Shown here: in pieces, positions 1 through 64,000 of the stretch
Layout of the letters: every line of letters begins with the position of its first letter
How positions within the stretch are numbered: position 1 is the first letter of the stretch
Assembly: GCF_900148505.1 (NCBI RefSeq)
Contig: NZ_FRXO01000001.1
Span: 434,001-498,000 of the forward strand
DNA length: 64,000 bases
From: Pseudoxanthobacter soli DSM 19599
Lineage (GTDB): Bacteria; Pseudomonadota; Alphaproteobacteria; Rhizobiales; Segnochrobactraceae
Direction of reading: 5' to 3'
The notes under the pieces: model-generated
Told to the model about the DNA's origin: nothing
Seen by the model: only the letters and a program-made list of their open reading frames with translations
Databases searched by the model: none
Made by a program: the position numbers and the translations under genes

Positions 1-26
1 AATAATCCCTCGATCACAGGTGCAGA

Positions 27-734
27 ATGTCTGAGGAAGCCAAGGTTGCGATCGTCACGGCCGCGAGCAAGGGGCTCGGCGGCGGCTCCGCCCGCCGTCT
101 CGCCGAACTCGGGTGGAAGGTCGTCCTGTTCGCGCGCTCGGAGGAAGTGGAGCGGCTCGCGGGCGAACTCGGCGGTATCGGCGTGCGCGGGGACATCGCG
201 AACTCCGCCGATCTCGGGCGCCTCGTTCAGGTGGCGCTGGACGCGTACGGCCATATCGACGGTGCGGTGATCTCGACCGGTCATTCCGGCAAGGGCGATC
301 TGGTCGCCATTCCCGACGCGGTCTGGCACGAGGGACTGGACCTCTTGCTGATGCCTGTGGTCCGTCTCGCCCGGCTGCTTGTGCCGGAGTTCCAGAAGCA
401 GGGACACGGCTCCGTCGTCGCCGTGTCGTCGTTCGCCGCCATCGAGCCGGATCCGGATTTCCCGGTCTCCGCTGCCTTGCGGGCCGCGTTGTCGAGCTAC
501 GTCAAGCTGTTCGCGCGGCGCTATGCGGCCGAGAACATCCGGATGAATGCCGTCTTGCCCGGTTTCATCGACAGCCTTCCCGCCAAGGAAGACCGGATGC
601 GGCGCATTCCGGCCGGACGTTATGGCCGCGTCGACGAACTGGCGAGCACCGTCGCGTTCCTGCTGTCGGACGATTCATCCTATGTAACAGGACAGAACGT
701 TCTGGTGGACGGCGGCCTCGTCGCCGCGATCTGA
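27..734 (+). CDS. Atypical short-chain dehydrogenase/reductase (SDR) family protein
   Basis: This 235-residue protein has the length and Rossmann layout of the SDR family. Its N-terminus (VTAASKGLGGGSA, about residues 10-22) corresponds to the TGxxxGxG cofactor loop, but the first Gly is Ala. The central strand and Ser (VVAVSS, about 130-135) and the C-terminal NAVLPG and GQNVLVDGG segments are standard. Where classical members have YxxxK before an AAL helix, this one reads SAALRAAL, so both catalytic Tyr and Lys appear to be replaced. It may be a divergent or non-catalytic member, and its substrate cannot be inferred. An AGGTGC sequence precedes the ATG. It stands alone on the plus strand, followed by a hairpin terminator and genes on the opposite strand. 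Confidence 0.85.
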   Translation: MSEEAKVAIVTAASKGLGGGSARRLAELGWKVVLFARSEEVERLAGELGGIGVRGDIANSADLGRLVQVALDAYGHIDGAVISTGHSGKGDLVAIPDAVWHEGLDLLLMPVVRLARLLVPEFQKQGHGSVVAVSSFAAIEPDPDFPVSAALRAALSSYVKLFARRYAAENIRMNAVLPGFIDSLPAKEDRMRRIPAGRYGRVDELASTVAFLLSDDSSYVTGQNVLVDGGLVAAI

Positions 735-752
735 TAGCGGCGAGGGGCTTGT

Positions 753-774
753 CGGGCGCCCTGAGAGGCGCCCG
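753..774 (+). terminator. Hairpin terminator after the SDR gene
   Basis: An 8-bp perfect inverted repeat, CGGGCGCC / GGCGCCCG, has a 6-nt loop and starts about 20 nt after the stop of the SDR gene. The T tract is weak, so its function as an intrinsic terminator is inferred. Confidence 0.5.
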
Positions 775-836
775 CGTTCCGCATGGGAGGGGCGACCGTT
801 GCGGGGCGAACGCCTTAAACACGGTCGCCGTTCACC

Positions 837-1136
837 TTACCTTGTCGGCAGGATCTCGAAGCGCGCGGCCACCGGCTCGGCGTCCTCGACCTTGATGGAG
901 AGCACCGCCGAAGCCGAGGGGCCGATGCGGCAGGCGTTCAGCATGTCGTCGACCTTCTCGTGCGGTCCGCAGAACAGCGCCTCGACCGCACCGTTGCTGA
1001 GATTGCGTACCCAGCCCTGCAGCCCGCGCTGGCGGGCATGACGCTCGGCCCAGGCCCTGTAGCCCACGCCCTGCACCCGCCCCTCGACCAGGACGTGAAC
1101 GCATTTCCGATCCTCGGATGGAGTGCCGGTCGACAT
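837..1136 (-). CDS. acyP: Acylphosphatase
   Basis: This 99-residue protein matches the acylphosphatase family, which hydrolyses acyl phosphates in the cytoplasm. The signature VEGRVQGVGYRAW (about residues 17-29) contains the phosphate-binding loop and its catalytic Arg. GWVRNLSNGAVEA (about 41-53) contains the catalytic Asn. The start chosen has AGAGG 4 nt upstream. An alternative ATG at 1193 overlaps the stop of the DUF983 gene as ATGA, has AAGGA upstream and would add 19 residues, so the start is uncertain. It is the last gene of a minus-strand run topA-rnr-DUF983-acyP. Confidence 0.9.
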   Translation of the reverse strand: MSTGTPSEDRKCVHVLVEGRVQGVGYRAWAERHARQRGLQGWVRNLSNGAVEALFCGPHEKVDDMLNACRIGPSASAVLSIKVEDAEPVAARFEILPTR

Positions 1137-1189
1137 CAATCCTCTGTTCCCATGCTTGCCAGCGACGGCGGCTCCAACCGGCGCCGCGG

Positions 1190-1609
1190 TCATTCGTCTT
1201 CCTTCGGCGCGTTCGGATCGAACCCGTGCATCATCAGCGCCCATTGCAGCCCGATGACCGCGCCCTTGACCGGCCTCAGCAGGACGAGGGCCGAGATGAT
1301 TGTGAGAGGCACCCAGAGCGCCGTGTGAACCCAGAGCGGCGGATGCCAGGCGACTTCGACCGACAGCATCAGACCGACGATCAGGTGTCCGACGATGGAG
1401 ATGGTTATGTAGGGCGGCGCATCGTCGGCGCGGTGGTGATGAAACGCCTCCCCGCATTCGCTGCAATGGTCGGCGACCGTCAGGTAGCCCTTGAACAGCC
1501 GGCCGACACCGCAATGCGGGCAGCGGCCGAAAAGGCCGTGCCGGATCGCCGTCGCGAGCGACCGGCGCTCGACCACTGCCGGCACCGTCGCTCCGCCATA
1601 TTCGATCAT
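1190..1609 (-). CDS. DUF983 family zinc-ribbon membrane protein
   Basis: This 139-residue protein has two Cys pairs near the N-terminus, CPHC at 30-33 and CSEC at 49-52, forming a probable zinc ribbon. Two hydrophobic segments follow at roughly 68-90 and 95-118, and the end is charged. This is the DUF983 architecture common in Alphaproteobacteria, whose role is not established. Its ATG overlaps the end of rnr by 4 nt, and its own stop overlaps a possible acyP start, so translational coupling is likely. Confidence 0.88.
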   Translation of the reverse strand: MIEYGGATVPAVVERRSLATAIRHGLFGRCPHCGVGRLFKGYLTVADHCSECGEAFHHHRADDAPPYITISIVGHLIVGLMLSVEVAWHPPLWVHTALWVPLTIISALVLLRPVKGAVIGLQWALMMHGFDPNAPKEDE

Positions 1610-3936
1610 CGCTTTCTGCCTCCACCGGGTTTACCCGGCTTTTTACCCTTTTCGAACGCGCCACCTTTGCCCGCTTTGTGGCTTCGCGCAACCGCTGCCG
1701 CTCCGCCGGGCCGCCGCATCGGGCCCCGCGGCAGCCGGGTCGGAGTGCCGTGGGTGCCTTCGCTCAGCACCTCGAACCGAAGAGCGCCGGCGAACGGCGC
1801 GGCCTCCACGAGGCGCACCTCGATCGGATCGCCCATGCGGAACGTCTCGCCCGTCGCGCGGCCGATGAGCGCGCGGCTCGGTTCGTCGAAGTGGTAATAA
1901 TCCGCGCCCAGCGTGGCGGCCGGCACGAAGCCGTCGGCCCCGGTCTCGTTCAGCGTAACGAACAGCCCGGCCTTGGTGACGCCGCCGATGCGGCCGGTGA
2001 ACCGGGCGCCGATCCGGTCGGACAGCCAGAGCGCGATGAGCCGGTCGATTGTCTCGCGCTCGGCCGCCATCGCGCGGCGTTCTGTCGCCGATATGTCCGC
2101 GCCGATCGCGTCGAGCCGCGCTTCCTGTTCCTCCGTCAGGCCGTCCGCGCCAAGGCCGAGCGCCCGGATCAGCCCGCGATGGACGATCAGGTCGGCATAG
2201 CGGCGGATCGGGGAGGTGAAGTGGGCATAGCGGCGCAGGTTCAGGCCGAAATGGCCGATGTTGACCGGCGAATATTCCGCCTGGCTCTGGGAGCGCAGCA
2301 CCACCTCGTTGACGAGGTGGGCATTGGGCGTGTCGGCGAAGCGCGCCAGGATGCCGTTGAACTGCGACGGGCGCAGGTTGCCGGTCTTGGCGAGCTTGAA
2401 GTCGAGCGTCGACAGGAACTCCGACAGCGAGAACAGCTTCTCCTGCGAAGGCGCGTCGTGGATGCGATAGACGAGGCCGATGCGGTGCCGCTCCAGCGTC
2501 TCGGCGGCCGCGACGTTGGCCTGGATCATGAACTCCTCGATCAGTTTGTGGGCATCGAGGCGTTCCGGCACGACGACGCGGTCCACCGTGCCGTCCGTCT
2601 TCAGAAGAATCTTGCGCTCGGGCAGGTCGAGATCGAGCGGCTCCCGGGCGTCGCGGCCACGCTTGAGGACCGCGTAGGCCTCCCAAAGCGGCTTCAGGAT
2701 CGGTTCCAGCATCGGGCCGGTGCGGTCGCTCGCAAATCCGTCGATCGCGGCTTGCGCCTCGGCATAGGCGAGGCGCGCCGCCGAGCGCATCATGATGCGG
2801 TGGAAGGTGTGCGAGCGCTTGCGTCCGTCCTTGCCGAACACCATGCGAACGGCGAGGGCAGGGCGGTCGACGTTCTCCTTCAGCGAACAGAGATCGTTGG
2901 AGATGCGCTCCGGCAGCATCGGCACGACGCGGTCCGGGAAATAGACCGAGTTGCCGCGGATCAGCGCCTCGCGATCGAGGGCAGAGCGCGTGCGCACGTA
3001 ATAGGCGACGTCGGCAATTGCGACCGTGACGATCCAGCCGCCGGCATTGTCGTCCGCCTCGTCCGGCTCGGCGTGAACCGCGTCATCGTGATCCTTGGCG
3101 TCCGGCGGATCGATGGTCACGAGCGGCAGCTTCCGCCAGTCCTCGCGGCCGGCCATCGTCGCCGGGCGGGCCGCCTCCGCTTCCGCCAGCACCTCCGCCG
3201 GGAAGATGTGCGGGATGCCCTGGGTGTGGATCGCGATCATCGAGACCGCGCGTTCCGACTTGAAGGAGCCGATCCGTTCCACGATGCGCGCGCGGGGCAA
3301 ACCGTAGCGGCCGACGCGGGTCACGCTGACGGAGACGAGGTCGCCATCTTCGGCGCCCGCAAGCCCGTCCGGCTCGATCTCCAGTTCCTGGGCACGCTTC
3401 TTGTCCACCGGCAGCACGCGCGGCGCCGGTGCGCCGGGTGGATTGTGGACGATGCCGAGCACGGCGTCCGCGCGCCGGTCGATCACCTTGATTACCCGTC
3501 CGACGCGGACGACCTCCAGCCCCGGCGGCGGCTCGACGAGGCGGGCCAGAACCTTGTCGCCGATGCCGGGAGCGGGGCCGACGATGCGGCGGCGCTCGGC
3601 CATGATGGGAATGCGCGGCGGAGCGCCCTTCGAGGCGTCCCACGCCACGGGCTCACCCACGAGTTCGCCGTCGGCGTCGCGCTCGACGACGGCCAGAACC
3701 GCGACGGGCGGCAGGTCGCCCGGCTGGATCAGGCGGCCACGGCGCTTCTCGACCAGCCCCTCGGCTTCCAGTTCCTTCAGGATCCGCTTCAGCGCGATCC
3801 GCGCGGCGCCCTTGATGCCGAACGCGCGGGAAAGCTCACGCTTGCCCGCCTCGCCCGGGTGCTCGCGCAGATAGGTCAGGATTTCCTGCCGGGACGGAAA
3901 CTCCCCCTCGGCCGAGCCTTTGCGGGGAGATGCCAT
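1606..3936 (-). CDS. rnr: Ribonuclease R (3'-5' exoribonuclease)
   Basis: This 776-residue enzyme degrades structured RNA processively from the 3' end in the cytoplasm. It has an N-terminal winged-helix region (residues ~12-65), cold-shock-like OB domains, and the RNB catalytic domain with the metal-binding motif IDPPDAKDHDDAV near residue 275. A C-terminal S1 domain (GARFTGRIGGVTKAGLF, about 640-720) precedes a Lys/Gly/Arg-rich basic tail, which is typical of the family. It starts 6 nt after the topA stop and overlaps the DUF983 gene by 4 nt, so the four genes probably form one operon. Confidence 0.96.
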   Translation of the reverse strand: MASPRKGSAEGEFPSRQEILTYLREHPGEAGKRELSRAFGIKGAARIALKRILKELEAEGLVEKRRGRLIQPGDLPPVAVLAVVERDADGELVGEPVAWDASKGAPPRIPIMAERRRIVGPAPGIGDKVLARLVEPPPGLEVVRVGRVIKVIDRRADAVLGIVHNPPGAPAPRVLPVDKKRAQELEIEPDGLAGAEDGDLVSVSVTRVGRYGLPRARIVERIGSFKSERAVSMIAIHTQGIPHIFPAEVLAEAEAARPATMAGREDWRKLPLVTIDPPDAKDHDDAVHAEPDEADDNAGGWIVTVAIADVAYYVRTRSALDREALIRGNSVYFPDRVVPMLPERISNDLCSLKENVDRPALAVRMVFGKDGRKRSHTFHRIMMRSAARLAYAEAQAAIDGFASDRTGPMLEPILKPLWEAYAVLKRGRDAREPLDLDLPERKILLKTDGTVDRVVVPERLDAHKLIEEFMIQANVAAAETLERHRIGLVYRIHDAPSQEKLFSLSEFLSTLDFKLAKTGNLRPSQFNGILARFADTPNAHLVNEVVLRSQSQAEYSPVNIGHFGLNLRRYAHFTSPIRRYADLIVHRGLIRALGLGADGLTEEQEARLDAIGADISATERRAMAAERETIDRLIALWLSDRIGARFTGRIGGVTKAGLFVTLNETGADGFVPAATLGADYYHFDEPSRALIGRATGETFRMGDPIEVRLVEAAPFAGALRFEVLSEGTHGTPTRLPRGPMRRPGGAAAVARSHKAGKGGAFEKGKKPGKPGGGRKR

Positions 3937-3942
3937 TGCCGC

Positions 3943-6690
3943 TCACCCCGCTTCGCCGCCGGCCGCGCCGGCCTTGGCCTTCGCCGGTGCTTTCTTTGCG
4001 CCTGCAGACTTGGCACTCGCAGACTTGGCACTCGCAGATTTGGCGCCCGCGGGCTTGGCGGCGGAGGCCTTGCCACCTGAAGACTTGCTCGCGGCTTTGG
4101 GCTTGGCCGTCTTGGCGGGGGCCTCGCCGTCTGCCGCAGCGGTCTTCGAGGCCGTGCTCTTGCCGCGCGTGGGCTTGGCGGGTGACTTCTCGGCCTTGGC
4201 GTCGATCAGCGCGGCCGCCTGCTCGACGGTCAGCGTCGCGGGATCGGTTCCGCGCGGCAGGGTCGCGTTGATCTTGCCGAGGCTGACATAGGGGCCGTAA
4301 CGCCCATCGCGGACCACCATGGCGCCGCCGAGGGTCGGATGGTCGCCAACCGTTCGGCCCGGCGCGGTACCCGGGCGGCCTCGGCCGCCCTTCTCCTGCT
4401 TTTCGGCCAGCAGCGCCACCGCACGGTTGATGCCGACGGTGAAGACCTCGTCCGCCGAGGGCAGGTTCGCGTAAGTGCCGTTGTGCTGGATGAATGGCCC
4501 GTATCGTCCGATGCCGGCCGTGATCGGAGCACCTGTTTCCGGGTGCACGCCGACCTCGCGCGGCAGCGACAACAGCGCCAGCGCCTTTTCGAGGTCGAGG
4601 GTCGATGCCTCCCAGCCGCGCGGCAGCGACGAGCGCTTTGGCTTCTCTCCCTCGCCGAGCTGCACATAGACGCCGAAACGTCCGGACCGCAGCGAAACCT
4701 CAAGCCCAGTCGCGGGATCGGTGCCGAGCACCTTCGGGCCGTCGCTCTCCGCCGTCCCCTCGCCCTCGCCGGGTTTGGTGATCTGGCGGGTGTAGCGGCA
4801 CTCCGGGTAGTTCGAGCAGCCGATGAACGAACCGAACTTGCCGACCTTCAGCGACAGGCGGCCATTGCCGCAGCTCGGGCAGGCGCGCGGGTCCGTCCCG
4901 TCTTCCCGGGGCGGGAAGATGTGCGGCCCGAGCGCATCGTTCAAGGCATCCAGCACCTGCGAGACGCGCAGATCCTTGATCTCGTCAACGGCGTGCGAGA
5001 AGTCCTTCCAGAACAGCCGCAGCACCTCGCGCCAGTCGAGTTCGCCGGCCGAGATCCGATCGAGCTGCTCTTCGAGGCTCGCCGTGAAGTCGTATTCGAC
5101 ATAGCGCTCGAAGAACGAGGACAGGAACGCGATGACGAGGCGTCCCTTGTCCTCCGGCACCAGCCGCTTGCGATCGAGGCGGACATATTCGCGGTCGCGA
5201 AGCACCGACAGCGTGGCCGAATAGGTGGACGGCCGGCCGATGCCGAGTTCTTCCATCTTCTTGATGAGCGTCGCTTCGGTGTAGCGCGGCGGCGGCTCGG
5301 TGAAGTGCTGGCTGGTGTTGACGTCCTTGCGCGTCAGAGGATCGCCGGAAGCCATGGCGGGCAGGCGGCGGGCCTCCTCGTCCTCTTCGTCGTCGCTGCC
5401 TTCCTGGTAGAGCGTCAGGAAGCCGTCGAAACGGACGACGGAACCGGTCGCGCGCAGTTCGGCGCGGCGTTCGCCGGCATCGGCGAGGATATCGACCGTG
5501 GTGCGCTCGATCTCTGCGGATTCCATCTGGCTCGCCACGGTGCGCTTCCAGATCAGCTCATAGAGCTTGGCCTGCTCGGGATCGAGGATGCGCGCGAGGT
5601 CGGCCGGATGGCGCGAGACGTCGGTCGGCCTGATCGCCTCGTGGGCTTCCTGGGCGTTCTTGGCCTTCGTCACATATTTCCGCGGCGCCTGCGGCACGTA
5701 ACGCGGCCCGTGGCGCTTGTCGATCTCGGCGCGGATCGCAGCGACGGCCTCCGGCGCGACGTCGACGCCGTCGGTTCGCATGTAGGTGATGATGCCGGCG
5801 GTCTCGCCGCCGATATCGACGCCCTCGTAGAGCCGCTGGGCGATCTGCATGGTCCGCGCCGGCGGCAGGCCGAGCTTGCGCGAGGCCTCCTGCTGCAACG
5901 TGGAGGTTGTGAACGGCGGATAGGGGTTGCGGCGCGTCGGCTTGGATTCGACCGATGTCACCGACAGGCGCGCGGCGCCGAGCACCTCGGCGATCGCGCG
6001 GGCTTCTTCGGCCGTCTTCACGTCGAGGCGGCCGATCTTCCTGCCGTCGATCGAGGCGAGGCGGGCTTCGAACACCTCGCCCTTCGGCGTCGCGAGGCTG
6101 ACCAGGATCGACCAATATTCCTGGGTGACGAAGGTCTCGATCTCGAGTTCGCGATCGCAGACGAGGCGCAGCGCCACCGACTGCACCCGGCCCGCCGACC
6201 GGGCGCCGGGAAGCTTGCGCCACAGCACCGGCGACAGCGTGAAGCCGACCAGATAATCGAGCGCGCGGCGCGCCAGGTAGGCGTCCACCAGCGGCGCATC
6301 GATCTGGCGCGGATTGGCCATCGCCGCCAGCACGGACGATTTGGTGATCGCGTTGAACACCACCCGCTCGACCGGCTGCGACTTCAGCGCCTTCTTGTCG
6401 CGCAGCACCTGCAGCACGTGCCAGGAAATCGCCTCACCCTCGCGGTCGGGGTCGGTCGCGAGGATCAGCCGGTCGGCGTCCTTCACGGCCTTCGCGATGT
6501 CCGAAAGTCGCTTCTGGGCCTTTGCGTCGACTTCCCAGCTCATGGAGAAGTCTTCGTCCGGCAACACAGAGCCGTCCTTGGCCGGAAGATCCCGGACATG
6601 GCCGTAGGACGCCAGGACGTGATAGTCCGGGCCGAGATATTTATTGATGGTTTTCGCCTTTGCAGGCGATTCCACGATGACGACGTGCAT
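3943..6690 (-). CDS. topA: DNA topoisomerase I (type IA)
   Basis: This 915-residue enzyme relaxes negative supercoils. It starts with the Toprim motif VIVESPAKAKTI and contains the active-site segment ITYMRTDG, whose Tyr makes the DNA-protein link. A zinc ribbon begins CPSCGNGRLSLKVGKFG (about 610), and further topoisomerase C-terminal repeat domains end near residue 825. The last ~90 residues are a low-complexity Lys/Ala/Ser tail, common in alphaproteobacterial TopA and thought to help non-specific DNA binding. AAGGT lies 5 nt before the ATG. dprA lies upstream, past one small gene of opposite orientation. Confidence 0.97.
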   Translation of the reverse strand: MHVVIVESPAKAKTINKYLGPDYHVLASYGHVRDLPAKDGSVLPDEDFSMSWEVDAKAQKRLSDIAKAVKDADRLILATDPDREGEAISWHVLQVLRDKKALKSQPVERVVFNAITKSSVLAAMANPRQIDAPLVDAYLARRALDYLVGFTLSPVLWRKLPGARSAGRVQSVALRLVCDRELEIETFVTQEYWSILVSLATPKGEVFEARLASIDGRKIGRLDVKTAEEARAIAEVLGAARLSVTSVESKPTRRNPYPPFTTSTLQQEASRKLGLPPARTMQIAQRLYEGVDIGGETAGIITYMRTDGVDVAPEAVAAIRAEIDKRHGPRYVPQAPRKYVTKAKNAQEAHEAIRPTDVSRHPADLARILDPEQAKLYELIWKRTVASQMESAEIERTTVDILADAGERRAELRATGSVVRFDGFLTLYQEGSDDEEDEEARRLPAMASGDPLTRKDVNTSQHFTEPPPRYTEATLIKKMEELGIGRPSTYSATLSVLRDREYVRLDRKRLVPEDKGRLVIAFLSSFFERYVEYDFTASLEEQLDRISAGELDWREVLRLFWKDFSHAVDEIKDLRVSQVLDALNDALGPHIFPPREDGTDPRACPSCGNGRLSLKVGKFGSFIGCSNYPECRYTRQITKPGEGEGTAESDGPKVLGTDPATGLEVSLRSGRFGVYVQLGEGEKPKRSSLPRGWEASTLDLEKALALLSLPREVGVHPETGAPITAGIGRYGPFIQHNGTYANLPSADEVFTVGINRAVALLAEKQEKGGRGRPGTAPGRTVGDHPTLGGAMVVRDGRYGPYVSLGKINATLPRGTDPATLTVEQAAALIDAKAEKSPAKPTRGKSTASKTAAADGEAPAKTAKPKAASKSSGGKASAAKPAGAKSASAKSASAKSAGAKKAPAKAKAGAAGGEAG
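4005..4049. repeat. 15-bp tandem repeat (x3) in the topA tail
   Basis: Three adjacent copies of cagacttggcactcg occur here, the third with three changes. On the coding strand they encode an Ala-Ser-Ala-Lys-Ser type pentapeptide within the low-complexity C-terminal tail of TopA. Tail length is likely to vary between strains by slippage. Confidence 0.85.
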
Positions 6691-6966
6691 CGTAACCTTG
6701 CGAATTCCAACCGAACCGGATCAGCGGAGGCAGGCCGGCTCTCACCGCTGACTGCGTGGGCAGCGCCGGACCATCGGGGATCGGAGGGGCGCTGTCAAAT
6801 CATGCGTGCATCCCAAGGGACGCGGGCCGCGCCTCACATGACGATACAACTTAAAGTACACATTTTCATTTCAATCGTCCTTTGGTAGTGATCGTGTGGC
6901 GGTGACAGCATTTCTTCCATCGCCGCACATCCAGCCTGCGCGTACATTTCAGGGGGCAGCGGAGCC

Positions 6967-7218
6967 ATGAGCGCCGATCGTGTCGATGTGTTGAAGATCG
7001 AGGGCGGCAAGCCCGCCGCCGCCTCCTCCGCCTCACCGAACATGCGCCGTTCCGAGGAGTCGCTCGAGCGGCTGGTCTATATCGAGCAGATGCTTTTCGA
7101 ACTCGCCGGCATGGCGAGGACTCTCGAAGCCGACTTTCTCGGCTACCTGATTTCCATCGCCCATGCTGAAGCCGTCGCGGCGGCGACGAAGGCCGCTTCG
7201 GCACATCGTCATCGCTGA
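6967..7218 (+). CDS. Conserved hypothetical small protein
   Basis: This 83-residue protein has a disordered Ala/Ser-rich N-terminus and a helical core, RLVYIEQMLFELAGMARTLE followed by a hydrophobic helix reaching about residue 68. I recall similar small unnamed proteins in Hyphomicrobiales but assign no function. AGGGGG lies about 10 nt and GGAG 2 nt upstream of the ATG. It sits alone between divergent topA and convergent dprA. The His-rich last residues (AHRHR) could bind metal, but that is speculation. Confidence 0.65.
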   Translation: MSADRVDVLKIEGGKPAAASSASPNMRRSEESLERLVYIEQMLFELAGMARTLEADFLGYLISIAHAEAVAAATKAASAHRHR

Positions 7219-7276
7219 CAGTGCTCGACAGGTCCCCAACATAGGAATGCGACGGACGTTCCGCCACCGTCCCGTG

Positions 7277-7304
7277 CCCAACGTCCTGCACCCAACGTCC
7301 TGCA
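7277..7304. repeat. 14-bp tandem direct repeat
   Basis: The sequence cccaacgtcctgca occurs twice head to tail in the short gap between the small hypothetical gene and the 3' end of dprA. It has no recognised function. Confidence 0.7.
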
Positions 7305-7357
7305 CCCGACCGTCTTGCGTCGCGTCAGCAGTGATCCTCGGACGAACGCCGTCGCGG

Positions 7358-8497
7358 TCACTCGGGGATCATCGACACACGGCCGCCGCCATGGCGCTCG
7401 ATCCGGCCGGCGACCTCGAGTTCAAGGAGCACGACCAGCACCACCGCTGAGGGCAGCGAGGTGTGCCGCACGATCTCATCGATCGGCGTCGGCGTCGGTC
7501 CGAGGGCCTGCACCACCAGTGCCCGGCTGTCGTCTGCGATCCTGTCCATGGCGTCGGGTCCGGCTGGCCGTTCGGGTTCTTCCATCGGCGTCGGCGCCGG
7601 CTCGCGGTCGATCAGCGGCGCCACGGCTTCGATCACGTCCGCCGCGCCCCTTGTGAGAATCGCCCCTTCGCGAATGAGATCGTTGCAGCCCTCTGCGCGC
7701 GGATCGAGCGGTGAGCCCGGCACCGCCATCACCACGCGGCCCTGTTCGGCGGCGAAGCGCGCGGTGTGGAGCGACCCCGACCTGCGGGCAGCCTCGACGA
7801 TCACGACGGCGAGGCTCATGCCGGAGATCAGCCGGTTGCGGCGGGGAAAGTCGTGGGGCCGCGCCACCCAGCCCATCGGCATCTCGCTCACCGCCGCCCC
7901 GCCGCGGTCCACGATGCGGTCGAGAAGGTCGGTGTGCTCGGGCGGATAGATCTTGTCGAGGCCGCCGGCGAGCACCGCCGTGGTCCCGAGGTCGACGACG
8001 GCGGCGTGGGCGGCCGCGTCGATGCCGCGGGCGAGACCAGACACCACCACGAGGCCGGCCTCTCCGATGCCACGCGCCAGTCGTTCTGCCATTAGTCGTC
8101 CCGCCGTCGAGGCGTTGCGGGATCCGACGATGGCGACGGCACGCCGGCGCAGGCCATCCGTGGGGCCTTTGACCGCGATGAGCGGGGGTGGCGCATCGAC
8201 GGCGGCAAGGTCGCGGGGATAGTCGGCCTCGCCGATCGCCACGAACCGGACGCCTGCGCGCGCCGCCTGCTCCATCTCGCGCTCGGCATCGGCGGTGCTT
8301 GCGATCTTGATCCTGCGGGCGCCGCCGCGGCGGGCGAGTTCCGGCAGCGCCTCCAGAGCGGCGGAAGCCGAGCCGAAATGATTGACGAGCGCGCGGAAGG
8401 TCGTCGGGCCCACATTCTCGGAGCGGATCAGCCGCAGCCACGCGAGCCGCTGGGGATCGGTCAGGCGTATGCGGGATGCCGCTCCGGTTTCCGTCAT
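7358..8497 (-). CDS. dprA: DNA-processing protein DprA (Smf)
   Basis: This 379-residue protein binds incoming single-stranded DNA and loads RecA during transformation. An N-terminal helix-hairpin-like region (residues ~12-60) is followed by the Rossmann-type DprA core with [30 protein letters not shown] and [17 protein letters not shown]-terminal winged helix (about 310-375) ends the protein. GAGG lies 8 nt before the ATG. plsY lies immediately upstream on the same strand, the usual alphaproteobacterial neighbour. Confidence 0.95.
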
Positions 8498-8542
8498 AGG
8501 CCGCGCCTCTCTTCCCTCATGGGATGCGCCTCACGGCTCTCG

Positions 8543-9178
8543 TCAGCGCGACCCCGCGCCGCGTTTCTTGTCGCCGATGCGCCCCTCGGTGCCGGCCAGG
8601 AGCCGACGGATGTTCTCATGATGGCGCAGCCAGAGCACCAGCGCGAGCAGTGCGAACAGGGCCGCGAGGGCGTATTCGCCGACGGCGGCGAGAATCAGCG
8701 GCGTCGCGGCGCTGGCGACGAGCGCGGAAAGCGACGAGTAGCGGGTCAGCCAGGCGACGATCAGCCAGATCGCGGCGAACGACAGCGCGACCGGCCAGGC
8801 CAGTCCGATGAGCAGGCCGAGGAAGGTCGCGACGCCCTTGCCGCCCCGGAAGCCGAGCCAGACGGGAAAGAGGTGGCCGAAGAACGCGCCGCCGCCGGCC
8901 GCGAGCGCCGCTGCCGGACCGGCGAAGTGGCCGGCGATCAGGATCGCCACCGTGCCCTTCAACATGTCGCCGAGAAGCGTGCCCGCCGCGATCCAGCGGT
9001 TGCCGGTGCGCAGCACGTTGGTCGCGCCGATATTGCCCGAGCCGACGGCGCGGATATCGCCCAGGCCTGCCGCCCGGGTGAGGATGAGGCCGAAGGGAAT
9101 CGAGCCGGCGAAATAGCCGAACACGAGGGCGGCCAGGGTCACCCAGGAAAAAAGGGAAGCATCGAGCGCAGGCGACAA
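8543..9178 (-). CDS. plsY: Acyl-phosphate:glycerol-3-phosphate acyltransferase
   Basis: This inner-membrane enzyme transfers an acyl group from acyl phosphate to glycerol-3-phosphate, the first step of phospholipid synthesis. The three conserved loops are present: [20 protein letters not shown] and [12 protein letters not shown]. Several hydrophobic helices fit the five-helix PlsY fold. The reading frame is open back to an ATG at 9256, but that ATG has no SD and would add a Cys/Gly-rich extension unlike the family. A TTG at 9178 with GGGAG 9 nt upstream gives 211 residues, close to the family norm, so it is preferred. A GTG nearer the first helix is also possible. Confidence 0.93.
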
Positions 9179-9256
9179 GCTGTGGATCTCCCGGAGCGCG
9201 CCCGGAAAGCATCCGCAGGCGCAAGCGGCCCGGCTGCCTTCGCCGAACGCGGTCAC

Positions 9257-9562
9257 ATCGTGCGTATGATGGAACGCCGTTGGTGGCGGGGGCGGACGGC
9301 CTTACACCACGGATCGGCCGCCGGCCCGTCGCGCGCACTATGCCGATTGGCGGTGCCTCCGGCAACGGGCGCGCGCTTACGCCCGGGCGCCGATTCGTCG
9401 TCTGGCCGCAAAATGGCCGTGTGGGGTGTGGATGCACGCCGGCTGCCGAAGATGTCGATTCGGGTGCGCACAATTCCCGCACGTCCTCCCCAAGTTTGGC
9501 TGCTATCAGTCGACGATTCCCTTGGGATTCAGAGTGGGATTCGGATTCGGGAGAGATTCTCG
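9257..9562. other. Intergenic region without a recognised gene
   Basis: This ~300-nt gap lies between divergent plsY and the PAP2-like gene. It is GC-rich on the left and becomes less so near 9500-9560, where short gattc-containing direct repeats occur. No RNA gene or convincing ORF was recognised. It must contain both promoters. Confidence 0.5.
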
Positions 9563-10177
9563 TTGCTGCCTTATGCCCTGCTGGTCATGGCCTCCGACAT
9601 CGCCGGCGCCGCCTTCATCCTGCCCCTGATCGTTCTGGCCGCCGCCGGCATGAGCGGAGCGCCCTCGCTGGCGCGGGCGTGGCTTCTCGCGGTCGGTTCC
9701 GCTCTCGGGGCGACGCTGCTGGCCAAGCTCGTCGTGATTCCCTGCGGCCATCTCGTGCCAGGGCTGACGCTGCGCAGTCCGAGCGGCCATGCGGCAGGGG
9801 CGACGGCCGTCTATCTCGGGCTCGCGGTGCTCGTCTGGCGCAGCCGCGCGATGCTCGCCCTCCGCGCGCTCTTTGTCGCCCTGATGGCCGGTCTGTGCGC
9901 GCTCGTGTTCGTTTCGCGCGTCGCTTTGCGCGCTCACACAATAGAAGAAGTCGTCCTTGGCGCGGCGATCGGCGCGATCGCGCCTCTCGTGCTGCTGCGG
10001 GTGCCCAGATCCATGCCGGAGCGCCCATGGCGATGGCTGGTGCTGGTGCCGGCGATCCTGCTGCTGCTGGCCGCCTCCGAACTCGCCTATCCGGTGCGGT
10101 ACTCGCCCGAGGGCATTCTCACCCGGTTTGCGAAGCAGTGGGCCACCGACCTCGGCGCCTGCGGCTTCGGAGGGTAG
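9563..10177 (+). CDS. PAP2 superfamily phosphatase-like membrane protein
   Basis: This 204-residue, multi-helix membrane protein contains two of the three PAP2 phosphatase motifs: SPSGH (second motif), then SRVALRAHTIEEVV (third motif, with Glu for the usual Asp). The first motif (K-x6-RP) is weak: KLVVIPC is followed by GH, not RP. Dephosphorylation of a lipid or prenyl phosphate is therefore possible but not certain. The frame stays open far upstream, antisense to plsY. A TTG at 9563 with GGGAGAG 7 nt upstream is the best start, and the ATG at 9587 is the alternative. It is a single gene upstream of the tRNA. Confidence 0.72.
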   Translation: MLPYALLVMASDIAGAAFILPLIVLAAAGMSGAPSLARAWLLAVGSALGATLLAKLVVIPCGHLVPGLTLRSPSGHAAGATAVYLGLAVLVWRSRAMLALRALFVALMAGLCALVFVSRVALRAHTIEEVVLGAAIGAIAPLVLLRVPRSMPERPWRWLVLVPAILLLLAASELAYPVRYSPEGILTRFAKQWATDLGACGFGG

Positions 10178-10372
10178 GCGACGAGGGCGAAGCGCCGACT
10201 GCCGGCCGTGCCCTCGCGCCAATCGGTGGACAGGTGCGCTCTCTTGCAGAGCGCTGCTTGACACGTCAAAGGCGCCCCCCTTATATCCCGCCTCATTCGC
10301 CGCACACGACGTGCGGACGGAGATGAACGTCATGAGGCTGCTGTTTCGGCCCTGATGTTCGTGAAATGGCTG

Positions 10373-10447
10373 GGGCGATTAGCTCAGCGGTAGAGCACTG
10401 CCTTCACACGGCAGGTGTCGCAGGTTCGATCCCTGCATCGCCCACCA
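10373..10447 (+). tRNA. tRNA-Val (anticodon CAC), CCA encoded
   Basis: The sequence folds as a full cloverleaf. It has a 7-bp acceptor (GGGCGAT / ATCGCCC), a D arm GCTC-AGCGGTA-GAGC, an anticodon arm CTGCC-TTCACAC-GGCAG with CAC in the loop, a T arm GCAGG-TTCGATC-CCTGC, and an encoded CCA. CAC reads the Val codon GUG. Confidence 0.97.
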
Positions 10448-10597
10448 TTCTCTTCAATGACTTAGCGACAATTTAGGCAGCGCTTGCCGGTGCGAACGTA
10501 CCGGTCGCGCGTCGTGCGGTCCCGCATGGTCCGTTCCGACGCAACCCTTTCTTCCTCCGTGCGTTTCAGACGCATCGACACCGGACGGAGAGAAGAC

Positions 10598-10849
10598 ATG
10601 GAAGACGCTGGAATTGGCTGGATTGCCGCGATCATCATCGGCGGCCTGGCGGGCTGGATCGCTTCGAACTTCATGCGCAGCGATACTGGCGTCATTACCA
10701 ACATCATCCTCGGCATCATCGGTGCGGCGGTCGCGAGCTTCCTGTTCGGCCTGATCGGCGTTTCGTTCGGCGGCTGGCTCGGCTACCTGATCGCGGGCTT
10801 CATCGGCGCCTGCATCCTGATCTTCCTCGGAAGGCTGATCCGCCGCTGA
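10598..10849 (+). CDS. GlsB/YeaQ/YmgE family stress-response membrane protein
   Basis: This 83-residue protein is almost entirely hydrophobic and Gly-rich, with three membrane segments (about 6-24, 30-53 and 57-80). The GWIA...GIIGA pattern is typical of the transglycosylase-associated YeaQ/GlsB family, small inner-membrane proteins linked to stress responses with unknown biochemistry. GGAG lies 8 nt before the ATG. A GC-rich hairpin follows, and cspA lies beyond it. Confidence 0.88.
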   Translation: MEDAGIGWIAAIIIGGLAGWIASNFMRSDTGVITNIILGIIGAAVASFLFGLIGVSFGGWLGYLIAGFIGACILIFLGRLIRR

Positions 10850-10878
10850 GGCACTTTCCAACCTGCCGATATCCGAGC

Positions 10879-10909
10879 GGCCCGGGTCTGCGCGCGCAAC
10901 CCGGGCCGT
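10879..10909 (+). terminator. Hairpin terminator after the YeaQ-family gene
   Basis: A 10-bp perfect inverted repeat, CGGCCCGGGT / ACCCGGGCCG, encloses an 11-nt loop and is followed by ttccgtatctt. It lies 30 nt after the stop. The T-run is poor, but the position fits. Confidence 0.55.
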
Positions 10910-10971
10910 TCCGTATCTTGCTGATCCTGCAGGCCGTTTGGAGTTTCGGAAAATAAATCCAGCCCTTCGCC

Positions 10972-11000
10972 TTGTGAGGAACACATTTCAGAGCTATCTC
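10972..11000 (+). promoter_or_regulatory. Candidate promoter for the cold-shock gene
   Basis: TTGTGA and TATCTC are separated by 17 nt. Initiation here would give a ~140-nt leader before cspA, in line with the long leaders of cold-shock mRNAs. A 7-bp inverted repeat (TTCAGAG / CTCTGAA, 10987-11006) overlaps the -10 and could be an operator or a leader hairpin. This was found by eye only. Confidence 0.4.
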
Positions 11001-11144
11001 TCTGAACATCGATCTTGCTGTTGAACGTTGTTCCCGCGCCACCGGCGCTTCTGGTCATCTTCCCCTTCAAAATCGATCTGAACAGGCGTGCGGTTTGATT
11101 ACTGCGCGCTCACTATAACTATGACCGATCAAGAGGAGAGTGTC

Positions 11145-11354
11145 ATGACCGTTGGAACCGTAAAGTTCTTCAACACCACCAAGGGTTTTGGCTTCATTCA
11201 GCCTGAAGACGGCTCCAAGGATGTGTTCGTTCACATCTCCGCCGTCGAGCGTTCGGGGCTCTACAGCCTGAACGAAGGCCAGAAGGTGAGCTTCGACGTG
11301 GTGGCCGACCGCCGTACCGGCAAGGCCGCCGCCGAGAACCTGCGCGCCGAGTGA
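11145..11354 (+). CDS. cspA: Cold-shock protein (CSD family)
   Basis: This 69-residue OB-fold protein binds single-stranded RNA and DNA and acts as an RNA chaperone. Both RNA-binding motifs are present: KGFGFIQ (RNP1, about 13-19) and VFVHIS (RNP2, about 27-32). Length is normal for the family. GAGGAG lies 6 nt before the ATG. The gene is monocistronic, with a long leader and a clear downstream terminator. The gene symbol is generic, since several paralogues are usual. Confidence 0.95.
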
Positions 11355-11633
11355 CGCCACACCCTCGAGCCTGACGCTTCGTCGGGCCGGGATGGATGTC
11401 CGCCGCAAACAGATCAGGTCCTTCTGATCGCTGACCACGGATGTACTGGCAGCAATCATCGAGGGACCGGAGAGAAGGTCGGGCTTGCCCGGCCTTTTTT
11501 GCGTTTGGAGGCTGTCTTTAGGAGGCAGTCGGGACGAGGCAGTCGTGTTCGGGAATGCCGCGGCACGGCCCGCGCAGGCTTCCGGGCAGGACCGGCTTCC
11601 GGCAGGGCAGGACCATGCCGGAGTGCCGATGGC
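11355..11633. other. Intergenic region between cspA and the repeat copy
   Basis: No gene was recognised in these ~280 nt. The only clear structure is the terminator at 11475-11500. The right end abuts a degenerate copy of the window's dispersed palindromic repeat. Confidence 0.5.
11475..11500 (+). terminator. Rho-independent terminator downstream of cspA
   Basis: A stem AAGGTCGGGC / GCCCGGCCTT (one T-G pair) with a tight loop is followed by an uninterrupted T run. This is the strongest intrinsic terminator in the window. It lies ~120 nt after the cspA stop on the same strand. Confidence 0.85.
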
Positions 11634-11748
11634 CTGAGGTATCCTGTTCAGATCGCGCCGATCCGAGGACAGGGAGCGGGTCAAAGCCCCAAATCAGGAG
11701 CGACTCCCTGCCGGTCGGATGAAGCCATCCGATCGGAAGACGCTTCAG
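11634..11748 (-). repeat. Dispersed palindromic repeat, degenerate copy A
   Basis: This ~115-bp sequence aligns along its whole length with the copies at 40462, 51879 and 59741, including the gttcagatcg block, the tcaggagcga block and the ccatccgatcggaa block near the right end. It is the most diverged copy. The terminal CTTCAG (CTCTAG in the consensus) carries the TGA stop of the adjacent minus-strand MFS gene. Confidence 0.7.
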
Positions 11749-13232
11749 TGGCCGACGTCCTCCAGGTTCACGCCCTTGGTCTCGATCCGGAAAAGCCACG
11801 TCACCACGGCGCCGATCAGCGAGGTGACGACGAGGCCGGCGAGCAGGGCGTTGGTGCCGATATCGGCGAGCAGGATCGGAAACAGGAACGCGGTCAGCAC
11901 GGCGCCGATCTTGCCGAAGCCGGCAGCGAAGCCCGCCCCGAGGCCACGGATGTGGGTCGGAAAGACTTCCCCTGCGATCAGGTAGGTCTGTGCGTTCGGA
12001 CCGATGTTTGTCATGAAGTTGAACAGCATGAAGCCCGCGAAGATCAGCGTGATCTGGATGCTGCCGCTGTAGTCGTTCGACAGCGCCGCGATGCCGAGGC
12101 CGACGGCGCAACCGATGAACCCGACGACCTGGAGCGGAATTCGGCCGACCTTGTCCGCGAGCACCACCGCGCCGATGATGCCGACGAGCAGCATCACGTC
12201 GATCACCGCCGACGCGCGCGTCGCCGGGATCGCGGCCTGGATCACCTGCCCGATGGTGTGGGCATGGGGGGAGGCCTGATTGCCAAGCAGGACGGCAAGC
12301 ACGGTCGGCGTGAAGATGCCGATGCCGTAGGTGCCGAGATCCTGCAGGAACCACGGCACGGAGGCGAGGATGGTCGCCCGCAGGTTCCGCGGCTTGAAGA
12401 GATCGGCCGGGCTGTGCCGGACCTCATGGGACACGGCACGTTCGGGGCGGCGGAGCTTCACCCGCCCGGGATAGGCCGGTACGCGCTGCAACAGCCGGCC
12501 GGCATGGGTCTCGGCTTCTTCCACGCGGCCGCGCGCCATCAGCCATTGCGGGCTCTCGGTGACGAACAGGCGCGCGATGACGACGATGAGCGCGGGCGGA
12601 ATCACGCAGGCGAACATCACGCGCCAAGCGTCTGGACCGGGTGCCGTCACCAGCACGCCGTAGCCGATGATCGTTCCCGCGAGCGCACCGACGGCCTGGA
12701 AGCCGAAGGCGGACAGCACCATCCGCCCGCGCACACGGCTCGGGATCGTCTCCGAGATGATGATGTGGGCGGTCGGATAGTCGCAGCCGAGCGCGATGCC
12801 GATTCCGAACAGCCAGATGACCAGCAGCGTGAAGCTCGAAGACGTCACCAGAAGCGCGAGGAAGGCGACGAACATCGCCATTTCCAGCACGAACACCGAC
12901 TTGCGGCCGAAATGGTCGCAAAGCCGGCCGAACACCAGCGCGCCGACGAGGATGCCCGCGAGCGTCGCCGCGCCGACGAGGCCGTGCTGGAGCGCGCTCA
13001 TGTTGAAGGCGAGCGAGATCAGCGGCATCGCCACGCCGGTCATGAAGACGACCGCGCCTTCGAAGAACTTTCCCGCTGCCGCAAGCCACCAGATGCGCCA
13101 CTGCATCCGCGTCATCGGCGTCATCGCCAACCGGGTGCCGTTCGCCCACACCGGCGTTTCGTCGAGATATTCCTGAAGGGTGCGGCCTTCCAGGAATCCG
13201 GGCGATTGATCTGCCGTCGAAGTTGCCGTCAT
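11745..13232 (-). CDS. MFS transporter, metabolite:H+ symporter type
   Basis: This ~495-residue protein has about 12 membrane segments. It carries two MFS loop motifs, GRLCDHFGRKSVF between helices 2 and 3 and ADKVGRIPLQ in the second half. The long central cytoplasmic loop (VKLRRPERAVSHEVRH) resembles sugar-porter or aromatic-acid/metabolite symporters, but the substrate cannot be assigned. The frame is open to an ATG at 13289, but that start lacks an SD; the ATG at 13232, which follows GGGGAAGCGGA, is preferred. The stop codon lies inside repeat copy A. Confidence 0.9.
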   Translation of the reverse strand: MTATSTADQSPGFLEGRTLQEYLDETPVWANGTRLAMTPMTRMQWRIWWLAAAGKFFEGAVVFMTGVAMPLISLAFNMSALQHGLVGAATLAGILVGALVFGRLCDHFGRKSVFVLEMAMFVAFLALLVTSSSFTLLVIWLFGIGIALGCDYPTAHIIISETIPSRVRGRMVLSAFGFQAVGALAGTIIGYGVLVTAPGPDAWRVMFACVIPPALIVVIARLFVTESPQWLMARGRVEEAETHAGRLLQRVPAYPGRVKLRRPERAVSHEVRHSPADLFKPRNLRATILASVPWFLQDLGTYGIGIFTPTVLAVLLGNQASPHAHTIGQVIQAAIPATRASAVIDVMLLVGIIGAVVLADKVGRIPLQVVGFIGCAVGLGIAALSNDYSGSIQITLIFAGFMLFNFMTNIGPNAQTYLIAGEVFPTHIRGLGAGFAAGFGKIGAVLTAFLFPILLADIGTNALLAGLVVTSLIGAVVTWLFRIETKGVNLEDVGH

Positions 13233-13432
13233 TCCGCTTCCCCAAGCCAAACCCCAGCGTGCCATCGCAGATGACCGCTGCGGTTTCATGACATGCTAGG
13301 CGGCAGCCCACAGGAAAGCGCGGCGCTCGCCCCCGCCGTGCCCCGGTTTTCTGCCATCAGCGACAACGTGGCACGGGCCCTTGTCCGACGCGGCGCGCGG
13401 TGTCGCGGGATGTCTGCCTGGCGGCAGCGGCT
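13233..13432. other. Divergent promoter region without a gene
   Basis: No gene was recognised between the MFS gene and the methyltransferase operon. It should hold the promoter of the MFS gene. The plus-strand promoter candidate begins at 13433. Confidence 0.45.
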
Positions 13433-13461
13433 TTGACGAACGGCGGGCGCCAACCTATTGT
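13433..13461 (+). promoter_or_regulatory. Candidate sigma-70-type promoter of the methyltransferase operon
   Basis: TTGACG and TATTGT are separated by exactly 17 nt, ~115 nt upstream of the first methyltransferase ATG. It is one of the best -35/-10 matches in the window, found by eye. Confidence 0.5.
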
Positions 13462-13576
13462 CCGGCTTCATACGCGCAGGAGGCACCAGCCGCCGGTTGC
13501 GCCACCTCGTCTCACGTCGGCCGACGTTCCGGCGTCGACGGACGACCCTTCACCGACAGACTTGCCGCGAGTGCCC

Positions 13577-14065
13577 ATGAGCCGCCTCGATGCCTTCATC
13601 GCCCGCCTTCATGCCCAGAAGGCGCTTCTCGAATATGTCGCCGCGCGCATCGCGGACGTGCCCGGGCCGGTGCTCGAACTCGGGCTCGGCAACGGCCGCA
13701 CGTTCGATCACCTGCGCGAGATTCTGCCCGGCCGCGAGATCTTCGTGTTCGACCGCGCCGTTTCCGCGCATCCCGCGTCGATTCCCGACGGCGAGCACAT
13801 GATCGTCGGCGACATCCGCGAGACGCTGGCCTATTGCGCGCCGCGCGTCGGCAGCCCGGCGGCCTTCATCCACTGCGATCTCGGCACCGGCGATCCGACC
13901 TCGGATCTGGCCCGTTCGGACTGGCTGGCGCCGCTGATTCACGCCCGCACCGCATCTGGCGGCTATGTCGCGACGGGCGTGAAGCTCGACATGCCCGACT
14001 TCGAGACCCTGCCGATGCCCCCGGGCCTGGAAGCCTCGCGCTACAGCATCCTGCGCAAGCGCTGA
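13577..14065 (+). CDS. Small class I SAM-dependent methyltransferase, paralogue 1
   Basis: This 162-residue protein has a SAM-binding motif I, VLELGLGNGRTFDHL (about 31-45), an acidic residue after strand 2 (IFVFDRA) and an Asp-containing motif near HCDLGTGD. It is shorter than most methyltransferases and resembles the compact Methyltransf_17-type family, an assignment from memory. The substrate is unknown. It is the first of two tandem paralogues, 11 nt apart, followed by an aminotransferase. The start is chosen by alignment with the paralogue, which begins with the same MSRLD. Confidence 0.8.
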   Translation: MSRLDAFIARLHAQKALLEYVAARIADVPGPVLELGLGNGRTFDHLREILPGREIFVFDRAVSAHPASIPDGEHMIVGDIRETLAYCAPRVGSPAAFIHCDLGTGDPTSDLARSDWLAPLIHARTASGGYVATGVKLDMPDFETLPMPPGLEASRYSILRKR

Positions 14066-14076
14066 GGCGACGGGAC

Positions 14077-14571
14077 ATGAGCCGTCTCGACAGCTTCATC
14101 CGGCGGCTGACTGCGCAGAAAATCCTGATCGAGCACGCAGTCGGCCTGATCGCGGACGTGCCCGGGCCGATCCTCGAACTCGGCCTCGGCGTCGCCCGCA
14201 CCTACGATCACATGCGCTCGCTCGCGCCGGAGCGGGAGATCTTCGCGTTCGACAATGTCATCGTCGCGCCGATCGATCTTCTGCCGGATGCCCACCATTT
14301 CATCCTCGGCGAAATTCGCGAGACGCTGGCCTTTTGCGGCCCCCGCGTCGGGGCGAAAGCCGCGCTGATGCACAACGACATCGGCTCGGGCGACGAGATC
14401 CACAACGCCGCGACGCGGGCCTGGCTGGCGCCGCTGGTGCCGCCGGCGATGGCGCCGGGCGGCGTGGTGGTGACGAGCTTCGAGATGGACCTGCCGGGTT
14501 ATTCCAAGCTACCGGTGCCGCCGGAAATCGGCCGCAACCGCTATCACATCTACCGGGCGCCGCGCGGCTGA
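14077..14571 (+). CDS. Small class I SAM-dependent methyltransferase, paralogue 2
   Basis: This 164-residue protein is collinear with its upstream neighbour without gaps over most of its length, and roughly half the residues are identical by eye. Shared blocks include MSRLD, IADVPGP, LELGLG, REIF and IRETLA. Motif I here is LELGLGVARTYDHM: the third Gly of the GxGxG loop is replaced, which could alter SAM binding. It is probably a tandem duplication followed by divergence. The 11-nt spacing implies cotranscription. Confidence 0.78.
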   Translation: MSRLDSFIRRLTAQKILIEHAVGLIADVPGPILELGLGVARTYDHMRSLAPEREIFAFDNVIVAPIDLLPDAHHFILGEIRETLAFCGPRVGAKAALMHNDIGSGDEIHNAATRAWLAPLVPPAMAPGGVVVTSFEMDLPGYSKLPVPPEIGRNRYHIYRAPRG

Positions 14572-14605
14572 GCCGACGGCCCGCACCGAATCGTCGAGAT
14601 CAGCC

Positions 14606-15796
14606 ATGACCGCAGAACCGCGCCCCGCTCCCGACTTCGCCGCCGAACTTTCCACGCTCGCCCGCAGCACCCCCAACAGCGGCATCGTGGACATCATGAA
14701 CTACGGGCGGGCGAAGGAAGGGCTGGTCCGGCTCTGGGTGGGCGAGGGCGAACTGCCGACGCCGTCCTTCATCACCGAGGCCGCGAGCCGCGGAATGGCT
14801 GCCGGCGAGACCTTCTACACCTATCAGCACGGGCTACCGGAACTGCGGCGCGCGATCGCCGACTATCACGAGCGGATGTTCGGCCGCCCGTTCTCCGAGG
14901 ACCGGTTCTTCGTCACCACCGGCGGCATGCACGCGCTCGACATCGCGGTGAAGCTGATCACCGAGCCGGGCGACGAGGTCATCGTGCCATCGCCGACATG
15001 GCCGAACGTTCCAGCGGCGGTCACCGTCAACCGCGCCGTGCCGGTTTCCGTGCCGATCGACTACCGCGACCGCCGCTGGGTGCTGGACATCGACCGGCTT
15101 GCGGCCGCCATCGGGCCGAAGACGCGGGCGATCGCGCTCAACAGTCCGGCCAACCCCACGGGCTGGACGGCAGATCTCGACACGCTGAAGGCGGTTCTGG
15201 CGCTCGCGCGCGAGCACGGCCTGTGGATTCTGGCCGACGAGGTCTATGGACGGTTTTCGTTCAAGGGCGAGATGGCGCCGTCGTTCCACGAGATCGCCGA
15301 CGACGCCGACCGCATCCTGTGGATCAACACCTTTTCGAAGAACTGGGCGATGACCGGCTGGCGCCTCGGCTGGATCGAGGCGCCGCCGGCGTTCGCGCAG
15401 GCCATCGAGAACTTCGTGCAATATTCGACGTCCGGCATCCCAGGCTTCCTCCAGCGCGGGGCGCTCGCTGCCATCGAGCGCGGTGATGGCTTCATCGCCT
15501 ACCAGAACGAGCGGGTGCGGCAGGCGCTGGCGATCATGAACCAGGCCCTCGCCGGCGCGAACCGCATCAGCTATGCCGAGCCTGACGGCGCCTTCTACCT
15601 GTTCCTGTCGGTCGAGGGCTTCGCCGACAGCCGCGCGCTGGCGTTCCGGCTGATCGACGAGGCCGGCGTCGGCCTCGCACCGGGCGGCGCGTTCGGGCCG
15701 GGTGGAGAAGGCTTCCTGCGGCTTTGCCTCGCGCGGAGCGAGGCGCAGATCCGCGAGGGCGCCTCGCGGCTGCACGACTGGCTGCTGCGGCTCTGA
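14606..15796 (+). CDS. PLP-dependent aminotransferase, class I/II
   Basis: This 396-residue fold-type I aminotransferase shows the phosphate and ring contacts expected of the family: GGMHALDIA, NSPANPTGW, an Asp-containing LADEVYGRFSF, and the Schiff-base Lys in TFSKNWAMTGWRLGW. The C-terminal Arg binding the substrate carboxylate is in FLRLCLARS. It resembles aspartate/aromatic-type enzymes, but the exact substrate is not assignable. It lies 34 nt after the methyltransferase pair, probably in the same transcript, and converges with the glutamine amidotransferase gene. Confidence 0.9.
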   Translation: MTAEPRPAPDFAAELSTLARSTPNSGIVDIMNYGRAKEGLVRLWVGEGELPTPSFITEAASRGMAAGETFYTYQHGLPELRRAIADYHERMFGRPFSEDRFFVTTGGMHALDIAVKLITEPGDEVIVPSPTWPNVPAAVTVNRAVPVSVPIDYRDRRWVLDIDRLAAAIGPKTRAIALNSPANPTGWTADLDTLKAVLALAREHGLWILADEVYGRFSFKGEMAPSFHEIADDADRILWINTFSKNWAMTGWRLGWIEAPPAFAQAIENFVQYSTSGIPGFLQRGALAAIERGDGFIAYQNERVRQALAIMNQALAGANRISYAEPDGAFYLFLSVEGFADSRALAFRLIDEAGVGLAPGGAFGPGGEGFLRLCLARSEAQIREGASRLHDWLLRL

Positions 15797-15827
15797 TCCC
15801 GACGCGGCGATCCTGATGTTGTGATCC

Positions 15828-15854
15828 TGATCCGGGCCGGGCGGCGCCGGATCA
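15828..15854. terminator. Inverted repeat between convergent genes
   Basis: An 8-bp inverted repeat TGATCCGG / CCGGATCA with an 11-nt spacer overlaps the stop of the minus-strand amidotransferase gene. It follows the plus-strand aminotransferase by ~30 nt. It could act as a bidirectional terminator, though no T run is present. Confidence 0.35.
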
Positions 15855-16616
15855 CGCGGCGGCGGTCTTTTCCGGCTTGCGCGGAGCGGCCTCCGTTTCG
15901 CCGCGCACGATCCGGGCGAAGCGGGTCAGCACCGTGGCCGCGACCGGGGTCGGCGCGATAGCCGCGCGCTGCGCGTCGGGATCGACGCCGAAGGCGACGA
16001 GGTCGTCGCGCACGAGGTCGAGGGTGAGGCGTGTGCCTTCGGCGGTGAACTCGGGATGGAACTGCACGCCCCATGCCGTCGGCGCGAACCGCAGGCCGTG
16101 GATGCCGGTGGGGTTGACCGCCAGCACCTCCGATCCGGCCGGCGGCACGAGCACGCTCTGGAAATGCGCGGCCTGGGCGAGGAAGCGTTCCGGCAGGCCG
16201 CTGAACAGCGCGTCCGACGTGGCAGTCGCCATCCGCTCGATCTCCACCGTGCCATATTCCGGCGCGCCGTCGATCGGCGCCACGACGCCGCCGAGGGCAT
16301 GGGCGATGAGCTGGTGGCCGAAGCAGATGCCGAGGGTCGGCACCTCCGCCGCGATCGCCCGGCGACAATAGTCCGCCGCCGTCGCGATCCACGGGTCGGG
16401 ATCGGCCACCATCGAGGCCGAGCCGGAAATCACGAGACCGCCGATCTCCTCGACCGGCGGCGGCGCTTCGCCCTTGCCGATGCGCACGATCACGGTGCCT
16501 TCGGCCTCGAAGCCGGCGGCGGCGCCGATCAGCGGCCCGACTTCGCCGCAGCACGCGAAGAAGGTCGGTGCGGTTTCGGATACGACTTCACATTCCAGAA
16601 TCAGCAAAGGCTTCAC
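15852..16616 (-). CDS. Class I glutamine amidotransferase domain protein
   Basis: This 254-residue protein has the class I GATase nucleophile elbow GICFGHQLIAH (Cys about residue 98) and the catalytic His in GVQFHPEFT (about 185). No synthase domain is fused to it. The gene follows a glutamine-synthetase-like gene by 54 nt on the same strand, an arrangement often seen in polyamine/gamma-glutamyl catabolic clusters, where such a protein could hydrolyse gamma-glutamyl or glutamine amide bonds. That role is inferred from context. Confidence 0.85.
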   Translation of the reverse strand: MKPLLILECEVVSETAPTFFACCGEVGPLIGAAAGFEAEGTVIVRIGKGEAPPPVEEIGGLVISGSASMVADPDPWIATAADYCRRAIAAEVPTLGICFGHQLIAHALGGVVAPIDGAPEYGTVEIERMATATSDALFSGLPERFLAQAAHFQSVLVPPAGSEVLAVNPTGIHGLRFAPTAWGVQFHPEFTAEGTRLTLDLVRDDLVAFGVDPDAQRAAIAPTPVAATVLTRFARIVRGETEAAPRKPEKTAAA

Positions 16617-16670
16617 GGCGATTGTTCCTGCACCGCGTGAACGGGATGGGGCGACCGGCGACGCGACCGG

Positions 16671-18068
16671 TCACGTGCCGATGAAATAGCGCCGCCACTC
16701 GAAATCGGTGATGTGGCTGGCGAGCCACTTGTCGAAGGCCTCGATCTCGAAGGCGCGGCTGGCGACATAGTGGCGCTGGAATGCCGCGCCGAATATGCGC
16801 TCGATGAAGGCCGAGCCGGCGAAGGCGTCGATCGAGGCCTGCAGCGAATGCGGCAGCCGCTCGTGCAGCGCGGGATCGGGCGAGCCCGGCGTCGGCGCGA
16901 TCGGGGCTATACCGGCCTCGATGCCGTCGAGGCCCGCGGCGAGGATCGCGGCCATCGTCAGGTACGGATTGATGTCGGAACCGGGCACGCGATGCTCGAA
17001 GCGGGCAGCGCCGGCCGAGGGCGTGGTGATCGCCCGGATGGCCGCCATGCGGTTCTCGTAGCCCCAGGAGACATCCTCCGGCGACCACGCCGAGCGGTCG
17101 ATGCGGCGGTAGGAATTGACGGTCGGGCGGAAGAACAGGTGGCTTTCACGCATGTTGCCGAGCAGGCCGGCGAGGAAATGGCCGGCGGTTTCGGAAATCT
17201 CGCGGCCCGGGCCGGCGAAGATGTTGGCGCCGTTGCGCCACAGGCTGATGTGGTGGTGTGCGCCGCAGGCGCTTTCCTTGCCCGGCGGCTGGAAGCGGGC
17301 CATGAACGTGGCGACGAGGCCGCGCTCGGCGGCGAACTCGCGGATGTGCAGCTTGACGCGGGCGGCATCGTCGGCCGCTTCCAGCGGTGACTTCGGCGGC
17401 AGCGCCACCTCGTACATGCCGTAGCCGTATTCGGTCGTCACCGCCGGCAGCACGATGCCGAGGCTCGACAGCCGCGCCATCAGCTCCATCATGAAGGCCT
17501 GATAGTCGCCCGAATGCAGGATGTCGAAATTGACGAGCGAGTGGCCCCACGGCTTCAGCTCGCGGTAGCGGCCGGCGTTCATCTTGTCGATATCGGCGTG
17601 GAACAGGCCGAACTCGAACTCCAGCGCGCACTTGACCGAGTAGCCCATCGCGGCGGCGCGCGCTTCCTGCGCGGCGAGAATGCCGCGCATGTCGACCGGG
17701 CTCTCCGAGCCGTCGAGCAGGAAGGAGTTGCAGATCACCGAAGCGACCTTGGGGTTCCAGCCGTGGACGCGGATCGAGGCGGGATCGGCGAGCGCCTGGA
17801 TGTTGGCATAGCCGGTGTCGGCGCTGGCGAGATCGGTCTTGAAGGCGGTGTCGCCGTTCGGCTCGCCGTCGGCGTGGGCGGTGGACAGCAGGATCGCGCA
17901 CAGCGCCTCGCCCTCGGGGGCGAACTTCAACGGGCCGAGCTTGGTACGCAGGTTGCCGGCGATGTCGGGGTTGTGGGTGAGCAGGAACTCGACCCCGGCC
18001 TCCTCGAGCTTGCGTTGCGCGGCTTCCAGGGCGGGCCTTCTCTCGGCGGCGAGGGTCGTGATGTCCAT
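16671..18068 (-). CDS. Glutamine synthetase family protein (gamma-glutamyl-amine ligase type), copy 1
   Basis: This ~465-residue protein is a divergent member of the glutamine synthetase superfamily. The ATP and metal segments are recognisable: ALEFEFGLF, the CGAHHHISLW block (glutamate/metal His) and RFEHRVPGSDINPYLTMAA near residue 375. Divergence from GlnA, and the amidotransferase just downstream, suggest ligation of glutamate to an amine such as putrescine or ethanolamine. This is inference. The frame is open far upstream, but the ATG at 18068 begins the aligned domain and GGAAC precedes it. A second, different member lies at 27552-28955. Confidence 0.88.
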   Translation of the reverse strand: MDITTLAAERRPALEAAQRKLEEAGVEFLLTHNPDIAGNLRTKLGPLKFAPEGEALCAILLSTAHADGEPNGDTAFKTDLASADTGYANIQALADPASIRVHGWNPKVASVICNSFLLDGSESPVDMRGILAAQEARAAAMGYSVKCALEFEFGLFHADIDKMNAGRYRELKPWGHSLVNFDILHSGDYQAFMMELMARLSSLGIVLPAVTTEYGYGMYEVALPPKSPLEAADDAARVKLHIREFAAERGLVATFMARFQPPGKESACGAHHHISLWRNGANIFAGPGREISETAGHFLAGLLGNMRESHLFFRPTVNSYRRIDRSAWSPEDVSWGYENRMAAIRAITTPSAGAARFEHRVPGSDINPYLTMAAILAAGLDGIEAGIAPIAPTPGSPDPALHERLPHSLQASIDAFAGSAFIERIFGAAFQRHYVASRAFEIEAFDKWLASHITDFEWRRYFIGT

Positions 18069-18273
18069 CGTGACGTTCCAGATCGGAGAATCGGCCGCCG
18101 GGATGCGATGACGGCCTGTTTGCCGTGTCATCGCATGGCCGCAGCGCTTATTCCACAGCGTCGTTCGTTGTAGAGGATCAGGGCGGAATGCCGACGCGGC
18201 TGCCCTTGCGGCCGGCGGGAGGCCGTGCGACCCAGAGGCGGATGCCCGGCGCGGCGGACGGATTGGAACGGAC

Positions 18274-18894
18274 ATGACGACAGGTAACGACCCCACCACG
18301 CCATCGCGGCCGCGCGCCCGCGTCGTCGGACGGCGGCGCCTCGTCGACCGCTTCATCAAGCTCGACGTCGTCGACGTGGAGGTGACGCTGCCGGACGGCT
18401 CCACCAAGGTGCTGGAGCGCGACATCCACGATCACGGCAAGGCCGTCGCCATCCTGCCGTTCGACCGGCGGGCGGGCACGGTGATCCTCGTCAGCCAGCT
18501 CCGCGTGCCCGTGCTGCTGGCGGGCGAGGGCGACGGCACGCTGGTGGAGGTTCCGGCGGGCCTGATCGATGCCGGCGAGACCGCGGCCGAGACGGCGCTG
18601 CGGGAACTGCGCGAGGAAGCCGGGATCGAGGTGCGCGATCTCGAATGGGTCGGCGACGTCTATGCCTCGCCGGGCTCGGTGACCGAGACGGTCGCGCTTT
18701 ATCTCGCCGCCTATTCCGGCGAGGACCGCGTCAGCGTGGGCGGCGGGCTCGCCAGCGAGGACGAGGACATCGAGGTGCTGGAGTGGCCGCTCGCCCGCTT
18801 CTCCGAAGCGCTCGATACCGGTGCGATCCGCTGCGCCAAGACGATGGCGCTGGGGTTCGCGCTAAGATTGCGGTATCCGGATCTGTTCGCCTGA
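18274..18894 (+). CDS. Nudix hydrolase (ADP-sugar/NDP-sugar pyrophosphatase type)
   Basis: This 206-residue protein has a complete Nudix box, GLIDAGETAAETALRELREE, ending AGIEV (about residues 92-116). The usual Nudix beta strands flank it. Length and the GSVTETVALYLA segment fit the ADP-ribose/GDP-mannose pyrophosphatase group, which hydrolyses nucleoside-diphosphate sugars. The preferred substrate cannot be read from sequence. It is transcribed divergently from the glutamine-synthetase-like gene. Confidence 0.92.
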   Translation: MTTGNDPTTPSRPRARVVGRRRLVDRFIKLDVVDVEVTLPDGSTKVLERDIHDHGKAVAILPFDRRAGTVILVSQLRVPVLLAGEGDGTLVEVPAGLIDAGETAAETALRELREEAGIEVRDLEWVGDVYASPGSVTETVALYLAAYSGEDRVSVGGGLASEDEDIEVLEWPLARFSEALDTGAIRCAKTMALGFALRLRYPDLFA

Positions 18895-19248
18895 TCCGAT
18901 GGGCGCGAGGCGGGAAAACGTTCCCGTTCCGCGGCTTCCGGGAGCATCAGCTTGCGCGGGCGAAGGCAATAACCTCCCGATCTGCCGCCGCAACGACTCG
19001 AAAAGGTTCTTTTGAAGAATTCTTTTCTACGGCGCCGCGCCACTGAGAAATGCCATGCCCCGCAATCTCCCGGCTTTTCTCCTATCTGTCTAACACTCCG
19101 ATCGGGTGCGATGGCGCTGTCCTACCCCGGGCGGCGGTTGGCTGCCTCCGGCGAGCCGCACGCCCGAGGCACTGCCTTCGCATCCTGTTCCTTCCCGCGC
19201 GGGACGGTTCGACCACGACCGCACGCGCCCGCACGACGAGCCGCCTCC
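18895..19248. other. Upstream region of the sulfite assimilation operon
   Basis: This ~350-nt gap has no convincing gene. It contains an unusually A/T-rich patch around 19000-19030 with a 10-bp palindrome AAGAATTCTT (19015-19024). That patch could be an operator or promoter for cysG, but no regulator can be assigned. Confidence 0.45.
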
Positions 19249-20691
19249 ATGTCGAGTGCCCCGCATCGCCTCAGTGTGTTCCCGGCCTTCCACAAGGTTT
19301 CCGGGCGGCCCGTGCTCGTCGTCGGCGGCGGAGCGGAAGCGCTCGCCAAGGTCCGCCTGCTGACGGAGACGGAAGCCCGCATCGTCGTCGTCGCCGAGGA
19401 TCCGGGCGAGGAACTCGCCGCCGTGGTGACGCGGGCCGGCGGAGAAATCCGCCGCCGCGCGTTCCAGCCGTCCGACCTCGAGGGCGCCGCGCTCGCCTTC
19501 GCCGCAGCCGAGGACGACGAGGCCGCCGATATTGCGGTGGTCGAGGCCGCCCGCGCGGCCGGCGTTCCGGTCAATGCCGTCGACCGCCCGGAATGGTGCG
19601 ATTTCTATGTGCCGGCGATCGTCAACCGGGCGCCGGTGGCGGTGGCGATTTCATCCGCCGGCACGGGGCCGGTGCTCGCCCGCCACATCCGCGCGCGCGT
19701 CGAGGCGATGCTGCCGGTCGAGATCGGCGCGCTCGCCCGCCTCGCCGAATCCTTCCGCGCGACGGTCGCACGCGTGCTGCCGCCGGGCGAGGCGCGGCTG
19801 CGGTTCTGGGGGCGGTTCTTTTCCGGCTCGGTCGCCGACCGGGTGTTTTCCGGGCGTCTGGAGGAGGCCCGCGGCGAGGCGGCGCGGCTTCTGAACGGCG
19901 TGCGCGGCGAGGAAGCCGGGTTCGTCTGGCTCGTCGGGGCCGGCCCCGGGGCGGCGGACCTGCTGACGCTGCGCGCCCAGCGCCTGCTGCAGGAAGCCGA
20001 CGTCATCGTCTACGACCGGCTGGTGCCGGAAGCCGTGGTCGCCATGGGCCGCCGCGACGCCGAGCGCATCTCCGTCGGCAAGGCGAAGGGCGCCCATTCC
20101 ATGAGCCAGAGCGCCATCAACGCGCTTCTGGTCGATCTCGGCCGCGCCGGTCGCCGCGTCGTGCGCCTCAAGGCGGGCGATCCGCTGGTGTTCGGCCGGG
20201 CGGGCGAGGAGATGACCGCGCTCACCGAGGCCGGCATCGCCCACGAGGTCGTGCCCGGAATCACGGCAGCCGTGGCTGCCGCCGCCTCGATCCGCCTGCC
20301 GCTGACGCTGCGCGGCGTGGCGTCGAGCCTGGTGTTCGCCACCGGCCACGACCGCGACGGCGAGACGCTGCCGGGCTGGGCGGGGCTCGCCTTGTCGGGC
20401 GCGACGGTTGCCGTCTATATGGGCCGCTCCGTGGCGGGCCGGGTCGCCACCCACCTCATCGCCGCCGGGCTCGCCGCAGACACGCCGGTCGCCGCCGTCG
20501 CCAACGCGAGCCGGACGGACGAAGCGGTGTTCGCCGGCACTCTCGACGACATGGCCCGCCTTGCCGGTCTCGACGATGCGGCCGGCGAGGCATCTGTCCC
20601 CGTTCTCATCATCGTCGGGCGTGCCGTCGCCCACGCCGATCTCTCCAATGCCCAGCCGCTGACGCAAGCGCGCGCGGTCGCCGCCGCCTGA
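19249..20691 (+). CDS. cysG: Siroheme synthase (multifunctional CysG)
   Basis: This 480-residue fusion makes siroheme from uroporphyrinogen III. The N-terminal precorrin-2 dehydrogenase/ferrochelatase half begins with an NAD-binding loop VLVVGGGAEALAKVRLL (about 23-39). The C-terminal uroporphyrinogen-III C-methyltransferase half has WLVGAGPGAADLLTLRA (about 225) and GDPLVFGRAGEE (about 308). The frame is open upstream to 19012, but the ATG at 19249 matches the usual beginning of the family (SSAPHRLSVFPAF). It leads the operon whose product, siroheme, is the cofactor of the CysI encoded two genes later. Confidence 0.95.
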   Translation: MSSAPHRLSVFPAFHKVSGRPVLVVGGGAEALAKVRLLTETEARIVVVAEDPGEELAAVVTRAGGEIRRRAFQPSDLEGAALAFAAAEDDEAADIAVVEAARAAGVPVNAVDRPEWCDFYVPAIVNRAPVAVAISSAGTGPVLARHIRARVEAMLPVEIGALARLAESFRATVARVLPPGEARLRFWGRFFSGSVADRVFSGRLEEARGEAARLLNGVRGEEAGFVWLVGAGPGAADLLTLRAQRLLQEADVIVYDRLVPEAVVAMGRRDAERISVGKAKGAHSMSQSAINALLVDLGRAGRRVVRLKAGDPLVFGRAGEEMTALTEAGIAHEVVPGITAAVAAAASIRLPLTLRGVASSLVFATGHDRDGETLPGWAGLALSGATVAVYMGRSVAGRVATHLIAAGLAADTPVAAVANASRTDEAVFAGTLDDMARLAGLDDAAGEASVPVLIIVGRAVAHADLSNAQPLTQARAVAAA

Positions 20692-20703
20692 GGAAACACG
20701 ACC

Positions 20704-21042
20704 ATGGCCCCCGCCAAGCCGAAGGCCGATCTGCAGCAGATCGTCACCGCCAATCGCCTGTCCGACGGACTGGTGATCTTCCTCGGTGCCGGAAATGTCT
20801 GGACCGAGAACGTCGCCGAGGCGTCGGTGCTGCGCGAGCCCGCCGCCGTGGAGGCGGCGCTGGAGTTCGGCAAGGCCTGCGTCGCCGAGCGGCTTCTGGT
20901 CGATCCCTATGCCGTCGACGTCACCGTCGAGGCCGACGGTCCCGTGCCGACCCGTCTTCGCGAGCGCATCCGGGCCTTCGGCCCGACCGCACGCACCGAC
21001 GTCGAGAACGCCGCGCCGCCGCGCGCCGGCGCTGCCGCCTGA
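20704..21042 (+). CDS. DUF2849 domain-containing protein
   Basis: This 112-residue protein starts 12 nt after cysG and ends 12 nt before cysI. The core IVTANRLSDGLVIFLG and ERLLVDPYAVDV fits DUF2849, a small family found almost always between cysG and cysI in Alphaproteobacteria. Its function is not established; the fixed context suggests an accessory role in sulfite reduction. Confidence 0.9.
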   Translation: MAPAKPKADLQQIVTANRLSDGLVIFLGAGNVWTENVAEASVLREPAAVEAALEFGKACVAERLLVDPYAVDVTVEADGPVPTRLRERIRAFGPTARTDVENAAPPRAGAAA

Positions 21043-21054
21043 GGAGTCCGAGTT

Positions 21055-22713
21055 ATGTATCGCTATGACGAGTTCGACCGCGATTTCGTTCAGGCCCGCA
21101 CCGCGCAGTTCGCCGATCAGGTGGAGCGCCGTCTCGCCGGCGAGCTGACCGAGGACGAGTTCCGCCCGCTGCGACTGCAGAACGGCGTCTATCTCCAGCT
21201 TCACGCCTACATGCTCAGGATCGCCGTGCCCTATGGCACGCTGTCGAGCCGGCAGCTGCGCCGCCTCGCGCGGATCGCGCGCGAGTACGACAAGGGTTAC
21301 GGCCACTTCACCACCCGGCAGAACCTGCAATACAACTGGCCGCGTCTGGAGGACATTCCGGACATCCTCCGCCTTCTCGCCGAGGTGGAGATGCACGCGA
21401 TCCAGACCTCGGGCAACTGCATCCGCAACGTGACCGCGGATCACTTCTCGGGCGCGGCTGCCGACGAGATCGCCGATCCCCGCCCGATCGCGGAGGTGAT
21501 CCGGCAATGGTCGTCGATCCACCCGGAATTCCTGTTCCTGCCGCGCAAGTTCAAGATCGCGGTGTCCGGTTCGCTCAAGGACCGCGCGGCCATCCGCTTC
21601 CACGACATCGGCCTGCAGGTGGTGCGCAACGAGGCGGGCGACCTCGGCTACGAGGTGTGGGTCGGCGGCGGCCAGGGCCGCACGCCGATGGTCGCGAAGT
21701 GCCTCAACCATTTCGTGCCGGAGACGGACCTGCTCGCCTATCTGGAAGCGGTGATGCGGGTCTATAACCGTCATGGCCGTCGCGACAACAAGTACAAGGC
21801 GCGCATCAAGATTCTGGTGCACGAGACCGGCGCGGAAGAGATCCAGCGCCAGATCGAGGCCGAGTTCGCGGAGCTGAAGGGCGGCGTGCTGACGGTGCCG
21901 GCGGAGGAAATCCGCCGCATCGAGACCTATTTCGCCCCGCCGACCTTCGCCGAGCGTCCGGCCGTCAGCGCCGTTCTGGAAGAGGCCAAGCGGAAGGACC
22001 GCGCGCTCACCGACTTCGTGCTGCAGAACCTGAACCCGCACAAGGTGCCGGGCTATGCCTCGGTGACGATCTCGCTGAAGCCCGTAGGCGGCATTCCGGG
22101 CGATGCCACCGCGGAGCAGATGGAGGTCGTGGCCGATCTCGCCGAACGCTATGCGTTCGACGAGGCCCGCGTCAGCCACGAACAGAACCTGGTGCTGCCC
22201 CACGTCGCGCTCGACGACGTGCCGGCGATCCATGCCGCGCTCGTGGAGGCGGGGCTCGCCACCGCGAACACCGGCCTGATCACCGACATGATCGCCTGCC
22301 CGGGGCTCGATTATTGCGCGCTCGCCAACGCCCGCTCGATCCCGATCGCCCAGGCGATCTCCGAGCGGTTCGGCGATCTCGCCCGCCAGCGCGATATCGG
22401 CCCGCTGTCGATCAAGATCTCGGGCTGCATCAATGCCTGCGGCCACCACCACGTCGGCAATATCGGCATCCTCGGCGTCGACCGGAAGGGTGAGGAACTC
22501 TACCAGATCACCCTCGGCGGGGCCCCCGGCGAGAACGCGGCGGTCGGCTCCATCATCGGCCCCGGGTTCCCGGCGGACGGCGTGCCGGACGCGATCGAAA
22601 AGATCGTTTCGACCTATCTCGACCAGCGCACCGGGCCCGACGAGACGTTTCTGACGGCTCTCGGCCGGCTCGGCGAGGCTCCGTTCAAGGAGGCGCTCTA
22701 TGGCGCGCGTTGA
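21055..22713 (+). CDS. cysI: Sulfite reductase hemoprotein subunit (nitrite/sulfite reductase family)
   Basis: This 552-residue enzyme reduces sulfite to sulfide with six electrons. It has the duplicated ferredoxin-like domain structure with HFTTRQNLQYNWP near residue 82. The four Cys that bind the coupled [4Fe-4S]-siroheme centre lie in CPGLDYC (about 417) and CINAC (about 460). There is no flavoprotein gene (cysJ) nearby, so a ferredoxin-type donor is more likely. GAGGAG precedes the ATG. The stop overlaps cysH by 14 nt. Confidence 0.94.
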   Translation: MYRYDEFDRDFVQARTAQFADQVERRLAGELTEDEFRPLRLQNGVYLQLHAYMLRIAVPYGTLSSRQLRRLARIAREYDKGYGHFTTRQNLQYNWPRLEDIPDILRLLAEVEMHAIQTSGNCIRNVTADHFSGAAADEIADPRPIAEVIRQWSSIHPEFLFLPRKFKIAVSGSLKDRAAIRFHDIGLQVVRNEAGDLGYEVWVGGGQGRTPMVAKCLNHFVPETDLLAYLEAVMRVYNRHGRRDNKYKARIKILVHETGAEEIQRQIEAEFAELKGGVLTVPAEEIRRIETYFAPPTFAERPAVSAVLEEAKRKDRALTDFVLQNLNPHKVPGYASVTISLKPVGGIPGDATAEQMEVVADLAERYAFDEARVSHEQNLVLPHVALDDVPAIHAALVEAGLATANTGLITDMIACPGLDYCALANARSIPIAQAISERFGDLARQRDIGPLSIKISGCINACGHHHVGNIGILGVDRKGEELYQITLGGAPGENAAVGSIIGPGFPADGVPDAIEKIVSTYLDQRTGPDETFLTALGRLGEAPFKEALYGAR

Positions 22714-23458
22714 CCTTTCGACACCCGCGGCGGTCGCCATCGGGTCTGACCATTCGGCGGCGGCTCTCCAGGCGCTCTATGGCGACTTGCCGACGCGCGA
22801 CATCCTTGACGTCGCGATCAACACCGTGTTCCGCGGGCGGATCGCGCTTGTGTCGTCGTTCGGCGCCGACGCGGCGGTGCTGCTGCACCTCGTTGCGGAG
22901 ACCAACAAGGCGACGCCGGTCATCTTCCTCGAGACCGGCAAGCACTTCCCGGAGACGCTGCGCTATCGCGACCGGCTGATCGAGCGGCTCGGGCTGACCG
23001 ACGTGCGCTCGATCCGGCCCGACCCGGTGCGGCTGCAGGAACTCGACAGCGACTCCGGCCTGTGGCTGCGCAATCCCGACCTCTGCTGCCAGATCCGCAA
23101 GGTCGAGCCGCTGGCCCGCGCGATTTCCGGCTTCGATGCCTGGATCACCGGCCGCAAGCGCTTCCAGGGCGGCGACCGCGTCGGCCTCGACGCGTTCGAG
23201 ACGGACGGCCCGCGCGTGAAGGTGAACCCGCTCGCGGCATGGACCAAGGCGGACGTGCTGGCCCACGCGGCGGCGCACGACCTGCCGGCCCATCCGCTGG
23301 TCGCCGATGGCTACCGCTCCATCGGCTGCATGCCCTGCACCGATCGCGTCGCCGAGGGCGAGGACGAGCGCTCCGGCCGCTGGCGCGGGCAGGCCAAGAC
23401 GGAGTGCGGCATCCACCTCGGCATCCACGGCCGCGAGGTCGACGGCAGCGGCATCTGA
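22700..23458 (+). CDS. cysH: Assimilatory adenylyl-sulfate (APS) reductase, CysH family
   Basis: This 252-residue enzyme reduces activated sulfate to sulfite with thioredoxin. The PP-loop-like VSSFGADAAVLLHLV is near residue 51. Two Cys pairs (LCC at about 130 and CMPC at about 211) are the [4Fe-4S] ligands that mark APS reductases as opposed to PAPS reductases. The catalytic Cys is in TECGIHLG near the C-terminus. It overlaps cysI by 14 nt, so translational coupling is likely. Confidence 0.94.
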   Translation: MARVDLSTPAAVAIGSDHSAAALQALYGDLPTRDILDVAINTVFRGRIALVSSFGADAAVLLHLVAETNKATPVIFLETGKHFPETLRYRDRLIERLGLTDVRSIRPDPVRLQELDSDSGLWLRNPDLCCQIRKVEPLARAISGFDAWITGRKRFQGGDRVGLDAFETDGPRVKVNPLAAWTKADVLAHAAAHDLPAHPLVADGYRSIGCMPCTDRVAEGEDERSGRWRGQAKTECGIHLGIHGREVDGSGI

Positions 23459-23635
23459 TCCGGCGTGCGGGCCGGCCGGATTGAACCGGTCGGCACGACG
23501 CGGCTATGCTCATGCCACAGAATCCGGGGCATTTCCCTGCGGTCCGGTTGCCGCGCCTCACGGGAACCCGCTCCGGACCGCCCGCAGAACAGGGCGGCCC
23601 CATGAGGCCGCCGCGCCAGAACGGCAAGGACATCC

Positions 23636-24151
23636 ATGACCGACGATATCTTCCGCGCCGGCCGCTTCGAGCCCGACGACTGGCGCCCGCTTGCGGATGG
23701 CGAAGCCGTTCCCGCCGAGGGCAAGGTGCTGATTCCGTTCGCCCGCTATGTCGCCGAGCGCGATGGCCTTGCCGGAGACAACCGTCCCCTCGGCATCCTG
23801 ATCGCGCCGGGCGAGAAGATCGAGGACATCGCCGACGAACTCGACCGGTTCGCGGTGATCGCGGTGAGTTTCCCGGCCTATACCGACGGCCGGAACTACT
23901 CGACCGCCCGGCTGGCGCGGGAGCGCTACGGCTACAAGGGCGAGATCCGCGCGGTCGGCAACGTGCTGCTCGATCAGGTGCAGTTGATGTGGCGCTGCGG
24001 CATCGACGCCCTCCAGGTGACGAACGAGCCGACGCGCCGGCGGCTTGCCGAGGGCCGGGTGCCGGGGATGCCGGTGTTCTACCAGCCCGCCGACGGCGCC
24101 GGCGAAAAGCCGGGCAGCGCGACGCGGAGCTGGCTGCGTCGCCCGGGTTGA
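23636..24151 (+). CDS. DUF934 domain-containing protein
   Basis: This 171-residue protein matches the DUF934 family (GRFEPDDWRPL, SFPAYTDGRNYSTARLARER, GEIRAVGNVLLDQ), regularly found after cysI/cysH in Proteobacteria. Its molecular function is unknown. It is separated from cysH by ~180 nt, more than elsewhere in this operon, so it may have its own promoter. An AAGGA sequence lies 6 nt before the ATG. Confidence 0.9.
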   Translation: MTDDIFRAGRFEPDDWRPLADGEAVPAEGKVLIPFARYVAERDGLAGDNRPLGILIAPGEKIEDIADELDRFAVIAVSFPAYTDGRNYSTARLARERYGYKGEIRAVGNVLLDQVQLMWRCGIDALQVTNEPTRRRLAEGRVPGMPVFYQPADGAGEKPGSATRSWLRRPG

Positions 24152-24195
24152 GACGCGAGTCGCGTCGGGAGTCGCACGGTAGGCGCGGATCAGCG

Positions 24196-24666
24196 TTATT
24201 TTCCGCGCGTTTCGACCTGTTTCTTCTCTTCCTCGGTGAAGGCGGCGATCATCGCCCGGTAGGTGGCCTCGGCGACATCCGGCGAGAGGCCGTCGGCCTC
24301 CGCCTCCGCCCGGACCTTGGCGATGATGCGGGCGACGCGGGCGTCGTCCTGCACCGAGGCCGCATTCGCCTTGAAGCGACCGGCCTCGCGGACATAGGTG
24401 CCGCGCTCGGCCATCAATTTCAGGATCGCGCTGTCGATGCGGTCGATGTTCTGCCGGACCTCGGCGAGGCTGTCGCAGCAGGTTCCGCCTGCGGCTTGCG
24501 GCGTGCCGTGCGGCACCGGCATCTGATCGGCCGCAGAGACGGGAGCCGGCATGGTCGCAGCGGAAACGGCGGCGAGTGCCAGCAGCAACAGGCACGCCAC
24601 CGCGCGGGACGTCGTCGGCTGCGTTCGGGAGCGGGTCGCGTTCCTGGATCGTGAAGGCAGGATCAT
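24196..24666 (-). CDS. Exported AroQ-type chorismate mutase
   Basis: This 156-residue protein has an N-terminal basic stretch and a hydrophobic segment (about 24-45) ending in a signal-peptidase-like site, PVSA-ADQ. An all-helical chorismate mutase domain follows (about residues 68-150). Residues aligned with catalytic positions of the E. coli AroQ domain are visible: Arg in LAEVRQNID, Arg in LMAERG and Lys in EAGRFKANA. The predicted location is periplasmic, unlike the cytoplasmic biosynthetic enzyme. A CC pair follows the signal sequence. The gene starts 35 nt after the FAD oxidoreductase, as the last gene of a polyamine-type cluster. Confidence 0.82.
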   Translation of the reverse strand: MILPSRSRNATRSRTQPTTSRAVACLLLLALAAVSAATMPAPVSAADQMPVPHGTPQAAGGTCCDSLAEVRQNIDRIDSAILKLMAERGTYVREAGRFKANAASVQDDARVARIIAKVRAEAEADGLSPDVAEATYRAMIAAFTEEEKKQVETRGK

Positions 24667-24701
24667 ATCGGCGTCTCGTCCGGTTGCGGGGGGCGGGCCG
24701 G

Positions 24702-26006
24702 TCAGAGGCGGTCCCGCAGCGAGAACCACAGCATGGCGAGCGTCACCAGCGGCTGGCGCAGGAGCCGCCCGCCCGGGAACGGCGCCACCTTCAGGCGCGA
24801 GAAGATGTCGAGCCGCGTGGTGTCGCCGATGATCGCCTCGGCGACCACCTTGCCGGCGAACGGCGCGATCGCCACGCCCTGGCCGGAATAGCCGGCGGCG
24901 ACATAGAGGCCGGGCCTCAACCGCCGGATCATCGGCGTGCGGTCCTGGGTGATCGCGAGCGTTCCGCCCCAGGCATAGTCGATCCGCGTGTGGGCGAGGT
25001 CGGGATAGACCTCCAGCAGGTAGTGGCGGACGAAGCCGGCGACATCGACCGGCTCGTGCTGCGAGTAGGTCTCGCCGCCGCCGAACACCATTCGTCCGTC
25101 CCCGGAAAGCCGCCAGTAGCGCACCACGAACCGGGTATCCGCCACGCACTGCCAGCCGGGAATGATCTTCTCCGGATGGGGCAGGGGTTCGGTGGCGAGG
25201 ATGTAGTTGCGGATCGGCACCACGCGGGATTCGATCTCTGGCTCGATGCCGGCGAGATAGCCGTTGCCGGCGACCAGAACGTCGGCGGCGTCGACCGTGC
25301 CGTGGGTGGTGACGACGTGCTTGCGGCCGCCCGCCTCCTCGATGCGCAGCGCCCGCGTTCCCTCGCACAGCCGCGCGCCGGCGCGTTCCGCCGCCTGCGC
25401 GATGCCGAGCGCGAACGACAGCGGCTGCAGGTGCGCCCCGCCGGCATCGAGCAGACCGCCGAAATAGCGCTTCGAGCCGATGGCCGCGGCGACCTCGTCC
25501 TTGTCCAGCGGACGGGTCTGGTCGTAGCCGTAGGTCTTGCGCATGCCGTCGCCCCACGCCTTCAGGTCGTCGACCATCGAAGGTTTGTGGGCGGCGGTGA
25601 TCAGGCCGTGCCGGAAATCGCAATCGATGCCGTGGCGCAGGATGAGGTGGCGCACCAGCGCCTTGGCTTCCTCGGCGAGGGTCCAGAGGTGGCGGGCGTC
25701 GTTGAGCCCGAGCTTCGCCTCCAGCCAGTCCTGATCGCGCCGCTGGCCGGTGTGGAGCTGGCCGCCGTTGCGGCCGCTCGCGCCCCAGCCGACGCGGTTC
25801 GATTCCACCAGAATGACCGAGCGCCCGGCTTCCGCCAGATGCATCGCCGCCGACAGCCCGGTATATCCGCCGCCGATGATGCACACGTCCGCCCGCGCCG
25901 ACCCGCCGAGGGGATAGCGGGTGGCGTCGTGCTTCGCCGACGCCGCGTAATAGCTCGGCGCGTGATCGAGCGGGACGTGGGCGCGGCGGATATCCTCCCC
26001 GGTCAT
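24702..26006 (-). CDS. puuB: FAD-dependent oxidoreductase, gamma-glutamylputrescine oxidase type
   Basis: This 434-residue flavoprotein of the DAO family has the N-terminal dinucleotide motif VCIIGGGYTGLSAAMHLAE (about residues 40-58). The GWGASGRNGGQ segment is characteristic of PuuB/OrdL proteins, and GLYVAAGYSGQGVAIAPFAGK lies near the C-terminus. It likely oxidises gamma-glutamyl-putrescine or a related amine. Its ATG overlaps the stop of the aminotransferase as ATGA. The symbol is given by family and context; the substrate is not proven. Confidence 0.85.
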   Translation of the reverse strand: MTGEDIRRAHVPLDHAPSYYAASAKHDATRYPLGGSARADVCIIGGGYTGLSAAMHLAEAGRSVILVESNRVGWGASGRNGGQLHTGQRRDQDWLEAKLGLNDARHLWTLAEEAKALVRHLILRHGIDCDFRHGLITAAHKPSMVDDLKAWGDGMRKTYGYDQTRPLDKDEVAAAIGSKRYFGGLLDAGGAHLQPLSFALGIAQAAERAGARLCEGTRALRIEEAGGRKHVVTTHGTVDAADVLVAGNGYLAGIEPEIESRVVPIRNYILATEPLPHPEKIIPGWQCVADTRFVVRYWRLSGDGRMVFGGGETYSQHEPVDVAGFVRHYLLEVYPDLAHTRIDYAWGGTLAITQDRTPMIRRLRPGLYVAAGYSGQGVAIAPFAGKVVAEAIIGDTTRLDIFSRLKVAPFPGGRLLRQPLVTLAMLWFSLRDRL

Positions 26007-27397
26007 TCGGCCACCAGACCCCGGCGCTTCAGCTCGGCGTGGGTGGCGTCGAGGGTGAGGCGGGCGCGGGCCACGAGTTCGTCGGCCTCGTCGTGGCTGA
26101 TGACGAGCGGCGGCGAGATGATCATGGAATCGCGCACGCCGCGCATCACCAGGCCGTTGGCGAAGGCGAAGTCGCGGCAGAGCGCGCCGACATCGCCGAG
26201 CGGGGCGTTGAAGCGCACGGCGCGGCCGGTCTTCTCCGGCACCAGTTCGAGCGCGCCCATCAGCCCGATCATGCGGGCCTCGCCGACGAGCGGATGCTCG
26301 CCGAGAGCGCGCCAGCGCGCCTGCAGATAGGGGCCGATATCGTCGCGGACCCGGTCGACCAGCTTTTCCCGCTCGATGATCGCGAGATTGGCGAGCGCGG
26401 CGGCGCAGGCCGCCGGGTGACCGGAATAGGTGTAGCCGTGATAGAACTCGCCGCCCTCGCCGATGACGACGTCCGCCACCCTGTCGGATACGACGACGCC
26501 GCCGATCGGCAGATAGCCGGACGACAGACCCTTGGCGATCGGCATCAGGTCCGGCTCCACGCCGAAATGGACCGAGCCGAACCACTCGCCGAGCCGGCCG
26601 AAGCCGCAGATCACCTCGTCGACGACGAGCAGGATGTCGCGCTCGCGGCAGATGCGGGCGATTTCCGGCCAGTAGGTCTCGGGCGGGATGATGACGCCGC
26701 CCGCGCCCTGCACGGGCTCGGCGATGAAGGCGGCGATCCGGTCGGCGCCGAAGGCGTCGATGGCGGCCTCGAGGGCGCGCGCGGCCTTCAGCCCGAACTC
26801 GGCCGGCGACAGGTCGCCGCCCTCGCCGAACCAGTAGGGCTGGGCGATGTGGACGATCCCGGGAATCGGCAGGTCGCCCTGGCCGTGCATCGGCGTCATG
26901 CCGCCGAGGCTGGCGCCGCCGACGGTGGAGCCGTGATAGCCGTTGCGGCGGGCGATGATGGTCTTCTTGTGCGGCTTGCCCTTGAGGTCCCAGTAGCGGC
27001 GGACCATGCGGATGACGGTGTCGTTCGATTCCGAGCCGGAGCCGGTGAAGAACACGCGGTTCATGTGGGGCGGGGCGAGGGAGGCGACCTTCTCGGCGAG
27101 CTCCAGCACCGGCGGGTGGGTCGTCTTGAAGAAGGTGTTGTAGTAGGCGAGCTTGGTCATCTGCGCGTAGACCGCATCGGCGATCTCGCGGCGGCCGTGA
27201 CCGACCTGGGTGCACCAGAGCCCGGCCATGCCGTCGAGGATGCGGTTGCCCTCCGAATCCTCGATCCAGACCCCTTCGCCGCCGACGATCACGCGGCTGT
27301 TGGCGCCGAGTTCCTTGGTGTCGGTGAACGGATGCCAGTGGTGGGCGGCATCGCGCTCGCGAAGGCTCTGGGTGTCGTAGAGATTGCTGGTGGGCAT
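26003..27397 (-). CDS. Class III aminotransferase (putrescine/omega-amino acid:pyruvate type)
   Basis: This 464-residue enzyme of the class III PLP family has HWHPFTDTKELG at the N-terminus, GSGSESNDTVIRM for phosphate binding, LVVDEVICGFGRLGEWFGS with the ring Asp, and PIAKGLSSGYLPIGG with the Schiff-base Lys. It resembles the SpuC-type putrescine:pyruvate and beta-alanine aminotransferases. An open frame extends upstream, but that region is Arg/Ala-rich and lacks family similarity, so the ATG at 27397 is preferred. The gene overlaps the oxidoreductase by 4 nt. Confidence 0.87.
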   Translation of the reverse strand: MPTSNLYDTQSLRERDAAHHWHPFTDTKELGANSRVIVGGEGVWIEDSEGNRILDGMAGLWCTQVGHGRREIADAVYAQMTKLAYYNTFFKTTHPPVLELAEKVASLAPPHMNRVFFTGSGSESNDTVIRMVRRYWDLKGKPHKKTIIARRNGYHGSTVGGASLGGMTPMHGQGDLPIPGIVHIAQPYWFGEGGDLSPAEFGLKAARALEAAIDAFGADRIAAFIAEPVQGAGGVIIPPETYWPEIARICRERDILLVVDEVICGFGRLGEWFGSVHFGVEPDLMPIAKGLSSGYLPIGGVVVSDRVADVVIGEGGEFYHGYTYSGHPAACAAALANLAIIEREKLVDRVRDDIGPYLQARWRALGEHPLVGEARMIGLMGALELVPEKTGRAVRFNAPLGDVGALCRDFAFANGLVMRGVRDSMIISPPLVISHDEADELVARARLTLDATHAELKRRGLVAE

Positions 27398-27551
27398 GAT
27401 CCGGTCCGGTTCTGCCGCTCGTCGAGCGGCGCTTTCTCCGGCCTCGCGGGCGGCCCGGCGCGGCGGCTGCGCGCGCCGGCGGGCCGACCCGGTCGGCCAT
27501 CTCACAAAGCGGAGGCCGTGAGCCGGCCTCCGCGCGCCGAAGGCCGGCGCT

Positions 27552-28955
27552 TCAGACGTTGAGCAGCAGGAACTCGCGCTCCCACGGGCTGATCACGCGC
27601 ATGAACGTCTCGAATTCCTGCTGCTTGATCGCGCGGTAGGTGGCGATGAACGACTTGCCGAAGATGTCGGCGAGTTCCTCGCAGTTCTCGAACAGTTCGA
27701 CCGCGCCGAGCAGGTCGCGCGGCAGGCCGAACGGCAGGTGACGCGCCGAGCCGGAGATCGGATCGTCCGGCTTCAGACCCTCCACGAGGCCGATATAACC
27801 GCAGGCGAGTGACGCCGCGATGGCGAGATAGGGATTGGAATCCGTCGACGGCGTGCGGTTCTCGACGCGGCGGGCCTGCGGGCTGGAATTCGGCACGCGC
27901 AGCCCGACGGTGCGGTTGTCGTAGCCCCATTGCACGTTGATCGGGGCCGCCGTGTTGCGGGCGAGCCGCCGGTAGGAGTTAACGTAGGGCGCGAGAATGC
28001 ACATGACGTGCGGCAGGAACTTCTGCTGGCCGGCGATGAAGGAGAAGAACTCCGTGGTCGGATTGCCGGTGTTGGCGTCGGAGAAGATGTTCTGCCCCGT
28101 CTCCATGTCGACGATCGACTGGTGGATGTGCATCGCCGAGCCCGGTTCCTGGGACATCGGCTTGGCCATGAAGGTCGCGTACATCTTGTGACGCAGCGCG
28201 GCCTCGCGGATCGTGCGCTTGAACAGGAAGACCTGGTCGGCCAGCTCCAGCGGATCGCCGTGGAGCAGGTTGATCTCCATCTGCGCCGACCCTTCCTCGT
28301 GGATCAGCGTGTCGATCTCAAGCCCCTGGGCCTCGGAGAACTCGTAGATGTCGTCGAACAGGTCGTCGAACTCGTTGACGGCGGCGATGGAATAGGACTG
28401 CCGCCCGATTTCCGGCCGGCCCGAGCGGCCGATCGGCGGCTTGAGCGGATAGTCGGGATCGGTGTTGGGCTCGATGAGGTAGAACTCGATCTCCGGCGCC
28501 ACCACGGCCTTCCAGCCCTTGTGGCGGTAGAGGTCGATGACGCGTTTGAGCACCTGACGCGGGGCGACGTCCACCGGACGGCCGTCCTTGTAATAGGCGT
28601 CGTGGATGATCTGGGCGGTCGGATCGCTGGCCCACGGGACCACCGCGAGGGTGGAATAATCCGGCTCGAAGACGAGATCGCCGTCCGAGGGATCGTAGAT
28701 GTCGTCGAACTCCTCGTCCTCCGGATAGTCGCCGGTGATCGTCTGAGTGAAGATCGAGGTCGGCATGGTCATGTTGGGGCCGGAGATGAATTTCTCCACC
28801 GGCATCATCTTGCCGCGCGCGACGCCCGCCTGATCGGGAACGATGCACTCGATGTCCTGGAGCCCGCGGTCGGAGAGCCAGGTCTCCGCCTCCTCGAACG
28901 AACCGACGCCGCGCGCCCGTTCGACATCGCGTTCGAGCTTCTTCTTTTTCGACAT
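27552..28955 (-). CDS. puuA: Glutamine synthetase family protein (gamma-glutamylputrescine synthetase type), copy 2
   Basis: This 467-residue member of the glutamine synthetase superfamily has PEIEFYLIEP, GSAMHIHQS (catalytic His region) and VENRTPSTDSNPYLAIAA. It is the PuuA-like kind found with polyamine genes, expected to ligate glutamate to putrescine using ATP. It lies first in the minus-strand order ligase, aminotransferase, FAD oxidoreductase, chorismate mutase. The start chosen has a weak SD, and a 21-bp tandem repeat lies directly upstream. Copy 1 at 16671-18068 is only distantly similar. Confidence 0.87.
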   Translation of the reverse strand: MSKKKKLERDVERARGVGSFEEAETWLSDRGLQDIECIVPDQAGVARGKMMPVEKFISGPNMTMPTSIFTQTITGDYPEDEEFDDIYDPSDGDLVFEPDYSTLAVVPWASDPTAQIIHDAYYKDGRPVDVAPRQVLKRVIDLYRHKGWKAVVAPEIEFYLIEPNTDPDYPLKPPIGRSGRPEIGRQSYSIAAVNEFDDLFDDIYEFSEAQGLEIDTLIHEEGSAQMEINLLHGDPLELADQVFLFKRTIREAALRHKMYATFMAKPMSQEPGSAMHIHQSIVDMETGQNIFSDANTGNPTTEFFSFIAGQQKFLPHVMCILAPYVNSYRRLARNTAAPINVQWGYDNRTVGLRVPNSSPQARRVENRTPSTDSNPYLAIAASLACGYIGLVEGLKPDDPISGSARHLPFGLPRDLLGAVELFENCEELADIFGKSFIATYRAIKQQEFETFMRVISPWEREFLLLNV

Positions 28956-28956
28956 G

Positions 28957-28998
28957 CTGGAATCACCCGAAGAAAGACTGGAAACACCCGAAGAAAAA
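28957..28998. repeat. 21-bp imperfect tandem repeat upstream of the puuA-like gene
   Basis: Two head-to-tail units begin ctggaatcacccgaagaaa and ctggaaacacccgaagaaa, directly before the puuA-like start codon. Being a multiple of three, the duplication does not break the open frame that runs upstream. It occupies the region where the SD should be. Confidence 0.75.
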
Positions 28999-29103
28999 AG
29001 GGCCGACCGGCTGGAGGGCGATTCCGACGGCGCAACCACACGGGGAATTCCACGCCATCGGAAGACCCATGGCCGACATCCTAGCCGGGCGCCCGTGTGC
29101 CGC

Positions 29104-30147
29104 CTAGGGGGCGCTCGCCGATATTCGCTCGGCGCCCGAACCGGTGTCCGGCGCCTCGCGGGCGAGCGCGAACAGCCGGAGCTGCTCCGTCTTGCCCCGG
29201 AGGGAGGCGTCGCCGAGCGGGATCGCGACAATGCCGGCCGGCAGCGGCTGCATGAGCGCAAGCGCCGGCTCGGACACGACGATGTCGTGGCCGGTCTTGC
29301 GGCTGACGTCCTCGATGCGGGCGGCGGTGTTCATCGTGTCGCCGAGAAGCACGATCTCCCGCTTGAGGTCGCCCATCTCGCCGACGACGAGCGGCCCGGC
29401 GTGGACGGCGGTGCGCAGGCTCGGCTGCACGCCGTGGTGCCGCCGGTAGTGATCGGCGCGACGCTTCAGGATGTCGCCGGTGCCGAAGATCGCCCGCAGG
29501 CAGTTCTGCCCGGCGCCGGCGGAGCGGGTGCGCCACGAGGCGATGATCTCGTCGCCGACATAGCGATAGATCTCGCCGCGCCCTTCCACGATGGCGACGC
29601 CGGCATCGAAGAACACGTCGTTCAGCACCGAATGGAACTTGAGGTCGCCGACGCGCTCGGCAAGCGACGTCGACCCCTTGAGGTCGAAGAACGCGACGAG
29701 GCGTTCCTCGGCCCGCGGCCTGTAGTAGCGGCCGGTCATCAGGTTGCCGAACATCGACGGCCCGATGTGCCGCCGGATCATGAAGATGAAGTTGAAGAAC
29801 AGCGCGAGCGGGATCGAGATCGAGAGATCGAACCGCCAGGGGACGAGCATTCCCTCCGAGATCGAGAACGCGACGCGGTCGAAAACGGGGATGAAAATGC
29901 CGTAGGCGACGACGCGGGCCGCCAGCCAGACCGCGAACGGCAGCTTGCGGAACGACTGCGCGTAGCGACTGTGGATCAGGATCTCCATCCCGGTCATCGC
30001 CATGCCGGTGAGGGCGCCGACGAACATGCTGGTGACGATGCCCCTCGGGCCGTCGTTACCGAGAATGCTGATCGTCGCGCCGATCGCTGCCGCGATCGCG
30101 CCGACGATGAGGACGATGCGCAACCTCAGTTTCGTGCGGACGCGCAC
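29104..30147 (-). CDS. Membrane-bound class III adenylate/guanylate cyclase
   Basis: This 347-residue protein has several N-terminal hydrophobic helices (about residues 8-28, 35-55, 68-90 and 105-130) followed by a class III cyclase catalytic domain. The two metal-binding Asp are in VAFFDLKGSTS and YRYVGDEII, and the transition-state Asn/Arg are in GDTMNTAARIED. It should make cAMP or cGMP; the purine specificity is not certain. The GTG start at 30147 has GGAGG 9 nt upstream, while upstream ATGs in the same frame lack family-like sequence. It is divergent from the potFGHI-type importer. Confidence 0.87.
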   Translation of the reverse strand: MRVRTKLRLRIVLIVGAIAAAIGATISILGNDGPRGIVTSMFVGALTGMAMTGMEILIHSRYAQSFRKLPFAVWLAARVVAYGIFIPVFDRVAFSISEGMLVPWRFDLSISIPLALFFNFIFMIRRHIGPSMFGNLMTGRYYRPRAEERLVAFFDLKGSTSLAERVGDLKFHSVLNDVFFDAGVAIVEGRGEIYRYVGDEIIASWRTRSAGAGQNCLRAIFGTGDILKRRADHYRRHHGVQPSLRTAVHAGPLVVGEMGDLKREIVLLGDTMNTAARIEDVSRKTGHDIVVSEPALALMQPLPAGIVAIPLGDASLRGKTEQLRLFALAREAPDTGSGAERISASAP

Positions 30148-30328
30148 GGCCTCGATCCTCCACTCGTTCCGCGACGGGGACGGGCCGTCATCGCGCTGTT
30201 TCCGCCGACCATACACAATCCCGCTCGAGGTCAAAAAAGAGGCGGTGGCCCGGCCGGGTTCCGTCGGCCCGGTTCTGCAACGAACTTCGGCATGGTGCGG
30301 AATGCGGCAAAAAGGGCGCCGGGGGGAG

Positions 30329-30357
30329 TTGAGGCGGGCGACGAAGGTCACTAACCT
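30329..30357 (+). promoter_or_regulatory. Candidate promoter of the polyamine importer operon
   Basis: TTGAGG and TAACCT are separated by 17 nt and lie ~80 nt upstream of the substrate-binding-protein ATG. The ~290-nt divergent region with the cyclase gene otherwise shows no recognised operator. This was found by eye. Confidence 0.4.
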
Positions 30358-30436
30358 CCGGATGAAAGGCGGCGCGCGGGATCCTGAAAGGCCTCGTGAC
30401 TGCTGCGTGTCCAAAGGGAAAAGCGGAGAACAGCGG

Positions 30437-31549
30437 ATGCGGGCCTTAAGCAGCTACGGAATCGGGATCGCCGCGCTGGCCTCGGTGGCGCTTGCCGGCG
30501 TCGCCGTCCCGGCCTTCGCCGCCGACAAGGTGGTGAACGTCTACAACTGGTCCGATTATATCGATCCCAGCGTCCTCAAGGAGTTCACGGACAAGACGGG
30601 CATCAAGGTCGTCTACGACGTGTTCGATTCGAACGACATCCTTGAGACCAAGCTGCTCTCCGGCGGCTCGGGCTACGACGTGGTGGTGCCGAGCGGCAAC
30701 TTCCTCGCCCGTCAGATCCAGGCCGGCGTGTTCCAGAAGCTCGACAAGGCGGCCATTCCGAACCTGTCGCACATGTGGCCCGAGATCATGGCCGAGGCGG
30801 CCAAGTTCGATCCCGGCAACGACTATTCCGTGAACTACATGTGGGGCACGGTCGGCATCGGCTACAACAAGGACAAGGTGGCGGCCGTGCTGCCGAACGC
30901 CCCGACCGATTCGTGGGCGCTGATCTTCGATCCGGCCAATGCCTCGAAGCTCGCGAGCTGCGGCATCCAGATTCTCGACGCCGCCGACGACACCATTCCC
31001 GCCGCGCTGAACTATCTCGGCATGGACCCGGATTCGAAGAAGCCGGAGGACCTGCAGAAGGCCGGCGAGCTGTGGATGAAGGTGCGACCCTACATCCAGA
31101 AGTTCCATTCCTCCGAATATATCAACGCGCTCGCCAACGGCGACATCTGCGTCGCGGTCGGCTATTCCGGCGACGTGTTCCAGTCGCGCAACCGCGCGGC
31201 CGACGCCAAGAACGGCGTGAACATCGAATACAAGATCCCGAAGGAAGGCGCGCATCTCTGGGTCGACCAGATGGCCGTTCCCGCCGATGCGCCGCATCCG
31301 GCCGAGGCGATGGCCTTCATCAACTTCATCCAGACGCCGGAAGTGATCGCCAAGGCCTCGGACTTCGTGTTCTACGCCAACGGCAACAAGGATTCCTGGC
31401 CGTTCATGAACAAGGAAATCCTCAACGATCCGGCGATCTATCCGCCCGAGGACGTGATGAAGCGCCTCTATGTGGTCACGCCCTATCCGCCCGCCTCCCA
31501 GCGCGTGCTGAACCGGGTGTGGACCTCCGTCAAAAGCGGCGGCCAGTAA
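30437..31549 (+). CDS. potF: Polyamine ABC transporter periplasmic binding protein (PotF type)
   Basis: This 370-residue protein has a Sec signal peptide (residues 1-28, cleavage after PAFA). The mature protein begins VVNVYNWSDYIDPSVL, the hallmark of PotD/PotF spermidine/putrescine receptors. GYDVVVPSGNFLARQI and the conserved Trp/Asp residues for diamine binding (WVDQMAVP) are present. GGAG lies 8 nt before the ATG. It is the first gene of a four-gene importer. A hairpin follows, which may raise its expression over the downstream subunits. Confidence 0.93.
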   Translation: MRALSSYGIGIAALASVALAGVAVPAFAADKVVNVYNWSDYIDPSVLKEFTDKTGIKVVYDVFDSNDILETKLLSGGSGYDVVVPSGNFLARQIQAGVFQKLDKAAIPNLSHMWPEIMAEAAKFDPGNDYSVNYMWGTVGIGYNKDKVAAVLPNAPTDSWALIFDPANASKLASCGIQILDAADDTIPAALNYLGMDPDSKKPEDLQKAGELWMKVRPYIQKFHSSEYINALANGDICVAVGYSGDVFQSRNRAADAKNGVNIEYKIPKEGAHLWVDQMAVPADAPHPAEAMAFINFIQTPEVIAKASDFVFYANGNKDSWPFMNKEILNDPAIYPPEDVMKRLYVVTPYPPASQRVLNRVWTSVKSGGQ

Positions 31550-31562
31550 CCAGCAGGGACGG

Positions 31563-31584
31563 GGGCCGGCACGACCGGCCCTTT
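31563..31584 (+). terminator. Hairpin between potF and potG (attenuator or mRNA stabiliser)
   Basis: GGGCCGG / CCGGCCC with a 5-nt loop is followed by tttccattt. It lies 14 nt after the potF stop and ~50 nt before potG. Such structures after binding-protein genes commonly cause partial termination or protect the 5' message. This function is inferred. Confidence 0.6.
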
Positions 31585-31634
31585 CCATTTCATAGGCATC
31601 GCGACGTCACGAATCCGGCCAGGGGGAATTGTCG

Positions 31635-32786
31635 GTGGTCAAGCAGGCGATCGGTACGGTCAGGCGGAAATTTGCACCCTGGGACGATCCGACCCAGAAG
31701 CCCTTCATCGAATTTCGCAATGTGACCAAGAGGTTCGGCGATTTCGTCGCGGTCGAGCACCTGAACCTCAAGATCTACGAACGCGAGTTCTTCGCGCTGC
31801 TCGGGCCGTCCGGCTGCGGCAAGACCACGCTGATGCGGATGCTGGCCGGGTTTGAGGACCCGACCGAGGGCGACGTGTTCCTCGACGGCAAGCCGCTGAA
31901 GGGCGTGCCGCCCTATCGCCGGCCGGCGAACATGATGTTCCAGTCCTATGCGCTGTTTCCCCACATGACGGTGGAACAGAACATCGCGTTCGGGCTGAAG
32001 CAGGACGGAATGCCGAAGCCCGAGATCGAGAAGCGGGTGGAGGAGGTGCTGACGCTCGTGAAGCTGACGCAGTTCGCCAAGCGCAAGCCGCACCAGCTTT
32101 CCGGCGGCCAGCGCCAGCGCGTGGCGCTCGCCCGCTCGGTCGCCAAGCGGCCGAAGGTGCTGCTGCTCGACGAGCCGCTCGGCGCGCTCGACAAGAAGCT
32201 GCGCGAGGAGACGCAGTTCGAACTGATCGACCTGCAGATGGAACTCGGCATGACCTTCCTGATCGTGACCCACGATCAGGAGGAAGCCATGACGGTCGCC
32301 GACCGCATCGCCGTCATGAACAAGGGCGAGATCATCCAGATCGCGCCGCCGGCGCTGATCTACGAGCAGCCGGCCACCCGCTATGTCGCGGAGTTCATCG
32401 GCGACGTGAACATCTTCGCCGGCTCTCTCGTCTCCTGCGACGGCCAGAACACGCGGATCGCCGTCTCCGACCCCGAGCTGACGATCGATGCCGGCGCGCC
32501 GACGGAGGCCGTCACCGGGTCCGAGGTGGCGTTCGCGGTGCGGCCGGAGAAGGTGCGCATCTCGCTCGATCCGCCGGCCGATCCCTCCATCAACGCCCTG
32601 CAGGGCGAGGTGTGGGACATCGGCTATCTGGGCGACCAGTCTTCCTACCACGTCCGCCTGTCGAACGGGCGCAACGTGCGGGCCACCATCGTCAATTCCC
32701 GTCGCATGGTGGAGCGGCCGATCACGTGGGAAGACCATGTGTGGCTGAGCTGGGACCACGATGCCGGCGTGGTGCTGACACGCTGA
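31635..32786 (+). CDS. potG: Polyamine ABC transporter ATP-binding protein (PotG/PotA type)
   Basis: This ~383-residue ATPase of the polyamine importer has a Walker A GPSGCGKTT, signature LSGGQRQRVALARS, Walker B VLLLDEPLGALD, and switch His in FLIVTHDQEEAM. A C-terminal TOBE-type domain follows (about 290-380). A GTG start at 31635 with AGGGGG 8 nt upstream is preferred over a TTG at 31629, which has too little spacing. It should act on the cytoplasmic face with the two permeases that follow. Confidence 0.94.
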   Translation: MVKQAIGTVRRKFAPWDDPTQKPFIEFRNVTKRFGDFVAVEHLNLKIYEREFFALLGPSGCGKTTLMRMLAGFEDPTEGDVFLDGKPLKGVPPYRRPANMMFQSYALFPHMTVEQNIAFGLKQDGMPKPEIEKRVEEVLTLVKLTQFAKRKPHQLSGGQRQRVALARSVAKRPKVLLLDEPLGALDKKLREETQFELIDLQMELGMTFLIVTHDQEEAMTVADRIAVMNKGEIIQIAPPALIYEQPATRYVAEFIGDVNIFAGSLVSCDGQNTRIAVSDPELTIDAGAPTEAVTGSEVAFAVRPEKVRISLDPPADPSINALQGEVWDIGYLGDQSSYHVRLSNGRNVRATIVNSRRMVERPITWEDHVWLSWDHDAGVVLTR

Positions 32787-32924
32787 GCACGACCGGCCGG
32801 GCGGAGCCTTGCCGCCCGGCAGCGCCTTCAAATTCGAGATGCGGACGCCCTTGCTTGCGGAAGCGGGGCGCAAAGCGGCGTACGAGAGCCGGCGAGGCCG
32901 GACTGCCGCAGGGGGAGCATGGGC

Positions 32925-33890
32925 ATGGCAGCGATCAGCGACAGTTCGGCGGGGGCTGAATCAGAGACCGGACCGGTCGGCAGGAGAGGCGCACCGGGGC
33001 GATGGCTGGTGAAGGCCATTCCCTTCGCCTGGATGCTGGTGTTCTTCCTCGTGCCGTTCCTGATCGTGTTCAAGATCTCGTTCTCCGAGACCGCGATCGC
33101 GATGCCGCCCTACACGCCCGTGTTCGACGTGTTCCGGGATTCGCTGGCGACGACGTGGAACAAGGTCGGCCAGCTTTCCACCGACACCTACATGTTCCTG
33201 ACGACGGACGACCTCTACTGGCGCTCCTACGTCAACAGCGTGTGGATCGCCTTCACCTCGACGATCCTGCTGCTCGTGATCGGCTATCCCATCGCCTACG
33301 GCATGGCGCGGGCGCCGGAGGAGTGGCGGCCGATGCTGATGATGATGGTGATCCTGCCGTTCTGGACGAGCTTCCTCATCCGCGTCTACGCCTGGATGGG
33401 CATCCTGTCGCGCGAGGGGCTGCTCAACAAGGTGCTGATCTATCTCGGCCTCGTCGACCCGGCGAGCCCGCTGGTGATCCTGTCGACCACGACCGCCGTC
33501 TATATCGGCATCGTCTATTCCTACCTTCCGTTCATGGTGCTGCCGCTCTATTCGGCGCTGGAGAAGCTCGACGGCACGCTGCTGGAGGCCGCCGCGGACC
33601 TCGGCTGCCCTCCGATCAGGGCGTTCTGGAAGATCACGTTTCCGCTGTCGCTGCCCGGCGTGGTGGCGGGCTGCTTCCTCGTGTTCATTCCGGCCGTGGG
33701 CGAGTTCGTGATCCCGGATCTGCTCGGCGGTTCCGACACGCTGATGATCGGCCGGACGATGTGGAACGAGTTCTTCAACAATCGCGACTGGCCGGTCGCC
33801 TCCGCCGTCGCGGTGGTGCTGCTGGTGATCCTGGTGGTGCCGATCGTGCTGTTCCAGAACCATCAGGCCAAGCTGCAGGAGCGCGTCTGA
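32925..33890 (+). CDS. potH: Polyamine ABC transporter permease 1 (PotH/PotB type)
   Basis: This ~321-residue membrane protein has about six helices and the EAA-loop consensus EAAADLGCPPIRAFWKITFPLSLPG near residue 220 that contacts the ATPase. The N-terminus (FAWMLVFFLVPFLIVFKIS) is typical of PotB/PotH. Two ATGs six nt apart (32919 and 32925) are possible; the second has better spacing from GGGGGAG. It is in tandem with potG and potI. Confidence 0.93.
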   Translation: MAAISDSSAGAESETGPVGRRGAPGRWLVKAIPFAWMLVFFLVPFLIVFKISFSETAIAMPPYTPVFDVFRDSLATTWNKVGQLSTDTYMFLTTDDLYWRSYVNSVWIAFTSTILLLVIGYPIAYGMARAPEEWRPMLMMMVILPFWTSFLIRVYAWMGILSREGLLNKVLIYLGLVDPASPLVILSTTTAVYIGIVYSYLPFMVLPLYSALEKLDGTLLEAAADLGCPPIRAFWKITFPLSLPGVVAGCFLVFIPAVGEFVIPDLLGGSDTLMIGRTMWNEFFNNRDWPVASAVAVVLLVILVVPIVLFQNHQAKLQERV

Positions 33891-33960
33891 TGCAGAACCG
33901 GGGAAAGACCATCAGATCGCCGCGCGCCGGCGCAGCCAAGCGGGCAGGGGGAAGCCGCCG

Positions 33961-34785
33961 ATGAACAGCCGCAGCCCGTCGTGGTTCAACGTCGTTTCCG
34001 TCACCCTCGGCTTCGCCTTCCTCTATCTGCCGATCGTGCTGCTCATCATCTATTCGTTCAACGCCGGCCGGAACGTCGCGATCTGGGAAGGCTGGTCGAC
34101 CCGGTGGTACGTGGCGCTGTGGCAGGACGCGCAGCTGCTCGACGCCGCTTGGACGACGATCCGCGTCGCCGTCATCTCCGCGACAGCGGCCACCGTGCTC
34201 GGCACGCTGGCCGCGATCACGATGGTGCGCGGCGGGCGCTTCCACGGCCGCAGCCTGTTCTCCGGGATGCTGTCGGCGCCACTGGTGCTGCCGGAGGTGA
34301 TCCTCGGCCTGTCGCTGCTCCTGCTGTTCGTGGCGTTCGATTTCGCCCGCGGCTTCTGGACCATGACCATCGCCCACATCACTTTCACGATGTGCTACGT
34401 CGCGGTCGTGGTGCAGTCGCGGCTTGTGACGTTCGACCGCACGCTGGAAGAAGCCGCGCTCGATCTCGGCTGCACGCCGTTCAAGACGTTCTTCGCGATC
34501 ACGCTGCCGCTGATCCTGCCGGCGGTGCTGTCGGGCTGGGTGCTGGCGTTCACGCTGTCGCTCGACGATCTCGTCATCGCGAGCTTCACCACGGGACCCG
34601 GCGCGACCACGCTGCCGATCAAGATCTACAGCCAGGTGCGGCTCGGCGTTTCGCCGGAGATCAATGCCGCCTGTACCATCCTGATCGCCATTGTGACGGT
34701 CGGCGTGATCTTTACGTCGATCCAGATGAAGCGCTCCGCCACCGAGCGCAAACGCGCCGAGCGGATGGCGGCAGCCGGACGCTGA
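33961..34785 (+). CDS. potI: Polyamine ABC transporter permease 2 (PotI/PotC type)
   Basis: This 274-residue membrane protein has about six helices. Its first helix, followed by YSFNAGRNVAIWEG, is characteristic of PotC/PotI. The EAA-loop EEAALDLGCTPFKTFFAITLPLI is near residue 160. GGGGGA lies ~9 nt before the ATG. It is the last gene of the importer operon and is followed by an inverted repeat shared with the convergent MFS gene. Confidence 0.93.
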   Translation: MNSRSPSWFNVVSVTLGFAFLYLPIVLLIIYSFNAGRNVAIWEGWSTRWYVALWQDAQLLDAAWTTIRVAVISATAATVLGTLAAITMVRGGRFHGRSLFSGMLSAPLVLPEVILGLSLLLLFVAFDFARGFWTMTIAHITFTMCYVAVVVQSRLVTFDRTLEEAALDLGCTPFKTFFAITLPLILPAVLSGWVLAFTLSLDDLVIASFTTGPGATTLPIKIYSQVRLGVSPEINAACTILIAIVTVGVIFTSIQMKRSATERKRAERMAAAGR

Positions 34786-34800
34786 CCGGGCCGAATAACT

Positions 34801-34830
34801 CCGCGGCCAGCGAAATGAAGCCGGCCGCGG
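34801..34830. terminator. Inverted repeat between convergent potI and MFS genes
   Basis: CCGCGGCC / GGCCGCGG with a 14-nt spacer lies between the two convergent stops. On the minus strand it is followed by agttattc. It is a plausible bidirectional terminator without a strong T run. Confidence 0.45.
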
Positions 34831-34831
34831 C

Positions 34832-36115
34832 TTACGAGCGATGCCGCCCGCCGACGACGCGCAGATTGGCGCGCCGGTCGCGGGCGGAGCCGCCGAAGCC
34901 GATGCCCTTCGCCTCCGGGCCGAGAACCACGAGGGCCGTGACCGCGACGGCCGCCGCCCCGCCGAACAGGGCGAGCGCGAGCGCGTAGTTGCCGCCGAGC
35001 TGGGCGGTGAGCATCGCCTGCAGCGTGACGGTGGACGAGGCGATCAGGTTGCCGGTCTGGTAGACGAGGCCCGGGAAGGTGCCGCGCACCGCTTCCGGCG
35101 ACAGTTCGTTGAGGTGCACCGGCACCACGCCCCACGCGCCCTGCACGCAGAACTGCACCAGAAAGCCGCCGACAGCCAGCCAGGCCGGCGAACCGCCGAA
35201 CGCCCAGAGCGGCAGCGCGGGCAGGGCGAGGATGGCGGCGATCGCGATGGAGCGGCGCCGGCCGGCGCGGTCGGACAGCCCGCCGAAGAAGATGCTGCCG
35301 ACCACCGCGCCGAAATTGTAGACGATGGCGACCAGGCCGACCTGCGAGGTGTCGAGGTGGCGCTGGGTCTCCAGGAAGGTCGGATAGAGATCCTGCGTGC
35401 CGTGGCTCATGAAGTTGAACGCGGCCATCATCAGCGCGGCCCAGACGATCAGCTTGCCGTTGCCCTTGATGACGGCGCCGAGCGAGAGCTTGCGGCCGGC
35501 CTTCGCCCGTTCAACGAAGGCGGGCGATTCGTCGACATTGCGGCGGATGAACAGCACCACGAGCGCGGGCAGGGACCCGAGCATGAACAGCCCGCGCCAG
35601 CCGACGTGGTCGAACAAGAGGAAGAAGAACAGCGAGGCCAGCAGGTAGCCGGCGGGGTAGCCGGATTGCAGGATGCCGGAGACGAGGCCGCGGACCTTGG
35701 AGGGCACCGTTTCCATCGCCAGCGAGGCGCCTACGCCCCACTCGCCGCCCATGACGATGCCGTAGAGCGTGCGCAGCACGATCAGCATGGTGAGATCGGT
35801 GGCGAAGCCGCTGGCGAATTCCAGCCCCGAATAGAGCAGGATGCTCGTCATCAGCACCGGCCGCCGCCCGATCCGGTCGGCGGCGAGGCCGAACACGAGG
35901 GCGCCGATGGGGCGCACCGCGAGGGTCAGGAAGATCGCGACCGACACGCTCTCGATGGTGGTGCCGAACTCCTTCGCGATCTCCACCAGCACGAACACCA
36001 GGATGAAGAAATCGAACGCATCGAGCATCCAGCCGAGATAGCTGGCGACCACCGTCTTGCGCTGCTGGGGCGTCAGCAGGGTGAGCGGAGCGAAGAACGA
36101 CGTGAGAGCAGACAT
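34832..36115 (-). CDS. MFS transporter, lactate/sialate (SHS) type
   Basis: This 427-residue, 12-helix protein begins with SYLGWMLDAFDFFILVFVL, the helix-1 pattern of sialate:H+ and Jen-type lactate symporters. MFS motifs GLAADRIGRRPVLM and GLSDRAGRRRSI follow. GEWGVGASLAMETVP is also typical of the group. Monocarboxylate uptake is likely but unproven. It is transcribed alone, convergent with potI and divergent from glyQ. Confidence 0.9.
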   Translation of the reverse strand: MSALTSFFAPLTLLTPQQRKTVVASYLGWMLDAFDFFILVFVLVEIAKEFGTTIESVSVAIFLTLAVRPIGALVFGLAADRIGRRPVLMTSILLYSGLEFASGFATDLTMLIVLRTLYGIVMGGEWGVGASLAMETVPSKVRGLVSGILQSGYPAGYLLASLFFFLLFDHVGWRGLFMLGSLPALVVLFIRRNVDESPAFVERAKAGRKLSLGAVIKGNGKLIVWAALMMAAFNFMSHGTQDLYPTFLETQRHLDTSQVGLVAIVYNFGAVVGSIFFGGLSDRAGRRRSIAIAAILALPALPLWAFGGSPAWLAVGGFLVQFCVQGAWGVVPVHLNELSPEAVRGTFPGLVYQTGNLIASSTVTLQAMLTAQLGGNYALALALFGGAAAVAVTALVVLGPEAKGIGFGGSARDRRANLRVVGGRHRS

Positions 36116-36252
36116 GACCCAGCCTCCCTAGAGCGCCGTTGATTGTCGCGCCATTCCGCACGCGCAGGAAGGGGCATAAAAGGAACGGCATCGACGTCTT
36201 ATCGGCGCGGATGGACCGAGGCGTCCCGCACAGCCATCCGGCGGATTTGCCG

Positions 36253-36281
36253 TTGCCGCGATGCACCGCCGTCGCTACTGT
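36253..36281 (+). promoter_or_regulatory. Candidate promoter for glyQS
   Basis: TTGCCG and TACTGT are separated by 17 nt, ~60 nt before the glyQ ATG. This was found by eye. Confidence 0.4.
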
Positions 36282-36341
36282 CCGCGCACTTTTTCCGGCC
36301 CGGCCCTGGCCGCCGGGCATCCCTTTGCGAGGTGCCTGCCG

Positions 36342-37271
36342 ATGACGGACGAAACTCCGTCTTATCTGCGTCCCGAACGTTCGTTCCAGGGGCTCATCCT
36401 CACGCTGCAACGCTTCTGGGCGGAGCGCGGTTGCGTCGTGCTGCAGCCCTACGACATGGAAGTGGGCGCGGGTACGTTCCACCCCGCGACGACGCTGCGT
36501 TCGCTCGGCCCGCTGCGCTGGAACGCGGCCTATGTGCAGCCCTCCCGCCGGCCCAAGGACGGGCGCTACGGCGAGAACCCGAACCGGCTGCAGCACTATT
36601 ACCAGTTCCAGGTCATCATGAAGCCGTCGCCGGCCGACCTGCAGGACCTCTATCTCGGCAGCCTCAGGGCCATCGGGCTCGATCCGCTGCTGCACGACGT
36701 GCGCTTCGTGGAGGACGACTGGGAAAGCCCGACGCTCGGCGCGTGGGGGCTCGGCTGGGAGTGCTGGTGCGACGGGATGGAAGTCTCGCAGTTCACCTAT
36801 TTCCAGCAGGTCGCCGGCTTCGAATGCACGCCGGTCTCAGGCGAGCTGACCTACGGTCTCGAACGGCTGGCGATGTATATTCAGGGCGTGGAGAACGTCT
36901 ACGACCTGAACTTCAACGGCCGCGAGGGCGCCGAGAAGGTGACCTACGGCGACGTGTTCCTGCAGGCTGAGCAGGAATATTCCCGGCACAATTTCGAGCA
37001 CGCCGACACCGACCTGCTGCTGCGCCATTTCCAGGACGCGGAGCGCGAGTGCCGCCACCTGCTGGAAGCCGGCGAGAACGGCGACCGCCACCTGATGGCG
37101 CAGCCGGCCTACGACCAGTGCATCAAGGCGAGCCACGTCTTCAACCTGCTCGATGCGCGCGGCGTGATTTCCGTGACCGAACGGCAGAGCTACATCCTCC
37201 GGGTGCGCGAGCTCGCCAAGGCCTGCGGCGGCGCCTGGCTGAAGACCGCGGCCGGCGGCGCGGGCGGCTGA
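36342..37271 (+). CDS. glyQ: Glycyl-tRNA synthetase alpha subunit
   Basis: This 309-residue class II catalytic subunit charges tRNA-Gly as an alpha2beta2 enzyme. It has [18 protein letters not shown] near the N-terminus, [18 protein letters not shown] with motif 2 residues, and the [10 protein letters not shown] and GLERLAMY segments that contact ATP. The ATG at 36342 begins the family-like sequence, with an in-frame upstream extension rejected. glyS follows after 65 nt. Confidence 0.97.
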
Positions 37272-37336
37272 TCGCCCCGACGCCCCGCACGGCCGCACCG
37301 CCTTCCCTTTTCGCCGCACAGATCGAATAAACACCG

Positions 37337-39445
37337 ATGCCCGACCTTCTTCTCGAAATCATGTCCGAAGAGATCCCGGCGCGGATGCAGCGCCGGGCTT
37401 CGGCCGACCTCGCCGCGCTCGTCACCGAAGGGCTGACGGCTGCCGGCCTGACCAGCGAGCACCTGCGCGCCTTCGCGACGCCGCGGCGCCTTGCGCTGCA
37501 GGTCTCCGGCCTGCCGGCGCGCTCCGCGGATGTGGAGGAGGAGCGCAAGGGACCGCGCGTCGGCGCCCCGCAGGGCGCCATCGACGGTTTCCTGAAGGCC
37601 TCCGGCCTCGCTTCCATCGACGAGGCAACGGTGGTGTCGGACCCGAAGAAGGGCGATTTCTACGTCGCCCGGACCGTGAAGCCGGGGCGGCCGACCACCG
37701 AGATCGTCGCCGAGATCGTGCCCGACGTCATCCGCCGGTTCCCGTGGCCGAAATCGATGCGCTGGGGCACGGGAACGCTGCGCTGGGTGCGGCCGCTGAC
37801 CTCGATCCTCTGCACCTTCGGACCCGAGACGGAAGACCCCGAGATCGTCCGCTTCGAGGTGGACGGCATCGTCTCCGGCAATGTCACCTACGGCCATCGC
37901 TTCCACGCGCCCGGCCCCATTGAGGTGAAGCGCTTCGACGACTATGTCGCCAAGCTCGAGAAGGCCTATGTGGTGCTCGATCCCGACCGGCGCCGCGACA
38001 TCATTCTGCACGACGCCAAGGACCGCGCGCTCGCGCTCGGCCTCGAACTCGTCGAGGATGACGCGCTGCTGACGGAAGTGGCCGGCCTCGTGGAATGGCC
38101 GGTGGTGCTGGTCGGTTCGTTCGATCCCGCCTTCCTCGAGATCCCCGACGCGGTGATCCGCTCCACCATCCGCGCCAACCAGAAGTGCTTCGTGCTGCGC
38201 AACCCGGAGACGGGCCGGCTGGCGAACCGTTTCGTGCCGACCGCCAATATCGAGGCCAGCGACGGTGGCAAGGCCATCGTCGGCGGCAACGAGCGCGTGG
38301 TGCGCGCCCGGCTATCCGATGCCAAGTTCTTCTACGAGACAGACCTGAAGGTACCGCTGGAAGAGCGGGCGAAGAAGCTCGACATCGTCACCTTCCACGA
38401 GAAGCTCGGCACCCAGGGCGAGCGGGTGGAGCGCATCGCCGCGCTCGCCCGCGAGATCGCACCCATTGTCGGGGCCTCGCCGGAGGACGCAGAGCACGCC
38501 GCCCGGCTTGCCAAGGCCGACCTCGTGACCGAGATGGTCGGCGAATTCCCCGAGCTGCAGGGCTTCATGGGCCGGCGCTATGCCGAGAAGCAGGGCGTTT
38601 CGCCGGCCGTCGCGGCGGCGATCGAGGAACACTACAAGCCGCAGGGCCCCTCCGACAGCGTGCCGACGGCGCCGGTTTCGGCGGCCGTGGCGCTTGCCGA
38701 CAAGATCGACCTGCTGGTCGGGTTCTGGGCGATCGACGAGAAGCCGACGGGCTCCAAGGATCCGTTCGCGCTGCGCCGCGCCGCGCTCGGCATCATCCGC
38801 ATCCTGATCGCCACCGGCGCGCCGGTGCAGCTTCACCCGCTCATCGAGGCGAGCCTCGATCTCTATGGCCCGCGCAGGCGCGGGGGCGCGGCGACGGACG
38901 AGATCGTCAAGGACCTGATGTCGTTCTTCGGCGATCGCCTGGAAGTGCAGCTGCGCGACCAGGGCGCCCGCCACGACCTCGTCAAGGCGATCCTCAACAG
39001 CCAGGGCAGGGGCGTGCAGTCCAACATCGTCAACATCGTCAGGCGCGTCGAGGCGCTCGGCCGCTTCCTGGATGGCGACGAGGGTGCGAACCTGCTCGCC
39101 GGCTACCGTCGCGCCGCCAACATCCTGAAGGCGGAAGAGAAGAAGGACGGCCTGCAGCACGATCCGCGCGGCATCGATCCCGCCCTCCTGACGGAGCCGG
39201 AGGAGAAGGCGCTGTTCGAGGCCATCGGCGAGGCCACGGGCGCGGCGGAAGCCGCCGTCGCGGTGGAGGATTTCGGCGGCGCGATTTCGGCGCTGTCGCT
39301 GCTGCGCGCCCCCATCGACGCCTTCTTCGACCAGATTCTCGTCAATGCCGAAGACCGCCGCATCCGCGCCAACCGTCTCAGGCTGCTGGCTGCGATCCCG
39401 GCGGCGACGGCCGCTGTCGCCGATTTCAGCCGCATCGGCGGCTGA
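37337..39445 (+). CDS. glyS: Glycyl-tRNA synthetase beta subunit
   Basis: This 702-residue beta subunit binds tRNA and completes the alpha2beta2 synthetase. It begins with the family pattern [19 protein letters not shown]-like and DALR-type anticodon domains follow toward the C-terminus (about 580-690), with [20 protein letters not shown] near the end. Length is normal. The gene is followed by a perfect 24-nt palindrome that may terminate the operon. Confidence 0.97.
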
Positions 39446-39457
39446 GCGCAGGCGAGC

Positions 39458-39481
39458 CAGGGGCGCCGCGCGGCGCCCCTG
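39458..39481 (+). terminator. Perfect palindrome after glyS
   Basis: CAGGGGCGCCGC is directly followed by its reverse complement, 12 nt after the glyS stop. A very stable GC hairpin would form in RNA. It lacks a T run, so factor-assisted termination or 3'-end protection is more likely. Confidence 0.55.
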
Positions 39482-39659
39482 CCCGGCGGAGATCTCCCGC
39501 CCCATTGAGGTGGCAAGCTGGCGCCTCCGGCCTGACCGCACCGGTCGGGCCCGATGAAATCCGTTTCCACGCCTGGGGATCCGTGCTCTAAAATCGGTGC
39601 GCGGCCTCGCGATGTCGAAGGGGCCACGGGGCTCCGATCCAGCGGCTGAGGCACGCGAC

Positions 39660-40403
39660 ATGAAGCAGGCGTTCGCCGAGTTCCTCGGCACGTTCATGCT
39701 GGTTCTGATCGGCTGCGGCGCCGCTGCCAGCGCGAATCTCGGACCGGGGTCGGTGGTCGTCGACGGGGTCGGCGTCGGGCTGGCGTTCGGCTTCGCGTTC
39801 GTCGCGGCAGCGTCTGCGATCGGGGCTATCTCCGGCTGCCACATCAATCCGGCCGTGAGCTTCGGCTTCCTCGTCGCCGGCCGCATCGATGCCCCGACCT
39901 TCCTGCGCTATGCCGTGGGCCAGATGCTGGGCGGCATCGCCGCCGCCTGCACGCTCTACCTGATCCTCTCGGGGCGCGAGGGCGGCTGGAACGGAAATCT
40001 GGGCCAGAACCTGTGGGGGCATGGCGTTCCCGACAGCTACGGAATGGCCTCGTCGTTCTTTTTCGAGACGCTCGGCACCTTCCTGTTCATGGCGACCTTC
40101 CTCGGCGCCACTTCGGCCACGAGCGCGACGCGGATGCGGGGAGTCGCCGGCCTCGCCATCGGCTGCACCATCGTCGCGCTGCACATCGCCGGGATGAACA
40201 TCTCCAACGTCTCGATCAATCCCGCCCGCTCGTTCGGGCCGGCGCTGATCGGGCTCGCGGCCGATCCGCTGGCGTTCAAGCAGGTGTGGCTGTTCGTGAT
40301 CGGCCCGCTGGCCGGCGCCGGTATCGCCGGCACGCTCTACAAATCCGGCGTGCTGCGCCCGGGCGAAGACCCGGATGGCGGCGACACGGCGGATATCGAC
40401 TGA
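39660..40403 (+). CDS. Aquaporin family channel (MIP)
   Basis: This ~247-residue, six-helix protein has both NPA boxes: GCHINPAVSFGF (about 60-71) and VSINPARSFGPAL (about 180-192). The Arg after the second NPA belongs to the selectivity filter, and the first half resembles AqpZ-type water channels. The ATG at 39660 with GAGG 8 nt upstream is preferred over an in-frame ATG 63 nt earlier. It is followed by a 16-bp tandem repeat and repeat copy B. Confidence 0.92.
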   Translation: MKQAFAEFLGTFMLVLIGCGAAASANLGPGSVVVDGVGVGLAFGFAFVAAASAIGAISGCHINPAVSFGFLVAGRIDAPTFLRYAVGQMLGGIAAACTLYLILSGREGGWNGNLGQNLWGHGVPDSYGMASSFFFETLGTFLFMATFLGATSATSATRMRGVAGLAIGCTIVALHIAGMNISNVSINPARSFGPALIGLAADPLAFKQVWLFVIGPLAGAGIAGTLYKSGVLRPGEDPDGGDTADID

Positions 40404-40429
40404 GAGGAGAGGGCGGGTCACTGGCGCGA

Positions 40430-40461
40430 CCTGACGCCGGCATGACCTGACGCCGGCATGA
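40430..40461. repeat. 16-bp tandem repeat abutting repeat copy B
   Basis: The sequence cctgacgccggcatga occurs twice head to tail and ends exactly where the dispersed element's terminal CTAG begins. The overlap of edges suggests a local duplication linked to the element. Confidence 0.7.
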
Positions 40462-40579
40462 CTAGAGCGCTTTCCGATCTGATGGAATCATCAGATCGAC
40501 AAGAAATCGCTCCAGATTCAAAAGCTTGAGCATATCCTTGTCGTTCAGATCGATCCGATCTGAACGGGATATGCTCTAG
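40462..40579 (+). repeat. Dispersed palindromic repeat, copy B (inverted orientation)
   Basis: This 118-bp element is bounded by CTAGAGC at both ends (inverted). It contains two internal hairpins, gatctgatg / catcagatc and cgttcagatc / gatctgaacg. Its reverse complement matches copy C at nearly every position and at the same length. It lies in the gap between the aquaporin and purB genes and carries no credible gene. Confidence 0.9.
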
Positions 40580-40659
40580 CCGCCATCGCCGCGAGCCGGG
40601 CAAGGCGACGCCCGGTAGAACGGCGGTTCGTCCCGGGCGTGCGGTCGTTGGGAATTATC

Positions 40660-41973
40660 TCAGGCGATGGTGGTGCCGAACACCCGGCGGAACACCGTGT
40701 CGACGTGCTTGAGGTGGTAGCCGAGATCGAACAGGGACTCGAGCTCGGCCTCCGACAGGTAGGCGCGCACGTCCGCATCCGCCTTGAGCAGGCTGAGGAA
40801 ATCGCCGCCCTGCTCCCACACCGGCATGGCGTTGCGCTGCACGAGGCGGTAGGCGTCCTCGCGCGATGAACCCTTCTGGGTGAGCGCCAGCAGCACGCGC
40901 TGCGAGTGGACCAGCCCGCCGAGCAGATCGAGATTCTTCTGCATCCGGTTCGGGTAGACCAGCAGCTTGTCGACCACGCCCGCGAGCCGCACCAGGGCGA
41001 AATCGAGGGTGACGGTCGCGTCCGGCCCGATCATCCGCTCCACCGAGGAATGCGAGATGTCGCGCTCGTGCCAGAGGGCGACATTTTCCATCGCGGGCAG
41101 GGCGTAGGACCGAACCATGCGGGCGAGGCCCGTGAGGTTCTCGCTCAGCACCGGGTTGCGCTTGTGCGGCATCGCCGACGAACCCTTCTGGCCCGGCGAG
41201 AAATATTCCTCCGCCTCCAGGACCTCGGTGCGCTGCAGGTGGCGGATTTCGACCGCGAGCCGCTCGACCGACGAGGCGACCACGCCGAGCGCGGCGAAAT
41301 AGGCGGCGTGACGATCGCGCGGGATGACCTGGGTGGACACCGGCTCGGGCACGAGGCCCATGGCCTCGGCGACATGCTCCTCGACCGCCGGATCGATGTT
41401 GGCGAAGGTGCCGACGGCGCCGGAAATGGCGCAGGTGGCGACTTCCTTGCGGGCGGCGACGAGACGGTCGCGGCCGCGCGCGAACTCGGCATAGGCCTGG
41501 GCGAGCTTGAGGCCGAAGGTGACCGGCTCGGCATGGATGCCGTGGCTGCGGCCGATGCAGGGCGTCATCTTGTGTTCGAACGCGCGCCGCCGGAGCGCGG
41601 CGAGCACGAGGTCGATGTCGGCGATGAGCAGGTCGGCGGCGCGAACGAGCTGCACGTTCAGGCAGGTGTCCAGCACATCCGACGAGGTCATGCCCTGATG
41701 GATGAAGCGGGCGTCCGGCCCGACGAACTCGGCCAGATGCGTCAGGAAGGCGATGACGTCGTGCTTCACCTCACGCTCGATGGCGTCGATGCGCTCGACA
41801 TCGAAGGTGGCGGCGCGGCCCTTTTCCCAGATGGTCGCCGCCGCGGACTCAGGGATCACGCCGAGTTCGGCAAGCGCGTCGCAGGCGTGGGCCTCGATCT
41901 CGAACCAGATGCGGAACCTGGTTTCCGGCGACCAGATTTCGGTCATCTCCGGTCGGCTGTAGCGCGGGATCAT
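40660..41973 (-). CDS. purB: Adenylosuccinate lyase
   Basis: This 437-residue enzyme of the fumarase/aspartase superfamily catalyses two steps of purine synthesis: formation of AICAR from SAICAR, and of AMP from adenylosuccinate. The signature SSAMPHKRNPVLSEN (about residues 262-276) and the active-site region GMTSSDVLDTCL are present. The ATG at 41973 has GAGG 8 nt upstream. The open frame continues into the rpe gene but without family similarity. purF is also in this window, 23 kb away. Confidence 0.97.
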   Translation of the reverse strand: MIPRYSRPEMTEIWSPETRFRIWFEIEAHACDALAELGVIPESAAATIWEKGRAATFDVERIDAIEREVKHDVIAFLTHLAEFVGPDARFIHQGMTSSDVLDTCLNVQLVRAADLLIADIDLVLAALRRRAFEHKMTPCIGRSHGIHAEPVTFGLKLAQAYAEFARGRDRLVAARKEVATCAISGAVGTFANIDPAVEEHVAEAMGLVPEPVSTQVIPRDRHAAYFAALGVVASSVERLAVEIRHLQRTEVLEAEEYFSPGQKGSSAMPHKRNPVLSENLTGLARMVRSYALPAMENVALWHERDISHSSVERMIGPDATVTLDFALVRLAGVVDKLLVYPNRMQKNLDLLGGLVHSQRVLLALTQKGSSREDAYRLVQRNAMPVWEQGGDFLSLLKADADVRAYLSEAELESLFDLGYHLKHVDTVFRRVFGTTIA

Positions 41974-42040
41974 CGTGGCATCCTCGGATTCTCTGGCCCT
42001 GCCCGGCGAAGACGCGGAACGGGGCGCGAATGAAACGGGC

Positions 42041-42721
42041 TCAGGCGCGCAGCGCCGCGATGCGGGCGGCATATTCCGCCGGCCCGCCCTTGAACACGGC
42101 GGAACCGGCAACCAGCGCATCGGCGCCGGCGGCGATGACGAGCGGCGCGGTTTCCGGCGTGATGCCGCCATCGACCTGAATGCGGATCGGCCGGTCGCCG
42201 ACCATCGCCTTCACGCGGCGCACCTTCTCCACCATCGCCGGAATGAACGCCTGCCCGCCGAAACCCGGATTGACCGTCATCACCAGGATGAGGTCGAGCC
42301 GGTCGAGCAGGTATTCGATGGCGCTTTCGGGCGTCGACGGCACGATCGAGACGCCCGCCTTCTTTCCGAGATGCCGGATCGCCTGAAGCGAGCGGTCGAC
42401 ATGGGGCCCGGCTTCGGCGTGGATGGTGATGCGGTCGCAGCCGGCTTCGGCGAAGGCTTCCAGATAGGGATCGGCCGGCGCGATCATCAGGTGGGCATCG
42501 AACGTCTTGGCGCTGTGCGGCCGCAGTGCCTTGATGACATCCGGACCGAAGGTGATGTTCGGCACGAAATGCCCGTCCATCACGTCGAGATGGATCCAGT
42601 CCGCACCGGCCGCATCGATGGCGCGGACTTCCTCGCCGAGCTTCGAGAAATCCGCCGACAGGATCGAAGGCGCGATCACGACGGCGGGGGAGGCGGAGGT
42701 CGACGGGGTGGCGGCGCTCAT
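42041..42721 (-). CDS. rpe: Ribulose-phosphate 3-epimerase
   Basis: This ~226-residue TIM-barrel enzyme interconverts ribulose-5-phosphate and xylulose-5-phosphate. The motifs [28 protein letters not shown] (metal His/Asp), [12 protein letters not shown] and IQVDGGI are all present. Two adjacent ATGs occur (42724 and 42721); the second is better spaced from GGAG. purB lies 67 nt downstream on the same strand and is probably cotranscribed. Confidence 0.97.
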
Positions 42722-42930
42722 CATCGGCTCCGGGCTTCGGGACGGTCGGGAAATCGGGCGCGAAAGCGGATTGCGGGCCGCGTAGCACGACCGGCGTTGC
42801 GAGGCAAACCGCTGTTGCGCGCGGCCTCGCGGAGGCTTAACAGCATGGCCGGGCAGGGCGGCGGCGCAGGCTTCGGCTGGCCGCTTCGATGCCGCCGGCC
42901 CCCTTCCCTCCATCTCTCTGGAATCGCTGC

Positions 42931-43860
42931 ATGATTCCGTTCAATCATTCGTCCGGCGACATGCTGGCCGACCGTCGCTTCGAATATGGCGAGGGGCTGA
43001 TGGCCGACGGCGATGCCGCGGCCGCGGCCGAACTGTTCGAACAGGCACTCGAACGGGCGCCCGAATGGGCCGCCGCGTGGGCGGCGCTCGGCGCCGCGCG
43101 GCTGGCGAACGGCGACCGCGCGGGCGCCGCCGGCGCCTATCGAGCAGCCTTGCGGTTCGCCCCCGCCGACCCGTTCGCCGCCTCGCTGAAGCTGGCGCTG
43201 ATCGAGGGCACAGAGGCGCCGGAGAGCCCGCCGGATGCCTATGTCCGCGAGCTGTTCGACCAATATGCCCCGAAGTTCGAGGCGGCGCTGGTGGGCGATC
43301 TCGACTACCGCGCGCCGGCCCTGCTGGCCGCCCTGATCGCCAGCGCCGCCGGCGGCGCCGCGTTCGGACGCGCGCTCGATCTCGGCTGCGGCACCGGCCT
43401 GATGGGAGAAGAGATCCGCGCCGATGTGCGCCATCTCGAAGGCGTCGACCTTTCGGCCGCGATGGTCGACGCCGCGGCGGGCAAGCGCGCGGACGGACGG
43501 CCGCTCTACGACGCCCTGTCGGTCGGCGACGTGGTGGCCCATCTCGCCGCATCCCGGGACCGCTACGATCTGATCGTGGCCGCGGATGTGTTCTGCTATC
43601 TCGGCAATCTCGCGCCGGTGTTCGAGGCAGCGGCGGCGCGCATGGGGCAGGGCGGGCTGTTCGCCTTCTCCGTCGAGCGCGGCGACGACGCCGGCAGCGG
43701 CTGGACGCTGCGGGACTCGATGCGCTTCGCCCATGGCCGCCGCTATCTGGAGGACACGGCGCGGGCCGCCGGCTTCACGGTTTCGCACCTCGACGAGGCC
43801 GACCTGCGCCGCGATCGCGGCGTTCCGGTCGGCGGCTATCTCATCGTCCTGCGGCGGTGA
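42931..43860 (+). CDS. TPR-containing class I SAM-dependent methyltransferase
   Basis: In this 309-residue protein, residues ~20-100 form two TPR-like helical repeats ([19 protein letters not shown] and [19 protein letters not shown]). A methyltransferase domain follows with motif [16 protein letters not shown] (about 150-164) and [15 protein letters not shown] (post-I region). It resembles the TPR methyltransferases of Alphaproteobacteria that lie near metabolic genes. The target is unknown. It is divergent from rpe. GGAA lies 7 nt before the ATG. Confidence 0.88.
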
Positions 43861-43912
43861 TGCCGGTTGCGGCCGGGCGGCGGCGGGGACTTGAGGCCAC
43901 CGGGCTTTGCCG

Positions 43913-43938
43913 CCGGGACTTGCGGCCGGGACTTGCGG
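43913..43938. repeat. 13-bp tandem direct repeat
   Basis: The sequence ccgggacttgcgg occurs twice head to tail between the TPR methyltransferase and lipB genes. It has no known function. Confidence 0.65.
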
Positions 43939-44097
43939 CGGATCAGCGAAGCACGATTTATAGAACGTCAAAACAGCCGCCCCATGCCCGCCCGGCACTG
44001 CTTCCGGCGTTGTGGGCCGATGTGAACGGAATGGTCGTTCGATGATCTCCTTGCCCTGTCGCCACCGCAGCCGCATCCAGCGGATGGAGCGCCGCCG

Positions 44098-44880
44098 ATG
44101 ACGGGAAGCCGCGATTCCCTCGACGGCCGTTTCCTGCCGGCCGCCGGCTCGCCGCCGGTGGAATGGGTCGTCGAGGACCGGCCGGTCGGCTATGCCGAGG
44201 CGGTGGCCGAGATGGAGGCGCGCGCGGCGGCGATCGCCGCGGGACAGGCGGCCGAGCGGGTCTGGCTCGTCGAGCATCCGCCGCTCTATACCGCCGGCAC
44301 CAGCGCCGATCCCGCCGACCTGATCGATCCCGACCGCTTTCCGGTGTTCGAGAGCGGCCGCGGCGGCCAGTACACCTATCACGGGCCCGGCCAGCGCGTG
44401 GCGTACGTGATGCTCGATCTCGGGCGCCGCAAGCGCGATCTGCGCGCCTTCATCGCCGCGTTGGAAGCCTGGCTGATCGACACGCTCTGGCAGTTCAACG
44501 TTCGCGGCGAGCGCCGCGAGGACCGCGTCGGCGTGTGGGTTCGCCGTCCCGACAAGGGCGAGACCGCCGAGGACAAGATCGCCGCCATCGGCATCCGCGT
44601 GCGCCGCTGGGTGTCGTTCCACGGCATCTCGCTCAATGTCGAGCCGGAACTCGACCACTTCGGCGGCATCGTTCCGTGCGGCGTCAACGAGCACGGCGTG
44701 ACGAGCCTCGTCGATCTCGGGCTTCCGGTGACCATGCACGACGTCGACGCGAACCTGCGGGCGGCGTTCGGCACGGTGTTCGGGCCGACGGTGATCGTCG
44801 AGCCGGACCGCATCGCACGGCCTGAACAGGAGCAAGCTGAACAGGAGCCGCTCGAACCGGCCGCGATCCCGGCGGCATAG
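44098..44880 (+). CDS. lipB: Octanoyl-[ACP]:protein N-octanoyltransferase
   Basis: This 260-residue enzyme transfers octanoyl groups from ACP to lipoyl domains, the first step of de novo lipoylation. The motif [17 protein letters not shown] is typical of the family. The catalytic Lys lies in [17 protein letters not shown] and the catalytic Cys in [15 protein letters not shown] Glu/Gln/Pro-rich tail ends the protein. It appears monocistronic. Confidence 0.95.
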
Positions 44881-45286
44881 CCCGCCGGCGGCCGTTGCCT
44901 ATGCGTCGATCCCCTATTCCACTCGTTCCATAATGCTGATTATCCGACTCGCGTCCAACGCCGTGCGGATCGCTTGGATATTCTGCATTCCGACGAGATT
45001 TCAATGTCTTGATGGGACTTCCCGCCTCGGCGCGCGGATGCCCGTCGCCGCGCCGCCGATGTCGTTCGGTTACCGGCCTGCCCGCGTCATGGAACCGGCC
45101 GCGCTTTCCCGCAGCCCGGCCGTTCCGATGGGCGCGCCGGTGTTCTAATCTCGCCCGTCTCACGCGCGAGTCGGCCGCCGATGCCCCAATCGGTGTTTCC
45201 CCGGCCGGCTCGTCGCGATTTCACAGACGTCGCCGCCGGCAAACGCCGCGCTCGCGGAACGCCCAAACGCCCGGGAAAGACTGGCC
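44881..45286. other. Intergenic region without a recognised gene
   Basis: This ~400-nt gap lies between lipB and mazG. It has lower GC near 44930-45010 than the surroundings. Short open frames exist but lack codon bias and family similarity. The mazG promoter should lie here. No RNA structure was recognised. Confidence 0.5.
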
Positions 45287-46177
45287 ATGACCTCCGTGCC
45301 GCGTTCGTCCTCCGTGTCCGTATCGCCGGCCGAGGAACAGCTGTCTTCCGCCGACGTGAGACCCGGCCGCGACATCGTGGACCTGCTGGCGATCATGGCG
45401 CGCCTGCGCGACCCCGAGCGCGGCTGCCCGTGGGACGTGGTGCAGACCTTCGAGACCATCGCGCCCTATACCATCGAGGAAGCCCACGAGGTTGCCGACG
45501 CCATCGCTCGCGGCGACATCGATGATCTGTGCGACGAACTCGGCGATCTGCTGCTTCAGGTCGTGTTCCACGCCCGCATCGCCGAGGAAGCCGGACAGTT
45601 TGCGTTCCCGGATGTGGTGGAGGCCATCACGACCAAGATGATCCGCCGGCATCCCCATGTGTTCGGCGACGCGGGCGCGCGGACGTCGGCGATGGCCAAG
45701 GGACAGTGGGAGGCGATCAAGGCGCAGGAAAAGGCCAGCCGCGCCGCCCGGCGCGCCGAGCGCGGGCTGGAGCCGGAGCACCGCAGCCTGCTCGACGGCA
45801 TTCCGGCCGCCCTGCCCGGCCTGACTCGTGCCGTCAAGCTTCAGGACAAGGCCGCAACGGTCGGATTCGACTGGGATAATCCCCGTCTCGTGCTCGCCAA
45901 GATCCGCGAGGAGATCGATGAACTGGAGGCCGAGATCGATGCCGGCCGCGACAGGGAAACGGCGGCCGAGCTGGGCGACGTGCTGTTCGGCCTCGCCAAT
46001 CTCGCCCGCCATCTGAAGGCCGATCCCGAGGCCGCGCTCAGGAGCACGAACGAGAAATTCCGGCGTCGCTTCAATTATATCGAGCGCGCTCTTGAGGCAC
46101 GGGGTGAAACCCCGGCACAGGCGAGCCTCGACGAGATGGAAGCGCTCTGGCAGGAGGCCAAGCGCGAGGAGATCTGA
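45287..46177 (+). CDS. mazG: Nucleoside triphosphate pyrophosphohydrolase MazG
   Basis: This 296-residue protein has two tandem MazG domains. The first (about 30-135) has the GCPWDVVQTFETIAPYTIEE signature and the metal-binding EExxD-type helix CDELGDLLLQVVFHA. The second (about 180-290) has a similar AELGDVLFGLANLARH helix. It hydrolyses NTPs to NMP and PPi. Alphaproteobacterial mazG is commonly near hflX and hfq, as here, although orientation differs and a secreted protein gene intervenes. Confidence 0.95.
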   Translation: MTSVPRSSSVSVSPAEEQLSSADVRPGRDIVDLLAIMARLRDPERGCPWDVVQTFETIAPYTIEEAHEVADAIARGDIDDLCDELGDLLLQVVFHARIAEEAGQFAFPDVVEAITTKMIRRHPHVFGDAGARTSAMAKGQWEAIKAQEKASRAARRAERGLEPEHRSLLDGIPAALPGLTRAVKLQDKAATVGFDWDNPRLVLAKIREEIDELEAEIDAGRDRETAAELGDVLFGLANLARHLKADPEAALRSTNEKFRRRFNYIERALEARGETPAQASLDEMEALWQEAKREEI

Positions 46178-46338
46178 CCCGCGCCCCGACAGGCGAAGCG
46201 GCCAGCCCCCGCCGGCGCGAGACCTGACTGGATATCATACGCGGCTAGATGAACGCGGCGAAGGCCGGGTGGTGTTCGATGATGCCCCCGGGCGCCATTG
46301 CCGGCCAGCCTGATCGCCGGCCGGCATCGTGGCGGGAA

Positions 46339-47232
46339 TCAGTTGTCGCCTCCGTCGTCGGAACCGCCGTCGTCCGCTGAGCCACCATCGTCCGAAGAAC
46401 TGTCATCGACTGCATCGCTGCCATCGGATGCACTGTCGTCTGAACTGTCGTCGGACGTTGCCGACTCATCGCTTGCATCGCTGTCATCGGATGCACTGTC
46501 GTTTGAACTGTCGTCGGACGTTGCCGACTCATCGCTTGCATTGCTGTCCTCGGACGCACTGTCGTCTGAACTGTCCTCGGACGTTGCCGACTCATCGCTC
46601 GACGTCTCCTCCGACGTCGATTCCTCACTCGATGTTTCCTCGCTCGAAACGGATTCCTCCACAACCGATTCCTCGCTCGTATAAGCGCTCTCGATCTCGG
46701 TGGTCTCTTCCGAGACATATTCGGAGTAGGAGAACGAGCTTTCTTCGGTCGTCGTCGCTTCCCAGGTCGAGACTTCGGAGACCGAATAGGTCTCATTGTA
46801 GCTTTCGAGCGTGATGATCGCCGCCAACGCGACGATGGCGCCGGCACGGTCGATATTGACATTGTAGTTCGAATTGCCGGTCTTCAGACCGCGGCGCACC
46901 GCGATATCGACATCGATGGGCTTCTTCACCTTGTGCCCGCCGATCTCGACCAGAACATCGCCCGGCTTGATCCCCTGCTTGTCCGCCGCGCCGCCTGGCT
47001 TCACGGAAACGACGAGCAGGCCGTGGGCGGACTTGTCGAGCTTGAAAACCTTCGCGACCTTCGCATTGATCGGCATGAGGAGAGCGCCCAGAGCCCGCGA
47101 AATCGCCGGCTTCGGCAGACCGTGCGCCGCTGGCGAAGCGGCAAAGGCGGCGTGTGGCCCGGCAACGGGCAGGACGGAATGCGCGATCGACAGCGCAATG
47201 GCGCTGGCGGCAATAATCACTTTCTTCTTCAT
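46339..47232 (-). CDS. Secreted PDZ-domain protein with acidic Ser/Asp repeat tail
   Basis: This 297-residue protein has an N-terminal signal peptide (residues 1-31, cleavage after HAAFA). A PDZ domain (about 45-130) includes LLVVSVKPGGAADKQGIKPG. A further hydrophobic patch (AGAIVALAAIITLESY) precedes a ~135-residue tail composed almost wholly of Ser, Glu, Asp, Thr and Ala. Three 21-residue repeats (residues 212-274) begin SDESATS. No protease domain is present. The tail should be disordered and strongly negative, perhaps binding cations or a surface. No named family is recognised. GGAG lies 7 nt before the ATG. Confidence 0.82.
   Translation of the reverse strand: MKKKVIIAASAIALSIAHSVLPVAGPHAAFAASPAAHGLPKPAISRALGALLMPINAKVAKVFKLDKSAHGLLVVSVKPGGAADKQGIKPGDVLVEIGGHKVKKPIDVDIAVRRGLKTGNSNYNVNIDRAGAIVALAAIITLESYNETYSVSEVSTWEATTTEESSFSYSEYVSEETTEIESAYTSEESVVEESVSSEETSSEESTSEETSSDESATSEDSSDDSASEDSNASDESATSDDSSNDSASDDSDASDESATSDDSSDDSASDGSDAVDDSSSDDGGSADDGGSDDGGDN
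46411..46599. repeat. 63-bp tandem repeat (x3) in the PDZ-protein gene
   Basis: Three consecutive 63-bp units (starting 46411, 46474 and 46537) differ at only a few positions each. Each encodes 21 residues of the acidic tail. The unit length is a multiple of three, so copy number could change without a frameshift. Confidence 0.95.
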
Positions 47233-47263
47233 AGGACAGCTCCAGCCCGAAAGTCGGCGCCGA

Positions 47264-47291
47264 ACCTTACGCTTCGCCGCGTACGACACAA
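47264..47291 (-). promoter_or_regulatory. Candidate promoter of the PDZ-protein gene
   Basis: On the minus strand, TTGTGT and TAAGGT are separated by 16 nt and lie ~30 nt upstream of the ATG at 47232. It sits just beyond the truncated acetyltransferase remnant. This was found by eye. Confidence 0.35.
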
Positions 47292-47300
47292 GGGACCCGA

Positions 47301-47520
47301 ATGCCCGACGACCTCTCCCGATATTGCCCTGGCCGGTGCCTCCGCGACGAGGCTGATGGTGAGGGCGCCGGCTGCCCGCAGGGCATCGATCAGCGCGGAT
47401 TCGCGCTGATTGCTGAAGGGATGATCGCGGAACGCCTGCACCACGATGTCGGCGATGGCATCGCGGTCGGCGGCCTCCTCGTCCCGGATGACGAAGCCGG
47501 GCGCTTCTGCTGCCGGGAGC
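47301..47520 (-). pseudogene. Truncated GNAT acetyltransferase remnant
   Basis: The minus-strand translation [20 protein letters not shown], continued by [32 protein letters not shown] and GEVVGH, matches the first ~65 residues of YhbS-type GNAT N-acetyltransferases. Similarity stops abruptly after GEVVGH, where the acetyl-CoA-binding half should begin, and the frame runs on to a stop at 47229. No good start codon is visible between the hflX stop and the fragment. It is probably a deletion remnant downstream of hflX. Confidence 0.55.
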
Positions 47521-47535
47521 CGGCCCGACCTCGCC

Positions 47536-48951
47536 TCAACTCTGCAGGTAACGGCCCGCGCGGGACCGGAACAGATCGGCCTGACGGGGCGGAATGCGGA
47601 CGGTGAGCCGCACGCCGTCGTCCGCATCGACCCGGTCGATCACCTCGACGGAGCGGTGCAGCCACGCCAGCAGCTCGCCTTCCGTGACCGGCACGCGCAA
47701 CTGGCGTGTGGCGCGGCCGCTGGCGAGCTCCGCCTCGACGCGGGCGACGAGCGCGTCCGTGCCCTCGCCCGTGAGCGCGGAGACCGCGACGGCGCCCGCC
47801 GGGGCCTCGGCCGCCAGTTTGGCGCGCCGTTCCTCGTCGAGCATGTCCACCTTGTTCCAGACCTCGATGACGCGCCGCGCATCGCGGGCATCGACACCGA
47901 GGAGGTCGAGCGTCTTCACCACGTCCGCCGCCTGGGCATCGGTATCGGGGTGGGAGATGTCGCGGACGTGCAGGATCAGATCGGCCGAGACCACCTCCTC
48001 CAGCGTCGCGCGGAAGGCGGCGACGAGATGCGTCGGCAGTTCGGAGATGAAGCCCACGGTGTCGGACAGGATCGCCTCGCCGCCGTGGGGCAGCTTCACC
48101 TTGCGCAGCGTCGGGTCGAGCGTGGCGAACAACAGGTCCTGCGACAGCACGTTGGCGTCCGTCAGGCGGTTGAACAGCGTCGACTTGCCGGCATTGGTGT
48201 AGCCGACCAGCGCCACGGTCGGATGCGGCACCTTCTTGCGGTTGGCGCGGTGCAGGCCGCGGGTGCGCTTGACCTCTTCGAGTTCGCGCTCGATGCGGCC
48301 GATGCGCTCCTGGATCTGGCGGCGGTCCGCCTCGATCTGGGTCTCGCCGGGGCCGCCGAGGAAGCCGAAGCCGCCGCGCTGGCGCTCAAGGTGGGTCCAC
48401 GTGCGCACGAGGCGGCTTTTCTGCCACTTCAGATGCGCGAGCTCGACCTGAAGCGTGCCTTCCCGCGTGCGGGCGCGGGCGCCGAAGATTTCAAGGATGA
48501 GCGCGGTGCGATCCAGCACCTTGGCGCTCCACGCCTTTTCGAGATTGCGCTGCTGCACCGGTGACAGCGGATGATCGACGATGACGAGATCGGCCTTCTC
48601 GGTCTCGACGATCCGCCCGATCTCCTCGACCTTGCCCGTGCCGAACAGGGTCGCGGGGCGCAGGTTCGGCAGGCGGACGACGTAGGCGCCGACCACTTCG
48701 AGATCGATGGCTTCGGTCAGGCCAACAGCCTCGGCGAGTTTCGCTTCCGGCGAGCGCGCCCGGGCGGCTGCGTCTGCTTCGGCCGAAGGCCGCGCGCCGG
48801 TGTGGACCGGCATCAGCACGACGGCGGCCGTGCGCGGCTTCTCGTGGCTGGCAAGGGCCGTCCCGTGCAGGTCGGCGGCGCCCTCTTCCGGGGCTTCATG
48901 GTCGAACGGTTCGTCCGATGTCGGTCTGGTGGTCAAGCGGTCTTTCCTCAT
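47536..48951 (-). CDS. hflX: GTPase HflX
   Basis: This ~471-residue GTPase associates with ribosomes and rescues stalled ones under stress. An N-terminal HflX domain with FGTGKVEEI and the conserved [18 protein letters not shown] (about 185-205) precedes the G domain. The G domain has [13 protein letters not shown] (G1), SDTVGFI (G3) and NKVD (G4). An upstream ATG at 49038 is possible, but the family-like sequence starts later. hfq lies 93 nt upstream on the same strand, the usual pairing. Confidence 0.95.
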
Positions 48952-49044
48952 CCCCGGCCGGGGATTGCGAATGGCACAAAAAATCCGGGCGCAGGCCAAG
49001 CCTCCCGCGCCCGGATGTGGCGATTCTCTCGCCCTCAATCAAGT

Positions 49045-49290
49045 TCAGCGATCGGATTCCTCGCTCGGATCGAACAACTGAATCGGCTGATTGGGCATCA
49101 CGGTCGAAATCGCGTGCTTGTAGACAAGCTGCGAGTGGCCATCGCGGCGCAGCAGCACGCAGAAATTATCGAACCATGTCACGACGCCCTGGAGCTTGAC
49201 GCCGTTAACGAGAAACACGGTCAGAGGTGTCTTTTGCCTGCGGACGTGATTGAGGAAAGTGTCTTGCAAGTTTTGTGCGCGGTCCGCCAT
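49045..49290 (-). CDS. hfq: RNA chaperone Hfq
   Basis: This 81-residue Sm-like protein promotes pairing of small RNAs with mRNAs as a hexamer. The Sm1 region [20 protein letters not shown] and the Sm2 motif [10 protein letters not shown] are both present. Two consecutive ATGs occur (49293 and 49290). The second gives the canonical [10 protein letters not shown] start and an 8-nt spacing from AAGGA. Alphaproteobacterial Hfq typically lacks the long C-terminal tail, as here. Confidence 0.97.
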
Positions 49291-49441
49291 CATGTTTTTC
49301 CTTTTCTTTGTAAGGCCGCGACGCCGAGCCGGACGATGCTCCGCCGGGACAGGCCGGTACGCTTGGGAGGGCGTTGAGGAACCGGACTGACTTCGGCATC
49401 GCACCACAACCTTAACCCAAAGCGTGCATCCGCGTAATCTG

Positions 49442-50314
49442 TCATTCTCCGAAGATCAGAGGCGTCAATTCCGCCACATCGTGGAAGCCGGCGCGGAGGT
49501 CGCGCGCGATCGGGCCGGGCTTGCCGTCGCCGATGGGCCTGCCGTCGATGCGGACGACGGCGGTGACGACGCTGGTGGCCGACGTGACAAAGGCCTCGTC
49601 GGCGGCGAGCGCCTCCGGCACGGTGAAAGCCCTCTCCTCCACCTTCAGCCCGTGGGCGGCGGCGAAGTCCATCACGACGAGGCGCGTGATGCCGCCGAGA
49701 ATGCCCGGGCTCGTCGGGCGGGTGACGAGCGCGCCGTTCGCGACGATCCAGGCATTGGTCGATCCGCCCTCGGTGACGAAGCCGTCCCGGTCGACGAACC
49801 ACGCCTCGCGCGCACCGGCGTCGCGCGCAGCCTGCTTGGCGAGCACATTCGACAGCAATCCGACGGTCTTGATGTCCACCCTGCCCCACCGGTCGTCCGG
49901 AACGGTGATGACGCCGATGCCTGCCGCGGCGGCGGCCTCGACCTTTGCCGGGTCGACGGCGCGCGTGGTCACGACGACGGTCGGATTGACGGGTGTCTGC
50001 GGAAAATAGTGGTCGCGCGGGGCCGCGCCGCGGGTGATCTGGAGATAGATCCAGCCGTTTCTCAGTCCGTTGCGACGGGCGAGTTCGCGGAACACCGCGA
50101 GCAGGGCGGCGCGGCTCATCGGCATCGCGATCGCAAGGGCACCGAGGGACCGCTCCAGCCGGTCGAGATGGCGCGTCAGGTCGACGATCATTCCCGCCCG
50201 CACCTCGCACACCTCGTAGACGCCGTCGGCGAACTGGAAGCCCCTGTCCTCGATGTGAACGGCCGCATCGGCGTGGCGGGGATAGCGGCCGTCGACATAG
50301 GCGAAGCGACTCAT
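49442..50314 (-). CDS. dat: D-amino acid aminotransferase-like PLP enzyme (class IV)
   Basis: This 290-residue fold-type IV aminotransferase has [21 protein letters not shown] at the start, the Schiff-base Lys in [16 protein letters not shown], and [10 protein letters not shown] binding the cofactor. It resembles D-alanine transaminases more than BCAA transaminases, but the substrate is uncertain. CGGAG lies 6 nt before the ATG at 50314. It lies between trkA and hfq on the same strand, a frequent alphaproteobacterial order. Confidence 0.88.
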
Positions 50315-50434
50315 CGGAAACTCCGGCAGGGAAAGCGGGTGGTAAAACAAGCGGTAGAAGGAGGCGTCCGCGGCGCCCGGATGGACGCGCCGGCCGACGG
50401 CGCCATTAGCCGGCGCACGGGTTGATAAGCCGGC

Positions 50435-51811
50435 TTAAAAGAATTCGAGGCTGACGCGGAACATGTGCTCGACCTGACGCACGCGTTCCTTCTCCGCGAA
50501 CAGCACGATCCGGTCTCGCGGGTGGATGGTGGTGTCGCCGCGCGGCAGGATCACCGACCGGTTGCGGTAGATTGCGCCGATTCGCACACCGGCGGGAAGG
50601 TCGACCTCCCTAAGCGGCCGGCCGATCAGCGGCGACGTCTCCAGGGCGTCGGCCTCGATCACCTCGGCGGCCCCGTTCTGCAGGGCATGGACGCTGCGGA
50701 TGCGCCCGCGCCGCACGTGGCGGAGCACCCGGGAGACCGTCACCGCCCTCGGCGCGATATAGGCGTCGATGCCGAGCGCGGCGGTGAAATCGGGATAGGT
50801 CGTGGAGTTGATCAGCACCAGCGAGCGCTTGCAGCCGAGCTGCTTGGCCATGACCCCGGCGAGAATGTTGGCCTGATCGTCGTTGGTGAGCGTCACCACG
50901 GTGTCCGCCTGCCCCACCTCGGCCTCGAGCAGCAGCGACTGGTCGAGCGCGCTGCCGTTCAGCACGACGGTGTGGCTCAGCGCTTGCGCCACCTCCTCCG
51001 CCCGCGCCGCTGAGGCTTCGATCATTTTTAGGCGCACCTTGGAGCCGCGCGCCTCCAGCCCCTTGGCGACATAGAAGCCGATATTGCCGGCGCCGACGAT
51101 CACCACGCGCTTCGCCTCGCCCACGTCGTGGCCGAAGATCGCGAGGGTGCGCTTGACCTGGTCGGCGCGCGCGACGACGTAGGCGACATCGCCCGGCTCC
51201 AGCGCGTCGTTGCCGCCGAGCACGCGCGCCTGCGTGCCGCGAACCGCGCCGACCACGACCGCGCCGAGATCGGGAAACAGCTCGGTGAGCTGCTTCAGCG
51301 GCGTCTCCACCATGCGGCAGTCGCGGTTGCAGGTGACGGCGAACACGATCACCTGATCGTCGGCGACCGATATGCTTTCGATCGCGCCGGGCAGCGACAG
51401 CCGGCGGATGACCGTTTCGCCGACTTCCACTTCGGGCGAAATGACGACATCGATCGGAATGCCCTCGCGGGAGAACAGGTCGCGCCAGTGCGGGGCCAGA
51501 TAGCTCTGCGCCCGGACGCGAGCGATCTTGGTCGGAACCTTGAAGACCGAATGCGCCACCTGGCAGGCGATCATGTTGACTTCGTCGGATTGGGTCACGG
51601 CGATCAGCATGTCGGCCTGCTCGGCGCCGGCCTGGGCGAGGATCTCGGGATGCGCGCCGTGGCCGACCACGCCGCGCACGTCGAGCCGCTCGCGCAGGAT
51701 CGAGATCAGCTTCGGCGACGAATCGATCACGCACACGTCGTTGCGCTCGGCCGCCAGCCGCTCGGCAATCCCGTAACCCACCTGGCCAGCGCCGCAGATC
51801 ACGATGCGCAT
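50435..51811 (-). CDS. trkA: Trk potassium uptake system regulatory subunit TrkA
   Basis: This 458-residue protein has a duplicated KTN (RCK) structure. The first NAD-binding loop VICGAGQVGYGIAE is at the N-terminus and the second, VVIVGAGNIGFYVAKGLE, is near residue 235. Each is followed by a TrkA-C domain. It gates TrkG/TrkH potassium channels on the cytoplasmic face; no channel gene is in the window. GGAGG lies 5 nt before the ATG. ntrX lies upstream across repeat copy C. Confidence 0.96.
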   Translation of the reverse strand: MRIVICGAGQVGYGIAERLAAERNDVCVIDSSPKLISILRERLDVRGVVGHGAHPEILAQAGAEQADMLIAVTQSDEVNMIACQVAHSVFKVPTKIARVRAQSYLAPHWRDLFSREGIPIDVVISPEVEVGETVIRRLSLPGAIESISVADDQVIVFAVTCNRDCRMVETPLKQLTELFPDLGAVVVGAVRGTQARVLGGNDALEPGDVAYVVARADQVKRTLAIFGHDVGEAKRVVIVGAGNIGFYVAKGLEARGSKVRLKMIEASAARAEEVAQALSHTVVLNGSALDQSLLLEAEVGQADTVVTLTNDDQANILAGVMAKQLGCKRSLVLINSTTYPDFTAALGIDAYIAPRAVTVSRVLRHVRRGRIRSVHALQNGAAEVIEADALETSPLIGRPLREVDLPAGVRIGAIYRNRSVILPRGDTTIHPRDRIVLFAEKERVRQVEHMFRVSLEFF

Positions 51812-51878
51812 GACGTCCTCCCCCTCCCCGCCGCCGTTTTCCGGTCCCCGGCAGAGCATCCGTTGCCGCCGGAGGCAC

Positions 51879-51996
51879 CAAGAGCATATCCCGTTCAGAT
51901 CTGATCGATCTGAACGGCAAGGATATGTTCAAGCTCTTGAACTCGAAGCGATTTTTCTTCAATCGGATGTCTCCATCCGATCACAAGGCGCTCTAG
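51879..51996 (-). repeat. Dispersed palindromic repeat, copy C
   Basis: This 118-bp copy has the same length as copy B and is nearly identical to its reverse complement. It shows hairpin gttcagatc / gatctgaac on the left and atcggatg / catccgat on the right. The right terminal CTCTAG contains the TAG stop of ntrX (51993-51995, read on the minus strand), so the ntrX C-terminus ends inside the element. Confidence 0.9.
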
Positions 51997-53360
51997 CCGA
52001 CGCCGAGCGACTTCAGCTTGCGATGCAGCGCGGACCGCTCCATGCCGACGAATTCGGCCGTGCGCGAGATGTTGCCGCCGAAGCGGTTGATCTGCGCCCG
52101 CAGATAGTCGCGCTCGAACGCCTCGCGCGCGTCTCGCAGCGGAAGCGCCATCAGGTGCTCGCCGCCGGAATTCGTCGGCAGCGACGGCACCATGGTGCCG
52201 ATCTCCGCCGGCAGCAGGTCGGCGGTGATCACCGCTTCCTCGTCGCCGCGGGTGAGGATCATCAGCCGCTCGACGTTGTTGCGCAGCTGGCGGATGTTGC
52301 CCGGCCAGTCGTGGGCCTGCAGAACGGCCATGGCGTCGTCGCCGATCCGCCGCTCCGGCAGGCCGGTCGCGCGCGAGATCTGCGCCATGAAGTGCAGCAC
52401 GAGATCCGGGATGTCGTCGCGCCGTTCGGCGAGCGCCGGCACGCGCAGCGGCACGACGCTCAGCCGGTGGAACAGGTCCTCGCGGAACCGGCCCTCGGCG
52501 ATCTCGCTCTCGAGATCACGGGCGGTGGACGACAGCACGCGCACGTCCACCTTCACGCGGGTGGAGCCACCGACGCGCAGGAAGTTCTGGTCCACAAGCA
52601 CGCGCAGGATCTTGTTCTGCGTCTCGCGCGGCATGTCGGCGACTTCGTCGATATAGAGCGTGCCGCCGTGGGCCTCTTCCAGCGCGCCGACCTTGCGCGG
52701 GACGCCGGCCCCGCCTTCGATGCCGAACAGTTCCTCTTCCATGCGCTCGGGCGTGATGGTCGCCGCGTTGACGACCACGAATGGCCCCCGGGCGCGGCCG
52801 GAACGGGCATGGATCGAGCGCGCCGCCAGCTCCTTGCCGGCGCCCGACGGGCCGGAGATCAGGATGCGGCTGTTGGCGGCGGCGATGCGCTCGACCGCCT
52901 GCCGGAGCTGATTCATCGCCGTCGAGTTGCCGACGAGCTCGTCGGCGTCGCTGATGCGGCCCTTCAGGTCGCGGATCTCGCGGCGCAGATTGGAGGCTTC
53001 GAGTGCACGCTCGGTGGCGAGCACTAGCCGGTCTGCCTTGAACGGCTTCTCGATATAGTCGTAGGCGCCGCGCTTGATCGCGGACACGGCGGTCTCGATG
53101 TTGCCGTGGCCGGAAATGATGACGACCGGCAGATCCGGGTGGAGCTGCTGGATGGCATCGAGCAGGGCAAGCCCGTCGAGGCGGCTGCCTTGCAGCCAGA
53201 TATCGAGAATGATGAGCGACGGTCGTCGCTCGCCGATGGCGGCAAGAGCGGAATCGCTGTCGCCCGCGGTGCGGGTGCCGAAGCCCTCGTCATCGAGGAT
53301 GCCGGCGATCAACTCGCGGATGTCCGTCTCATCGTCGACGATCAGGATGTCAGAGGCCAT
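51993..53360 (-). CDS. ntrX: Nitrogen assimilation response regulator NtrX
   Basis: This 455-residue response regulator has a receiver domain with phosphoacceptor Asp in [11 protein letters not shown] sigma-54-type AAA+ domain (Walker [11 protein letters not shown]) and a Fis-type HTH (about 410-455) follow. The sigma-54-contact GAFTGA loop is absent; the corresponding site reads [13 protein letters not shown], as is usual for NtrX, so it probably acts without direct sigma-54 activation. Its start overlaps the end of ntrY by 11 nt, and its stop lies in repeat copy C. Confidence 0.95.
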
Positions 53361-55689
53361 GGTCTTCGCGTGGTTTCTGGGGGCTGACAGGGGTGGAGGA
53401 CGCGGCGGCAACCCCGGCTGGGGCGGCCTCCGCATCCGTCGTCATGGCACCGGCGTCGCCGGCCCGGATGGTGAGGCGCACGCAGGCGCCGTGGCCGCCG
53501 TCGCGCACGGCCGGCGCATCGAGCAATTCGATCCGGCCGCCATGCTCCTCGACGATCTTGCCGACGATGGCGAGGCCGAGGCCGGTGCCCTTCTCGCGGG
53601 TCGTCATATAGGGCTCGAGCAGGCGTTCGCGGTTCTCCTGCGGCAGTCCCGGACCGTTGTCGACGACGTCGACCACGAGCCATTCGCCGTCGCGCCGTGC
53701 CGAGACGTCGACGTGGCCGGGCTCGGTGCGCTGATCCGCCGGCACGCCGGTGATCGCCTCGACCGCGTTCTTGACGACGTTGGCGATCGCCTGCCCGAGC
53801 TGGCGGTGATCGAACTTGCCGATCAGCGGCTCGTCGGGCAGGTGGGTGGAGAACTTCACGTCCGGGTGGCTGACGCTCTGCAGGAACACGGCCTCCCGCA
53901 GGGCTTCCGCGAGGTCGCGCGGCTCGAACACCGGCTTCGGCATCCGCGCGAACGACGAGAATTCGTCCACCATGCGGCCGATATCGCCGACCTGGCGCAC
54001 GATGGTGTCGACGCACTGGTCGAACACGGCGCGGTCGTCCTCGATACGCTTGCCGTAGCGCCGGCGGATGCGTTCGGCCGAAAGCTGGATCGGCGTCAGC
54101 GGGTTCTTGATCTCGTGGGCGATGCGCCGGGCGACGTCGGCCCAGGCGGACGTGCGCTGCGCCTTCACGAGATCGGTGATGTCGTCGAGGGTGACGACGA
54201 GGCCCTGCCGGGTGGAATCCCGCCGGTTGTCGTTGGTGACGCGCACGGCGACCGTGCGCTCGCGCCCGCCGCGCACGATGACGATCTGGCCCTGCCGGCT
54301 CCACTCGCCATGATCGCCGCGCGCGGAGGCGAGGATGGGCGCGAGTTCCGGCACCACCTCCTCGGCGGGGCGATTGCCGATATCGTCCGCGGACAGGCCG
54401 AGCAGCATCTCGGCGGAGCGGTTGGCGAGCGAGATGCGGCCGGCCTCGTCGACCCCGAGCACGCCGGCGGTGACGCCCGACAGCACGGCTTCGGTAAAGC
54501 GGCGGCGGCGGTCGATCTGATCGTTGGCGGCAAGCAGGTCGTCGCGCTGGGAGCGCAACTGGGTGGTCATGGTGTTGAAGGTCTGGCCGAGGTGGGCGAA
54601 GTCGCCGTCGTGGGGGTCGACGCGCACCTGGGAGTTCAGGTTGCCGCGCGCCACCTGGTCGGCCGCGTTGATCAGACGCCGGATCGGCGACACCAGCCGG
54701 TTGGAGAAGGCGAAGCCGAGCCACGTCGCGGCGACGAGGAACACCAGCGTGATGCCGATATAGACGAGCGCGAACGCGATCTGCACGCTGCGCCGGCTCT
54801 CGGCGAGGTCGTGATATTCGAGCGCGCTCTCGCGGGCGAGCCGGAGATAGTCGGTCACCCGGGGATCCATCGTCCGGGTGACGTAGAGATACATGTCGTC
54901 GTAGGCCTTGAGCTTCATCACGCCGCCGACCTGATTGGTGTCGCCGGGCGCGATCAGCACCGGCTCGCCGGCATCCGCCTTGGAGAACGCGCCGATCGGC
55001 GGCAGGGCGAACTTCTCCTTCAGATCGTAGAGCGTGCGCGTCACCACCGTTCCGTCGCGGTGAAGCAGATAGGCGGCCGGGAGCTGGCGCAGCTGAAGCT
55101 GCGTCTCCATGAAGATGTCGAAGCGGGCCGGATCGTAGTCGTAGATCGCCTTGGCGCGGTCGACGTCCGTCGCCATGGCGATGAGGTCGCCGCGGAGCAC
55201 GTTGGCGTGCTCCTGGACATAGGCGTTGGCGACGGCGACTGCGTTGTCGACGATGGTGCGGGTGCGATCCTCGAACCAGCGGTCGAGGCCGCGGTCGAGC
55301 GTGATGGTGGCGAGGATCGCGACCAGGATCGCCGGCAGCGTGGCGACGAACGAGAACATCGCCACCACGCGGACATGGAGGCGCGCGCCCGCCCTGCCCT
55401 TGCGTCGCGCGATCCAGATCTTGCGGATCTCGATGAAGATCGAGCCGATCAGGACCGTGACGATCACGCCGTTGGTGAGCAGCGCCGCCGTGATGACGTT
55501 CTGCGTCGGCGTGATCGGCGTGATGCCGGTGAGCACGAGGAAGGTGATGCTCGCCGACAGGATGGCCAGCACCACGAACACGAGCCCAATCGCCCGCGCG
55601 ACGGGCGCACCCTCGCGCCAGGCCGGAACGGGCGGGGGCATGCCGGTCTCGGCAGCGCGATCGAAGGAGGTCTCGGAAGCCGTCATCAT
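53350..55689 (-). CDS. ntrY: Nitrogen-sensing membrane histidine kinase NtrY
   Basis: This 779-residue kinase has several N-terminal membrane helices (within residues ~30-115), a periplasmic sensing region, and a further helix near 290-310. A HAMP domain (about 315-370) and PAS domain (about 385-490) follow. The phosphoacceptor His is in RRIAHEIKNPLTPIQLSAER (about 525). The HATPase domain has VVKNAVEAI and DNGPGLPQENRERL. It pairs with NtrX in nitrogen and redox-related control in Alphaproteobacteria. ntrB and ntrC, which often precede it, are not in this window. Confidence 0.95.
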   Translation of the reverse strand: MMTASETSFDRAAETGMPPPVPAWREGAPVARAIGLVFVVLAILSASITFLVLTGITPITPTQNVITAALLTNGVIVTVLIGSIFIEIRKIWIARRKGRAGARLHVRVVAMFSFVATLPAILVAILATITLDRGLDRWFEDRTRTIVDNAVAVANAYVQEHANVLRGDLIAMATDVDRAKAIYDYDPARFDIFMETQLQLRQLPAAYLLHRDGTVVTRTLYDLKEKFALPPIGAFSKADAGEPVLIAPGDTNQVGGVMKLKAYDDMYLYVTRTMDPRVTDYLRLARESALEYHDLAESRRSVQIAFALVYIGITLVFLVAATWLGFAFSNRLVSPIRRLINAADQVARGNLNSQVRVDPHDGDFAHLGQTFNTMTTQLRSQRDDLLAANDQIDRRRRFTEAVLSGVTAGVLGVDEAGRISLANRSAEMLLGLSADDIGNRPAEEVVPELAPILASARGDHGEWSRQGQIVIVRGGRERTVAVRVTNDNRRDSTRQGLVVTLDDITDLVKAQRTSAWADVARRIAHEIKNPLTPIQLSAERIRRRYGKRIEDDRAVFDQCVDTIVRQVGDIGRMVDEFSSFARMPKPVFEPRDLAEALREAVFLQSVSHPDVKFSTHLPDEPLIGKFDHRQLGQAIANVVKNAVEAITGVPADQRTEPGHVDVSARRDGEWLVVDVVDNGPGLPQENRERLLEPYMTTREKGTGLGLAIVGKIVEEHGGRIELLDAPAVRDGGHGACVRLTIRAGDAGAMTTDAEAAPAGVAAASSTPVSPQKPREDHGL

Positions 55690-55961
55690 ACCGTTCGGAT
55701 CGAGGGCTAACCCGGCGCGCCGGGTGAGTCGTTCCTGTTACAGGATGACAACATTGTTGCTAAAATGCGACAGAGGATCCGGCGACCTCCGCACCGACGC
55801 CGGACGGCGGAGCGCAGTCCGGCTGCTCGCGCACCGCGTGGCGCTTGCCGAGGGCATTCGAGAGGGCGTGCGGCGGCGCCATGGTCGCGCGGCGCCGCGG
55901 CAGCGGGGACCCTTCTCCCGCGGGATCGTTCCGGCGAAGGACCGGCCCTGAGACCTGAGCG

Positions 55962-56231
55962 TCAGTGTAGCTGCATCATGCCGTCGACACGGCGCCATTC
56001 GCTGGCGCCGACGAGTTCGCGATAGGCCACCTCCACCGAATGCAGCGGGCCTTCGATCTCCCGCTTCCAGAATTCGATGAAGCGATTGAGCACGGGGAAC
56101 GACGGGGCGATGTCGTATTCCTGCCAGACATAGGTCTGGAGGATCGTGGGGTGATCCGGCAGGCGATAGAGAATGCGGGCCGTGGTGAGGCCGTACCCGG
56201 AAAGCTGACGCTCGAAGTCGGAATCGATCAT
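55962..56231 (-). CDS. usg: Usg family protein
   Basis: This 89-residue protein begins MIDSDFERQLSGYGLTTARI and contains LPDHPTILQTYVWQEYDIAPS, the conserved core of the alphaproteobacterial Usg family, named from a gene upstream of Caulobacter trpF. Its function is unknown. GGGAGAGG lies upstream of the ATG at 56231. No trp genes are nearby, so the original context is not kept. Confidence 0.88.
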   Translation of the reverse strand: MIDSDFERQLSGYGLTTARILYRLPDHPTILQTYVWQEYDIAPSFPVLNRFIEFWKREIEGPLHSVEVAYRELVGASEWRRVDGMMQLH

Positions 56232-56879
56232 GAAGCACCTCTCCCTCACAGGATGGGAAAAGGATCGCACACTTCCTTCGAATGGCAAGCCGACAAACCA
56301 CGCGGCGGCGCAAAAATCTCTTTGTTAGCAGCATCTTACCGCGAGTGCTAACACTGTGCTTTCCAACGGCCCGGCTGCCGTCGAGCCCTTGCCCGGACGG
56401 CTCGGCGCGCTTGCGGGCGATGCAAGCCGCATCACATATTGCCCAAAAAAGCGGCAATCCCGCCGTCTGTCTGGGTGTGAAGATGGTCCCGCTGACGATG
56501 CGGCGCCAGCGCGGCGGCGGCAGCGGGCGCTGTGCCGGAGTTGGCCCGGGCCTTGCATTTCCTTTTGCATCGGGTCCGCCGCCTCCCAAGCCGGACCGAC
56601 CGCGAATAGCGACGCCGACCAAAAACCAGGGGAACGTCGCGCGGGAAGGTCGATCAAGGGATCGACCTTCCCGCAGCCTCTGGCCGCTGCGTTCGTCATC
56701 GATCCGATTGCCGTCGCCGCGTCCGTTCCGTTCACTTTCTCGCGAGCCCGCCGCCGTCAGGCGAGCCGTTCCGCGCGACCACGGAGCCGCAGGCTGCCGG
56801 GCGGCCAGCGGATTTCGGTCGCAATGTGAACGAGACCCCGTCGGCAATGACCCTCTTTCGGAAAGCCGCCAAGATCCGT
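56232..56879. other. Long intergenic region with a perfect hairpin
   Basis: About 650 nt between divergent usg and the phytase-like gene have no gene with codon bias or family similarity. The region is less GC-rich around 56270-56350. It contains a 15-bp perfect inverted repeat at 56641-56674, and the Pho-box-like element begins at 56880. A small RNA here is possible but unproven. Confidence 0.5.
56641..56674. repeat. 15-bp perfect inverted repeat with 4-nt loop
   Basis: GCGGGAAGGTCGATC is followed by AAGG and then its exact reverse complement. No T run follows on either strand. It stands ~300 nt upstream of the phytase-like gene. It could be an sRNA terminator stem, a protein-binding palindrome or a structured leader. 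Confidence 0.8.
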
Positions 56880-56912
56880 TTGTCATTGCGCGGTCATCGA
56901 ATGGCCTAAACT
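56880..56912 (+). promoter_or_regulatory. Pho-box-like direct repeat with downstream -10
   Basis: TTGTCAT and CGGTCAT are separated by 4 nt (56880-56897), the 11-bp-period arrangement of PhoB binding sites (CTGTCAT consensus). A possible -10, TAAACT, follows at 56907-56912, the expected distance of about 10 nt. The gene downstream encodes a secreted phytase-like protein, which fits phosphate control. Only one repeat unit pair was found. Confidence 0.5.
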
Positions 56913-56953
56913 GCCGCATCGAGCTCACAATCACAGACATTCAGGAGCCATCG

Positions 56954-59179
56954 ATGGGACGGGGTTCGCGTATCGCTCTCCTTGCCGGTGCCTTGCTCGC
57001 AACGACGGCGCTGCCGGCGGTCGCGGAGCCGGCCTTCAACCGCATCTCGACTTTCGAGGTCGTCGATAATCTGCCCAAGGACGCCGATCGCTCCAAGGCG
57101 ACCGTCGCGGAGATCGTCAAGGCGACCGAAGACGGCAAGATGCTGGTCTATACCGACAGCCCGGGAGAGCGTATCGGCCTCGTCGATATCTCCGATCCGG
57201 AGGCGCCCAAGGCCGCAGGCGTGGTGGCACTGGGTGGCGAGCCGACCTCGACCGTGGTCGGCCGCGGAAAGGCGCTCGTGGGCGTCGTCACCTCCAAGAC
57301 CAAGACGCAGCCCTCCGGCCACCTCTCGGTCGTCGATCTCGCCACCAAGGCCGTGACCGCGACGTGCGATCTCGGCGGGCAACCCGACTCGCTCGCCCTC
57401 AGCGACGATGGCCGGTTCCTGGCCATCGCGATCGAGAACGAACGCGACGAGGAGGTGAACGACGGCAATCTTCCGCAGCTTCCCGGCGGCAACCTCACGA
57501 TCTTCTCGATGGGGACGGACGGCGCGCCCGATTGCGCCTCGAAGAAGGTGGTCGAACTGACCGGGCTCGCCGCGATCGCGCCGGAGGACCCGGAACCGGA
57601 GTTCGTCGACATCAACGATCGCAACGAAGCCGTTGTGACGCTTCAGGAAAACAACCACATCGCCATCATCGACCTTGCCACCGGCAAGGTGCTCTCGGAC
57701 TTCCCGGCGGGCAATGTCGACCTCAAGAATGTCGACACCAAGAGCGACGGCGTGATCGCTCCCATCGAGAGCATCAAGGGTGTGGCCCGCGAGCCCGACG
57801 CCGTCCACTGGCTCGACAACGATCGCTTCGTGACCGCGAACGAAGGCGACTGGAAGGGCGGCAGCCGCGGCTTCACGGTGTTCAAGCGGGACGGCACCGT
57901 CGAATATGACAGCGCCGAGACGCTGGAACATCTGGCGATGCGCCTCGGGCACTATCCGGAAAAGCGCTCGAAGGCGAAGGGCGTCGAGCCGGAGGGCGTC
58001 GAGGCGGCGACCTTCGACGGCCAGAAGCTGATCTTCATCGGTACGGAACGTGCCTCGCTGATCGGTGTTTACGAAGACATGGGAGACGGCAAGGCGCCGG
58101 TCTTCCTGCAGGCGCTGGCCGGCGGCGCGGCGCCGGAAGGCCTGCTGGCCATTCCGTCGCGAGGCTTGTTCGTCTCCGCCAGCGAGGCCGACAGGCGCGA
58201 GGAGGGCGGAATGGGCTCCGTCGTCACCATCTATCAGCGTTCGGGCGAGCCGGCCGCCTACCCGACAATCGCCTCCGTCAACGGACCGGACGGCACCCCG
58301 ATCCCGTGGGGCGCGATTTCCGGCGCGGCCGCCGATCCGACCGTTCCCGGACGGCTATACGCGGTGACGGACAGCGCCTATGCCCAGGCCCGCATCCTCA
58401 CGATCGACACCACCAAGAAGCCCGCCGCGATCGTGAGTGCGATCACGGTGATGCGCGACGGCAAGCCGGCCGAGCACCTCGATCTCGAAGGCATCGCCAT
58501 CCGGCCGCAGGGCGGCTTCTGGCTGGCTTCGGAGGGTAACCCCGAGCGCAAGAAGGCGCCGACGCAGAACCTGCTGATCTCGGTCGACGACAAGGGCGAA
58601 ATCCGCCAGGAAATCGCGTTGCCGGAGGACGTGGCGCGGCAGGCCACGCGGTTCGGCTTCGAGGGCGTGACCGTGACCGGCAAGGGCGACGACGAACTTG
58701 TCTGGCTTGCCCAGCAGCTGCCCTGGAAGAACGATCCGAAGAACACCACCAAGCTGATCGCCTATAGCCCGACCAAGCAGACGTGGGGCGCGGTGCGCTA
58801 TCCGCTGGAGCAGAGCGAGCGCGGCTGGGTCGGCCTCTCCGAAATCACCGCGGTCGGCGACAAGGGCGTCATCGTGCTGGAGCGCGACAACGGCGTCGGC
58901 AGCAAGGCGGCCGTCAAAGTGCTGATGTTCGTGCCGTCGTTCGAGCTGAAGCCGGTGCCGCTCGACAGCGCCAACATGCCTGTCGTCCGCAAGACGCTGG
59001 TGCACGACCTGCTGCCCGACCTCAAGGCCACGCACGGCTACGTGCTGGAGAAGGTCGAGAGCTTCGCGGTGGACAGCAAGGGCGACGCCTTCGTCATCAC
59101 CGACAATGACGGTGTCGACGGATCGTCCGGCGAGACGATGCTGATCCGCCTCGGCGAAATCCAACACATCGTGAACTGA
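56954..59179 (+). CDS. Secreted phytase-like (esterase-like activity of phytase) protein
   Basis: This 741-residue protein has a signal peptide (residues 1-24, cleavage after PAVA). The N-terminal half looks like a beta-propeller with repeated LVDISDP, LSVVDLATKAV and IAIIDLATGKV strands. The C-terminal half (about 390-735) matches the phytase-like esterase domain family, with EGVEAATFDG, LDLEGIAIRPQGGFWLASEG and GFEGVTVTG. It probably acts on extracytoplasmic phosphate esters, but catalytic residues are not certain. AGGAG lies 6 nt before the ATG. A Pho-box-like element lies upstream and a hairpin terminator follows. Confidence 0.82.
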   Translation: MGRGSRIALLAGALLATTALPAVAEPAFNRISTFEVVDNLPKDADRSKATVAEIVKATEDGKMLVYTDSPGERIGLVDISDPEAPKAAGVVALGGEPTSTVVGRGKALVGVVTSKTKTQPSGHLSVVDLATKAVTATCDLGGQPDSLALSDDGRFLAIAIENERDEEVNDGNLPQLPGGNLTIFSMGTDGAPDCASKKVVELTGLAAIAPEDPEPEFVDINDRNEAVVTLQENNHIAIIDLATGKVLSDFPAGNVDLKNVDTKSDGVIAPIESIKGVAREPDAVHWLDNDRFVTANEGDWKGGSRGFTVFKRDGTVEYDSAETLEHLAMRLGHYPEKRSKAKGVEPEGVEAATFDGQKLIFIGTERASLIGVYEDMGDGKAPVFLQALAGGAAPEGLLAIPSRGLFVSASEADRREEGGMGSVVTIYQRSGEPAAYPTIASVNGPDGTPIPWGAISGAAADPTVPGRLYAVTDSAYAQARILTIDTTKKPAAIVSAITVMRDGKPAEHLDLEGIAIRPQGGFWLASEGNPERKKAPTQNLLISVDDKGEIRQEIALPEDVARQATRFGFEGVTVTGKGDDELVWLAQQLPWKNDPKNTTKLIAYSPTKQTWGAVRYPLEQSERGWVGLSEITAVGDKGVIVLERDNGVGSKAAVKVLMFVPSFELKPVPLDSANMPVVRKTLVHDLLPDLKATHGYVLEKVESFAVDSKGDAFVITDNDGVDGSSGETMLIRLGEIQHIVN

Positions 59180-59192
59180 GCGCGCGAGCGAA

Positions 59193-59215
59193 CGGGCGGC
59201 CATCGCGGCCGCCCG
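59193..59215 (+). terminator. Hairpin terminator after the phytase-like gene
   Basis: A 9-bp perfect stem CGGGCGGCC / GGCCGCCCG with loop ATCGC lies 13 nt after the stop. It is followed by ccgtcattcta. It is the left of two adjacent hairpins between convergent genes. Confidence 0.65.
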
Positions 59216-59226
59216 CCGTCATTCTA

Positions 59227-59250
59227 CCGCGCGCCGGCCCCGGCGCGCGG
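59227..59250 (-). terminator. Hairpin terminator after the SMR exporter gene
   Basis: An 11-bp perfect inverted repeat CCGCGCGCCGG / CCGGCGCGCGG separated by 2 nt lies just beyond the stop at 59256 of the minus-strand exporter gene. It probably ends that transcript. Confidence 0.6.
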
Positions 59251-59255
59251 GGTCG

Positions 59256-59570
59256 TCAGGCCGCGAACTTGAGGCCGATGATGCCGGCGACGATCATCAG
59301 GATGCAGACGATCCGCGCGACCGTCGCCGCCTCGCCGAGAAACACGATGCCCAGGATGACCGTGCCGACCGTGCCGATGCCGGTCCAGATCGCGTAGCCC
59401 GTGCCGATCGGAAGCGTCTTCAGGGCAAGCGCGAGAAGCCACACGCTCAGCGCCATGCTGGCCACGGTGAGGATGGACGGCAACGGCCGCGTAAAGCCGT
59501 CGGAATATTTCAGGCCGATCGCCCAGCCGGTTTCGAACAGGCCGGCGACGATGAGATAAAGCCACGCCAT
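59256..59570 (-). CDS. gdx: SMR family exporter, guanidinium exporter type (Gdx/SugE)
   Basis: This 104-residue, four-helix small multidrug resistance protein works as a dual-topology dimer in the inner membrane. Its helix 1, [20 protein letters not shown], has the essential Glu and the WAIGLK pattern of SugE/Gdx proteins, as distinct from EmrE. Gdx proteins export guanidinium in exchange for protons. The guanidine-II riboswitch directly upstream strongly supports this substrate. The ATG at 59570 has GGAG 7 nt upstream. Confidence 0.92.
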
Positions 59571-59577
59571 GGCGGGA

Positions 59578-59643
59578 CTCCGCATTCGGGCGGAGTCGTC
59601 TCCACCGGGTGACAAGCCGGTTCGGCACGAGGTCGTCCTCGCG
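59578..59643 (-). promoter_or_regulatory. Guanidine-II (mini-ykkC) riboswitch of the gdx gene
   Basis: On the minus strand two hairpins each carry an ACGA tetraloop. The first has stem CGCGAGG / CCTCGTG (59643-59626), the second GGTGGAG / CTCCGCC (59606-59589), each 7 bp with one G-T pair. They are separated by ~19 nt. Tandem hairpins with ACGR loops define the guanidine-II class. The SD GCGGAG (59583-59578) can instead pair with CTCCGC in the 3' arm of the second hairpin, so guanidine binding would release the SD and turn translation on. Confidence 0.88.
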
Positions 59644-59648
59644 CCCAC

Positions 59649-59677
59649 AATCTAGGCATTCGCGCGCGATGCGGCAA
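59649..59677 (-). promoter_or_regulatory. Candidate promoter of the riboswitch-gdx transcript
   Basis: On the minus strand TTGCCG and TAGATT are separated by 17 nt. Initiation ~7 nt after the -10 would place the RNA 5' end at about 59642, right at the base of the first riboswitch hairpin. The agreement supports both calls. Confidence 0.55.
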
Positions 59678-59740
59678 TGCAGGCGATGGCATGACAGGGT
59701 TGCCACCCCGCCATGGCGGAATTGCCCTCGCCTGCCCGCC

Positions 59741-59859
59741 TCAGGGCACGCATCCCGCGCAGATCGAACGAGCCGGACGATCAGGATATGCTCAAGCTTT
59801 TGAATCTGGAGCGATTTCTTGTCCATCTGACGATTCCATCAGATCGGAAAGCGCTCTAG
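59741..59859 (-). repeat. Dispersed palindromic repeat, copy D
   Basis: This ~119-bp copy is well conserved in its right two-thirds (aggatatgctcaagctttt onward) and diverged in the left third, where the hairpin pairing is partly lost. The terminal CTCTAG contains the TAG stop of the DUF488 gene (59856-59858). It is the same orientation as copies A and C. Confidence 0.85.
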
Positions 59860-60326
59860 ATCGGGCTTGCGAACAGGTGCTCGACACCGACACCGAGATC
59901 GTCGCAGACGAGGCCGGCCAGAATGTTGCGGTGGCAGTGCTCCGGATGACGTTCGAAGCACAGCAGACAGATCGGCCGGCCGGACCGGACGATGTCGGTC
60001 AGGACCGCGCGTTCTGCAATCGCTTCGGGCGTCTCGAGATGTGCGTCGTAGATGGTTTTGAGGTCGTTCCAGCGGCCGGTGCGCGCGGCGAGGCGGCCCT
60101 CAGCCGGCGTGCCGAGCTTGCGCAGGTGGAGATAATCGATCCCCCGCTCCGCGACGCCGGCGGCGAGCTGGCGCTTGGAAAAGCCCGGCCGGCGCGAGGC
60201 CGCGACGGCGCGTATATCGACGAGGAGCGCGACACCTGCCTCCGCCAGCGCATCGATCACGGCCGGTTGCGTCACCTGCTCGTATCCGATGGTGAAGATC
60301 GGCACTTTCGCCGAGGTCGCCGTCAT
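59856..60326 (-). CDS. DUF488 family protein
   Basis: This 156-residue protein has the DUF488 features FTIGYEQVTQPAVIDAL near the start, LLVDIRAVAASRRPGFSK in the middle and ICLLCFERHPEHCHR near the C-terminus. The conserved Cys/His cluster could bind metal, and no biochemical role is established. The last codons and the stop run into repeat copy D. The reading continues to a family-typical length, so the insertion replaced only the extreme tail. Confidence 0.9.
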   Translation of the reverse strand: MTATSAKVPIFTIGYEQVTQPAVIDALAEAGVALLVDIRAVAASRRPGFSKRQLAAGVAERGIDYLHLRKLGTPAEGRLAARTGRWNDLKTIYDAHLETPEAIAERAVLTDIVRSGRPICLLCFERHPEHCHRNILAGLVCDDLGVGVEHLFASPI

Positions 60327-60355
60327 GTCCCTGCCCCGCTTTTCCCGGCTACCGC

Positions 60356-61897
60356 TCAGGTGAAGATAATCCGTTTGCCGCCGTCGGCGGGCTCGGCGAC
60401 GCCCCCGGCCGCGGCGATATAATCCATCACCACGTTCGCAAGCAGAAGCCCATCGGTGGCGCCGATCAGCACCGTGCCGTCCCGGAGCATGTCGTAGGAA
60501 TCGCCGCCGGCGAGCATGAAATTGTTGGATGCGACCGCAAGGGTCGCCTGAGGATCGACCGGCACGCCGTTGCGCTTGAGGGAGACCACGCGCGAGCCGA
60601 CCGGCGCGCTGGCGTCGACCTCCACCTCGATGCCGGACACCTGCGGGAAACGGCCGCCGGCATCGTTCAGCCGGGAGAAGCCGTTCTCCAGCGCGGCCTT
60701 GAGCGTCGCGCCGCTGATCCTGACGAGCACGGAGGTGTTGCCGAACGGCAGTTCGGTCAGAATATCGCGCCGCGTCAGCATGGTGCCCGGCGGATAGCGG
60801 GTGTCGCCGCGGATCGAACCGCCGTTGATGATGGCGACGTCGGCCCGCGTGGAGCGGGCCAGGGCATCGGCGATGACGTCGCCGATCAGCGCCTCGCGGG
60901 TGCGCACGATGATGGTGCGGCTGTCTAGTTCCACCTTCGTCGGGCCGAGATCGACATCGAGCGCCTTGGAAAGCTGCTTCTCGAAGCCGGCGACGACCGC
61001 CGTCACCTCGGGATCCGGCACGACATCAATGGTGTCGTAGATGCGGAAGCTCGGTGTCCAGGTCACCTGCCGCCGGCCGTTCTGTTCCCGGACCTTGACG
61101 ATGAAGTCGATGGCCGTGACGTAGTTGCCGTCCTCGTTCGATTCCACATGCAGCGCCGCGCCGTCCCAGCGGATCGCGAGGTCATGGATGTGGCCGGTCA
61201 AGAGGACGTCGACGATGCGCTCGCGGATGATCTGGTCGTCTAGCGAGCGCTGGGCGTGGGCAACGCACACGACCATGTCGACCCCCTGCTTGCGCAGCGC
61301 CGCGGCCTGCTCGCGCAGCACGTCGAGGCTCGGCAGGAACTTCAGGCTGCCCGGCTGCGAGACATCCGGCGTGGTGTCGAGCGCGAGCCCGACGAAACCG
61401 AGCCGGACGCCGCCGAGTTCCACGATCTCGTTGTCCCGGATGCCGGGAACCGCCGTTCCGTCGGCCTGCCGCATGTTCGCGGCATAGACGGGGAACTTGC
61501 AGGCGGCGAGGCGCGTGAAAAACACGGCCTCGCCGAAATCGAATTCGTGGTTGCCCGGCACGAAGAAGTCCGGCCTGACCATGTTGGTGAGGGTGACGAT
61601 GTGCTCGCCCTTGTCGAAGCTCGACATCAGCGAGGGCGAGAACGTGTCGCCGCCGTGGGTGAACATCATCGGCGTGCCGTGCGCCCGCTCGGCCTTCACC
61701 ACGGCCGCCAGCTTGGGAAAGCCGCCCCAGCCCTTCACGTCCGACATGCGGTAGATGTCGTTGACGTGGAGCAAAGTGAACGTGGTGCCCGGGGCTGGCC
61801 CGGCTTCGGCGGCGCGCACGAGACCCGGCATGAAGCCGAGCGACAGCCCGGCCCCCAGACCGACGCCGAGGGTTTCGCGGCGGGTAAGCTTCGGCAT
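60356..61897 (-). CDS. Tat-exported 5'-nucleotidase/2',3'-cyclic phosphodiesterase family protein
   Basis: This 513-residue protein has a twin-arginine signal (LTRRETLG, Arg 6-7, then a hydrophobic stretch to about residue 29). An N-terminal calcineurin-like metallophosphatase domain has GGDTFSPS, GNHEFDFG and GHIHD. A C-terminal 5'-nucleotidase domain has INGGSIRGD and ELPFGNTSVLVRISG. The first metal motif reads NDIYRM, with Tyr where most members have His; some subfamilies share this. The likely role is release of phosphate from nucleotides in the periplasm. It is 29 nt from DUF488. Confidence 0.9.
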   Translation of the reverse strand: MPKLTRRETLGVGLGAGLSLGFMPGLVRAAEAGPAPGTTFTLLHVNDIYRMSDVKGWGGFPKLAAVVKAERAHGTPMMFTHGGDTFSPSLMSSFDKGEHIVTLTNMVRPDFFVPGNHEFDFGEAVFFTRLAACKFPVYAANMRQADGTAVPGIRDNEIVELGGVRLGFVGLALDTTPDVSQPGSLKFLPSLDVLREQAAALRKQGVDMVVCVAHAQRSLDDQIIRERIVDVLLTGHIHDLAIRWDGAALHVESNEDGNYVTAIDFIVKVREQNGRRQVTWTPSFRIYDTIDVVPDPEVTAVVAGFEKQLSKALDVDLGPTKVELDSRTIIVRTREALIGDVIADALARSTRADVAIINGGSIRGDTRYPPGTMLTRRDILTELPFGNTSVLVRISGATLKAALENGFSRLNDAGGRFPQVSGIEVEVDASAPVGSRVVSLKRNGVPVDPQATLAVASNNFMLAGGDSYDMLRDGTVLIGATDGLLLANVVMDYIAAAGGVAEPADGGKRIIFT

Positions 61898-62029
61898 CGG
61901 ACGGCACTCTCTGTCGGGGCTTGCGCTTCGGAATTTGCGCTGGGGCGGCGCAACATGCCGCGAGATTAGCGCCGGCCCGACGGCGGTGACAATCGCCGCC
62001 GAAGAGAGACGCCGCTCGGCACCCGCGCG

Positions 62030-62063
62030 AGATCGCGTCAGGCCCGCAAGATCGCGTCAGGCC
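62030..62063. repeat. 15-bp direct repeat at the 3' end of an SDR gene
   Basis: The sequence agatcgcgtcaggcc occurs at 62030 and again at 62049. The second copy contains the SDR stop codon, so the gene's tail end has been duplicated just downstream. Confidence 0.7.
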
Positions 62064-62860
62064 TGATCAAGCGGAGCCGGGGCGCGGAAGCCCATCAGCG
62101 TTTGGGTGGGGAAGTCGTAGACGCGCCCGGTTTCGGTGAAGGAGGGCTTCAGCAGTTCCAGCAGCGGCGGCACCAGATCGGACGGCGGCGGCAGCAGCTC
62201 GGGATCTTCGCCCGGCATCGCCTGCTTGCGCATCCGCGTACGCGTGGCGCCGGGATTGACGAGGTTTACCCGCAGCGACGTCTTCTCGGTCTCGGCCGCG
62301 TAGGCGCGCACCAGCGCGTCGAGGGCCGCCTTCGAGGCCGCATAGGCGCCCCAGAACGGCCGGCCGCGCCACGCCGCGCTCGACGACAGGAAGATCGCGC
62401 GGCCGTGCTCCGACTGCCGCAGCAGCGGGTCGAGCGAGCGGATCAGCCGGGCGTTCGCCGTGACATTGACGGTGAGGACGTCTTCCAGCGCCTTCGGCTC
62501 GAGATGGCTGACCGGGGTCAAAGGCCCGAGAATGCCGGCATTGCCGACGAGCACGTCGAGCCGTCCCCAGCGGGAATGCAGCGCGGCCCCGAGGCGGTCG
62601 AGGGCCGGAAGATCCTTCAGGTCGGCGGCGACCAGCGTGATCGGTTCGCCGCCCGCCGCGCGGATCTCGTCGTCGAGTTCCTCGAGCGCGCCCACGGTCC
62701 GGGCAAGTGCCACGACGTGCGCGCCGCCCGCGCCTAGGCCGAGCGCCAGCGCCCGGCCGATGCCGCGCGAAGCACCCGTGACCAGAGCGATCCTGCCGGC
62801 GAACGGCTTATGGGCGTCAGTCTTCCCGGCGGTGTCGTCCGCGACGGCGCCTTCGCTCAT
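62057..62860 (-). CDS. Short-chain dehydrogenase/reductase (classical type)
   Basis: This ~267-residue SDR has a full cofactor loop ALVTGASRGIGRAL (about 25-38), the NAG motif in VLVGNAGILG, a catalytic Ser in FLSSSAAW and an intact YAASK (about 180). It should be an NAD(P)-dependent oxidoreductase, of unknown substrate. The ATG at 62860 has GGGGGA 5 nt upstream. The gene lies 155 nt downstream of purF on the same strand, a common pairing in Hyphomicrobiales. Confidence 0.92.
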   Translation of the reverse strand: MSEGAVADDTAGKTDAHKPFAGRIALVTGASRGIGRALALGLGAGGAHVVALARTVGALEELDDEIRAAGGEPITLVAADLKDLPALDRLGAALHSRWGRLDVLVGNAGILGPLTPVSHLEPKALEDVLTVNVTANARLIRSLDPLLRQSEHGRAIFLSSSAAWRGRPFWGAYAASKAALDALVRAYAAETEKTSLRVNLVNPGATRTRMRKQAMPGEDPELLPPPSDLVPPLLELLKPSFTETGRVYDFPTQTLMGFRAPAPLDQA

Positions 62861-63014
62861 GGTGTTCCCCCGAACGTCTTCTTGGTCTTGATCGGAAAGC
62901 AGTCTGACGCATCCACGCGCGGCAGGCCAGCCTGCAGGGGCATGGCTCCACAAGGCCGGCTCAGTCGTTCGCCGGCCGGCCCGTCGGGGCGCCGCGACGA
63001 TCGGCGCGCTGCGA

Positions 63015-64000
63015 TCAGCCGACGGCGGCGAGACGCGGGGGACGGCGCGGCGCCTCTTCCTGGTGGTCGGTCAGCCGGGTCGGATATTCGCCGGTGAAGC
63101 AGGCATCGCAGAACTGCGGCTCGGCGTTCTGGCGCCTCGCCTCGCCGACGGCGCGATAAAGCCCGTTGATGCTGAGGAAGGCGAGGCTGTCGACCTTGAT
63201 GAAGGCCGCGATCTCCTCGACCGACATGCGCGAGGCGATCAGCTTCGACTTCTCCGGCGTGTCGACACCGTAGAAGCAGGAATCGGTCGTCGGCGGGCTG
63301 GCGATGCGCATGTGCACTTCGGTGGCGCCGGCGTCGCGGACCATCTCGACGATTTTCAGGGAGGTGGTGCCGCGCACGATGGAATCGTCGATCAGCACCA
63401 CGCGCTTGCCCTCAAGCATGGCGCGGTTGGCGTTGTGCTTCAGCTTCACGCCCATGCGGCGGATCGAATCCGTCGGCTGGATGAAGGTGCGGCCGACATA
63501 GTGGTTGCGGATGATGCCGAGTTCGAACGGAAGGTTCGCTGCCTGGGCGTAACCGATGGCGGCCGGCGTGCCGGAATCCGGCACCGGCACCACGAGATCG
63601 GCCGGAGCCGGGGATTCGAGCGCGAGTTCGGCGCCGATATTCTTGCGGACATTGTAGATGTTGCGGCCTTCGACGACCGAATCCGGCCGGGCGAAGTAGA
63701 CATATTCGAAGATGCAGAAGCGCGGACGCACCGGCTGGAACGGGCGCAGGCTCTCGATGCCGCGCTCGGTGATGACCACGAGTTCGCCCGGTTCGATGTC
63801 GCGGATGAAATGGGCGCCGATGATGTCGAGGGCGCACGTCTCCGAGGCGAGCACCGCGGCGCCGTCGAGTTCGCCGAGCACCAGCGGGCGCACGCCGAGA
63901 GGATCGCGGCAGCCGATCATGCCGCCCTCGGAGAGCGCGACGATGGCATAGGCGCCCTCGATCTGGCGCAGCGCGTCGACGAGACGGTCGATCAGCGGGC
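63015..64000 (-). CDS. purF: Amidophosphoribosyltransferase (5' end beyond the window)
   Basis: The C-terminal ~328 residues are present; the start and the N-terminal nucleophile Cys lie beyond the right edge. Visible are part of the Ntn glutaminase domain (ALSEGGMIGCRDPLGVRPL) and the PRTase domain with VVPVPDSGTPAAIGYAQ and the PRPP motif VVLIDDSIVRGTTS. A C-terminal FCDACFTGEYP lies near the end. The enzyme makes phosphoribosylamine, the first committed step of purine synthesis. Confidence 0.97.
   Translation of the reverse strand, partial: PLIDRLVDALRQIEGAYAIVALSEGGMIGCRDPLGVRPLVLGELDGAAVLASETCALDIIGAHFIRDIEPGELVVITERGIESLRPFQPVRPRFCIFEYVYFARPDSVVEGRNIYNVRKNIGAELALESPAPADLVVPVPDSGTPAAIGYAQAANLPFELGIIRNHYVGRTFIQPTDSIRRMGVKLKHNANRAMLEGKRVVLIDDSIVRGTTSLKIVEMVRDAGATEVHMRIASPPTTDSCFYGVDTPEKSKLIASRMSVEEIAAFIKVDSLAFLSINGLYRAVGEARRQNAEPQFCDACFTGEYPTRLTDHQEEAPRRPPRLAAVG

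Follow-up and report, generated by a model that had tools for sequence, protein, structure and literature searches.

Background

The CcrM-associated intergenic repeats CIR1-CIR4 of Caulobacter and other alphaproteobacteria are the closest description we found for a repeat family of Pseudoxanthobacter soli, and the two were compared by description. As the cited account of the CIRs has it, both are intergenic and about 110 bp long, consist of two inverted-repeat arms and a linker, end in TA and have one arm whose loop carries GANTC (PMC2229807). In the passages concerned, this 2007 review leaves the target duplication and the mobility of the CIRs open (PMC2229807). The closest mechanism is that of RUP in pneumococcus, for which IS630-Spn1 is the proposed mover; this comparison is also one by description. 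RUP and our element have in common a length near 107 bp, IS630-like ends, a TA target and a proposed mobilisation in trans, according to the descriptions cited (PMC2229807, PMC3049150).

In our opinion the element studied here is best taken for a MITE of the IS630 type that is built from two arms like a CIR. It often ends exactly where a neighbouring gene ends, and most of our analysis concerns how this coincidence could arise.

Copies in the window

Four copies of one repeat family are found in the window, i.e. the whole stretch of 64,000 nucleotides analysed here, which covers 434001-498000 of contig C1 in a draft genome of 5.16 Mb and 27 contigs. The first-pass annotation had reported these four repeats and had noticed that three of them supply the stop codon of a minus-strand gene, and both observations are confirmed. 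Copy A (11634-11748, plus strand, 115 bp) is decayed and holds in its hp2 end the TGA stop (11745-11747) of an MFS or sugar transporter gene (11745-13232, minus strand). The hp2 end of copy C (51879-51996, plus strand, 118 bp) holds the TAG stop (51993-51995) of ntrX (51993-53360, minus strand), and that of copy D (59741-59859, plus strand, 119 bp, first arm decayed) holds the TAG stop (59856-59858) of a DUF488 gene (59856-60326, minus strand); all three genes were identified by domain matches. Copy B (40462-40579, minus strand, 118 bp) is the best preserved in the window, has CTAG at both ends and lies between two convergent genes. No gene called with our codon model ends inside it or takes its stop codon from it. 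A possible fifth copy, strongly decayed, is at 23461-23576 on the plus strand with a profile score of 35.

Aligned to one orientation (A, C and D on the plus strand and B on the minus strand), the copies share the sequence CTAGAGCATATCC...GGAAAGCGCTCTAG, from which A, C and D deviate by mutations. The predicted fold and the sequence of copy B give the layout on the minus strand: arm 1 (hp1, 40528-40576) is a GAGCATATCC...GGATATGCTC hairpin, the linker between the arms (40516-40527, about 12 bases) has four of the five bases of GAATC, a GANTC site, and arm 2 (hp2, 40462-40515) has GATTC, also a GANTC site, at its loop and GCGCTCTAG as its terminus. Folding is much stronger than in dinucleotide shuffles for copies A, B and C (z scores of -4.2, -8.0 and -5.5 on the element strand) but not for copy D (z -0.9), whose first arm has decayed by mutation. 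Copy B shows the two arms with the linker whichever strand is folded, copy C shows arm 1, and A folds differently. No Rfam family matches the copies above the gathering score; the matches in the window are a tRNA and the alphaproteobacterial sRNA ar35, the latter at 11396-11503 shortly before copy A. The window has two other sets of repeats, namely a tandem triplicate at 46403-46599 (spacing 63 bases, 90-94% alike) and two blocks at 13567-13851 and 14067-14351, 500 bases apart and 72-78% alike, perhaps a duplicated gene.

The family in the genome

Four copies in one window had been taken to imply a large number in the genome, and this is borne out. BLAST gave at least 85 matches in the P. soli genome with 40 of the 268 candidates scored, and 43 of these matches are 93-100% identical over 112 bases or more. 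In contigs C1 and C3 our profile search found 52 and 62 copies, i.e. 114 in 1.68 of the 5.16 Mb, and by extrapolation from this 1.68 Mb the whole genome would hold about 350. The core of the element, GAGC...GCTC, is 112-114 bp long with no transposase gene inside, and its consensus runs from a first hairpin arm through a linker of about 12 bases to a second arm. Copies are up to 99% alike, which points to a recent spread.

Some copies stand in tandem with a period of 110-114 bases and one dinucleotide common to neighbours, as expected from insertion into a copy's end or from unequal exchange. Such arrays were seen in C3 at 110714-111058, 547609-547943 and 132598-132827. Two junctions in the array at 547609-547943 have an identical mutated sequence, which suggests unequal exchange as well as insertion. 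Mosaic relatives occur in another genome, G012 (loci L033, L037, L041 and L043); they have the hp2 arm in common with the element and a different first arm with GAGCATTCTC, so that arms seem to have been exchanged between repeat families.

Element ends and target duplication

The duplicated target is the dinucleotide TA and the element proper is GAGC...GCTC, as can be seen from the 16 copies in which both TA are intact. Their end 4-mers differ from each other in 13 copies, and the bases next to the TA on the inner side are constant (G in 15 of 16 and C in 16 of 16). A duplication of four bases, CTAG, is thus ruled out. The outer base is a pyrimidine at 47 of the 49 intact ends away from stop codons and at 23 of the 30 intact ends on stop codons, where six of the remaining seven have G. 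The target is YTAR, mostly CTAG and TTAG. The first-pass annotation had proposed to identify the target duplication from empty sites, and these sites (see below) and the end bases agree on a duplicated TA that lies inside YTAR or CTAG. We also observed that conservation falls to 55-71% at the terminal TA of the copies, while the interior averages 82%, as if the CTAG had been lost after insertion.

Candidate movers

IS630 elements are known to duplicate TA from in vitro work on ISY100, as far as the cited part of that study goes (PMC2170065). We searched 297 genomes of the order for IS630 transposases and found a match in 84 of them. The 29 newly fetched loci show a pair of terminal inverted repeats in 14 cases, a single end in four and none in 11; in L305 and L331 the pair was picked among close alternatives with GAGC in mind. 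For an end consensus we used the 14 loci with a pair and two other IS630 loci of relatives, leaving out L271 and the four single-end loci. The 31 ends from these 16 loci of other genomes start with GAGC in 29 cases and GAGT in two, and are preceded by CTA in 27 and by TTA in four. The ends of our element match their consensus, GAGCGGATTCCGATCAGT, at 13-15 of 18 positions (p <= 0.003 against shuffles that keep GAGC); against the consensus of the right ends alone, the element's own hp2 end has 12 matches (p 0.013). The terminal inverted repeats are therefore common to the element and to IS630-family elements of the order. In G002, a genome of the same family, the sole element copy found adjoins an IS630 element of the GAGC-ended type, the two having one TA in common. 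No stop-codon effect is evident at the 32 ends inspected at IS630 loci.

A cognate transposase in the same genome is typical of a MITE and not part of its definition, as such a partner may get lost. Despite the recent spread suggested by the near-identical copies, the P. soli draft of 27 contigs has no IS630 transposase above the cut-off (NF033545, PF13358), and the two weak hits of this search look like SorC-type regulators. Of two other genomes, G144 gave one weak match and G043 none. We infer an IS630-type mover, which may have been lost or be hidden in assembly gaps; the true mover may also be another.

It is unlikely, in our estimate, that the mover was instead an IS5-family transposase with a YTAR target and a TA duplication. 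To this family we assign, as an assumption, both IS711 of Brucella and an insertion sequence of the P. soli genome, where PF13586 has matches, two of them in copies of this one sequence with the ends AGGCTTGTGGGGATT. It sits at contig ends, and in favour of such a mover its end lies against the TA of an element copy where contig C10 starts (L009 1-95 and the ends of L301 and L302), much as IS711 does in Bru-RS. IS711 targets YTAR with a duplication of TA, and its preferred sites are reported in the cited descriptions to be Bru-RS palindromes (PMC2266754, PMC3163539). Against it stand the ends themselves: those of the IS5-like elements, AGGCTTGTGGGGATT, differ from the element's, which are matched by IS630 ends, and we rejected the IS5-like elements of this genome as movers on this ground.

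Is the element a selected regulatory or methylation site?

Copies are unevenly distributed over the gaps between genes. Convergent gaps hold 35 of the 114 copies against 13% of the intergenic bases, and divergent gaps hold 12 of the 114 against 31%; the scarcity in divergent gaps fits selection against promoter hits. This concentration in convergent gaps, together with the strong hairpins and with GANTC in linker and loop, could be read to mean that the element is not a parasite and is kept by selection as a regulatory or methylation element, e.g. a putative terminator or a CcrM site. The conservation of GANTC argues against this reading, which we find quite improbable. GANTC is kept in 59 of 89 aligned copies in the linker and in 45 of 89 in the hp2 loop, where the consensus has GATTC, no better than other five-base windows: the linker site ranks 25th and the loop site 61st of 112, so that this ranking gives no sign of selection for GANTC.

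Coincidence with stop codons

The association with stop codons seen in three of the four window copies is real and holds over 1.68 Mb. It was counted on genes called with a codon model in this analysis, not on a published annotation (864 genes in C1 and 512 in C3). The terminal triplet is the exact stop codon of the neighbouring gene in 31 of the 114 elements, each a different element, 18 times at an hp2 end and 13 times at an hp1 end. Our profile covers 170 of the 228 element ends, the other 58 being decayed. At the covered ends 34 genes run into an element, 31 of which stop at the terminal triplet and three elsewhere; at a further three covered ends the stop is one base off that triplet. Ten more genes reach in at the 58 decayed ends, with offsets of 3 to 64 and none at offset 0. 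Over all ends, 31 of the 44 genes reaching in thus stop at the terminal triplet, where one third is expected from the reading frame.

These 31 stops are TAG in 29 cases, TAA in one and TGA in one, the last being copy A. TAG is retained at 29 of the 31 stop ends against 48 of the 139 other ends, a contrast that is partly one of definition. The called genes of C1 end in TGA in 711 of 864 cases, and elements hold 15 of the 152 stops in C1 that contain TA. CTAG itself is depleted about 18-fold in C1, where base composition would predict 3206 sites and 174 are present.

It might be supposed that the machinery recognises stop codons or the 3' ends of genes as such, which the concentration of copies in convergent gaps would suit. 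Compared with the free TA or YTAR sites of the same class of gap, stops are indeed over-used (p 4e-6 to 5e-3, used sites added back). Compared with CTAG sites, the excess is not significant once the used sites are added back, neither in convergent gaps (16 of 35 against 0.40, p 0.3) nor in co-directional ones (15 of 64 against 0.19, p 0.22); with the used sites left out, the values are p 0.012 and 0.054. The machinery therefore need not recognise stop codons, and the scarcity of copies in divergent gaps again fits selection against promoter hits. We regard a stop-recognising machinery as very improbable. The coincidence is explained most simply by a CTAG target that is scarce in the genome, by the loss of copies from other sites through selection, and by a first base G that regenerates TAG.

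Protein ends and empty sites in relatives

Relatives without the element mostly end at the same residue. The NtrX tail is equally long in 66 of the 80 named loci, the nearest being Prosthecomicrobium hirschii followed by other Hyphomicrobiales, and also in G001 and G002, two genomes of the same family as P. soli; the element profile has no match in any of the 80 named NtrX loci. The DUF488 protein ends in EHLFASPI in G001 too.

We compared 18 of the 31 stop-ended genes with G001 and G002. Four have no relative there, and one match at 33% identity was dropped as no orthologue. The last residue is identical in nine of the remaining 13 genes, which include DUF488 and MFS, and lies within one residue in 11 of 13; two genes differ from their relatives by 4 and 5 residues. 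Counted by comparison, 14 of 22 end at the identical residue. The end of the MFS gene matches G001 exactly, and its relative in G002 is 21 residues longer. No match to the element profile was found in the G001 and G002 loci fetched for the stop-ended genes.

The relatives in G001 and G002 stop with TGA, which contains no TA, in 20 of the 22 comparisons, and so do both ntrX relatives and the DUF488 relative. Stop-codon turnover would explain this, as TGA is by far the most frequent stop in C1. The two exceptions are TAG for gene 726214 (C1) and TAA, five residues away, for gene 332394 (C3). A TA-bearing stop from before the insertion is thus visible in G001 and G002 for these two genes only, and otherwise in the genus of G144.

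This genus belongs to another family and has 14 genomes, with an element match in G144 alone. We read six copies in G144, which account for all eight matches (two are second-strand matches); one is a short fused form and one has an internal deletion. Four of the six are at stops. We looked for empty sites with joined flanks across the genus, as had been suggested for relatives at the outset, and for two of the six copies found sister species in which a single CTAG, holding the stop, takes the place of the CTAG-element-CTAG of G144. At L238 both alignments that span the site, those of G133 and G138, show this single CTAG, and its TAG stops that same gene, one with an NrtR-type winged helix. The last residue is unchanged in all 12 sister loci, the stop being TAG in seven, TGA in four and TAA in one. 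At L237 the stop is a single CTAG in G134 and G140 (2 of 7 spanning alignments), the other five having TGA or a diverged end; eight of 11 sister loci end at the same residue and three are one residue longer, with TAG in two and TGA in nine. In the case of L234 it is the gene on the other side that ends at the same residue, with TAG in G134 and TGA in two other sisters, and the far flank does not align. The copy at L239 is located where a full-length HypE match ends, the family model being matched to its last position.

Thus the first-pass interpretation stands in part. Insertion at stop codons is supported, and selection for insertions that give a clean new C-terminus is mostly not borne out, with NtrX and DUF488 ending alike in relatives without the element. 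That insertion was random near gene ends and selection kept the clean new C-termini is hardly credible: it would suit the 31 of 44 genes that stop at the first triplet, the two of 13 genes with no relative ending within one residue and the longer MFS relative in G002, but NtrX and nine of the 13 other genes keep their last residue and the sister species have the same stop before insertion, so that we reject it at the loci with orthologues or empty sites.

Two observations go beyond this family and bear on the wider class suggested below. In L108, one of the 80 NtrX loci and part of a Rhodoplanes metagenome-assembled genome (MAG), the TGA stop of ntrX near position 5371 is also the start of a two-hairpin repeat with different and unrelated arms (GAGCATGATCCCGAAAAGTGG...), a second and independent landing at this stop. 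In 718 kb of named loci, a strict pattern search found one CTAGAGC...GCTCTAA repeat, which lies in a Bradyrhizobium MAG and terminates a long open frame there.

Proposed mechanism

Very probably the element, with its two hairpin arms and short linker, is a non-autonomous MITE of the IS630/Tc1-mariner type that has a TA/YTAR target and does not affect the protein when it lands on TAG or TAA stops. An IS630-type transposase, presumably acting in trans in this lineage, would bind the TA-GAGC ends and paste the element into a TA dinucleotide, preferably in YTAR and above all in CTAG. The TA would be duplicated, turning an empty C-TA-G into C-TA-[GAGC...GCTC]-TA-G. Both strands of the element start with G, so that a hit in the TA of a stop codon, be it TAG or TAA, would rebuild TAG in frame and leave the protein unchanged. 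Insertions in genes or promoters would be selected against. With these other sites cleared by selection, as we suppose, and CTAG rare elsewhere, a large share of the surviving copies would be found on stop codons.

The stop-codon coincidence then comes down to one base, namely that the element starts with G. As a rule, a TA-targeting element that begins with G would be silent to the protein on TAA and TAG, which any genome with repeats of this kind could be used to test. The rule accounts for part of the stop-codon usage, i.e. the share of the TA-containing stops in C1 given above.

Comparison with known systems

Our analysis reads the target, its duplication and a likely partner family of a two-arm repeat from sequence alone. 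Beyond the CIRs as reviewed, the element has a TA duplication, empty sites and IS630-like ends. RIMEs are intergenic mosaic elements of rhizobia, and RIME1 can be likened to the element by description. In titles and abstract openings of the open-access literature we found no paper on the landing of such repeats on stop codons.

RUP differs from the element in belonging to another phylum, and the descriptions cited above give it no two-arm layout or stop-codon landing. Bru-RS1 and Bru-RS2 of Brucella can also be likened to the element by description; Bru-RS1 is a 103-bp palindromic repeat and, in the accounts cited, a landing site for an insertion sequence that targets YTAR (PMC2266754, PMC3163539). 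MITEPsy1 of Pseudomonas syringae is, like the element, a short MITE (100 bp) and inserts at CTAG or YTAA; unlike it, it has a 4-nt duplication and ISPsy2-like ends in place of TA and GAGC, as the cited part of its description states (PMC3189936).

We speculate, tentatively, that CIR, RIME, Bru-RS and the present family could form one class of IS630-type MITEs with a CTAG target, for which stop codons are a refuge. If this is true, such elements hold a measurable share of the TAG stops and give genes ready 3' hairpins while leaving the protein untouched.
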